DNA of 37,361 nt from Nitrospiria bacterium. GTDB lineage: Bacteria > Nitrospirota > UBA9217. Positions 1 to 37,361 of the stretch are shown in pieces. Positions within the stretch are counted from its first letter, which is position 1. Each line of letters starts with the position of its first letter. The notes beneath the pieces were generated by a model, which was not told the DNA's origin, ran no database searches, and worked only from the letters and a program-made list of their open reading frames with translations. Location of the stretch: NCBI GenBank assembly GCA_919902495.1, contig CAKKRC010000054.1:1-37361 (forward strand), written 5' to 3'. The position numbers and the translations under genes were made by a program.

Positions 1-488
1 TGCTCCTTGCAGACCCGGACGCACCGGCCGCAGAGGATGCAGTAGTTGTTGTCGATGGTGATGAAGGGGCTCCGGTCGTTCAGCGGGTAGTTGAAGCTTT
101 TCCTACCGAACGAGGATTCCTGGATCTTCAGATCGGCCGCATAGCGCTGGAGGTCGCACGTGCCGGCCTTGGGGCAGGTCATGCAGTCCAGAGGATGGAA
201 GGACAGGACCAGGTCGGTAACGAACTTCCGGATCTCCTCCACCTTGGGGGTCTTGGTCTGGACCTTCATGCCCTCCTTGGTGCGTGTCGTGCAGCCGGTG
301 ACCGGGGTCTTCAGACCCTCGATCTCCACCATGCACATGCGGCAGGCGCCCACGCCGCGGAGTTCCTTGATGTGGCAGAGGTTCGGGATGTGGACCCCCA
401 CCGTCGCCCCGGCGTCAACCAGCGTCATGCCCTCGGGCACCTGGTACGACTTGCCGTCGAATTCCATGTTCACCATCTTCTTCGTCAT
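1..488 (-). CDS. NuoG/HndD/FdhA-like iron-sulfur subunit, N-terminal part (cut by window edge)
   Basis: I translated this frame directly: 162 residues run from the ATG at 488 to the window edge, so the C-terminal catalytic or structural part is missing. Visible modules are a [2Fe-2S] ferredoxin domain (Cys38, Cys49, Cys52, Cys66), a His-Cys 4Fe-4S motif (His98, Cys102, Cys105, Cys111) and the start of a ferredoxin cluster site (Cys150, 153, 156, 160). This order is shared by NuoG, NADP-reducing hydrogenase HndD, [FeFe] hydrogenase HydA and NAD-dependent formate dehydrogenase alpha chains, and the visible part cannot separate them. A GGAGG ribosome site lies five bases before the ATG. It is the last of four co-oriented genes here, after NuoE, NuoF and ferredoxin-like subunits, so it should accept or donate electrons through them in the cytoplasm. 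The module identification is firm; the enzyme is open. Confidence 0.85.
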   Translation of the reverse strand, partial: MTKKMVNMEFDGKSYQVPEGMTLVDAGATVGVHIPNLCHIKELRGVGACRMCMVEIEGLKTPVTGCTTRTKEGMKVQTKTPKVEEIRKFVTDLVLSFHPLDCMTCPKAGTCDLQRYAADLKIQESSFGRKSFNYPLNDRSPFITIDNNYCILCGRCVRVCKE

Positions 489-502
489 AGCAGCCTCCGG
501 AA

Positions 503-575
503 ATTCTAAACTGAATTGTAAATTCTAAATTGGAAATTGGAAATTTGATATTTACAACTTGCAATTTGCAATGAT
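503..575. repeat. AT-rich short-period repeat between two subunit genes
   Basis: The gap between the two subunit genes is unlike its GC-rich surroundings. It is built of variants of AAATT and TTGGAAATT in loose tandem. It interrupts an otherwise tightly packed gene cluster and contains no credible ORF. Function is unknown; replication slippage is a simple explanation. Confidence 0.6.
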
Positions 576-583
576 CCCTGCAC

Positions 584-1255
584 TTACTTCCCCGGCGAAA
601 TGGTCTCCGCCATATCATGAATGGAACAGGCGGCCTCTTTGCCGGTGACCTTGCCGCTCACATCGCAGGAGCAGACCAGGGTCCGCACGGGCTCCTTCAC
701 GTCCTGTTCCCGCGCCTTTTCCACCACGATCACCGCGCCTTCGGGGCAGACCTTGATGCACTCGCCGCAGTGGGTGCAGCGGCGCTGCCGGATGCGATAG
801 GGCGTGAACCCTCCCTTGAATGCCACCGCCTTCTGACCTTCGATCGCAAAATCCTTGCAGACCTCGCGGCACTTGTCGCACATGGTGCATTTGTCGGCGT
901 CGATCTCGTAGGTCACGAGGCCCGCGCATTCGCGGTGCGAGCAGATGCCCGAAACATGGCGGAGCAGGTCGTCCTTGTGCTGGGTGAGGAACGCGGCCAG
1001 GATGTCGGCGTGGTCCTTGCCCTTCTTGCACATGCCGCCGTCCTTCACGTCCCTGGCGATGCGCTCCAGGAGCGCGACATGCCTCGGTGCGCCCTGGCCG
1101 GTCTGGATCGCCTCGATGATCTTGATGGCATCGAATACGCCGATCTTGCACGGGTGGCACTTGGAACACATGCCGTCCTTGGAGGGATCATTATAGAAGA
1201 ACGCGAGCTTGAGCCGGGTGCTGTTTACGGGGCACTTACTTTCCTGCTTTGACAT
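584..1255 (-). CDS. Ferredoxin-like subunit with a NuoF-type 4Fe-4S module
   Basis: The protein has 223 residues from the ATG at 1255, which has GGAGG five bases upstream; an in-frame start at 1279 lacks this support. Residues 27-80 resemble the C-terminal NADH_4Fe-4S region of NuoF: Cys30, Cys33 and Cys36 match the ESCGKCPPCR-type motif and Cys76 the distant fourth ligand. Two classical ferredoxin sites follow (Cys123, 126, 129, 133 and Cys160, 163, 166, 170). A short tail has further cysteines (195, 197, 210). It has no FMN or NAD site, so it should be an electron relay between the NuoF-like and NuoG-like subunits rather than a dehydrogenase itself. It overlaps the upstream NuoF-like gene by about 20 bases, which points to translational coupling. 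Family placement is good; its exact partner is inferred. Confidence 0.8.
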   Translation of the reverse strand: MSKQESKCPVNSTRLKLAFFYNDPSKDGMCSKCHPCKIGVFDAIKIIEAIQTGQGAPRHVALLERIARDVKDGGMCKKGKDHADILAAFLTQHKDDLLRHVSGICSHRECAGLVTYEIDADKCTMCDKCREVCKDFAIEGQKAVAFKGGFTPYRIRQRRCTHCGECIKVCPEGAVIVVEKAREQDVKEPVRTLVCSCDVSGKVTGKEAACSIHDMAETISPGK

Positions 1256-3134
1256 GGGCCCCTCCTTTTTCGACGACAATGGCCTGCGTGGGGCAGACGC
1301 CGTAGCACGCCTTGCACTTGGTGCAGTAGTCCTGGTCGATGTAGAACCGGTCGCGGAGCTCGACGACCGCGTCGAAGGCGCAGGCCGTCTTGCAGAGGCC
1401 GCAGAGGATGCAGTGCTCGGGCAGGATGCGGAAGATGCCCAGGCCCTGGCACCGCTTGGCGCGGCAGAACTTGTCGCGCACGTGTTCCTCGTATTCTTCG
1501 CGGAAGTACTTGATGGTGGAGAGCACGGGATTCGGCGCGCTGTTCCCGAGGCCGCAGAGCGACCCGGCGACGATCAGCTTGCCCAATTTCTCGAGCTTAT
1601 CGATGTCCCCCTCCTCGCCTCCGCCCGACGTGATCTTGTCGAGAAGCTCGTACATCTGCCAGGTGCCGACGCGGCAGGGCGGGCACTTGCCGCAGGACTC
1701 GCTCTTGGTGAAGGAGAGGAAGTACTTGGCCACGTCCACCATGCAGTCGTCCTCGTCCATGACGACCATGCCGCCGGAGCCCATGATGGAGCCCACGGTC
1801 GCCAGTGTGTCGAAGTCCACCTTCAGGTCGAGGAACTGCGCCGGGATGCAGCCGCCCGACGGGCCGCCGGTCTGGACCGCCTTGAACTCCTTCTCGGGGT
1901 TCAGCATGCCGCCGCCGATATCGAAGATGATCTCCCGGAGCGTGATGCCCATGGGGACCTCGATGAGTCCGGTGTTCTTGATCTTTCCGGTCAGGGCGAA
2001 GACCTTCGTGCCCTTCGATTTTTCCGTGCCGATGGAGAGGTAGTAATCAAGGCCCTTGGTGAAGATGGTCGGGACGTTCGCGAAGGTCTCGACGTTGTTC
2101 AGGTTCGTAGGCATTCCCCAGAGGCCGCCTGCCGCTTCGGAGAGGCGCGGAGGACGGGGGCGCGGCATGCCGCGCTGGCCCTCGATGGACGCCACGAGCG
2201 CCGTGGACTCGCCGCAGACGAAAGCGCCGGCGCCTTCCTTGATCTCGCAGTCGAAATCGAGGCCGCTGCCCAGGATGTTCTTGCCCAGGAGGCCGAGGGC
2301 CCGGGCCTGCTCGATGGCTATGCCCAGGTTCTTCACGGCCAGGGGATACTCGTGCCGCACATAGAGATAGCCGTGCTGGGCGCCGATTGCGTAGGCGTTG
2401 ATGATCATGCCCTCGAGCACGGAATGGGGATCGCCTTCCATAAGCGAGCGGTCCATGAACGCGCCCGGGTCTCCTTCGTCACCGTTGCAGACGACGGCCT
2501 TGACCTTGGCGCCCGATTTCTTCGTGTGCTCCCACTTGAGCCCGGCGGGGAATCCCGCGCCGCCGCGGCCCCGGAGGCCCGACTTCTTGACGATATCGAT
2601 GACCTCGTCGGGTTTATGGTCGGTCAGGACCTTTGCCAGACCCTCGTAGCCTTCCTCGCGGACCGCGTCGTAGATGTTGCAGGGGTCCACCACGCCGTTC
2701 CTATGGAGCGCCAGGCGCTTCTGCTTCTTATAGAAGGGGATGTCGCCCACGGCCACATTGGGATCGGCAAGGGAGTCTTCGCGGTAGAGCTGCTTGCGGT
2801 AGGGCAACCCCCGGAGCACCGACTCCGAGAAAATACCCGCCACGTCGGGGACCTTCACCTTCTGGTAGAAGGTCTCCTGGGGGTCCTGGATCACCACCGG
2901 GCCGCGCTGGCAAAAGCCCTGGCAGCCCGTCTTCACGATCTCGAGGGGAACCTGCTTCTTCTTGGCCTCCGCCTCGAACTCCTTGATCAGCTTGTTGGAG
3001 CCCGTTGCCTGGCAGGCCGTGCCGCAGCAGACACGGACGCGGTGCGCATCGTTCTCCTGATGTTCTTTCTTGAGCTTTTCCCTGAGGGCCCTGAGTTCCT
3101 TGACGTTCTCGAGCCGCTTAAACGTGAGTTCCAT
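1236..3134 (-). CDS. NuoF/HndC-like NAD(P)H-binding flavoprotein subunit
   Basis: The 632-residue protein oxidises or reduces NAD(P)H on FMN and passes electrons to iron-sulfur clusters. A thioredoxin-like [2Fe-2S] domain is N-terminal (Cys36 or 37, Cys41, Cys71, Cys75). The NuoF core follows, with the glycine-rich GRGGAGFP motif near 189-196 and the CNGDEGDPGAF flavin motif near 216-226. The 4Fe-4S site is Cys481, Cys484, Cys487 and Cys527. Two extra ferredoxin clusters end the protein (Cys575-585 and Cys604-614). This layout, longer than respiratory NuoF (about 430 residues), is typical of HndC, HydB and soluble formate dehydrogenase beta chains. The start has a GGAG site and overlaps the NuoE-like stop by 17 bases. 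Soluble hydrogenase or formate dehydrogenase diaphorase is more likely than complex I, because no membrane subunits are seen nearby. Confidence 0.92.
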   Translation of the reverse strand: MELTFKRLENVKELRALREKLKKEHQENDAHRVRVCCGTACQATGSNKLIKEFEAEAKKKQVPLEIVKTGCQGFCQRGPVVIQDPQETFYQKVKVPDVAGIFSESVLRGLPYRKQLYREDSLADPNVAVGDIPFYKKQKRLALHRNGVVDPCNIYDAVREEGYEGLAKVLTDHKPDEVIDIVKKSGLRGRGGAGFPAGLKWEHTKKSGAKVKAVVCNGDEGDPGAFMDRSLMEGDPHSVLEGMIINAYAIGAQHGYLYVRHEYPLAVKNLGIAIEQARALGLLGKNILGSGLDFDCEIKEGAGAFVCGESTALVASIEGQRGMPRPRPPRLSEAAGGLWGMPTNLNNVETFANVPTIFTKGLDYYLSIGTEKSKGTKVFALTGKIKNTGLIEVPMGITLREIIFDIGGGMLNPEKEFKAVQTGGPSGGCIPAQFLDLKVDFDTLATVGSIMGSGGMVVMDEDDCMVDVAKYFLSFTKSESCGKCPPCRVGTWQMYELLDKITSGGGEEGDIDKLEKLGKLIVAGSLCGLGNSAPNPVLSTIKYFREEYEEHVRDKFCRAKRCQGLGIFRILPEHCILCGLCKTACAFDAVVELRDRFYIDQDYCTKCKACYGVCPTQAIVVEKGGAHVKAGK

Positions 3135-3606
3135 GTTCGCTCCTCACCGAGGCAATGATATCGTCCACCATCTTGGGGGTCAGTTCGCCGTACAGCTCCT
3201 GGTCGTTGACCGTGAGCACCGGTGCCAGCGCGCAGCAGCCGACGCATCCCACGGTCTCGAGGGTCACTGCCCGGTCCGCGGTGGTCTCGCCCTCTTTGAT
3301 GCCGAGCTTGTGCTCCATCTCGGTCAGCACGGCCTTGCCGCCGCGCACATGGCACGCCGTCCCGGCGCATACCTTCACGATCTTCTTGCCGCGGGGCTTG
3401 AAGTGGAAGTGCTTGTAAAAAGAGGCGACGCCGTACACCTGGGACAGGGAAAGCTTGAGCTCCCCGGCGATCATCGTCATGGCGTCCTCGGGAAGGTAGC
3501 CGATCTTTTCCTGGGCCCGCTGAAGCACCGCGATAAGGATCCCTCGCTGGCCCTTCACATCATTCAAAATAGTATCTAAGGACTTGATCTCTTCCTGCTG
3601 AAGCAC
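3118..3606 (-). CDS. NuoE-like thioredoxin-fold [2Fe-2S] subunit
   Basis: This is the 24-kDa subunit type of NADH dehydrogenases and diaphorases, which carries one [2Fe-2S] cluster beside the flavin subunit. From a GTG start at 3606 it has 162 residues, the usual family length. I chose this start because a strong GGGAGG site precedes it by eight bases, whereas the in-frame ATG at 3669 has no ribosome site and adds an uncharacteristic 21 residues. The cluster ligands Cys80, Cys85, Cys121 and Cys125 are present, in CAGTAC and VGCVGCC contexts, after the typical helical N-terminus with GYLPEDA. It is the first gene of the four-gene minus-strand cluster, so the promoter should lie between 3607 and 4020. 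Confidence 0.93.
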   Translation of the reverse strand: MLQQEEIKSLDTILNDVKGQRGILIAVLQRAQEKIGYLPEDAMTMIAGELKLSLSQVYGVASFYKHFHFKPRGKKIVKVCAGTACHVRGGKAVLTEMEHKLGIKEGETTADRAVTLETVGCVGCCALAPVLTVNDQELYGELTPKMVDDIIASVRSEHGTHV

Positions 3607-4020
3607 GGTAGGAACCTCCCTCTCTCCCTGTTCGAGCAATACGTATGCCGTCCTGCCGGCAGAGAGCATGTTGCTCTGATTGTAATTAAGGTAAGGCGAA
3701 CTAGTATGAGATGCTGGAAACTACGGCAAGAACAGAAACCCCTTTTGAACGGCCAGGCTTAATCAATGGATTACGAAACTACATATACAGAGTTACTAAA
3801 CCACTCAACAGCAATGCCCTCCAGGGCTTTATAGCGTGGAGAATAGTAACAATTACCTTTTTAAAAATCAAGCAAAATTATATTAATTTTTCGGGTTGGA
3901 ATTGCATAGTTTCGCTGATGGGGTGAAAACGTCACGTTATCCGTTCAGGGAAGCTCCCGGATTCAGCACTTCACTTCTCGCTTTATATCATGGTATATTG
4001 AACAATTAGAGACCAACGCT
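3607..4020. other. Divergent intergenic region
   Basis: This gap separates the minus-strand oxidoreductase cluster from the plus-strand response regulator and must hold both promoters. The middle (about 3780-3910) is AT-rich. A TATATT box near 3994, just before the plus-strand gene, could be a -10 element, but no convincing -35 box is paired with it. A 71-residue ORF at 3711-3926 has no ribosome site or recognisable content. Confidence 0.4.
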
Positions 4021-6111
4021 ATGTTCAAAGTCCTTATTATAGAAGACAATGAGAAGCTTGCGATCATCATCCGGCACTACCTGCTGAACAAGGGGCTTGC
4101 TGCTGATATTGCCGCGGACGGCAAAACCGCCCTCGAAGCCTTTTCGCGCACTGCCTACGACCTCCTCCTCGTCGATCTCCGGCTTCCCGGAATGAACGGC
4201 GACGAGGTCTGCAGGCGGATCCGGGAAAGCGCCTCGGGCAGGGACATCCCCATCATCCTGATGAGCGGCGTCGTCAAGGACGCGGACGAGATCGAGATGC
4301 TGAAGCGAGAACTTCAGGTACGCACCTTCCTGACAAAGCCCTTCCCTCCAGAGATCCTTTACGTGCAGATCATGACCACGCTGCAGGCCCGGGCGGCCTT
4401 GCGCGCATCGGCACCGCCGCCCGCCGCGGAACCCCGGCCTGCCGCCGCCTCCCCGCCCGCGACCGCTCCGCCGCCGGAGGCGTCAAGCGCCCCAAAACTG
4501 CCGCCGGCCATCAAGGGAGAGCTGGAAAAGACCCCTTTTGAGCAGATCCTTCTGTATCTTATGCTCAAGCGGGGGACGGGATTTCTGACGGTGGCCCGGG
4601 GTCCTGCGAAACGGCGGTTCTCCTTCATCGACGGCGCGGCTGTCGAGCTGGAGCTTCCTCCCGCTGATGACGACTTCGGCCACTACCTCGCAAGCAAGAA
4701 CCTCGTCAACACGGTTGAACTGAAGGCGTACGAGGAGCGAAGGAGCAGGACCGGACAGGACCCTCGCGACCTGTTCATCAAGATGGGGTGCCTGACGCCC
4801 CATCGGTTCCAGGATGAGAACAGGAACTTCCTGCACGACCGGCTGATCGAGTGCTTCTCCTGGCGGACGGGACCGGTGCTTTTTGAATGGGGACCTTCCG
4901 TCGCCAGGACCATCCCGGCCGCTGAAGCCTTCATGCCCTCGCTCTTTTTCCAGGGATTCAGGGCCCACCTGCCCCCCGACCGGCTCAACGCTTTCCTTAA
5001 GGAAAAAGGATCCCTCTACGCCAGCAAGAACGCGGAATTCTACGAATACCAGAACCATCTTGTGGACGATTTCCGGGGGACCGAGCTGTTCGATCTGATC
5101 AACAGTCTGTCGACCTGCTCCGGCATCATAAGCGCCTTTGATACCGATGATGCGGCCGTCGTGCTGTACACGCTGGACTATCTGAGGCTCCTGTCCTACA
5201 GCACCGAGCCGAAACGGTCGGACCTCGCGCCGCCCTTCCCCATCCGCGAACGCAAGCAGCGGCAGCCGGAGCGGGAAGCTGAGACCTTCGAGGACCTGGG
5301 CGGCGAACTGAGCGAGCTTGCCGAAGAGATCGAACATCTGGAGATCCTGTCGGAGCCCCAGGCGGCCGCTGTTGGGACGGGAGGGCTCTCCGACCTTGAG
5401 GAGCAGCTGAAGGACCGGTGGGAAACGATCAAGGACAAGAACTACTACGAGATGTTCGGGATGACGGCGAAGACCTTCTCCTTCGAAAAGCTGAAACAGG
5501 CCTATTTCGAGCTTGCCCGGACATACGGCCCGGAGAAGTTCTTCGCCAGCACCGGCGAGGTCATGGAGCTTGCCGAAGAGTTCCTGTCCCGCATCTCGAA
5601 CGCCTACACCACCTTGTCCGACGTCGTCTCCAAGGAAAACTACGACGACATCCTCGCCTCGAAGGTCCCGACCGGGGAAGAAGAGAAGAAGTTCTTCGAA
5701 AAGGTCCAGTACCAGTCCGGTAAGGTCCTGCTGGAAAAGGGCCAGTATGACAGCGCGGAAAAGACCTTCACGACCTGCGTCAACCTCAATCCCGACAAGG
5801 CTGAATACCAGGTATACCTGGCCATCGCTCTCTATCACAATCCCGCCAACAAGGGGAATGGACCGGCCATTAAAAAGGCGAAGGACCTGATCAACCGGTC
5901 CCTGCAGTGGGAGAAACTTGCAATTGCCTATGCGCTCAAGGGCCAGATGCTGCTCGATGAAGGGCTCGTGAACCTCGCGGAGTCGGAGTTCAACAAGGCC
6001 CTGCGGCTGAACCCGAAGAACCGGACATCGCTCAACGGCCTGGAATTCATCAAACAGAAGCGGGAAGAGGAAGAGAAGAAAGGCGGCCTGTTCCAGAGGA
6101 TGTTCAAGTAG
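4021..6111 (+). CDS. Response regulator with PATAN (DUF4388), J-like and TPR domains
   Basis: This 696-residue cytoplasmic signalling protein starts with a receiver domain (residues 1-122) that has the acidic pair Glu8/Asp9, phospho-acceptor Asp52, Ser82 and Lys106. A proline/alanine-rich linker (128-163) leads to a DUF4388/PATAN-type region (about 164-400), a family found in delta-proteobacterial and related signalling proteins. A segment at about 472-545 reads like a DnaJ domain (NYYEMFG start, later YTTLSDVVSKENYDDIL), but the HPD tripeptide needed to stimulate Hsp70 is replaced by YGPEKF around 502-507. TPR-type helices fill 558-675, followed by a charged tail. No DNA-binding output domain is present, so it probably acts by protein contacts, as proposed for gliding or polarity regulators of this type. 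The start has only a weak ribosome site. Confidence 0.88.
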   Translation: MFKVLIIEDNEKLAIIIRHYLLNKGLAADIAADGKTALEAFSRTAYDLLLVDLRLPGMNGDEVCRRIRESASGRDIPIILMSGVVKDADEIEMLKRELQVRTFLTKPFPPEILYVQIMTTLQARAALRASAPPPAAEPRPAAASPPATAPPPEASSAPKLPPAIKGELEKTPFEQILLYLMLKRGTGFLTVARGPAKRRFSFIDGAAVELELPPADDDFGHYLASKNLVNTVELKAYEERRSRTGQDPRDLFIKMGCLTPHRFQDENRNFLHDRLIECFSWRTGPVLFEWGPSVARTIPAAEAFMPSLFFQGFRAHLPPDRLNAFLKEKGSLYASKNAEFYEYQNHLVDDFRGTELFDLINSLSTCSGIISAFDTDDAAVVLYTLDYLRLLSYSTEPKRSDLAPPFPIRERKQRQPEREAETFEDLGGELSELAEEIEHLEILSEPQAAAVGTGGLSDLEEQLKDRWETIKDKNYYEMFGMTAKTFSFEKLKQAYFELARTYGPEKFFASTGEVMELAEEFLSRISNAYTTLSDVVSKENYDDILASKVPTGEEEKKFFEKVQYQSGKVLLEKGQYDSAEKTFTTCVNLNPDKAEYQVYLAIALYHNPANKGNGPAIKKAKDLINRSLQWEKLAIAYALKGQMLLDEGLVNLAESEFNKALRLNPKNRTSLNGLEFIKQKREEEEKKGGLFQRMFK

Positions 6112-6344
6112 GAACACTGTAAAGCGGTCATGTTGTCACGAACATGCACCCCGGTCCGATTCCCCGCTGCGCCACAGCCTGATCCCTTACGCCTGATCCT
6201 GCCTTTCCCTGGTAGCTCCGGATAAAAACGTCCCCTTCGCGGCACGTCCACTGCGATTATTTCCGTTCTTCGCAGTAAACGGAAATGCCGGGAGCGGTGT
6301 CTCATATATGCGTTGTGATCTCGAATCTGTCCAGGGGGCCTTCT

Positions 6345-8003
6345 ATGCGTTCGAATAAATACCTGATGCTTCTGGTTTTCCTGATGTTTCCCATGGCGGT
6401 CCTTGCCAGCGACATGGGCCTGATGCGGGTAAGCCTCATCGAGGGAGACGTGCAGGTCCTGATCAAGGACACCACGGATTGGACCGACGCAGCAACCAAC
6501 ATCCCCCTGAACGAAGGGGACCGGCTGTGGGTCCCCGATGGAGGCAAGGCGGAGTTCCAGATCCGCGGCGGGGTTTTCGTGCGGGGCGACGGCAATACGG
6601 CGCTGGACATCCTGAGCGCGGACCCCGCATCAGCACAGTTCTATCTCGACCGCGGCCATGCCTACATCAACAACCGGCGGGGCGGGATCAAGATCGTCCA
6701 GATCGATACCCCGCTATCGTCGGTCCGCAGCTACGACAACTCCGTCATGATGCTCGATGTCTCCGAGGATGGCGTCACCGAGCTCTCGGTTCTCAAGGGG
6801 TATGTGACCGTCGAGAGCAGGGCGGGGGCCACACGCGTAGGCGCGGGACGGACATTGACGGTCCGGGGTGAAAAGGACGCCGAACTCGCGCCGATCGACG
6901 CCCCCGACGAATGGGAGCGCTGGAACACGGACCGCGACCGCAAGGTCACGACCTGGGGCGAGAGCGCCCGCTATCTCCCCGACGAGCTGCATGAGTATTC
7001 CGCCGATTTTGACGATAATGGCAGATGGGACTATACGGGTGACTACGGCTACGTCTGGGTCCCCGCGGTGACCGTGGCCGACTGGGCCCCCTACACACTG
7101 GGGCGCTGGGTCTGGATCAGGGGAAACTACGTCTGGATCGCCTACGATCCCTGGGGCTGGGCGCCCTACCACTATGGTCGCTGGGTATTTGCCGCGTCCC
7201 GCGGCTGGTGCTGGGTGCCGCCCGTTGCCGGCGGCGTATACTGGAGCCCGGGATTCGTGGGTTGGATCGTGACGCCGGGCTACGTGGCCTGGGTGCCGCT
7301 TGCGCCCGGTGAGGTCTATTACGGTTACGGCTACTACGGTCCCGGGAGCGTGAACATCACGACGATCAACATCAGCACCGTTGTGGTAAACCGGACCTAC
7401 GTGAACGCCCGGCATGGCCACGCCGTTACCGTCGTGAAACGCGACACCTTCGGGACCGGCCGGCGGGAATTTGTCAGGACCGAAGGGAACCCGTTCCTGC
7501 AAGCGCACCGGGAGCACGAACAGGACATCGTCGTCGCGCCGCCGCAGGTGCGGCCGACGCGTCCTATCGTTCTGGTGCCGCCTGAGGCGAGGGACCAGGC
7601 GCGCCAGCGGCAGCGCCCACCCGAGCGGGAGCACGTACGGCAGGAGATCCCTGCGACCCGCCACGAGCCGCCGCCGAGCATGAGGACCGAACAGCCGCCC
7701 AGGACGCCTGCTGTGCCGCCGGCCGTGCGGACGGAGCGGCAGCGGGAAACGCCGCCGATGGTGCAGCAGCGGCACGTACCGCCCGAACGGGTCCAAAAGA
7801 ACCGCCCTGACGTGCTGAAGAGCGAACGGAGGCTGGTGAAGGAGCGGGAGGGGTCGGTGTTCAGGCAGCAGGCGCCGGAGAACCTGCCGGTGAAGCGGTC
7901 GAACGAACCCAAGGTCATCATCAGAAATCCCGCCAAACAGCAGGGCGAACAGACGAACAAGAAGAATGACGGCGAGAGGCGGGACCGGCGAGAAGGCCGT
8001 TGA
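6345..8003 (+). CDS. Exported FecR-like/DUF6600 protein with Arg/Pro-rich tail
   Basis: From the ATG at 6345, seven or so bases after an AGGGGG site, the protein has 552 residues. An in-frame ATG at 6285 would place 20 extra residues before a clear signal peptide (MRSNKYLMLLVFLMFPMAVLAS). Residues 25-190 look like a FecR-type beta domain: an EGDVQV segment, NEGDRLWVPDGGKAEF and a later VLKGYVTV. A tryptophan/tyrosine-rich region follows (about 230-350) with repeats such as APYTLGRWVW and APYHYGRWVF, characteristic of DUF6600. The last 160 residues are rich in Arg, Pro, Glu and Gln and look disordered. It is probably periplasmic or surface-associated; its role is not known. A hairpin terminator lies about 50 bases downstream. 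Confidence 0.82.
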   Translation: MRSNKYLMLLVFLMFPMAVLASDMGLMRVSLIEGDVQVLIKDTTDWTDAATNIPLNEGDRLWVPDGGKAEFQIRGGVFVRGDGNTALDILSADPASAQFYLDRGHAYINNRRGGIKIVQIDTPLSSVRSYDNSVMMLDVSEDGVTELSVLKGYVTVESRAGATRVGAGRTLTVRGEKDAELAPIDAPDEWERWNTDRDRKVTTWGESARYLPDELHEYSADFDDNGRWDYTGDYGYVWVPAVTVADWAPYTLGRWVWIRGNYVWIAYDPWGWAPYHYGRWVFAASRGWCWVPPVAGGVYWSPGFVGWIVTPGYVAWVPLAPGEVYYGYGYYGPGSVNITTINISTVVVNRTYVNARHGHAVTVVKRDTFGTGRREFVRTEGNPFLQAHREHEQDIVVAPPQVRPTRPIVLVPPEARDQARQRQRPPEREHVRQEIPATRHEPPPSMRTEQPPRTPAVPPAVRTERQRETPPMVQQRHVPPERVQKNRPDVLKSERRLVKEREGSVFRQQAPENLPVKRSNEPKVIIRNPAKQQGEQTNKKNDGERRDRREGR

Positions 8004-8054
8004 CGCGGGAAGGATCCGCCCAGGGCGATCCAGGACAGCTGCTGAAATAAACAG

Positions 8055-8084
8055 ACGCCGACAGGTTCGATATCCTGTCGGCGT
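8055..8084 (+). terminator. Hairpin terminator after the DUF6600 gene
   Basis: Arms 8055-8065 and 8074-8084 are perfectly complementary (11 bp) around an eight-base loop. The sequence after the stem on the plus strand (TCTCGT) is only weakly T-rich, so it may be a weak or bidirectional terminator. Confidence 0.6.
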
Positions 8085-8191
8085 TCTCGTGCGCCTTGCC
8101 GCGCGTACTGCGGGAAGGAACGTTCATCTATGATGTCGGCGTCAACGCTGATACGTATTGATCTCAGCCGTATTCACACTCACTGCCCGAG

Positions 8192-8254
8192 CTACTTCTT
8201 CTTGCTCTTCGGTTTCTTGACTTCTTTTTTTGCACCCTGCCGTGATTGTGCCAT
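8192..8254 (-). CDS. Tiny lysine-rich protein (20 residues)
   Basis: This is a complete ORF, MAQSRQGAKKEVKKPKSKKK, with AAGGGG nine bases before its ATG. The composition (9 Lys of 20, KKEVKKPK core) matches a class of tiny basic proteins I know from many Proteobacteria, usually annotated as hypothetical. It would be strongly cationic and could bind nucleic acid, but that is inference. It lies just downstream of another small basic protein gene on the same strand, from which it may be co-transcribed. Confidence 0.6.
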   Translation of the reverse strand: MAQSRQGAKKEVKKPKSKKK

Positions 8255-8330
8255 GTGTCATCACCCCTTTCGTTCCCGTTCTCAAGATCACGCACCGATG
8301 TGCTCGGCGGGAATCACAATCCCCGCCGCA

Positions 8331-8504
8331 TCATTCGCCCTGTTTCGCCTCCCCCGTTTCCGGGGACTGCCCGGGAGCCTGTGCCTGGTCCTCCGCGGGT
8401 TTCTCGGCGCTCTTCTCCAGCTTGCGCTGGCGCTTTTCCTCGTTCTTCTTCTGCTTCGCTATTTCTCGCTGTCGTTTTTGAAAATTGAAATTCGGTTTTG
8501 CCAA
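8331..8504 (-). CDS. Small basic conserved protein (57 residues, TTG start)
   Basis: The frame begins with TTG at 8504, seven bases after AAGGAG, and ends with TGA at 8331. The product starts MAKPNFNFQKRQREIAKQKK and continues with KRQRKLEK before an acidic, Gln/Pro-rich tail. A basic start of the form MAKPN(Y/F)xFxKRQRE is a recognisable conserved small-protein family in Proteobacteria and relatives, with no known function. An ATG ORF in another frame (8314-8520) overlaps it but gives a low-complexity product and is rejected. The unusual TTG start explains why this gene is easily missed. It is likely cytoplasmic and partly disordered. Confidence 0.75.
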   Translation of the reverse strand: MAKPNFNFQKRQREIAKQKKNEEKRQRKLEKSAEKPAEDQAQAPGQSPETGEAKQGE

Positions 8505-8688
8505 GGGACTGCTCCTTCATATAAGATTTTTCCGGGCATGTGGCCGCCGGTGATCCGAAGACGCTTGCCAGCCCCCGGCCCGTGCCTGCCTGAACGACTG
8601 GTGCATTATACTAGGATGCGGGCTTGATGTACACACTTTTGATCGAACGGTCCATGACCCCCCGGTGGTCATACCTTCCCACCCCGCT

Positions 8689-9408
8689 TCAGCCGACCTC
8701 CACCTGCCGGAGCTGGAGCCGTTTGTAATAGAAGTTCTGGCCATAGAGGACGCTCACCGGGTTGTGTCCTGTCACCCGGTCCTTCACCACGATCGTCGTT
8801 ACCGGAGCCTCGGAGTATTTCGTGAAGAGCATGTCATGGCCCACGCAGAGGCCGACGATGCAGTTCATATCGGTCCCTGCCCGGTTCAGGAGCTTTGCCT
8901 GTGCCACGGGATTGCACGCGGGCTCGAAGGTCCCGGGCCGCACCTTGTCGGTCTCCTTCAGGCCGAGCTCCAGCTTGTCGATGCTCCCTGTCTTGCAGCA
9001 TACGCTGATCGGCGTGAACCCCTGGGCCTTCAGGATAAGGGCGAGGCGGTTCGTTTCGTCCAGCAGCCCTATGCACGTGGCGATCCCGACCTTGCGATAG
9101 CCCATGAGCTTCGCAAAGGCGATCGTGTCCTCGACGCGCGTCCACCGGGCGTTCACCGCGTCGCTGCCCGGGACCGGCTGATAGCACAGGCCCTCGACCT
9201 TCGCCGCCACCTTCGCCATCTTCGCATCCCGGCTGTCTCCCCGGTACAGGTCGAAGCATTCGCGGATCACTTCCTCGTGGTCCTGGGTCGGGCAGTATCC
9301 GGGCTTTGCCGGCCGCTTCGATGGATCAGCGCTCCAGCAGTTCGTCGCGCCCGTCTTCTGCCATACCCCGCCGCAGAGACCGCAGGAGAATTCCGTCCTG
9401 TTCGTCAT
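8689..9408 (-). CDS. DUF1847 metal-binding protein
   Basis: The 239-residue cytoplasmic protein fits DUF1847: an N-terminal cysteine pair (SCGLCGGVW), then CPTQDH, VEGLCY, an ATCIGLLDE stretch, VCCKTGS, ACNPVAQA and a terminal GLCVGHD(M/I)LF motif. The many conserved cysteines suggest metal or cluster binding, and proteins of this family are annotated as metal-binding, but no reaction is established. The length is normal for the family. The ATG at 9408 is preceded by GGAGGG. It stands alone, followed by small genes on the same strand after a gap of about 180 bases. Confidence 0.85.
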   Translation of the reverse strand: MTNRTEFSCGLCGGVWQKTGATNCWSADPSKRPAKPGYCPTQDHEEVIRECFDLYRGDSRDAKMAKVAAKVEGLCYQPVPGSDAVNARWTRVEDTIAFAKLMGYRKVGIATCIGLLDETNRLALILKAQGFTPISVCCKTGSIDKLELGLKETDKVRPGTFEPACNPVAQAKLLNRAGTDMNCIVGLCVGHDMLFTKYSEAPVTTIVVKDRVTGHNPVSVLYGQNFYYKRLQLRQVEVG

Positions 9409-9440
9409 CGGTTCTTCCCTCCTTCAGTGACAATAGGGTC

Positions 9441-9469
9441 CAGGACCGATCCCGAGGGTATCGGTCCTG
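9441..9469. repeat. Inverted repeat upstream of the DUF1847 gene
   Basis: Arms CAGGACCGAT (9441-9450) and its exact complement (9460-9469) flank a nine-base loop. It lies between the TPR gene end (9549) and the DUF1847 start (9408). No T-tract follows on either strand, so it may be an operator or an RNA processing hairpin rather than a terminator. Confidence 0.5.
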
Positions 9470-9548
9470 TGCTTTGTACGGGAAATTTCTCGTGTCTGCC
9501 CATTGCTTTTTTTCGTTTCTCCTGCGCCTCTCCAAACACCCGCGGGAC

Positions 9549-10076
9549 CTACCGCACGCGCAACTGCTCGGCAAAGGACTGACGCGCCAGGTCCTCTCTA
9601 CCCAACTGCTGATACGTAAGGCCAAGGTTCTTGTGGACGTCAGGATTGTTCGGATTCAACTCGCGGGCCTTCAGGAAGTGCTCCAGGGCGCGGTCATATT
9701 GCTGGTATTCCTTGTAGTACAGCAGTCCGAGGTTGAAGTGCGCGAACGGATTGGCCGCACCCAGCGAAAGGGACCGCTCGAACATCTCCCGTGCATTCTC
9801 CCGCTGCTGCAGTCGGGCGTATGCGATGCCGAGGCTGACGTAGGATTCCGCACGGTAAGGCTCCAGCTCGAGGGACTTCCGGAGAAGCGCGACAGCGCCG
9901 TGCAGATCGTCCTGCGCAAGCGCGGCAAGACCCCGGTTGTGAACGCTCCTGGCTTTGACCGATGACTTGCTCGCAGCATCGATGAAAAGTCTGACCTCGG
10001 ATTCCCAGACAGCATTACGCTGGAAGGTTACAAGAGAGAGGACCAGCAGAATACCAGCAATAATACCCGTTCGCAT
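9549..10076 (-). CDS. TPR protein, C-terminal remnant of a large membrane TPR protein
   Basis: The 175-residue product begins with one hydrophobic segment (residues 2-17), then TFQRNAVWESEVRLF and at least three TPR units (about 44-77, 78-111, 112-170; LELEPYRAE, LSLGAANPFAHFNLGLLYY and ARELNPNNPDVHKNLGLTY). The segment joining the last membrane helix to RNxVWxxExxLF is the usual junction in large polytopic glycosyltransferase-like TPR proteins of about 500-700 residues. Here a TAA stop lies in frame a few codons upstream of the ATG, so the membrane part is absent. It may be a decayed remnant or a functional membrane-anchored TPR adaptor. No strong ribosome site precedes the ATG, which favours a remnant. 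Confidence 0.65.
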   Translation of the reverse strand: MRTGIIAGILLVLSLVTFQRNAVWESEVRLFIDAASKSSVKARSVHNRGLAALAQDDLHGAVALLRKSLELEPYRAESYVSLGIAYARLQQRENAREMFERSLSLGAANPFAHFNLGLLYYKEYQQYDRALEHFLKARELNPNNPDVHKNLGLTYQQLGREDLARQSFAEQLRVR

Positions 10077-10312
10077 CAGTGTTCGCTTTCGCGCTATTCC
10101 GCAGTTTTATTCGTACCACATCAGGACTAAACGGACAAGGGGTCAGCAAACCGTTCAGGGATGTCACTTCTGAGGTCTGACTCGCGGCGATCGGATGGAC
10201 ATCGTCCTCAGTTCATCTTACTCTCAGCGGCAATAGGGTCATGGGCCAAACAGGGCATATGGTCTCCGCGCTCTGCGATCCGCGAGAATCCAGAAACAGT
10301 TGCCTCCGCGTT

Positions 10313-11224
10313 CTAGTGAACGCCGACCCGTGTCCGAAGCTGCTCGATCAGTTGTTTTGCCGCCGTCGCATCCTTGACCCGCAGCGCGCCGATGAGATGA
10401 CGCCCCGCCTGTTCGACAAGCACGGTTCCGTACAGCGGATCGGCCGCCTCCAGCAGTATCCGGCCCTTCGTTTCGGTCACGCGGCCGTCGCTCCCCGATC
10501 CGGCAAGATAGGCGCGGTATCGATCAATGGTCTTGCGGGCCGCGTCCGGCGTTCGCTCCGGCACAAGGAAGACCTGCAGCTGCGCACCGTTCACGATCGC
10601 ATCGGCAATAAGGCCCGCGTGGAAAAAATCGTACCCCAGCAGGCTTTGCGCGATGTACCGCTCGGTCTTCTTCACAACCGCGGGGACCATGAAGGCATCG
10701 AGCTCGTTGGGTCGGCCCCTGTTCTCCGGAAGATTTCGTGCTATGGCACGGGCGCAGGCGAGGAACACATCCGGCGAAAGGGTCGTCGCGCCGGTGACCT
10801 GCAGCCTCACAAGGTAACGGTCCTGATAGAACAGCAGTTGGGAAGGAGTGATCGTCCCCTCTGCACCGACGCCGGCATCGGCTGCGTCCTTCCTGCGGTA
10901 ATTGGCGAACATCCCGAAGGCGTCGAGCAGCGAGCCCATCACGTACACGTCCGCATCGATGGCGATCGACCGATCCTTCCTGTTCTCATATCGTCCGTAG
11001 GCGAGCACTTCGAAGCCGTAGGGGAAGTACAGTTCCGATTCTCCGTTGATGCGGTCGAACAGGCCGTCCTTGTCGAAGAGCGCCGCCTTCCCATCCATGA
11101 CCCAGCCTTCTGCGCACGCCTGGCCGGGCAGCGCCATCTCCGCCGGATGCCCGGCGGCCTGTCCGGGGGTCAATGCGATCAGGGAGAGCAGGAACGCGAT
11201 GACGATTATATTGGAAGGGAGCAT
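10313..11224 (-). CDS. Exported DUF6599-like protein
   Basis: The 303-residue protein has a signal peptide (MLPSNIIVIAFLLSLIALTPGQAAG) and a soluble region in which VLAYGRYENR, DADVYVMGSLLDAFGMFANYR and LFYQDRYLVRLQV are typical of DUF6599. No catalytic motif is visible; the family has no known function. It starts 34 bases after the stop of the aldo-keto reductase gene on the same strand, so the two are probably one operon and this protein may serve in the same periplasmic process. The family name is from memory. Confidence 0.65.
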   Translation of the reverse strand: MLPSNIIVIAFLLSLIALTPGQAAGHPAEMALPGQACAEGWVMDGKAALFDKDGLFDRINGESELYFPYGFEVLAYGRYENRKDRSIAIDADVYVMGSLLDAFGMFANYRRKDAADAGVGAEGTITPSQLLFYQDRYLVRLQVTGATTLSPDVFLACARAIARNLPENRGRPNELDAFMVPAVVKKTERYIAQSLLGYDFFHAGLIADAIVNGAQLQVFLVPERTPDAARKTIDRYRAYLAGSGSDGRVTETKGRILLEAADPLYGTVLVEQAGRHLIGALRVKDATAAKQLIEQLRTRVGVH

Positions 11225-11258
11225 AGGATTCCTCAGAAATTTTCGCGGGCCGGCCGTA

Positions 11259-12440
11259 TTACGCCAGCACCGCCCGGGCCCGCTCCATCTTCGAAGCGAT
11301 GTTCAGCCCCTTGGCGCACTGCGCAGTACAGACGGGACACTCGAGGCAGGCATCGGCCGACGCCGTGACCGGAAGCTCCCGGTTCGTGAACAGAGCGAGC
11401 CCGCGGTCCCCGTATCCTTCGGCATACATGAGCGAACGGTTGACCGTACTGATCTCCACGCCCCGGGGGCAGGTCCCCTCGCAGGTCCCGCAAAGGTCGC
11501 AGTAGAAGCCGGCCACCGCCGCGTGATACCGCCGCAGGATCCGCTCGTCGGCATACTGGAAGGGCATGCCCATGACCGCGATGTCCTCCCGGAGCTGGGC
11601 GAGGTCCTTCATGCCCGGGATGGCCATGGTGACGTTCGGATTCTGGAGCGCCCACTTGAGCGCCGCCTGGTGCGGGCTCATCCTGCCGAGCGCCTCGGTC
11701 TTGTAGCCGCCCGCCTGGGTCTTCATGGCGATGATGCCCACACCCGCCCCTGCCGCGCGGCCGATCGCCTCGCCCACGTCCTTGGAGCTCTCGAAATTAT
11801 AGCCCACCAGGCAGGTGTCGAAGAACCTGTCCTTGTCGTCCACCAGGGCGTTCAGCACCTCGGGCTGGTTCTTGTGCGTTGTCACCCCGCAAAAGCGGAC
11901 CTTCCCTTCCTTCTTGAGCCTGGCCAGCGCCTCGCGGGTCTCGGGAATGAAGATCCGGTCCTTGTCGGTGAGGTTATGGAGCTGGATCACGTCAATGTGG
12001 TCGGTCTCGAGCGTCCGGAGGCTCGTCTCCACGTCACGTATGATATCGTCCTGCGAGCGCGAGCCCGGCAGGGTCTTGGTCGCCACGTACACCTTGTCGC
12101 GCCTGCCCTTGAGCGCCTTCGCCACGATCTCCTCGTTCTTGCCGTCCATGTATTTCCGCGCCGTGTCCACGTAGTTCACACCGTTGTCGAAAGCGATCTT
12201 GAGCACCTCGGGCTCGGGCGTCAGCATGGCGCCGAAGCTCACAACGGAGATCTTCAGGCCTGTCCTGCCCAGTGTCCGGAAGACCGGCTGGGGAAAGACA
12301 AAGGGGGCTGATTGGGCATAGCGCACCGCTGCCTCGGCGAGGGCGCTCCCGCCAAGCGCAGCCGAGGCCGTGCCGGCCAGGCCCGCCTTCAGGAACTGCC
12401 GCCTGCCCATTCCCCCTGATCCCGTTCCTTTAGTATCCAT
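11259..12440 (-). CDS. Tat-exported aldo-keto reductase with C-terminal ferredoxin domain
   Basis: From the ATG at 12440, with AAGGAGG five bases upstream, the protein has 393 residues; the longer in-frame extension has no support. A twin-arginine signal (GRRQFLKAG, residues 12-20) predicts folded export to the periplasm. The aldo-keto reductase barrel spans about 52-315 and keeps the tetrad Asp92, Tyr97, Lys122 and His155. The C-terminus has two cysteine clusters, FYCDLCGTCEGTCP and CLECPVCTAQCAKG, for two iron-sulfur clusters. This combination is known as a ferredoxin-type aldo/keto reductase family; its substrate is unknown. Because NADPH is not available in the periplasm, the exported form probably takes electrons through the clusters or retains bound cofactor (inference). 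It is followed by DUF6599. Confidence 0.88.
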   Translation of the reverse strand: MDTKGTGSGGMGRRQFLKAGLAGTASAALGGSALAEAAVRYAQSAPFVFPQPVFRTLGRTGLKISVVSFGAMLTPEPEVLKIAFDNGVNYVDTARKYMDGKNEEIVAKALKGRRDKVYVATKTLPGSRSQDDIIRDVETSLRTLETDHIDVIQLHNLTDKDRIFIPETREALARLKKEGKVRFCGVTTHKNQPEVLNALVDDKDRFFDTCLVGYNFESSKDVGEAIGRAAGAGVGIIAMKTQAGGYKTEALGRMSPHQAALKWALQNPNVTMAIPGMKDLAQLREDIAVMGMPFQYADERILRRYHAAVAGFYCDLCGTCEGTCPRGVEISTVNRSLMYAEGYGDRGLALFTNRELPVTASADACLECPVCTAQCAKGLNIASKMERARAVLA

Positions 12441-12730
12441 GCCATCCTCCTTATACCGAAGACGTCCCTGGGTTCCGGAGTTGTCGTTTCGTAGCGTTAA
12501 AAGCGTACAATAAGTTATCCTGAAATGCAAGAAGGATGATTTAGCTGGGAAAGGGGCCTGAGCCGCTTGTGAGCGGATGTTCCCTGGACAATACGGTGTG
12601 GTCCGAACGCTGGAAGCAGATTTTTTTTGTCCGCGAAATACCCTGGAACATGCACGGTAACGTCCTCCGTTCGGCTTTCCGTTCACGATGTCACGGCTGG
12701 TCCGCGACGTTCTGCATTCTCGATGCAGGC

Positions 12731-13171
12731 TCAGCGCCGCTCGCCGAATATCTTCGCATCGAGAGAAAGCCTTCCCGGTCCCACCACGAGGAGAAGAACA
12801 GCGACGCACAAGTAGGCTGCCGCCAGCTCGCAGGAACGCCCACCGGTCAGATTCACAAAAGGATCATGCAGCACAAATGCGTGCATGGAGACGGCTACCG
12901 TCATCGTACATCCGATCCCGAGTGACGCGAGCGGGACCAGGAGCCCGATGATCCAGGCGAACCCCCCGCCGAACTCCGAGAACGCGGCGAGAAGCTGAAG
13001 GAAACCGGGAACAGGAGATTGGGGGCCCATCCACGCGAAAGGGTTCTGGATCTTTGGCCAGCCATGGATGATGAACGCAGTTCCGACTACCAGGCGCATC
13101 ACCAAAAGGACGGCAGACGCCGGGGCCGGATGATGAACTGGCTGCAGCAAGCGCTTGATTTTCTCTCTCAT
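12731..13171 (-). CDS. DoxX family membrane protein
   Basis: The 146-residue protein has about four hydrophobic helices. The first carries VMRLVVGTAFIIHGWPKI, with the conserved R and HG(W/x)xK pattern of DoxX, and the region SEFGGGFAWIIGLLVPLASLG matches the second and third helices (EF/xGG). DoxX proteins are inner-membrane proteins linked to thiosulfate:quinone oxidoreductase in archaea and to redox stress in bacteria; most are uncharacterised. GGGAGGG precedes the ATG at 13171. The AHSA1 gene lies 73 bases upstream on the same strand, so they may be co-transcribed. Confidence 0.85.
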   Translation of the reverse strand: MREKIKRLLQPVHHPAPASAVLLVMRLVVGTAFIIHGWPKIQNPFAWMGPQSPVPGFLQLLAAFSEFGGGFAWIIGLLVPLASLGIGCTMTVAVSMHAFVLHDPFVNLTGGRSCELAAAYLCVAVLLLVVGPGRLSLDAKIFGERR

Positions 13172-13244
13172 CGTGACCCTCCCCGTGCATGCCTTCAGAA
13201 AGAAACACCTTCCGATCCGTGGATCACCTGATCGGTCCCTGGGA

Positions 13245-13751
13245 TCACCCCAGGATTTCAGCCAGCTTGTCGAAGGACTCCTTCCAGCCGGTCTCGCATA
13301 GATCGCGCATCTGGCCCGCCGGAACTCCTGCGTGCCGCAGGTTCATTATTGTCTTGCCGCCAATATCCTCGAACGTCACCGTTATTTGCAATTCCAGCGG
13401 CCAGCCCCCCTCCATTCCATAGTGCGAGGCCGGGACCACGTTGCCGTTCGCGTCGGCAAAGCTATCGGTGCAGACGATCCGCGACAGCGGAACGATCTCC
13501 CGGTAGACGCCGGTGCTCCAGAATTCCTGGCCCTCGGGAGACCGCATGCTGCTCAGATATTTGCCTCCCACGCGCAGATCGATGGTACTGGCCGGTGCAG
13601 TGAAGCCTTTCGGCCCCCACCAGCGCTTCATCTGCTCGGGCTCGGTCCATGCCTTCCAGACCTGTTCGCGTGGTGCGTTGAAAACGCGTGAAATGACAAG
13701 CTCTTTTTCCACAGGTTTCGTGGCGGTTTTATGTAGTGTGACAGTGGCCAT
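13245..13751 (-). CDS. AHSA1/SRPBCC-domain protein
   Basis: From the ATG at 13751 (AAAGGAGA upstream) the protein has 168 residues; the longer frame adds 26 unlikely residues. The N-terminal [29 protein letters not shown] is the signature of the Aha1 C-terminal-like SRPBCC fold, and later [12 protein letters not shown] and [13 protein letters not shown] end the domain. The fold makes a hydrophobic pocket, and most bacterial members have no known ligand. They are often paired with an ArsR-type repressor, but none is visible here. Downstream is DoxX on the same strand. Confidence 0.9.
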
Positions 13752-14004
13752 AGTAGTTCTCCTTTCCTGCCGGCTCGTTGCGCAGCAGAACGTTCCCGTC
13801 TTCGGCCCGGGCCGACCAGCCCTCTTCACCGGCAGACCGGGCCAAGAGATTAATCAGGGTAGATATTGTCTTATATGAATGATTATACCGGACCGGCAGA
13901 CTGTCAAGACCGGTGATGGGGGAAAGTGGCAAGGGAAGGTGCATGCAGTACCCGGGAGGAATGGCTGTTTGGCGTGCCGCAGCGCCAGGGCAGGTACTAC
14001 GGGG

Positions 14005-14310
14005 TCAGTCTGCCTTGTTTTTCAAGGTAACTGCGATCAGGAGGAGCTGCTCATCTGAGAGCGTAGAGAACTGCTTATGCTGATCCATGGTGCGGATGGC
14101 CGTGCGTATCCTGTTCATGCTTCTGCCGCCCTTTGCGGTCTCCGCAAGATCGCCGTGGCAGCCGGCACAATGCTTCTCGTACAATTTCCTGCCCTCGATA
14201 CTGCTGACCGCCTCGTCGCTCCATGAGAAAGCGACCATGACCGCAAGAGCGACTGGCACCATCAGGACCCAGACCAATGAGCGTGACCGAACGAACTTGC
14301 TTCTCTCCAT
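14005..14310 (-). CDS. Small c-type cytochrome
   Basis: The product has 101 residues from the ATG at 14310 (an alternative in-frame ATG at 14325 adds five residues; neither has a clear ribosome site). A hydrophobic segment (residues 11-29) is a signal peptide or anchor. The haem-binding motif CAGCH is at 48-52, preceded by GRKLYEKH as in class I cytochromes c. Met65 or Met75 could be the distal ligand, and TLSDEQLLLIAVTLKNK is the C-terminal helix. It would carry electrons in the periplasm. It stands alone, with no oxidase or reductase gene adjacent. Confidence 0.88.
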   Translation of the reverse strand: MERSKFVRSRSLVWVLMVPVALAVMVAFSWSDEAVSSIEGRKLYEKHCAGCHGDLAETAKGGRSMNRIRTAIRTMDQHKQFSTLSDEQLLLIAVTLKNKAD

Positions 14311-14467
14311 GAGTAAATGTAGCATTTTTTTACGGAATACTCAAGCGCGCGGACACGGGGAAAGATGCGGCCAGCGAAGTCATTGCGCACATTTTGTTCC
14401 TGATCTGTAATTTCCTGTTCTGTCCCCTTTTGACGTCGACAGGATCTCGGATCATGGTGCGAAAAGC

Positions 14468-14503
14468 AAAAGGCCCCCGCTCCCAAGGAGTGAGGGCCTT
14501 TTT
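14468..14503 (-). terminator. Terminator of the secreted TPR protein gene
   Basis: A GC-rich stem (AAGGCCC..CGCTCC with GGAGTG..GGGCCTT, one mismatch or bulge) is followed on the minus strand by TTTTGCTTTTC, 21 bases after the stop codon at 14524. The A-run and T-run on both sides could make it work on both strands. Confidence 0.8.
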
Positions 14504-14523
14504 CATGCGCTGGGCGGAAACGA

Positions 14524-15252
14524 TCAGGCTTTCTGTGACGCCTTCGCGACCGTCGTTCCGTTGAGGATCTTGAAGAACTTCCGGAACTCATATTGCTTGC
14601 CCATGCCGGAGAAGCGGTTATCGGTCGAAACCAGGGCCTTGAGATCGCCTGTCGTCTTTCCCTGCGAGAAGGCGCTGTCCAGCATCATGCTGGCCAGCGA
14701 CAGGTCGCCCGCGAGATAGCTGGCCTTGAACAGGAACCAGTCGAGGTCAGCTGACTTCCCGCGGGATACCTTCTTGGCCTCGTGCAGATATTCCTTGGCG
14801 CTCTTATAATTTCCCTGGTTGAAATCCGACTCGCCGAGGAGCACATAGGGAGCGGCATCCTGGGGTTTCGTCTCCACGAACCGTTTGAGGAATCCGTTGG
14901 CCTTGACCGTGTCGGTCCTGGCATGGATGAAATAGAGACCCATGTAGGCCGACGTCGCACCATACTCGAGGGCCTTGAGACAGAGTTGCTCCTCCTGCTG
15001 GGGCGTGTTGCCCTCCCGTCCGGCAGCCATCAGGTAGGCGTTGCCGATCAGCGCACGCGCCTCATCGGAGTAGGACCGCTTCGGGCTCGCCTTGTCGATG
15101 ATCGCCTGGTACTTGCCCGCCGCGCTGAGGGCGGCGAACTCACGGCAGGCAGCGTCGCTTTTCGCACATGCACTTGTCCCGGCGAAACTATCCGAATACC
15201 CGGAAATGATAAGAACGAAAACAACGAATACTGATACGATAAGCTTCTTCAT
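14524..15252 (-). CDS. Secreted TPR-like protein of unknown function
   Basis: From the ATG at 15252 (GGAGGT upstream) it has 242 residues; the longer open frame adds a non-conserved stretch. The signal peptide is MKKLIVSVFVVFVLIISGYSDSFAG, with a cleavage site near Ala24. Four cysteines lie in the mature protein, two close to the N-terminus (SACAKSDAACREF). Degenerate TPR/SEL1-like helices follow (YQAIIDKA, LIGNAYLMAAG, APYVLLGESDFNQGNYKSAKEYLHEAKK). I do not recognise a named family beyond TPR. It probably acts as a periplasmic scaffold. It is monocistronic, with its own terminator and an AT-rich upstream region. Confidence 0.75.
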   Translation of the reverse strand: MKKLIVSVFVVFVLIISGYSDSFAGTSACAKSDAACREFAALSAAGKYQAIIDKASPKRSYSDEARALIGNAYLMAAGREGNTPQQEEQLCLKALEYGATSAYMGLYFIHARTDTVKANGFLKRFVETKPQDAAPYVLLGESDFNQGNYKSAKEYLHEAKKVSRGKSADLDWFLFKASYLAGDLSLASMMLDSAFSQGKTTGDLKALVSTDNRFSGMGKQYEFRKFFKILNGTTVAKASQKA

Positions 15253-15858
15253 GATCCACCTCCGACCTGTGACGTGCGAATAGCTGTAACCTGAAAAGAC
15301 TATAGCGCAAGGTCCGGAGAATGTCAACAAAATAAATAGCAATAACCAGTAAAAATAGTCGTCTTCACAAAACATGCAATATAACAATAAGTTATAATTA
15401 GCCGGGTATTGTCAAATACTGCAACATGCTGTAAATATACAGTTCTGCGTTTTTCCAGTCGGATGCTTCTTTTAGTTCCTTCTCTATTTATTTACCTCAG
15501 ACGCACCGAAGGTCAGCATTACTTACATTGACCATCTTCCTGATCATCACGGGCTACGCGTTAAGATCGGGTGATAGACGGTGTACCAGGACGGCGTGCT
15601 CGATGAATGGGAGGGAACGATGTGCCCGGCCTCTTTTGAACTGACCGCGATACAGGGCAAGATACATGGCAGCAACTCCGGATCGTACGCGCCCGCGCCC
15701 TGGCCCAAAATGCAGAAAGGCCGGCGAGTGCATCTCTCCGGCCTTTGCTCGTTCGCGACCAACCTGCTTCTTCGTACGTCCCACACCTGTTACGCGGCAT
15801 CGAGAAGGAACGACAACTCATCAGAGCGAACCCGCGCAAGGACCATCTACGCACCCGT
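15253..15858. other. Non-coding gap with AT-rich promoter region
   Basis: The first 250 bases are AT-rich with several TATAAT-like boxes and probably hold the promoter of the secreted TPR gene on the minus strand. Overlapping ORFs at 15554-15877 on both strands have no ribosome sites and no recognisable products. A hairpin at 15716-15746 is described separately. I see no gene here. Confidence 0.5.
15716..15746 (-). terminator. Bidirectional hairpin terminator
   Basis: AAAGGCCGG (15716-15724) pairs perfectly with CCGGCCTTT (15738-15746) around a 13-base loop. It lies about 110 bases after the stop of the membrane protein gene ending at 15859, on its minus-strand side, and resembles the hairpin at 17922-17946 in sequence. 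Confidence 0.6.
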
Positions 15859-16440
15859 TCACCTGAACAGCGCCTGAAGCAGCAGATGGGTAGGAACGTA
15901 CGCCAGAAGCGGCAATCCGACCATCAGCAGACCCAGGTGGACAAGCGCCAGCATCCGCTTGCGTTGCCCGCCGTCCGTGCCGAACACCCAGTTCACGTTC
16001 ATTGCCCTATCGGTCAGCCAATAGGTCAGCGGCAGCACGATCCAGGCAAGGACGGTCTGCGCGAACAACGCCTGCTGCGCATATCCGAGCCGGGCGACCA
16101 TCCAGACCAGCAGGACGGGCAGGAACACATGGAACAGCGAGAGCGCCCGGAGATACAGCGGTTTTCTTTCGTCGAACATGTAATCCGTAAGGCCGGACAG
16201 CCGCTTCCCCGTACAGAGCCGTCCAAAGTAACTGATGTTCCAGAAGGCCTCCGGGATCAGGACGCCGACCGCGATCATGCTGGAGAGCAGGCCGCTCTCA
16301 AGCCACAGCGCGGGAACCGTAAGAACCAGCGCGATGTCCGAGAACCACAGGAAGTTGCCGGGCGGGTACTTGACGGCATACACCGCTGCCGTAATGACCG
16401 CAACGAGCGTATAGGAGATCTTGAGCCAGAGAGGGATCAT
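15859..16440 (-). CDS. Conserved multi-pass membrane protein
   Basis: The 193-residue protein has about five or six hydrophobic helices. Characteristic stretches are WFSDIALVLTVPALWLES, AFWNISYFGRLCTGKRL, DYMFDERKPLYLRALSLFH, TYWLTDRAMNVNWVFG and a basic stretch GGQRKRM. I recognise this as a family seen in Planctomycetes and Proteobacteria and always annotated as hypothetical or membrane protein. No enzymatic motif is clear. It has no co-transcribed neighbour; the hairpin at 15716-15746 may end its transcript. Confidence 0.65.
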   Translation of the reverse strand: MIPLWLKISYTLVAVITAAVYAVKYPPGNFLWFSDIALVLTVPALWLESGLLSSMIAVGVLIPEAFWNISYFGRLCTGKRLSGLTDYMFDERKPLYLRALSLFHVFLPVLLVWMVARLGYAQQALFAQTVLAWIVLPLTYWLTDRAMNVNWVFGTDGGQRKRMLALVHLGLLMVGLPLLAYVPTHLLLQALFR

Positions 16441-16547
16441 ATTGTTTGTTGCCGCCGAGGCCGATGCATCATGACCGCGCCACGTAGACGAAGATATCAG
16501 ACAACGGGGAGGGTGTCAAATACGGGAGCCGGACAGCGGCACCCGCC

Positions 16548-16910
16548 TCAGGAAGACAGGTCCCGGCCATCGATCATCATGACGAGGTCGTACGGTACGA
16601 AGGGCTTCTGCACGAAATCGTTCGCACCGGCCCGCAGGAAGACCATGCCGTGGTCCCGACCGCTCATGCCGATGATGACGGCGGCGGGCAGGAGCCCCCG
16701 CAACCGCCGGGTAAGCTCGACGCCGTCCATCCCCGGCATATCATGGTCGGTGATGACAAATTCGCAGGGATCGGTCAAGGCCAGCAGCAACGCCTCGGTT
16801 GCGTTCTCGCAGGTCCGCACCTGGTAGCCGTAGGATTCAAGTCCGTAGGCCATGACACTCAGCACCTCCCGATCGTCATCCACGACCATGACCTTGACCG
16901 CTTTCTCCAT
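16548..16910 (-). CDS. Single-domain response regulator
   Basis: This 120-residue protein is a stand-alone receiver domain: acidic cluster Asp11-Asp13, phospho-acceptor Asp55 (VITDHDMPGMDG), Ser83 and Lys102 (QKPF). I chose the ATG at 16910, preceded by GAGGGGAG; the in-frame ATG at 16940 lacks a site. With no output domain it would act by protein-protein contact or in a phosphorelay, as CheY or Spo0F do. No histidine kinase is adjacent, so its partner is unknown. Confidence 0.9.
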   Translation of the reverse strand: MEKAVKVMVVDDDREVLSVMAYGLESYGYQVRTCENATEALLLALTDPCEFVITDHDMPGMDGVELTRRLRGLLPAAVIIGMSGRDHGMVFLRAGANDFVQKPFVPYDLVMMIDGRDLSS

Positions 16911-17399
16911 CACTACGCTCCCCTCATCTGCGAACCTCATGGTACCCGTGTGCTATGGCTTGCCACCCGCGGCACAACGGCACGAAACAAATAAAACAGG
17001 CAATACCATATTTCATAGCATTTATATCGCAAGGCTCGATGCTTTGCAAGCTTTTCGATGGGGTATTTTAAGGGTATGAGGTCCCCTGGCCGCATGAGGG
17101 GGCAAATCGACACCGGGTGGAAACAAAAGGGACCAGGAGACGCAGACAGGAAAAAGGGGCCGGGATCAAGGAGCCCGGACGGCCGCACCAGACAGGTTTT
17201 ATCGACAACCGGCAACAATTTACACCCGTTGCCCACGCATCGGTGCTATACTTCATACAGGATACGGGTTGTCCTGTATGGTGGAACGGGAGCCGGCATG
17301 GGAGAAGGAGTGATGAGCGCCATGCTCGGCGCATATTGATCCGACCAGCCGGTAATCAATAGAAAGCGGAAGTAAGCGAAACGGGAAGGAGACCTGATC
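16911..17399. other. Gap with a palindrome
   Basis: No credible gene is visible. An exact inverted repeat, CATACAGGA (17254-17262) with TCCTGTATG (17272-17280), lies about 120 bases before the small ORF at 17400. A TATACT box sits immediately to its left (about 17247), so the palindrome could be an operator over a promoter that reads into that ORF. The remainder is unremarkable. Confidence 0.4.
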
Positions 17400-17594
17400 A
17401 TGAAGAGAATACCTGATACATGCAAGGATATAAATGCGGTTGGATCGTTCTGCGACTGCATAACCGATGCAGAGTCCGTGGATGTTGCCGCCCGGGGCTT
17501 CTGCCGGCAGGCAGCGGCAGGCAGCGTTACGGGCGTCACCGGTGAAGACCTGACGGAGCTGAAAAAGGCCCTGAAGGACCTGGATAGCGAGTGA
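17400..17594 (+). CDS. Small hypothetical protein (64 residues)
   Basis: A GGAGA site lies about seven bases before the ATG. The 64-residue product has four cysteines in the first 35 residues (TCKD, FCDC, FCRQ), no signal peptide, and an acidic helix at the end (LTELKKALKDLDSE). I do not recognise a family. A GTG-started frame (17591-17842) overlaps its stop as GTGA, but that product is low in recognisable features and I do not call it. The good ribosome site and palindromic promoter region upstream make this small gene plausible but unproved. Confidence 0.4.
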   Translation: MKRIPDTCKDINAVGSFCDCITDAESVDVAARGFCRQAAAGSVTGVTGEDLTELKKALKDLDSE

Positions 17595-18075
17595 CCCCGT
17601 CAGGTTCGGGAATCCCGGGGATACGGGGGGGGCCTATAACGGCGGTTGACCAGGACCATGACGCCGCTATCGGTGAAGTGGACGTGGACATTGAACAGGG
17701 ACATCAGACCGACTGCGATGAGCCGGAGCCCGGAAGGATACCGCGTGTCTGTGTCCCGATCATTTCGCTGCTATTGGCGCTGAATGAGGTCTATGTCTCC
17801 ATCCGCCCTCTCAGGCAGCAGACTGAGATCAAACATTCTTGACACCTGGAAGTCCCGTCAATGGGATTGTATTGTGCGTGTTGCGGCACCCGCGATCGAT
17901 TGGAACGACGCGTAAAAAAACGGCCGGAGAGGATGTCTCTCCGGCCTTCGATCGTTACGACTGACCGTTTCTTGGTATGTCCCCTGCATGCCGCAGGGAA
18001 ACGAAGACGATCAACAGTGCGTCCGTTCAGGGCCGATCACCGTGATCTTATTCGTACTCTCTCGCGACCGCAGCC
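17595..18075. other. Gap with no supported gene
   Basis: This contains a weak plus-strand GTG frame (17591-17842) and the terminator hairpin of the minus-strand DUF3494 gene. Nothing else in it is recognisable. Confidence 0.4.
17914..17946 (-). terminator. Rho-independent terminator of the DUF3494 gene
   Basis: A perfect 10-bp stem (17922-17931 with 17937-17946, five-base loop) is followed on the minus strand by GTTTTTTT. It lies about 130 bases after the stop of the ice-binding-like gene. Confidence 0.85.
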
Positions 18076-18957
18076 TTACTTGCCGTTGCCGCCTTTACGG
18101 CCCGGATCCCCGGGCATTCCGCCCAGCTCGTCATTCGACCGGCCCGGGTCACCCTGGTTCGAGTTGCCTGGATCGCAATTCTCGGGCCCATTGCCCACGC
18201 CCTGATTGCAGCGGCTCCGTACCACCGGCGGGCTGGCCGCGCATCCGGTGATCGTGGCTCCCGTCATCGTCACCGCGGCTTGCGCCATGGCGTCACCGTT
18301 GAAGGTCCCGCGCGTGATGGTGATGGCTGCCCCGGCGAGAATCGTTCCCTGGAACGCCGAATCCGTCATGGTCGCGGCCTGGGCAACCCACCAGTACACG
18401 CTGCACGGCAACACACCGTTCATGACCACCGAGAAGTTGGTGCCGGTGAGGGCGCCGGTCCCGCTGGTGCCGATCTTGAAGATGTAGGAGTCGCTCGAGG
18501 ACCCGTTGAGCGTCAACACGCCGTCCGTCGTCGTCGACGCTGCGTCGACACAGTAGACGCCGGGCTGACTAAGCGTCATGCCTCCGAGGTTGCCCGAAAT
18601 GATATAGTCGCACTTCATGATCGCGAGGGCGTTGTACGCGCTGAGGAAGTCGATGTACGCCTGCCTGGCGACCAGGTCCCCCGCGTGCAGTGTCCCGTTT
18701 ACCGTGCAGTTGGTCTGCGTGATCGCGGTGCCGGGCCAGACGCCCACGTCTCCCGTGACCGTGGTATCGGTACAGGTCACGGCCGTGCCCGCCAGGACCG
18801 CGAAGCTCTCAGCTGAGCCCGGATCGAGCGCATTTTGCGCGAACGCCGCATGGAGCGGTATTGCGGAAAGAAGCACGGCGAGCAAGACGGTGATAGCAAG
18901 TCTTGCCGTATGTCCGTGGATAGTAGTAGCTGGTAGCGATCTCAGAAATGTCTTCAT
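18076..18957 (-). CDS. Secreted ice-binding-like protein (DUF3494)
   Basis: The 293-residue protein has a long signal peptide ending near AFAQ (residue 41). Residues 44-240 show the DUF3494 pattern: AESFAVLAGTAVTCT, VTGDVGVWPGTAIT, a helix (AYIDFLSAYNAL), GGMTLSQPGVYC, ASTTTDGVLTLNG, YIFKIGTSG, VYWWVAQAATMTDSAFQGTILAGAAIT and FNGDAMAQAAVTM. This is the beta-solenoid ice-binding fold, which some members use to bind ice and others as an adhesin. The tail is a low-complexity Gly/Asn/Pro/Asp region (QGVGNGPENCDPGNSNQGDPG and on), perhaps a spacer or envelope anchor. AAGGAG precedes the ATG. The gene has its own terminator. Ice binding itself is not shown by sequence alone. Confidence 0.85.
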   Translation of the reverse strand: MKTFLRSLPATTIHGHTARLAITVLLAVLLSAIPLHAAFAQNALDPGSAESFAVLAGTAVTCTDTTVTGDVGVWPGTAITQTNCTVNGTLHAGDLVARQAYIDFLSAYNALAIMKCDYIISGNLGGMTLSQPGVYCVDAASTTTDGVLTLNGSSSDSYIFKIGTSGTGALTGTNFSVVMNGVLPCSVYWWVAQAATMTDSAFQGTILAGAAITITRGTFNGDAMAQAAVTMTGATITGCAASPPVVRSRCNQGVGNGPENCDPGNSNQGDPGRSNDELGGMPGDPGRKGGNGK

Positions 18958-19460
18958 GGCAGTTTCTCCTTGATATCGGATATCGACGCTGACCTTTCGG
19001 TTCGTCGTTTACTTCGGACCCTCGACAATTCCTCCAGAGTGTCAATGTACAAATTCGTTTTGTTCATAATGCTTCTAATGATGCTTCGCACCGACATAAA
19101 GAAAGGAGGTCATGATGTCAAAACCCTCTCTTATCGGACCGAGCAGCAGAGCTATATAATACAAGTATCGTGCCAGAGGAGAGCGGTCGATCGCATGAGA
19201 ACCAGCCATTGATTTAATGGAAGAAGTGGGCGCGTGAGTCGCAGAGGGAAAGAAAAAAGCCGTCAAGGATTGCGTCGCATTTAACAGAACTGTCACGGGG
19301 AATGGTTGTAAAAAAAGGACCGTGCGCGTTCTGTTCTGTATGATAGTGAACTTTTCTGTGTCTTCGGTACTATTCCCAAAGATAGTACTTGAGCATTTGC
19401 AGTTGCATGATTTAGAATTAATTCTGCCTGGTATAGAACACGCTATTCAAGGAGTTGCCT
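18958..19460. other. Divergent intergenic region with a possible short peptide gene
   Basis: The gap holds promoters for the minus-strand DUF3494 gene and the plus-strand TlpA operon. A TATAGAACAC-like box near 19432 could be the -10 of the latter. A peptide ORF with a perfect ribosome site is described separately. ORFs at 18970-19212 and 19075-19296 are unconvincing. Confidence 0.4.
19112..19159 (+). CDS. Possible short peptide (14-15 residues)
   Basis: A near-perfect ribosome site AAAGGAGGT (19102-19110) precedes two adjacent ATGs at 19112 and 19115; the second is at the better spacing of five. The frame encodes MMSKPSLIGPSSRAI and stops. The product is too short for a family match. It may be a leader peptide or a chance ORF, though the ribosome site is the best in the window. 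Confidence 0.25.
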   Translation: MMSKPSLIGPSSRAI

Positions 19461-20018
19461 ATGGGTATGGGATCTGCCTCGCCGCGTTCACGCGTGCATC
19501 TTTCTCTTGTCATGTTCATACTAGTGGTCCTGACCTGTACGGTGCGGACCGTCGCCTTCGCCGGCATGCCGGTCGCTGGCCAGCCGGCGCCGGATTTCGT
19601 CCTGCCGGGGCTGCTCGATGCGCAGACGCTTTCTCTCAAGGACCTCAAGGGGAATGTCGTGCTTCTGAACATCTGGGCAAGCTGGTGCACCTCATGCAAG
19701 GACGAGATGGAGGACCTGCTGGCGGTCCAGGAACAATACGGCCCCCGGGGCTTCTCGCTCGTGGCCGTCAATATCGACAACGCTCCCTCGTCAGCCGTCG
19801 ATTTCATGAAACGCTTCGAGAACAGATCGAAAAAGAAACCGGGATTCATCCTCCTGTACGACAGGGACAAAAAGGTGCCGAAGGACTATTTTCAGCGCGG
19901 CATGCCCACGTCCTACCTCATTGACCGGGAGGGCATCCTGCGGAAGACATACCCCGGCAGTTTCTCGAAAAGCACGCTGGACACGCTGAAGACCGCGATC
20001 GAGGAGGCGCTCAAATGA
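19461..20018 (+). CDS. TlpA/ResA-like thioredoxin
   Basis: From the ATG at 19461, with AAGGAG six bases upstream, it has 185 residues. A signal or anchor helix (12-35) places the thioredoxin domain in the periplasm. The active site is WCTSC (Cys76, Cys79), after the AGQPAPDFVLPGL and LKGNVVLLNIWASW strands; the cis-proline region is GMPTSYLIDREG. ResA/TlpA relatives reduce disulfides, often during cytochrome c or copper-centre assembly. The product of the next gene, DUF4266, has a CGC end and overlaps the stop by four bases (ATGA), so it is an obvious candidate partner; that is inference. Confidence 0.9.
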   Translation: MGMGSASPRSRVHLSLVMFILVVLTCTVRTVAFAGMPVAGQPAPDFVLPGLLDAQTLSLKDLKGNVVLLNIWASWCTSCKDEMEDLLAVQEQYGPRGFSLVAVNIDNAPSSAVDFMKRFENRSKKKPGFILLYDRDKKVPKDYFQRGMPTSYLIDREGILRKTYPGSFSKSTLDTLKTAIEEALK

Positions 20019-20242
20019 ACAGAACCGTACTCTGTCTTGGCCTGCTCTGCCTGATCGCTCTCACGGGATGCGCCGAAAAACTGATCATGGTCCAGCCGTA
20101 CGAGATGGAGCATTTCGCGCAGGACAAGATGCGGTTCACGCCGCTCGATGCACGTGCCGCGTTCGAAGAGCACATCTACAGCATCCGCGAAGCATCCGCG
20201 GGAGGTTCAAGCGGATTTCAGGGAGGCTGCGGCTGCCGATGA
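20015..20242 (+). CDS. DUF4266 lipoprotein
   Basis: The 75-residue protein has a signal peptide with lipobox LTGC (lipidated Cys19), a body with VQPYEMEHFAQDKMRFTPLD and a C-terminus with the conserved EASAGGSSG and GGCGCR motifs of DUF4266. Start and stop overlap its neighbours as ATGA on both sides (TlpA gene at 20015-20018, DUF3570 gene at 20239-20242), which indicates tight translational coupling. DUF4266 is found with DUF3570, thioredoxin-like proteins and often ApbE flavin transferases in other genomes (from memory); its molecular role is not established. The paired C-terminal cysteines could be redox-active or modified. Confidence 0.88.
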   Translation: MNRTVLCLGLLCLIALTGCAEKLIMVQPYEMEHFAQDKMRFTPLDARAAFEEHIYSIREASAGGSSGFQGGCGCR

Positions 20243-21366
20243 GCAGAAAGGTCCTTGCCCTCTTCGTCGCGTGCATGCTGCTCCCCATCTGGCCGGTCTT
20301 TGCCGAAAAGCCCAGGGACGGGATCACCTACATCTTCGATCTGTACCTGGACAACGGCAACAACCGGGTGATCGCGCCGGCCGTGTCCCTCTCGAAGAAG
20401 CTATCGGACACCTTCTATCTCGGGACGAAGGTGGGCGTCGATGCGATCACCTCCGCCACCAAGGTCTCCCAGCCGGCCTCGCCAGCCGCGGGCGGAGAGG
20501 ATGACTCCGAAGGCGGCAACATCAGCCTGCGGGTGCCCGTGTCCCTGTCGCTCACCTACGACAGGGACGACGACACCCTGACCGCGGGGGGCTACTATTC
20601 GTACGAACGGACGTACACCGGCAGGTCGCTGTTCGCCGCCTATACGAGGCGCATGAACCTGAACAATACTGCCCTCGGCATCGGGTTCTCCAAATCGTTC
20701 GACAACTGGATACCGGACCATCCGTTGTCGACCGACCGCCGCAGCGAGCGCTCGATGGACCTGACCGCCACCCAGCTGTTGTCGCCGAAAATGTCGGTCC
20801 AGTTCACCTACTCCGCCCTCCGCTCCGACGGGTTCCTCGCCCAGCCGACCGATCAGCTGGTCACGCCCGCGTTCACGGCCTACGCGCAATACCCGGACAC
20901 CCGGAGGGGGAACGCCTATGCGGTCCGGCTCGTCACGCTCCTGAACGATCCCACGAGCCTCCACGTGAATTACCGGGACTACCGCGATGATTGGCACATA
21001 CGATCCGACACGGTGAACCTTGAACTGTACCGCGACATTTCATCCTCCGTCGTTCTCGGCGGACGCTACCGCTACTACCGCCAGAGCAAGGCGTACTTCG
21101 CGAAGGACCTTGCCCTCTACACGCCGGGCGATCCGCTGATCGCCGTGGATTACCGCATGTACGCCTTCCAGAGCAACACGGTCGGCGTCATGGCCATACT
21201 GAAACCCTCGCGGAGCTTTCTGCGCAGGTTCGACGCCGACAAGGTCAAGCTGAAGCTGAGCGCGGATGTTTTCACCACGTCGAGGCACGAAAACATCCAG
21301 TACCAGTATCACACGGACCGGCTGACCGGCATGTTCACCACGATCGCGCTGGAGTATGATTTATGA
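20239..21366 (+). CDS. DUF3570 outer-membrane beta-barrel-like protein
   Basis: The 375-residue product starts with a signal peptide (MSRKVLALFVACMLLPIWPVFA) and continues with alternating amphipathic strands, for example ISLRVPVSLSLTYDRDDDTL, GYYSYERTYTG and RDISSSVVLGGRYRYY. It ends ...FTTIALEYDL, with an aromatic/aliphatic C-terminal strand as in outer-membrane barrels. It fits DUF3570, usually next to DUF4266. The long frame extending upstream is a shadow of the DUF4266 gene; the ATG at 20239 sits in an ATGA overlap. It is the last gene of the operon. Its likely role is transport or display at the outer membrane of whatever TlpA and DUF4266 act on. Confidence 0.82.
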   Translation: MSRKVLALFVACMLLPIWPVFAEKPRDGITYIFDLYLDNGNNRVIAPAVSLSKKLSDTFYLGTKVGVDAITSATKVSQPASPAAGGEDDSEGGNISLRVPVSLSLTYDRDDDTLTAGGYYSYERTYTGRSLFAAYTRRMNLNNTALGIGFSKSFDNWIPDHPLSTDRRSERSMDLTATQLLSPKMSVQFTYSALRSDGFLAQPTDQLVTPAFTAYAQYPDTRRGNAYAVRLVTLLNDPTSLHVNYRDYRDDWHIRSDTVNLELYRDISSSVVLGGRYRYYRQSKAYFAKDLALYTPGDPLIAVDYRMYAFQSNTVGVMAILKPSRSFLRRFDADKVKLKLSADVFTTSRHENIQYQYHTDRLTGMFTTIALEYDL

Positions 21367-21835
21367 GATGAACGGTCGCAGCAATGCTGATCTCAATAAG
21401 AATAGTGGGGTATTTTTGGGGCATGCTCGTTGCTATGAATAGAAACTACGGAGAGGGTCGCGTCATGACGATGCTGGCGGCAGATGCCCTTTTTAGTTTG
21501 TATCAACATCAAAGATCCGAACTCAATGCCGCTTTCGTGCACTACGTCATCACACACTCGATCGTTTTGCACTAAATGCATCTGGGTCCTCAAGTTGTCC
21601 CAGCGGGCAAGCGCAATAACTACAGAAGCAAGTCTGATAACAACCCACTGTACCCACTGGGAGCATCTATCTGTCACCTCCATTCTGATTTTTGCCAGGA
21701 ACCCAAACAGGATACAGTAGATGCTCTCTTATTGAAAGAGCCGGCAACGCGTATTGTACGCCATCAAGCAACCAGGGAAACAACGTCACCAAAGACCAGA
21801 ACGACTTGCCCCAGGATTACCGTGAGAAACCGTCG
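21367..21835. other. Convergent intergenic gap
   Basis: This lies between the convergent ends of the DUF3570 and DUF3857 genes. ORFs on both strands (21393-21683 and others) have no ribosome sites and no recognisable products. I see no clear terminator or repeat. It may be decayed sequence. Confidence 0.4.
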
Positions 21836-23707
21836 TCAATCGCTGACCAGGACCTGCGCTTTCAGGTCCCGCGCGATGCTCAGCATGGCTTTCTTATAGT
21901 CCGCCATGACCTGCGGAGTGCAGACGTTGGACGGCGTCTTGTCCTTCAGTTCGCGGCGCACTGTCAGCGTGTTCTTCGACTGCCGGTAGGTCGCCCGGTA
22001 GTCGATGAGAGCGCCGGCAAGTTCGTAATCCTTGGGGATGGCCACGATCTTCATGGTGTCCGGGAACTCCAGGACATACTCTTCCACGCTTTTCCCGCCG
22101 CTGCAGGCCTGCGGTTTCTTCGATTCCGGCCCATATGCGGACGCCAGGAAGTGTTCAATGGGGAAGAAGCTCCCGGCTACCGGTCTCACGGCCATTCCCG
22201 TGGCGGATCCGACGGTCACGTAATCCTGCAGACTGAACGACACGCTGAGCTTGTATGTGTCGATCAAAGGTTCCGGATCGTCCTTCTTCAGCGTTCCGCT
22301 GCCGTGCATTTTTTGAGATTCAAGCATCGACTTCACAACCAATTCCTCCTGTCCGCCCGGAACCTTGCGCATAACTGCCCTGGCGGTGATCGCCGGCATA
22401 CCTTTGAGGCTCATCTCGGCATCCCCGGCTGCGGACCCGTCGGACTTTATCCGGATATGGGTCCGCATGGTCTGCTCATGCCCGTACTGGGCAGTCGACG
22501 GCGTCTTCATGCCTTCCCGGTAGTGCGATACCAGCAAGACCGGTTTCTCGCCGAGTTGCATCGGGAGCATGCCGAAGGGCGTGTCGGAAGAGGTCGAATC
22601 AAGAAAGAGGTTCATTCCCGGGATGTAGTTGATGACGTGGTTCACCGCTGAGACCACGGGCACGTCCGACAACTGGTAGCTCCCGCCCGCATTGATCAGG
22701 GCCTGCTCGCTCTCGATGTTCCGGGAAGCGAGGAGCGCCTGCAGCAGGGTCGCGTGGTCCTTGCAATCGCCCATCTTGTTGTCGAGCACAACGGAAAGAT
22801 CGCGGGGAACAACAGCGCCGATCCCGATGCAGTTCCCGCCGTAGGAGATGTTCCTGGCGACCCAATCGTAGAGAGCGCGGGCCTGCAGCTCCGGGGTCTT
22901 CTTGTCACTAACGATCTCCGCTCCCAGCTTCTTCACCCGCTCGGTCACCGCGGCCTTGGGCGTGGCTCGTGCTCCGTACGCGTCAACGATCTCCTTGTAG
23001 CTGTTGAACGTCGACACATAGAGGGCCGGCCCGTCTCCGATGGTGTAAATGCCGTTGTCGGCAGGCGTCCATTTTTCAGGCGTCTTGTTCCGGTAGGTCC
23101 ACCGCAGGACCTGCTTCCCCTGCTTCACGTCCGGCTTCCGCTCATCGAGAAAATAGGATCGAGTCTTCAAGTTCATTGTCGTGGGCGCGGTGATCTCAAT
23201 GGAAGCGTCATCAAGCGCGCCGAAAGGCGAAAATTTGTGAGAAGTCGAGAAGTGGTTAGGGAACATGCCCTCCGAGTTGGTGACCCGGGAGGAAAAGACC
23301 GCCGTATCGCCTACAGCGAGGTCCGTGAAAACCACGGTTATGGTCGTTTGATCGGAGTACAAGGGAGAGGCCTTTTTATACCCGTCGCTGATATTGACCT
23401 GGTAGCTTTCCTTGGGGGCGTCGATCCGCTGCCCGGACTTCTTCACGGTATAGGCCTCCAGGATCTCCCCCTTCGCGACCGACGTGCTGAAGGTAACGTG
23501 AGCATCCTTCAACCCTGCAAGTGCGTTCTCTTTCAGGACCGTCCTGCTCCATTTCTCCGTTACAACGAAGGAACCGTCAGCGTTCACGTCATATTTGACA
23601 TCCCAGGATAGATAGCGGTAGGGGATATCGGATTCCGGCATCGGCTCGGCGAGGGCAGGTGATGCGATGAAGAGAAGGAGCATTATCAGGGAAATGAATG
23701 ATCTCAT
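21836..23707 (-). CDS. Exported DUF3857 and transglutaminase-like protein
   Basis: From the ATG at 23707 (GGAGG four bases upstream) it has 623 residues with signal peptide MRSFISLIMLLLFIASPALA. Residues 30-205 form a DUF3857 beta domain (SWDVKYDVNADGSFVVTEKW). Residues 255-375 are a transglutaminase-like fold with the triad Cys315 (KMGDCKDHA), His357 (NHVIN) and Asp370 (LFLD). The C-terminal third is another beta-rich domain. Such proteins are periplasmic and may act as proteases or amide-forming enzymes; the substrate is not known. The triad is intact, so it is probably active. The gene is the downstream partner of the DUF3999-like gene, about 140 bases apart on the same strand. Confidence 0.85.
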   Translation of the reverse strand: MRSFISLIMLLLFIASPALAEPMPESDIPYRYLSWDVKYDVNADGSFVVTEKWSRTVLKENALAGLKDAHVTFSTSVAKGEILEAYTVKKSGQRIDAPKESYQVNISDGYKKASPLYSDQTTITVVFTDLAVGDTAVFSSRVTNSEGMFPNHFSTSHKFSPFGALDDASIEITAPTTMNLKTRSYFLDERKPDVKQGKQVLRWTYRNKTPEKWTPADNGIYTIGDGPALYVSTFNSYKEIVDAYGARATPKAAVTERVKKLGAEIVSDKKTPELQARALYDWVARNISYGGNCIGIGAVVPRDLSVVLDNKMGDCKDHATLLQALLASRNIESEQALINAGGSYQLSDVPVVSAVNHVINYIPGMNLFLDSTSSDTPFGMLPMQLGEKPVLLVSHYREGMKTPSTAQYGHEQTMRTHIRIKSDGSAAGDAEMSLKGMPAITARAVMRKVPGGQEELVVKSMLESQKMHGSGTLKKDDPEPLIDTYKLSVSFSLQDYVTVGSATGMAVRPVAGSFFPIEHFLASAYGPESKKPQACSGGKSVEEYVLEFPDTMKIVAIPKDYELAGALIDYRATYRQSKNTLTVRRELKDKTPSNVCTPQVMADYKKAMLSIARDLKAQVLVSD

Positions 23708-23847
23708 GGTGCCTCCATAGGGAACTCTAACGTTGATGTGTTTGATGCAGTTTACGCCCCTGCTCATTTCTACTATTCCGCCCTGCACATACCTCTTCTT
23801 CGATCACCTTGATCAGCCCGATCAGCGGCACGAGGGCGCTCGCCAGC

Positions 23848-25944
23848 CTACTGTTCCGCCTTCGGGAAGAGCCTGGCGATCACGATCATCAGGATCAGGG
23901 TCACGCCGCCGAGCACCGCATAGAGCCCCCAGCTCTTGTCCTCGAACGCTCCCACGAACGCGTTCTTGAACCCCGCGGAACTGACCGATTCGACCTTCCC
24001 CATCTCCACGGTCTTCGGAAGGACATCGGCCAGGTGGGCCTGGACCAAGGTCAGGTCGTACTTCGCCGCGCCGATCGTATCGTTCCCGCCGTAGAGCGCG
24101 AACTCCCCGGCAGCGGACGCGAGGAAGAGCAGCACCGGCGCGCCGTAGCTCGCCTGCGGCTTGCCAAGCTCGATGGGCCGGTTGTCGCCGTGCTCCATGG
24201 CGATGCGCAGCTTTGCAACATCAAGCGGCAGGCCGGCGAGCGGCACGCGCAGGACCGACGGGGTCTGGGTCGCGTTCTGCCAGCGCATCGTCCTCCACAC
24301 CTGCCACCCCGCTCGCCCCTGGAGCGGCGCCTCGATTTGCACGACCCGGTCGAAGATCCCGGCGGACTCAACGCTCAGCTCCCTCAGGTCAGTTGACCGG
24401 TCCGGCAGCTCGACGGTCCAGGTGGTCCTGTTCTTCTTCTTGTCGTACTCAGGCGTTGCCGCAAGGGCGATCACCCGCTCCTCGCTCGGACCGGAAAAGT
24501 AAGGGACCTGGACGCCGTCCTTCACGATCCGGATCGTGCCGAATCCAGTGCGAAGGCTTGCCTCGCGGTTCAGCACCAGCCGGTAGTATCCCGCCTCCCC
24601 GACCGGGAGCCGCGACTGCCAGCGGAACCCCTTCCCGTCAAAGGGCCCTCCCGCGACAGCATACTTCTTGAGCAGGCTCTCGGGCTGCCACTGCGGATTC
24701 TCCTGCGCATCGGAGAAAGCGACGACAGCACTGATCTTCCGCTCCTTGTCCCCCGGCGTCTCCTGGATGGCCACCAGGCTCCCCAGGCCGGTCTGGGCCA
24801 GATATGAGCCGGCCTTGTCAGCGTAGAAGGTCATACGAGGAAGGTTCACCGTGATCGCCATGGACTTGATCGCGCCGACGTACGTCTTGCCCGGATCGAG
24901 CCGCAGCACGAGTGAGCGCGTAGCCCAGTAGCCAGCCACGGGGATCTCGAGCAGGCTGCCTTTTTTCCCAACTGTCGTGACACTTCCGGAGAGCAGCTTC
25001 TGGAACTGCAGCTTGCCGCCGGAGACCACCTCGGCGCCCAGCTCCCAGGCGCCCTGGAACTGCGCTTCGGTAGTAAGCGTAATGTGTTTGATCCAGAGCC
25101 CCGGGCCCGGCAGGGTTGTGGAGAGCACGCGCATATGCTCGTCGGTCTTGTCCGAGAACTTGAGCGGCACGGACAGCTGCGCGAAGTCCTGCGCGGCGTT
25201 CTTGCCCGAAAGGGTCACCGACGTCACCGGCAGGGTCGTCTCGCGGAACCGCTTGTCATAGCCCTTGAAGCCGAGCCGCAGCTTCTGGTAGATCCCTTGC
25301 TTGACGCTGATCTCGGCGGCAAAGCGGCCGCCGGACGCGTAGAGGGCAGCATTCTCCGCAAGCACGTGCCAGCCTTTTGCGTCCAAGCCCTCGATCTTCA
25401 CCGTGCCCATGGTCTGCGGCGCGTCCACGTCGATCCGGACCGTCTCGACGAGCAGGTCCTTCGGCCCGTCGGCCTCCCAGACGAGCATGCGCTTCTTGTC
25501 GAAGAGCAGGCGGCTGGGCTTCAGCGCAACGCTGCGCGGTCCGGTGTCGCCCTTCCAGAAAAGCTCGAAGGAGCGCGGATTGCCGTCCGGCCCGACGAGG
25601 GTCAGGTCCAGCTGCGAGGTCCTGGCCGCGCCGTCCGTCCCGAAGAAGACCCCGGCAGGCAGCACTGTCTCGATCAGCCCCGGCTGGTCGACCTGCGCCG
25701 ATGCCTGATAGTGCCATTGCTGGTCGAGCCCCACCTGCGGGAGCTGTTGGCTCCTCTTATCGACGCGAGATCCCGCAGCAGCAGGTTTCATTGACTCCGG
25801 CTGTCGCGAAGCGACGGCTGCAAAACTCCCCCGACTCCTGTCGGGGCCTGCTGCGGCCGCGGGGTCGGCAAAAGCGGGATGCGGCGATGAGAGGAGGATG
25901 AAAGTGACGATACTGAAAAACGCTGAAGTTTGGTACTGTTTCAT
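23848..25944 (-). CDS. Exported DUF3999-like membrane-anchored protein
   Basis: From the ATG at 25944 (AAAGGTGA upstream) it has 698 residues, longer than the 450-500 usual in DUF3999. A signal peptide (MKQYQTSAFFSIVTFILLSSPHPAFA) precedes a region with WHYQASAQVDQPGLIETVLP. The C-terminus holds GDNRPIELGKPQASYGAPVLLF and a single membrane helix (WGLYAVLGGVTLILMIVIARLF), as in DUF3999 proteins of Pseudomonas-type genomes, which often sit next to DUF2339; none is seen here. The middle may be a family-specific insertion. It is inner-membrane anchored with a periplasmic domain; its function is unknown. A 123-bp piece of this gene is repeated at 28098-28220. Confidence 0.65.
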   Translation of the reverse strand: MKQYQTSAFFSIVTFILLSSPHPAFADPAAAAGPDRSRGSFAAVASRQPESMKPAAAGSRVDKRSQQLPQVGLDQQWHYQASAQVDQPGLIETVLPAGVFFGTDGAARTSQLDLTLVGPDGNPRSFELFWKGDTGPRSVALKPSRLLFDKKRMLVWEADGPKDLLVETVRIDVDAPQTMGTVKIEGLDAKGWHVLAENAALYASGGRFAAEISVKQGIYQKLRLGFKGYDKRFRETTLPVTSVTLSGKNAAQDFAQLSVPLKFSDKTDEHMRVLSTTLPGPGLWIKHITLTTEAQFQGAWELGAEVVSGGKLQFQKLLSGSVTTVGKKGSLLEIPVAGYWATRSLVLRLDPGKTYVGAIKSMAITVNLPRMTFYADKAGSYLAQTGLGSLVAIQETPGDKERKISAVVAFSDAQENPQWQPESLLKKYAVAGGPFDGKGFRWQSRLPVGEAGYYRLVLNREASLRTGFGTIRIVKDGVQVPYFSGPSEERVIALAATPEYDKKKNRTTWTVELPDRSTDLRELSVESAGIFDRVVQIEAPLQGRAGWQVWRTMRWQNATQTPSVLRVPLAGLPLDVAKLRIAMEHGDNRPIELGKPQASYGAPVLLFLASAAGEFALYGGNDTIGAAKYDLTLVQAHLADVLPKTVEMGKVESVSSAGFKNAFVGAFEDKSWGLYAVLGGVTLILMIVIARLFPKAEQ

Positions 25945-26067
25945 GCAGGTCACCTTTCCGGGAGGCTCATCCCGTCGCCGCGGACGTTGCAGCAGCTCCA
26001 GAGTCTTGAAACGATAGCGGCAGCAGTCATCCGACAGCCTCATTCCATCTCTGTTTGTTATTGAATC

Positions 26068-26089
26068 TCCCTGCAGCAAGCTGCAGGGA
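26068..26089. repeat. Short palindromic hairpin
   Basis: TCCCTGCAGC and GCTGCAGGGA form a perfect 10-bp stem around AA, between the DUF3999-like start and the gene ending at 26199. A degenerate relative, CCCCGCAGC (26136-26144) with GCTACGGGG (26171-26179), is 60 bases away. The CTGCAGC-AA-GCTGCAG form looks like a dispersed REP-type element. Confidence 0.6.
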
Positions 26090-26198
26090 ATCTTCGATCC
26101 TCAAAGTAGTTTAAGTTATCCTAATCGCTCGCTAACCCCGCAGCAAGACTTCGGCGAGCTCAGTCGAGCCGCTACGGGGAATGCGCTCGCTCCTGGAT

Positions 26199-26522
26199 TC
26201 ATAGGGCACGCAATTCCTTGCCTCGCAGAATCTTCTTGATAAACGCGATCCGCTTTCTTACTTCAGACAGTTTGTTTCGATACAATGCCCGATCTTTCTT
26301 GACGGTCTCGTAATAGCGGACATCCTTGCCCATGAGCTTGCCTTTGTACTCGAATCGCACTTTTCCATTTTCCCGGGACAGGAGATAGCAATACTGTCGT
26401 CCCTTGACATACTTCTTCACCAGAACGCCGCGGGGCAGCCCGGCCAGGGACTTTTCATGGTCTTTCTCGGCAAGCACCGCCTTCTTGAGTTCGTCTTCCA
26501 GAACGCCTTTGATAATCTTCAT
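26199..26522 (-). CDS. Small hypothetical basic protein (107 residues)
   Basis: The product starts at the ATG at 26522 (a GTG two codons upstream is possible; neither has a good ribosome site). It is lysine- and arginine-rich, with LPRGVLVKKYVKGRQYCYLL and VRFEYKGKL, resembling a short beta-strand domain of the KGxxYxYL type that I have seen in many small uncharacterised proteins, then a basic helix YRNKLSEVRKRIAFIKKIL. No named family is assigned. Its transcript would begin within the palindromic repeat described at 26536-26577, whose sigma-70-like promoter is the best in the window, so leader and operator overlap. It probably binds nucleic acid, but that is a guess. Confidence 0.6.
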   Translation of the reverse strand: MKIIKGVLEDELKKAVLAEKDHEKSLAGLPRGVLVKKYVKGRQYCYLLSRENGKVRFEYKGKLMGKDVRYYETVKKDRALYRNKLSEVRKRIAFIKKILRGKELRAL

Positions 26523-26535
26523 AGGCACCTATGCC

Positions 26536-26577
26536 GTTACCATACAATAGCGCGATTATACTGAGATGTATGGTAAC
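26536..26577 (-). repeat. Palindromic promoter-operator repeat, copy 1
   Basis: Arms GTTACCATACA (26536-26546) and TGTATGGTAAC (26567-26577) are perfect complements with a 20-base gap. It lies directly before the gene starting at 26522 and directly after the end of the DUF6933-like gene (26580). Confidence 0.85.
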
Positions 26578-26583
26578 CGTCAA
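26555..26583 (-). promoter_or_regulatory. Sigma-70-type promoter inside repeat copy 1
   Basis: Read on the minus strand: TTGACG (26583-26578), a 17-base spacer and TATAAT (26560-26555), matching the sigma-70 consensus at 11 of 12 positions. One palindrome arm fills most of the spacer and the other lies just past the likely transcription start, so a protein bound to the arms would cover the promoter. Confidence 0.65.
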
Positions 26584-27152
26584 GGAAGTATCTGCGCTTT
26601 CGATTTTGAAAATGTCATCGTGAAAGGATCGACGAGTTCGCGAACCTTATCGGTCCTGCCGAAGAGCTCGTATACCTTTTCGACGGCATAATGGTACTTA
26701 AGCGCACCCATGGGAACGCGGTTGAGCATCATGTTCACCCTGAGCATGTCGGCCTTTTCCAGGCCGCCGGCCCGGCTGATGAGGAACTCGACCTGGTTCA
26801 CGAGATCGTTCATGGAGCCGAGCACGCTTCGGTTCGATGTCGGCGCAACAGCTATTTCGCTGTACTCATCCAGCGCTTTGAGGATTTCCCCCTGCCTCAG
26901 GCCTTCTACGGCAAGTTGAGCATTCAGGTTCATGAGAAAGAGATCGTGAACATCATCCTTCTTCTTCACTCCCGGCACAAGGAACGAGTAGAGCGTGCGA
27001 TCGTTCGTGAAGAGGATGCACTTTCTGCGTTCGATCCTGATCAGGTTCGCGTGCCAGGGGCCAAGAACACCGGCCGGATGCCCGGCCGGCATTTTGCTGC
27101 CGAGCGCCCCGAGCTCATTCAACAGTTTCTTCGTACAATGGATGATCTGCAT
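26580..27152 (-). CDS. DUF6933-like protein
   Basis: The 190-residue protein starts MQIIHCTKKLLNELG and has GPWHANLIRIERRKCILFTNDRTLYSFLVPG, then NRSVLGSMNDLVNQVEF. The HCTKKL start, the WHANL..RRKC(I/V)LF stretch and the RSVL..SMND motif are those of DUF6933, a small cytoplasmic family of unknown function. It lacks a clear ribosome site. Its likely promoter lies in repeat copy 2, about 135 bases upstream, beyond a short frame interrupted by a run of ten C. Its stop codon overlaps the outer edge of repeat copy 1, so the two genes and repeats are packed. Confidence 0.7.
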   Translation of the reverse strand: MQIIHCTKKLLNELGALGSKMPAGHPAGVLGPWHANLIRIERRKCILFTNDRTLYSFLVPGVKKKDDVHDLFLMNLNAQLAVEGLRQGEILKALDEYSEIAVAPTSNRSVLGSMNDLVNQVEFLISRAGGLEKADMLRVNMMLNRVPMGALKYHYAVEKVYELFGRTDKVRELVDPFTMTFSKSKAQILP

Positions 27153-27207
27153 GGCTTTTGCTGTTTCTACGGGATCGCAAGTAGGAACTTCTTGTACTCG
27201 CTGATGA

Positions 27208-27217
27208 CCCCCCCCCC
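27208..27217. repeat. Homopolymer run of ten C (G on the minus strand)
   Basis: The run lies in a short minus-strand frame starting MAIDKAVGG. With one more G the frame would continue VISEYKKFLLAIP and stop 20 bases before the DUF6933-like ATG; with ten it stays open in another frame. It could be a slippage site or a sequencing error. Confidence 0.7.
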
Positions 27218-27287
27218 ACCGCCTTGTCGATCGCCATTACGCAGCAACCCCGCTTCTTTCCTCAGACCTGAAGAAACAACCTTCGCG

Positions 27288-27329
27288 GTTACCATACAAT
27301 ATAGGCATTACTGCTCTCTGTATGGTAAC
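27288..27329 (-). repeat. Palindromic promoter-operator repeat, copy 2
   Basis: Arms at 27288-27298 and 27319-27329, identical to copy 1, with the same 20-base gap. On the minus strand TTGGCC, 17 bases, AGTAAT is a weak promoter at the place of the copy-1 promoter. The tail toward 27225 is shared with copy 5. Confidence 0.85.
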
Positions 27330-27541
27330 GGCCAAGGAAGGTTTATACGTTCACTCCATGATGGAAACATGCGGGCCATTTGTAGTTCTCCGTCACCAGG
27401 CTCTATTACTTATATTGCGGCTTTGTGCTGTCATCGGAAAGCATTATGACGAATGACCCTAACGCTGTCTCTTCTTGCCTATCACCATTACGGGACACCC
27501 TCCTCACTTCACTACTCAGAGCTCAAGCGACAGCCTTCGCG

Positions 27542-27588
27542 GTTACCATACCATACACGTTGGCATTATTCGCAGTCTGTATGGTAAC
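27542..27588 (-). repeat. Palindromic promoter-operator repeat, copy 3
   Basis: The left arm has a duplicated CCATA (27542-27557); the right arm (27578-27588) is intact and the inner gap is again 20 bases. TTGGCC and AATAAT boxes on the minus strand are 18 bases apart. Confidence 0.85.
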
Positions 27589-27707
27589 GGCCAAGAGATG
27601 TTTATCGGTTCGTATTTTCATCATTACGATGGTATTTCATTGGTTGACCCGGTCCGACCCCGATATGCTTGGCCTAGCAGATCTGAATCACCATGTGGAC
27701 ACAATCC

Positions 27708-27965
27708 TTATTCGGGAAGTTTCGGCAAGTTGTTCAACGTTTTGACGTACCGGTCGTGATTGAAGGGCTCGTCCCTTTTCAGAATATAATATGTCTCCGC
27801 GGCGATCGCGGCCCCTATCAAGTCTTTCGCCTCTGCTTCCGAATGCCCCTCCTGAAGCAGCCGTTCATAGGTCTGACGGGTCTCCGGCGGCTCGTTGTCG
27901 CGAAGCTGGTTCTCCACCGCTTCAAGGAATGCGGCGCGAAGGCGGGGATTGAACTTCTCAGGCAT
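27708..27965 (-). CDS. Conserved hypothetical protein (85 residues)
   Basis: From the ATG at 27965, with GGAGG five bases upstream, the product reads MPEKFNPRLRAAFLEAVENQ and continues with NEPPETRQTYERLLQEGHSEAEAKDLIGAAIAAETYYILKRDEPF. This helical sequence (NPRLR..L.VVENQLRDN.PPETR) belongs to a widespread small-protein family that I recognise but cannot name. Repeat copy 4 ends 26 bases before the ATG, so its promoter should drive this gene. Of the genes in the array it has the best ribosome site. Confidence 0.7.
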   Translation of the reverse strand: MPEKFNPRLRAAFLEAVENQLRDNEPPETRQTYERLLQEGHSEAEAKDLIGAAIAAETYYILKRDEPFNHDRYVKTLNNLPKLPE

Positions 27966-27990
27966 GGCATCCTCCGGAACTTCCCGGCCG

Positions 27991-28032
27991 GTTACCATAC
28001 ACGTAGGCATTATTCGCAGTCTGTATGGTAAC
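27991..28032 (-). repeat. Palindromic promoter-operator repeat, copy 4
   Basis: Perfect arms (27991-28001 and 28022-28032), 20-base gap, minus-strand TTGGCC and AATAAT boxes 18 bases apart. It is immediately upstream of the 85-residue gene. Confidence 0.88.
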
Positions 28033-28097
28033 GGCCAAGGGACACTTATCGGTCAGCATGTTCATCTTTTATGATCGTATATTAAGTGGTTGGCCTG

Positions 28098-28220
28098 GTC
28101 CGGCCCGACCAAGGTCAGGTCCAGCTGCGAGGTCCTGACCGCGCCGTCCGTCCCGAAGAAGACCCCGGCAGGCAGCACTGTCTCGATCAGCCCCGTCCGG
28201 GTGACCTGCGCCGATGCCTG
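28098..28220 (-). pseudogene. Duplicated fragment of the DUF3999-like gene
   Basis: These 123 bases align without gaps to 25585-25707 inside the DUF3999-like gene; I count seven differences. The reading frame is kept (QASAQVTRTGLIETVLPAGV and on, then TSQLDLTLVGP) in a 70-codon ORF (28062-28274), but the rest of the gene is missing and no good ribosome site is present. It lies between repeat copies 4 and 5, so it seems to have been copied into the array. Confidence 0.85.
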
Positions 28221-28307
28221 GATGAACCTCCCCGCAATTACCATGTCGATCACCCATACGCAGCCCGGCTTCACTCCTCAGACCTGAAGAAACAGCCTTC
28301 TAACGCG

Positions 28308-28349
28308 GTTACCATACACACAAGCATTATTCGCTGTCTGTATGGTAAC
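28308..28349 (-). repeat. Palindromic promoter-operator repeat, copy 5
   Basis: Perfect arms (28308-28318 and 28339-28349) and a 20-base gap; minus-strand TTGGCC and AATAAT boxes. The tail toward about 28240 matches that of copy 2 (TGTTTCTTCAGGTCTGAGGA on the minus strand). Confidence 0.88.
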
Positions 28350-28468
28350 GGCCAAGGGAAGTCTATACGTTCGCTTCCGGGACCATCAGACCATGACTGA
28401 TACTCGGGGAGCGCGAATTGAAACGTCCCTTCCTCGACCCTAGGAGGTCAACATCAAATCGCAAAATT

Positions 28469-29095
28469 CTATTTGCTCTCAGAGGTTAATCGCGCGTTTA
28501 TTCTCTCCATAAACACGGCTGTTTCTGCTGGATGAGTAATTGCCAGCAAATGGCCTGCCTCTTCAACTATCTCGCATCCAGATGTCGGACACGGAATGAC
28601 GTGATCTTTTTTTCCATGAAGACGAACTATCTTTTCAGCCGGACCGTGATAGCCATCCCATGAAGGCAGATACGCGCACATCGCCCTTATGAATTCAGGA
28701 TCCGCGTCGGCAAACATGGTACTCACCAGACTTCGATGCTTTCCGACGAGAGCCTGAATTATCGCTACAGGCGCTGCGCTAGCGAGCGGAGACAGCAGCG
28801 AAAGCATCGGCTGAACTTCCTTTCGGTTTGCGGCACTGCCGAGCAGAACGACTGATTTAAGATTCAGCAGTTGGGCGATCTCAAGAGCAATCATGCCCCC
28901 GAGGGAAGATCCACCCACAACGTCATCAGCGCCGATATCGTTTTCATTGATGACTCTCCGGGCCACGTCTGCGTACGTTTTCTCACCGCGATATTCAGGC
29001 CAGTTGAGATAGTTGACTTTCAACCCCAACTTATGCTTCAGCCCGTTGTACATGGCATCTGTTGCGCCCATTCCGGGCAGTAAGAACCATCTCAT
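28469..29095 (-). CDS. Small alpha/beta hydrolase
   Basis: The 208-residue protein starts MRWFLLPGMGATDAMY and has the nucleophile elbow GGSSLGG (Ser64), an acid at Asp164 (HGKKDHVIP) and the catalytic His182 (EAGHLLAITHP). It has no signal peptide, so it is cytoplasmic; ester or thioester hydrolysis is likely, with substrate unknown. The length is short for the fold but complete. It has no clear ribosome site. It lies between the repeat array and the Wadjet genes, on the same strand, 228 bases after jetD. Confidence 0.8.
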   Translation of the reverse strand: MRWFLLPGMGATDAMYNGLKHKLGLKVNYLNWPEYRGEKTYADVARRVINENDIGADDVVGGSSLGGMIALEIAQLLNLKSVVLLGSAANRKEVQPMLSLLSPLASAAPVAIIQALVGKHRSLVSTMFADADPEFIRAMCAYLPSWDGYHGPAEKIVRLHGKKDHVIPCPTSGCEIVEEAGHLLAITHPAETAVFMERINARLTSESK

Positions 29096-29188
29096 GATGA
29101 CTCAGCGTCCTTTTCCAACTCCGGCTTGGGTCAACTGCATGGAAAATTTCTCATCGTAAATCGAAAATTCAAGGGGAAAGACTTGACC

Positions 29189-29219
29189 CTATTGTTCCCT
29201 ATTGTTCCTCTATTGTTCC
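29189..29219. repeat. Triplicate of CTATTGTTCC
   Basis: Three copies of the decamer follow each other at 10 and 11 bases, in the gap between the hydrolase and jetD. This is probably a small slippage expansion. Confidence 0.7.
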
Positions 29220-29323
29220 TTTCTTCGAACCATATTGTGTTGTGATTGTGAGGAGCCACGTCTGCGAGCTTGCTCTGCACAATTGAAGCAGCGGAAGCAA
29301 ACCCGCATCTAAAGCCTATAGAG

Positions 29324-30487
29324 TTAGATCAAACTCTTTATGGTTTCCCAAGCACGCTGCCAGGGAATACGCTCCTGTTCCAGCCGGACATAATCCCCCA
29401 ACTTATTGCTCAAAATGCTTTCGTAGGCCTCTTGCTCTTCTGGTGCCAAGAGTGACAGTGTCGCCCGTTTAGGATCCTTATCGTGCGACCAGAGATCTTC
29501 GTGGTCAGTCAGCGTTTTCAAATCCATCAGAAAAGATTTTACATGGGGGTGATATGTCCGTAACCTGTTCAAAATGGCAAACCCGGCCGTATCCAGATCA
29601 CCCCAGTAGAAACACGGAACATGTCTAAGCCACGAGATGTCTCTATAAATGTCCACCGCGTTGCCCATACGCATGAAAACAACCGCGCCAGGGATATCTC
29701 CAAAGGCCAATCCGTTCTGTAAATTTTCAACGATAAATACTGCTCTCAGAGAGAGCTCTAACGCGGCGAGGTCTTCTACGGGGGTCGCGATGTCTCTCAA
29801 ACCACCAAAATTGGCTCTGATTAAAGTGTCCAGAATACACATACGAACCATTCGGGGCTGCTTCCGGACACCCATTATGTCGAACAGATCGGTTTTCTCG
29901 TCAATGGCGGCCCTGAGACCGCTGAGTAACCCGGTGACGATTGATCTCCTGTTTTCTATCCATTTTGTATCTATTCCGCGAATGGGCAGTTGGCGAATAT
30001 ATAGATGCGATTTCGGATTCTCGAACAACCAGGTGGTCACATTCAGGAGTCGGTCAAAGTCGGTGTCGGAATAGTCCGCGAGATCGTCGTAATACTTCGA
30101 GATCGAGTCGGTCAAAATAGGCCATTTGGTCAAAATCAGGTCTCGCCTTTTTGTTGCACTACTCCACCGCTCCGATTCGCCAATCCACGAGACGACCTGT
30201 TCCGGGTTGTGCATGACAATACGCTCCGGTACTTGTTGAGTGCCGAGAATCTGCCAATGTCTCTCTACCCAGATTACGTCCCCTGCTCCAGTCCACGTGT
30301 GCCAGAATAGCTGCCAAGCTTTAACGTCCTTTACTTGCTCTTGGGCCTCCTTCTCACTTGGAATGCCAAGGCGAAATGAGATGGGCCACTCCCCTTTGCC
30401 ATCCAGCCATATCCGACGGCTGTTGTCATACTTCCGCCGCAACTTTTCGGAGATGTCTTTCTTATCGAGAAGGATATTCTTAGCCAT
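29324..30487 (-). CDS. jetD: Wadjet subunit JetD (DUF3322/DUF2220 nuclease)
   Basis: JetD is the topoisomerase VI-like nuclease that cuts circular plasmid DNA after JetABC has extruded it. The 387-residue product has an N-terminal DUF3322 region and a Toprim-like DUF2220 core: Glu254 in FIVENLQNG, then Asp297 and Asp299 in YWGDLDTAG. This is the expected acidic triad. A normal length and intact motifs suggest function. The ATG at 30487 overlaps the jetC stop by eight bases. It is the last gene of the operon. Confidence 0.94.
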   Translation of the reverse strand: MAKNILLDKKDISEKLRRKYDNSRRIWLDGKGEWPISFRLGIPSEKEAQEQVKDVKAWQLFWHTWTGAGDVIWVERHWQILGTQQVPERIVMHNPEQVVSWIGESERWSSATKRRDLILTKWPILTDSISKYYDDLADYSDTDFDRLLNVTTWLFENPKSHLYIRQLPIRGIDTKWIENRRSIVTGLLSGLRAAIDEKTDLFDIMGVRKQPRMVRMCILDTLIRANFGGLRDIATPVEDLAALELSLRAVFIVENLQNGLAFGDIPGAVVFMRMGNAVDIYRDISWLRHVPCFYWGDLDTAGFAILNRLRTYHPHVKSFLMDLKTLTDHEDLWSHDKDPKRATLSLLAPEEQEAYESILSNKLGDYVRLEQERIPWQRAWETIKSLI

Positions 30488-33400
30488 GGATTAGAGTGCC
30501 TAACGGGACATCAAGCTTTTTCAGTTCTTCATTGTATGAAATCTGAAGCGCGCTAGAGTACTTCTGCTCCTCGATGTCGATGACTGTTGCTCCGCCAATA
30601 TAGGGCTCAATGGTCATCACGCCCTTGCCAGGTGTTGCAAGGACAAGCTGGAAGCCAAATGTCATAAATATGTTGATGATTGCTTCCATGTAATTAGAGT
30701 CGGAATTGGCTAGAGCCTCATCAATGATTATCGGCGAATACATAGGTAGTTCGCTGTCCTCGCCACCAAGCTGGTAGCGAAGCGCCGCAGCGACGCAGGT
30801 AGCGGATAATTTCTCTCTCTGACCACCGGACTTGCCCGTGCCGGCGCGGTGAACTTGGATCTCCTGTTTAGTTGACAGGTCATATTCTTTACCGATGAAT
30901 TCGACGTGTTGTCTCACGTCGAGGACCTGGTTTTTCCACAGGATGTCTGCTTTATCTTCGGACTTGAGGCGCGTGACCAGATTCTTGAAAATGAGGAAGC
31001 GTTTTTCAGCATCCTCCCGTGTAGTCAGCCAGCTCTTGTCCAACGCCTTTGATATTTCAGCCTGAAATTCCCTGATCTGCGGCAAATGGCGGTCGTTTAC
31101 AACAATCTTCAAGTAGGTGTCGGGGTTGTAGGGCGCTGTTTCCAAAACCGAGTTCACCTCCTCCATCCGAACTCGGATAAGCTTTCGTCCCTCCTTAATG
31201 TGATTGCTCAGGGCAGAGATGTTATTTTCGCTCTGTTCCTCGAGCATCTTGAAGAATTTGTCCTCTACTTTCGGCAAACCATCCTTTCTGAGTTTGTCCA
31301 GAATGTTCATGAAGTCTGAGGCGTACCCGATTTCGGCTTTAAGATCACCGCGGAACCGGCTGAACTCCCGGAGAAAGTCGTTAAAAGACTTTTCCATGGC
31401 TCCTTTGAGTTCCGCCTGGTCCTCCGTAAGGGTCAGGATCTCATTCTTGATCTGTCCGCTGACCTTGCCGGTTACGTTGTCTAGCGTCGAAAGAGTCAGC
31501 CTATCACGAACAGCAGTGAACCGTTCGGCGAGAGCTTCTTCCTTATCTGCAGAGAGCGGCATTGCCGAGATATCGCTGACAACGCGCGTGAGTCGGATTT
31601 CTAGCGAGGCAAACTCTTTGGCGATCGCTATACGGCTGGCTTTGATATTATTCAGGTTTGTTTCCTCGCTGGCACGTTTCTCCTTTGACTGACGAATCTT
31701 ATCCTCAAGTTCTTTGAGGGTCGTGCTAGAAGCAGCGCGCAGTTCATCTCGCGTTTGCATAAGGGCTCTCACGCGTTCGTACGAACTTATGATGTCCACT
31801 TCCTCCCAGGAGATGTTCACAAGTGCCTGACAGCCAAGGATTCGTTCCTGAAGGGTCTCCAAATTTCGCTTAAGCTGACCCTTCTGTTTGGCGAGATCAG
31901 CGATTTCCCGGTCGAGTGTTTTCAGCGCCCCTTCGTACAGCCTCTTCTTGCCCGTATTGTCTGAACCGAGAACCCATGCCAGCTGATCATCAATGCGTTT
32001 TCGGTCATCCTTGACATGTTTATTTTCACCCTGCTTTATCTGCCCTTCTTTAGTCAACGAATATTCGGCGGCGCGAAATTCGCTCATATCGGTTGCGCAG
32101 ACATAGTCAAACCGTTTTGCGAGTTCCGACTTTAACCACGGCTTATGAATATTTTCCTTGATGGTCAACTTGCTTATGACAGACCTGCTGTCGAGTTCCC
32201 TTGAAAAAGTGACTCCATGGGAGAGCGCACGATAATAGACGATCTGACCGGCCAAGAACGTCCTATTGATGTAATCCGAAACCTTTCGATAGAGATCCTC
32301 GCTGACGAGGATGGATAAAGCAAAGCCCCTGAGCAGGCGTTCAATTGCCCCATGCCAATCGGCGGCTTCTTTCCGTACTTCAATCAGTTCGCCGATGAAT
32401 GGCAGGCTATCCTCCGGGAGGTTGAGGGCGGCCACAATTTGGTCTCGGAGTCGCAGCACACGAGGGTCAATGTTTGACTGGGACCGTTTCAGGGCGTCAA
32501 GTTCTGAGATAATCCCTGAGCGTTCCTTCGTCTTTTCCGCCCATGTATTCATCACGGAGACGAGGGTCTCGTTGTCTTTGTCAAAAATGCTTTTTCTTGT
32601 GTCCAGCACCTCCTTCGCCTCGGCGATAAGCTGCGCATAGTCTTGGGAAGTATCTGGAAATTTCCGTCCGAACTTTACACAAGCTTCTTCGGCCTGTCGT
32701 TTTTTGATTGCGCGCTGGTCCCTCTCCTTTTCGGCATTCCTGATCGCCTGCTCGAGTTCTTGGATTTTGGCTCCACCCTTGGCACGGTGCTCTTCCTCGT
32801 AAAGAACAACCTGCCTGTAGATGTCATCGACGACCTGCTGCTGTTGAGCCTCCTGCCCTGCAAGCCCGGTGTCCTGGGTTTTCAGCTGCTCGATGCACTC
32901 TTCAATTAGCCGCTTTTCTTGGCGGACTTTATATGCGTCGGTTGCCGTTTCCAGCGAAGATAAACGTACGAGTTCCTGCTGGTTGTCGATATATTTACTG
33001 TAGGCATCTTCCGATGGGGTAAGATGCTCGATCTGTCGGCGGGCATCGACCACTTCGGTATGGGCGGACTCCAACTCCAAGAACCCATCTACGAGCCGTT
33101 CCGATACTTCGTACGTCTCTGGTTTATCGAGCATAAACTCCCGGAGGAATCCATTAAGGTCCTTTGCACCGAGGTCTTTAATGGCAGCGGCTTTCTGAAG
33201 CAGCTTAAGAGCATTTTCAGATCGTATACTGAACTTCTGCATAAAATGCTCAGAGTACTTGCTGAAGTCGTCGAACATCCGAACGTCAGCGAAAGACTGT
33301 TTCAGTTTGCGTACGTCCAGCTGCGGAGGAAAATCCTTGAGCTCCTGACCAATATCAAATGGTCTGTTGGCAACAAAATAGATGTGTCTGATATCCGTCT

Positions 33401-33818
33401 CGCGGAGCGATGCCCCCTTGATGACAAGAACGTGAATGAGGCTGACCGTCTTGCCTTGACGGTTGCTGTACTCGAGAGCGAGAGCTGACCAGGTAGTACT
33501 CGTACGCAGGTACTGTGTAGCAATCTCGCCCTCCTCATTCGATTGTTCGCCCCATGCCCCTCGAATGTAGGACACGAAACTTCTGTCGTGTTTCCCCTTC
33601 TCTCCCTTTATGGCTGCCGCGTTGAATTCCTGCCACTTTTTCGGAACAATAAGGGCTGTGATAGCATCCAGGAGGCTGCTTTTGCCAGAGCCTGACCGGC
33701 CGATTATAAGATGCCCTTTTTCAGAGATGGGGATTGTGTGGAGTCCTTCGAATGTGCCCCAGTTAAAAACCTGCAGTTTCCGCATCCGATATTGTGCGTC
33801 TCGCCAGGTTCTACTCAT
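30480..33818 (-). CDS. jetC: Wadjet subunit JetC (MukB-like SMC ATPase)
   Basis: JetC is the loop-extruding ATPase of Wadjet. I start it at the ATG at 33818, preceded six bases earlier by GGAGAGG (1112 residues); an upstream in-frame ATG at 33836 and TTG at 33839 are less well placed. Walker A is GRSGSGKS (40-47), after the QVFNWGTFEGLHTI strand. Two long coiled-coil arms with a hinge follow (about 230-880). The ABC signature is KSGGQREKLS near 996-1005 and Walker B is IIIDEA near 1030. The ATP-binding motifs are complete. It overlaps jetB by eight bases and jetD by eight. It forms a complex with JetA and JetB in the cytoplasm. Confidence 0.95.
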   Translation of the reverse strand: MSRTWRDAQYRMRKLQVFNWGTFEGLHTIPISEKGHLIIGRSGSGKSSLLDAITALIVPKKWQEFNAAAIKGEKGKHDRSFVSYIRGAWGEQSNEEGEIATQYLRTSTTWSALALEYSNRQGKTVSLIHVLVIKGASLRETDIRHIYFVANRPFDIGQELKDFPPQLDVRKLKQSFADVRMFDDFSKYSEHFMQKFSIRSENALKLLQKAAAIKDLGAKDLNGFLREFMLDKPETYEVSERLVDGFLELESAHTEVVDARRQIEHLTPSEDAYSKYIDNQQELVRLSSLETATDAYKVRQEKRLIEECIEQLKTQDTGLAGQEAQQQQVVDDIYRQVVLYEEEHRAKGGAKIQELEQAIRNAEKERDQRAIKKRQAEEACVKFGRKFPDTSQDYAQLIAEAKEVLDTRKSIFDKDNETLVSVMNTWAEKTKERSGIISELDALKRSQSNIDPRVLRLRDQIVAALNLPEDSLPFIGELIEVRKEAADWHGAIERLLRGFALSILVSEDLYRKVSDYINRTFLAGQIVYYRALSHGVTFSRELDSRSVISKLTIKENIHKPWLKSELAKRFDYVCATDMSEFRAAEYSLTKEGQIKQGENKHVKDDRKRIDDQLAWVLGSDNTGKKRLYEGALKTLDREIADLAKQKGQLKRNLETLQERILGCQALVNISWEEVDIISSYERVRALMQTRDELRAASSTTLKELEDKIRQSKEKRASEETNLNNIKASRIAIAKEFASLEIRLTRVVSDISAMPLSADKEEALAERFTAVRDRLTLSTLDNVTGKVSGQIKNEILTLTEDQAELKGAMEKSFNDFLREFSRFRGDLKAEIGYASDFMNILDKLRKDGLPKVEDKFFKMLEEQSENNISALSNHIKEGRKLIRVRMEEVNSVLETAPYNPDTYLKIVVNDRHLPQIREFQAEISKALDKSWLTTREDAEKRFLIFKNLVTRLKSEDKADILWKNQVLDVRQHVEFIGKEYDLSTKQEIQVHRAGTGKSGGQREKLSATCVAAALRYQLGGEDSELPMYSPIIIDEALANSDSNYMEAIINIFMTFGFQLVLATPGKGVMTIEPYIGGATVIDIEEQKYSSALQISYNEELKKLDVPLGTLIHG

Positions 33819-34485
33819 CTTCGCCCTCTCCGTCATCAACAGACTTATTGTCGGGCACCTGACCGTCTTTCAAGGCGCGATAAACTCGGATCATTGATTC
33901 TGCATTCTCTGGCGTGAAGAGCAATTTCAAAGTGGGCGATATTTCGTATCTGTCGTCGCTACCGCGAATAGCGCTCAATATGCTGAACTTTCTCATGGTA
34001 TCAACAGCGCTGTTGATCTTTTTTTCGAACCCATGATGGTCAGTGTTCCCTGTCGGCTCGTACAGCTTCAGATGGTCCATCATATCTGTCTCTGAAGTAA
34101 TCGCCGGCTCGCCTTTGGATGTGGCTTCGATCAGCAATCGCCTCAGGTAAAGAATAAGCACCGATTGTATAAATGTGATTTCTCTCCGGCGCAAAGTCGT
34201 TGGTGTATCTAAGTCCCCGGTGTCAGCCTTCTTTATAAATGCTACCCCCAACTCCCGATCAAGTTCGAGGGTGAGATATAGTTCCGAAAGCCTGCTGCGA
34301 ATCTCGTCCTCGTATCGAAGAAGGGCTGGCCAGAGGTTGATATTGCGCTTGGCATCGATGGACGGCCCTGCCAGCAAGGCAGCTAATACCGATCGTCCGT
34401 CTTGAGGCAGCCGACCGGTGTCCCCGTGATAGAGTTCAGCGGTCTGGGGTTCGTTATCGCTTGCGTGCGTGTTTTTGTTTACCAT
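33811..34485 (-). CDS. jetB: Wadjet subunit JetB (DUF4194, KITE)
   Basis: JetB is the MukE-like KITE subunit that joins JetA to JetC. The 224-residue product begins at the ATG at 34485, ten bases after AAAGG; the longer open frame lies inside the end of jetA and is not needed. It has winged-helix-like segments (RREITFIQSVLILYLRRLL, DTMRKFSILSAIRGSDDRYEISPTLKLLF) and an acidic tail (DDGEGEDE). It overlaps jetA by 32 bases and jetC by eight. Confidence 0.9.
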   Translation of the reverse strand: MVNKNTHASDNEPQTAELYHGDTGRLPQDGRSVLAALLAGPSIDAKRNINLWPALLRYEDEIRSRLSELYLTLELDRELGVAFIKKADTGDLDTPTTLRRREITFIQSVLILYLRRLLIEATSKGEPAITSETDMMDHLKLYEPTGNTDHHGFEKKINSAVDTMRKFSILSAIRGSDDRYEISPTLKLLFTPENAESMIRVYRALKDGQVPDNKSVDDGEGEDE

Positions 34486-35941
34486 TGAGACAGCCTTTCC
34501 TAAAATACACAAGTGGAATACGTGCTCTGCGTTTTTCTCCGTCGGCACCCGTCCAGGAGATAGTCTCTTCACCTTCTGGTGAAACTTCCCCGTGTCTTGT
34601 TGCTGTGAAGAGATAACCGACGATACTGCCGAGCCCCTGCTGGGCGGGATATTTGTTGAGGATATCTTTTATCGTCGTCTGACCAGTGAGGTCGGTCATA
34701 GCAACGATGTTCCGCTCGAGCTCCTTCATATTGATCTCGGAATTTGCAACCATAGAACCGACCGCGTCTAAAGATAGCTTTGGCAGCCTGCCCATGGTGA
34801 TGCCTATGTCAACGTGGTGGTAGAACGGATCGTAGAGGAGCATTTGCGCTACAGAGGAAAACTTGACGCTGGTAAGGTCCAGGGTAAAGCCGATTTTGGC
34901 GTGCGGGCTGATATCATTTTTGATATCTCGCGCCAGCAGCTGCGCCTCCTTCAGCAACTCCGTGAAACGCCGGTGTTCAAGGTACTCGCGGTTCGTGACA
35001 TATTGTTTAAGGCTCCGAGCAAAGAATTGTAGCGTTTCCTGAACCTCGGTTGCGCGGGCCAGAAGAACGCGGGTCATGCCAGAGAGAAACTTCCGCTCTT
35101 CACGCGTAAGAGACGGCGCAAACTCCCTTTCCATAATCTGCTCAATTGCATCGTCGAGGCCGGCGCTCTGCTTGATGTCCGTAAGCAGGACCCAAAACGC
35201 CTTGAATGTTTTTCCGGCTTCGCTTTCCGCTATGCGATCGACGCCAGCAAAAAGCTCTTCAAGCACTCCTCCCCTGCTCTCCTCTGACTCCAGGATCTCT
35301 TCTCGGAGCTGCTGGTTCAGACTATTGAACTTGTCCCGAACCTGCCGAAATTCGTTAGTAAGTTCGTAGACAAGGTTGAGAATCTCCCTGGTTCGTTCCA
35401 GGGATTTCTCTTTTGACAGTGGCTCATTATTACCGGACCTGATTTTATCGATCGTGTCCTGAATACGCCGTTGTTCTTCCAGAAGGGATTGAATACGCGA
35501 GTCCGGGTTAGGATCAGTATCGGAAGCCAACTGGGCGAGCTGCTGGATAACGATCGACAGACGACTTTCTGTAGCAACTGTCCTTTTTTGCGCGAGGTGG
35601 TCGATATAACTTACTGCTTGAAGTGCGCTAGCGCTTAGTTCATATACTTCCTCCCCTGTTGCACGATCGATGAAGCGCTCAAGGTAGCCATTAGTGACCC
35701 ATTGGCGAATGAGCGGTCTCGCATCGTCTGTGGTTATGTCGGTAAAACCCTGCTCTTTCAGTAGCACTAGGTCATGCGTCACCCGTTCGTGAAGGATAGA
35801 GCTGGCAAGTCGGCGTTCTCCATCAAACAAGTGGTGCGACAAAAGCGCAACATATTCAGGAGCGAGATCGGCCGCGAGGAGCGACCACGCCGCTTCTTGC
35901 CGCAGCTGTTTGTTATAGGCAACCTTTTGAACGGTCTTCAT
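34454..35941 (-). CDS. jetA: Wadjet subunit JetA (DUF3375, kleisin)
   Basis: JetA is the MukF-like kleisin subunit of the Wadjet condensin. The 495-residue protein has an N-terminal winged-helix region (WSLLAADLAPEYVALLSHHLF, RPLIRQWVTNGYLERFID, EEVYELSASALQAVSYID), a helical middle (SRIQSLLEEQRRIQDTIDKI) and a C-terminal beta region (SIVGYLFTATRHGEVSPEGEE, SWTGADGEKRRARIP). The length is as expected for DUF3375. It is the first gene of jetABCD, so the operon promoter should lie in 35942-36072; the ribosome site is weak (GAGAATGAG). Confidence 0.92.
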   Translation of the reverse strand: MKTVQKVAYNKQLRQEAAWSLLAADLAPEYVALLSHHLFDGERRLASSILHERVTHDLVLLKEQGFTDITTDDARPLIRQWVTNGYLERFIDRATGEEVYELSASALQAVSYIDHLAQKRTVATESRLSIVIQQLAQLASDTDPNPDSRIQSLLEEQRRIQDTIDKIRSGNNEPLSKEKSLERTREILNLVYELTNEFRQVRDKFNSLNQQLREEILESEESRGGVLEELFAGVDRIAESEAGKTFKAFWVLLTDIKQSAGLDDAIEQIMEREFAPSLTREERKFLSGMTRVLLARATEVQETLQFFARSLKQYVTNREYLEHRRFTELLKEAQLLARDIKNDISPHAKIGFTLDLTSVKFSSVAQMLLYDPFYHHVDIGITMGRLPKLSLDAVGSMVANSEINMKELERNIVAMTDLTGQTTIKDILNKYPAQQGLGSIVGYLFTATRHGEVSPEGEETISWTGADGEKRRARIPLVYFRKGCLNGKQKHARKR

Positions 35942-36072
35942 AACTCATTCTCAATGGCAGAGAAGATTCAGGAAACGACATATGAAGCATTTCTTGCAAA
36001 GAACGCAAACATAGCTAAATATCTTAACCATGCTTTCTGCAAATGAGATTTGGCACCAAGTTTCCCCTTACA

Positions 36073-37260
36073 CTACCGAGATAAAGATATCCGCTTGAAT
36101 TCCTCACCAAGAAAATCGAATTTACGTTCAAACAATGCGGCAAGCTTGTCGTCTGCAGTAGCAAACAATATTTGCCTACTCTTATTTATGGCAATTTCCC
36201 TCAAATAATCCAAAAACGATAAAGCATTCATATCATCCACATGTGCAACCGGATCATCAAGAAGAATCAAAGGTGGAGCATTCTCCAGTTTCTCATTAAG
36301 ACATAAGAATATTGACAAAGCAAGGGCCGCACGTTGTCCAGCGCTGATTTCCGACACCGAAACGCGGGATTCTTTGTCATTATATATCCTCACTAATTTC
36401 AACTCCCCGCTGAGATCGTTTCCTTTTTTCACATGCTCAATCCCTGCAAACTCGTGGGGCGCGTGAATTGACGTGAATATTTCACTAATTCTCTTTTGAT
36501 TCCGAGATATAAATTCTGAAACTACGTTATCAATACTATGCTTATTAATTATTATTTCAAGAACAGACTTGACCGTCTTGCAGCGTTTGAAGCGGCCATC
36601 AGCCTCAACGCGGTCTTTTTCTAATACGCTAAGTTCCTCTGTCAACTGCTGAAGCTGAGTGCTGCGTTTCTTCTCATTTTCCTTTTCTTTAACAAACTCC
36701 TTCACAAGCCCCGCCACAACGTCAATTCCGCGCACTATCTTATTCAGCGAATCAACTTTATCGATTTGCGCAATATCGTGTATAGCGCGGTATTTTTCTT
36801 GGCAGTCCCTTATCAAAAATATTCTTTCGTTTATTATTATCACAGCCTCGTCTGCCGATACGACTTGCCTGCCAAGACTTTTAACTAATTCTTTAATAGC
36901 AATTAACAATTCCTTTCTTGTAGCCGATATCTTTTCTAATTCAGCTGATAGCTTTTGTAAGTCTTCCTCAACTTTAGATTGTTCTTTTTGCCACGTGGCT
37001 AAATTGAACGCTCGTCTACTTTGATTCTGTTTATCCACAGCACTGCGAAATTCATCAAGAAGCTCTGCATATTCTTCCTCACTATAACCATTTTCTGTCA
37101 GCCGCTTGAGGTACGCCCTTATCGCCTGCAGTTGACTTTGCTTATTATCCAGTTTCTTTACTTTATTTTTCGCTTCTTCAAGTAATTCGGAAATTGGAGT
37201 ATTCTTTAGGAGACTTAGTTTGCCGGCAAGCTCATCTAAGCGCTGCATAATCACATTCAT
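36073..37260 (-). CDS. C-terminal half of an SMC/RecN-like ATPase, lacking Walker A
   Basis: The 395-residue product has a long coiled coil (about 1-250) and then the C-terminal half of an ABC-type ATPase: signature VSVSEISAGQRAALALS (Ser306-Gln309), Walker B LILLDDP (331-337), the D-loop DPVAHVDD and a terminal switch region (ILFATADDKLAAL). It has no Walker A, which in SMC, SbcC and RecN proteins lies at the N-terminus. The reading frame upstream of the ATG is closed by a TGA about 84 bases upstream, so it does not run on in frame to an N-terminal half at the window edge. It may be half of a two-gene ATPase or a broken gene. It is visibly AT-rich compared with most of the window, a sign of transfer. 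It is adjacent to jetA on the same strand. Confidence 0.75.
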   Translation of the reverse strand: MNVIMQRLDELAGKLSLLKNTPISELLEEAKNKVKKLDNKQSQLQAIRAYLKRLTENGYSEEEYAELLDEFRSAVDKQNQSRRAFNLATWQKEQSKVEEDLQKLSAELEKISATRKELLIAIKELVKSLGRQVVSADEAVIIINERIFLIRDCQEKYRAIHDIAQIDKVDSLNKIVRGIDVVAGLVKEFVKEKENEKKRSTQLQQLTEELSVLEKDRVEADGRFKRCKTVKSVLEIIINKHSIDNVVSEFISRNQKRISEIFTSIHAPHEFAGIEHVKKGNDLSGELKLVRIYNDKESRVSVSEISAGQRAALALSIFLCLNEKLENAPPLILLDDPVAHVDDMNALSFLDYLREIAINKSRQILFATADDKLAALFERKFDFLGEEFKRISLSR

Positions 37261-37361
37261 TTTTTTCAGCTCGCGAATTGTTTTCTTAATTACTGCTATC
37301 TTATCTACTAGTACAGCGTAAAATAAGTTCTTGCTAGTTAATGCTTTTCATGGCACACTCT

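Follow-up and report, generated by a model that had tools for sequence, protein, structure and literature searches.

Palindromic promoter units among small genes of a Nitrospiria bacterium as putative operators of a family of small DNA-binding proteins

In a 37,361-nt contig of a Nitrospiria bacterium (CAKKRC010000054.1, assembly GCA_919902495.1; this whole stretch is hereafter called the window), a palindrome of the form GTTACCATACA-N20-TGTATGGTAAC occurs five times within an array of small genes and brackets a promoter on the minus strand. What is this palindrome for, which protein reads it and how did it come to stand before non-homologous genes? In the reading that we favor, with a probability of about three in four, the palindrome serves as operator for ~105-aa DNA-binding proteins of a hitherto undescribed family, which belong to toxin-antitoxin-like operons, and its units were duplicated at this locus.

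Palindromes and promoters in the window

The palindromes lie at 26536, 27288, 27542/27547, 27991 and 28308, where the original prediction had placed them, and none was expected on the basis of 100 shuffles. Their arms are perfect in four of the five copies. The exception is copy 3 (27542-27588), in which a 5-bp duplication damages the left (plus-strand) arm and leaves CATACCATACA, with two mismatches at spacing 20; the predicted 20-bp centre was recovered in every copy, this one included. Minus-strand -35 and -10 boxes 17-18 bp apart, also predicted, could be identified in all five. Copy 1 (26536-26577), described beforehand as nearly consensus, has TTGACG (26583-26578) followed after 17 bp by TATAAT (26560-26555) and agrees with the consensus at 11 of 12 positions. 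A weak -35 box (TTGGCC) is found in most of the additional copies: copy 2 (27288-27329) reads TTGGCC-17-AGTAAT, and copies 3, 4 (27991-28032) and 5 (28308-28349) read TTGGCC-18-AATAAT, all on the minus strand.

Copies 1 and 4 had been said to sit just before start codons, and the distances to ATG are indeed 13 nt and 25 nt. Copy 1 is the putative operator of a small repressor-like gene (26199-26522, minus strand, ATG at 26522), whose ~107-aa product (A1 family), the proposed repressor, has no Pfam family. Behind copy 4 lies a DUF1841-like gene of 85 aa (27708-27965, minus strand; ATG at 27965, preceded by a GGAGGA site), which is 73% identical to a gene adjoining a DUF6933 homologue in a sister genome, G002. 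Copy 2 is located upstream of a DUF6933 gene (26580-27152, minus strand; Pfam E 9e-43; PADLOC candidate PDC-S63), with a leader of ~135 nt. No intact gene follows copy 3 directly, and the frame downstream of copy 5 is short or decayed. A six-frame search downstream of copies 2-5 revealed neither a nucleotidyltransferase nor further small-protein remnants. In the DUF6933 leader, downstream of copy 2, a run of ten C (27208-27217; G on the coding strand) lies inside a short open frame, possibly a slippage site or an assembly error.

The array is flanked by a 698-743-aa gene without a Pfam match (23848-25944) and by an alpha/beta hydrolase gene. A Wadjet operon adjoins it (29324-37260, minus strand), of which JetD, JetC and the DUF4194 protein were matched and the last component was assigned from position alone.

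A small-protein family and its operators

A search of the same genome and its relatives, as had been proposed, showed that the palindrome also occurs elsewhere. Another contig of this genome (C4) has three further copies, which precede a paralogue of the ~107-aa gene and a Fic gene (PADLOC candidate PDC-S04). The exact palindrome (with either A or T at one position of the arm) was also found in 48 stretches of GTDB species genomes from Elusimicrobia, Omnitrophota, Planctomycetes, Nitrospirota, Desulfobacterota, Lentisphaerae and others. In a Nitrospirota sample, 7 of 396 genomes carry it with at most three mismatches and two carry a reversed control pattern. Six of these seven also encode a close small protein (one as a contig-edge fragment), and the only other genome of the sample with such a protein is G305, in which the gene is at a contig end.

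Among 56 loci that were selected by the palindrome, which limits how this count should be read, a small-protein gene adjoins it in 43, always downstream and on the same strand. The aligned proximal sites have the consensus TTGACA, 3 nt, GTTACCATACA, 3 nt, TATAAT and then TGTATGGTAAC, and the distance from the right arm to the start codon is usually 9-47 nt. The spacing of 20 at proximal sites is no evidence, because the loci were selected for it. Second palindromes further upstream formed no part of the selection; they occur in 35 of the 43 loci, with spacing 20 in 34 and mostly 52-60 bp away, start to start. The small protein itself (~105 aa, 71% mean column identity) matched no Pfam, NCBIfam or PADLOC family above cut-off.

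To avoid selection by the palindrome, we also searched 285 Omnitrophota genomes with a protein profile, which gave 62 positive genomes, and then read the upstream DNA. Of 63 protein-first loci, nearly all from Omnitrophota, 50 have within 90 nt a palindrome that is near-perfect, with complementarity at no fewer than 10 of the 11 arm positions, compared with 1.2 expected from dinucleotide shuffles. Arms of the GTTANNNNACA type are present in 55 of the 63 (46 of the 49 loci at E below 1e-13). All 55 contain a -10-like box in the space enclosed by the arms, 39 show a TTGACA-like box ahead of the left arm, and 37 have a matching second palindrome upstream, mostly 57-59 bp away and with a matching spacer, compared with 1 of 54 at a control position. 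Thus, the promoter-operator idea of the original prediction is strongly supported, since arms surround a sigma-70-type promoter at the same position both in dozens of unrelated genomes and in these 55 homologues, whose arms differ.

The arms fall into groups (GTTACCATACA, GTTACCTAACA, GTTACCAAACA, GTTAACCAACA and TTTACACTACA), and their cores (CCAT, CCTA, CCAA, ACCA, CACT) vary with the protein subfamily; small domains fused to a nucleotidyltransferase have TTAACTACAT arms. A subgroup of ~118 aa (L090, L088, L092, L094, L099, L103 and L106) has no palindrome upstream, though a nucleotidyltransferase gene lies downstream. In its members, the ATG is preceded at a distance of a few nt by a conserved CTTTTCCACCACA...CATAAT box, a pattern suggesting leaderless transcripts and a different site.

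A nucleotidyltransferase gene (NTP_transf_8, PF12281) directly follows the small-protein gene in 90 of 127 homologues, mostly with an overlap of 8-29 nt; nine further homologues are fused to a nucleotidyltransferase, seven lie at the end of a contig and 21 are followed by something else. The partners match PF12281 with E values of 1e-22 to 1e-26 and contain a GS motif in 86 and a DxD-type motif in 68 of the 90 cases. The small domain is retained in the model of a fused protein, which among solved structures comes closest to the nucleotidyltransferase-like 5uvd (E 0.003). Given this association, by adjacency in 90 homologues and by fusion in nine, the ancestral unit is, as judged from gene content, a toxin-antitoxin-like operon with a putative toxin. 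The overlapping two-gene order with the small partner first, as in autoregulated toxin-antitoxin systems in general, is seen in the relatives and is absent from the window genome, in which no PF12281 gene was found. No mention of DUF6788 (see below), NTP_transf_8 or PF12281 was found in the literature searched.

Some loci deviate from this pattern in other ways. In the fused loci (L085, L087, L089, L095, L097, L100, L101, L102 and L104), the promoter lies within the TTAACTACAT arms and the right arm is tandemly repeated just before the start codon. At L010 (1501-1542) and L038 (1728-1769), the palindrome is near pairs of nucleotidyltransferase and HEPN-like genes, in genomes without an intact small-protein member. 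Two viral contigs, L075 and L076 (one of 548 kb), carry the exact palindrome without a detectable small-protein gene. A viral origin was rejected, as these are the only two viral contigs with the exact palindrome and the protein profile matched nothing in viral contigs.

Duplication and present state of the array

The array segment spans 25959-28421. The same two flanking genes, separated by these 2463 bp in the window, are 44 bp apart in a sister species, G001, which lacks the segment; it is the only empty site found, and its junctions are strongly diverged. In G002, the DUF1841-like gene and the DUF6933 homologue are consecutive, with 22 bp and no palindrome between them; the window genes are 555 bp apart, with copies 2 and 3 in between. 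Because G001 lacks the array and the gene pair of G002 lacks the palindromes, the units did spread.

Several local duplications can be recognized. Copies 2, 3 and 5 had been described as sharing a tail of about 60 bases; the sharing is real, but the length was underestimated, as the common segments, palindrome included, measure 105-159 bp at 75-80% identity. The promoter-operator-leader unit of copy 2 (27203-27355, minus strand) matches 28221-28375 (copy 5) at 79% identity over 159 bp and 27474-27611 (copy 3) at 75% over 138 bp. Copies 3 and 4 have 114 bp in common (83%), mainly upstream, and between copies 4 and 5 lies a 123-bp fragment of the neighboring gene 23848-25944 (28098-28220, minus strand), a 94% copy of 25585-25707. 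Of the predicted "mobile or duplicating" unit, duplication is supported by the local repeats and the two palindrome-free relatives; of transposition no sign was seen, as neither clean ends nor, in the 2463-bp insert, a transposase could be found. The array is most simply read as the product of local duplication of promoter-operator units, which now put several defence-like genes under an orphan repressor. The C4 array (L009, 5907-6250 and 7857-8119) is bordered by a type I modification gene and by a partial second copy of it (88%), much as the window array includes a copied piece of its neighbor, and it is possible that the C4 and window arrays share a mode of arrival or duplication.

Are the duplicated units still in use? 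Across the eight copies of this genome, the arms are 91-100% identical and the centres and flanks about 30%. Such conservation would fit ongoing selection on the operator; it is only suggestive, because the copies were found by their arms. The original prediction of a regulon of one repressor is plausible: the ~107-aa protein (26199-26522) is a candidate, and its putative operators precede non-homologous genes with near-perfect arms and diverged centres. Alternatively, the array might be in decay and consist of dead operator-gene duplicates that exert no current regulation on the DUF6933, DUF1841-like and Fic genes. We consider this unlikely, yet an alternative to be taken seriously: the arm of copy 3 is damaged, the frames behind copies 3 and 5 are short or interrupted, the majority of the -35 boxes are weak and the nucleotidyltransferase has been lost. 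However, the arms are perfect in six of the eight copies while the centres have diverged to about chance level, and the genes behind copy 4 and the Fic copy are intact and begin at the usual distance from the palindrome.

Which protein reads the palindrome

In 94 protein-operator pairs, the identity of the operator core rises with that of the protein (r 0.53), with only three phylogenetically independent pairs supported. The columns that best track the operator, ranked by partial r controlled for overall identity, are 57, 36, 35, 55, 45, 51 and 33, all of them in a predicted three-stranded sheet (33-61). The largest partial r in the sheet is 0.64, compared with 0.21 at the 95% point of label shuffles, and helix columns, which share the same phylogeny, reach at most 0.21. 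The AF2 model (pLDDT 88) consists of a helix, three strands and a long helix, and has no significant fold match in the PDB or among viral models. Because the residues that track the arms lie in the beta sheet, the small protein is probably a DNA-binding autorepressor, with the sheet as its likely reading surface.

A different host regulator could also own the palindromes, the small gene being merely its commonest target. Some palindromes are in fact located before other genes, such as the nucleotidyltransferase-HEPN-like pair of L010, in genomes without a detectable family member (five palindrome genomes, G024, G398, G400, G402 and G403, most of them of unknown completeness, have none). Nevertheless, palindrome and protein co-occur in the phylum sample, the same gene stands behind the site across phyla, the arms change with the small-protein subfamilies and the arm-tracking residues are confined to the sheet, all of which make another regulator improbable. 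An even smaller chance is left for the view that the copies derive from a mobile element (REP, MITE-like or transposon), as its ends or its relics, and that the promoter is incidental. Multiple copies per genome, local duplications and the insertion relative to G001 would suit such an element, but across phyla the palindrome keeps a fixed place relative to the promoter of a single gene family, the phase of the -35 and -10 boxes is constant, the geometry is kept while the arms change and the insert holds no visible transposase. REP/RAYT or transposon ends were ruled out on the same grounds of position and geometry. Finally, complementary arms might form an RNA hairpin (attenuator, terminator or processing site), which is highly improbable and was discarded, because the -10 box between the arms leaves the left arm untranscribed from the embedded promoter and no terminator-like site was found at the copies.

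The palindrome has no name of its own, as originally stated; it does, however, belong to a definable operon family with a studied parallel. By analogy, the nearest is AbiE/Rv2827c-Rv2826c, in which the antitoxin represses its own operon through inverted repeats overlapping the promoter, with two tandem pairs in the case of Rv2827c (PMC7319586). Like the type IV AbiE systems, the family described here has a two-gene operon, a nucleotidyltransferase-fold second gene and inverted repeats over its own promoter. It differs in that the AbiE toxin is DUF1814 (AbiEii) and the 23-bp repeats are separated by 3-13 bp, whereas the partner in the relatives is PF12281 (the window genome has none) and the 11-bp arms are 20-22 bp apart. 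The first protein, with a predicted helix-beta-beta-beta-helix fold, shows no similarity to AbiEi, in Pfam, NCBIfam and PADLOC searches. MenAT systems likewise combine nucleotidyltransferase toxins carrying a DxD motif with varied partner proteins as control (PMC10435456, PMC11375011), but their enzymes are of the DUF1814 family, and here the putative toxin is PF12281.

Other candidates proved to be more distant. Membership in Pfam DUF6788 (PF20586) was rejected, since the best scanned members score 11.0 and 13.1 bits against a curated cut-off of 27.2; the weak likeness (11-13 bits) is confined to the beta-strand region. The arm-type DNA-binding domains of tyrosine recombinases (PF13356, PF12167; PDB 3jtz) share a short three-stranded sheet and a helix, and gave weak profile and fold matches (E 0.01-0.8, none significant), but the small protein has no integrase attached. 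An integron attC site was excluded, as the arm GTTACCA has C where the GTTRRRY core requires a purine. Putative mobile promoters are promoter sequences that recur within one genome in front of non-homologous genes; unlike these, the present unit carries an operator for a candidate repressor and is part of an operon family found across phyla.

On our favored reading, the small protein would act at a site with the -35 box just before the left arm, the -10 box enclosed by the two arms and the right arm close to where the transcript begins, often with a second palindrome ~58 bp upstream. It may bind as a dimer, each three-stranded sheet contacting one arm; the arms would lie on the same face of the DNA, because their centres are 31 bp apart, about three helix turns. 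The bound dimer would shut out RNA polymerase and repress the operon, in which the nucleotidyltransferase would be the toxin and the small protein would also serve as antitoxin. The nucleotidyltransferase is absent from the window genome, two repressor genes are left in it, and duplication would have placed units of about 150-200 bp in front of the DUF6933, DUF1841-like and Fic (C4) genes, which would probably be co-repressed by the orphan repressor until its removal or titration.

More broadly, though only tentatively and at somewhat less than even odds, beta-sheet repressors that form a large, undescribed family and whose operator specificity is readily re-tuned may control nucleotidyltransferase toxin-antitoxin-like operons in many phyla, with an orphan member here running a small defence regulon (Fic, DUF6933 and DUF1841-like) through spread promoter-operator units. 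The data provide a predicted DNA-binding family, without a family name in the searched libraries, together with operators in about a hundred genomes, and such protein-operator pairs form a natural data set for a protein-DNA recognition code. They also add a candidate nucleotidyltransferase toxin-antitoxin family, fused forms included. The promoter-operator unit of its repressor has apparently spread to other defence-like genes, which may represent a possible route to the regulons of defence islands.
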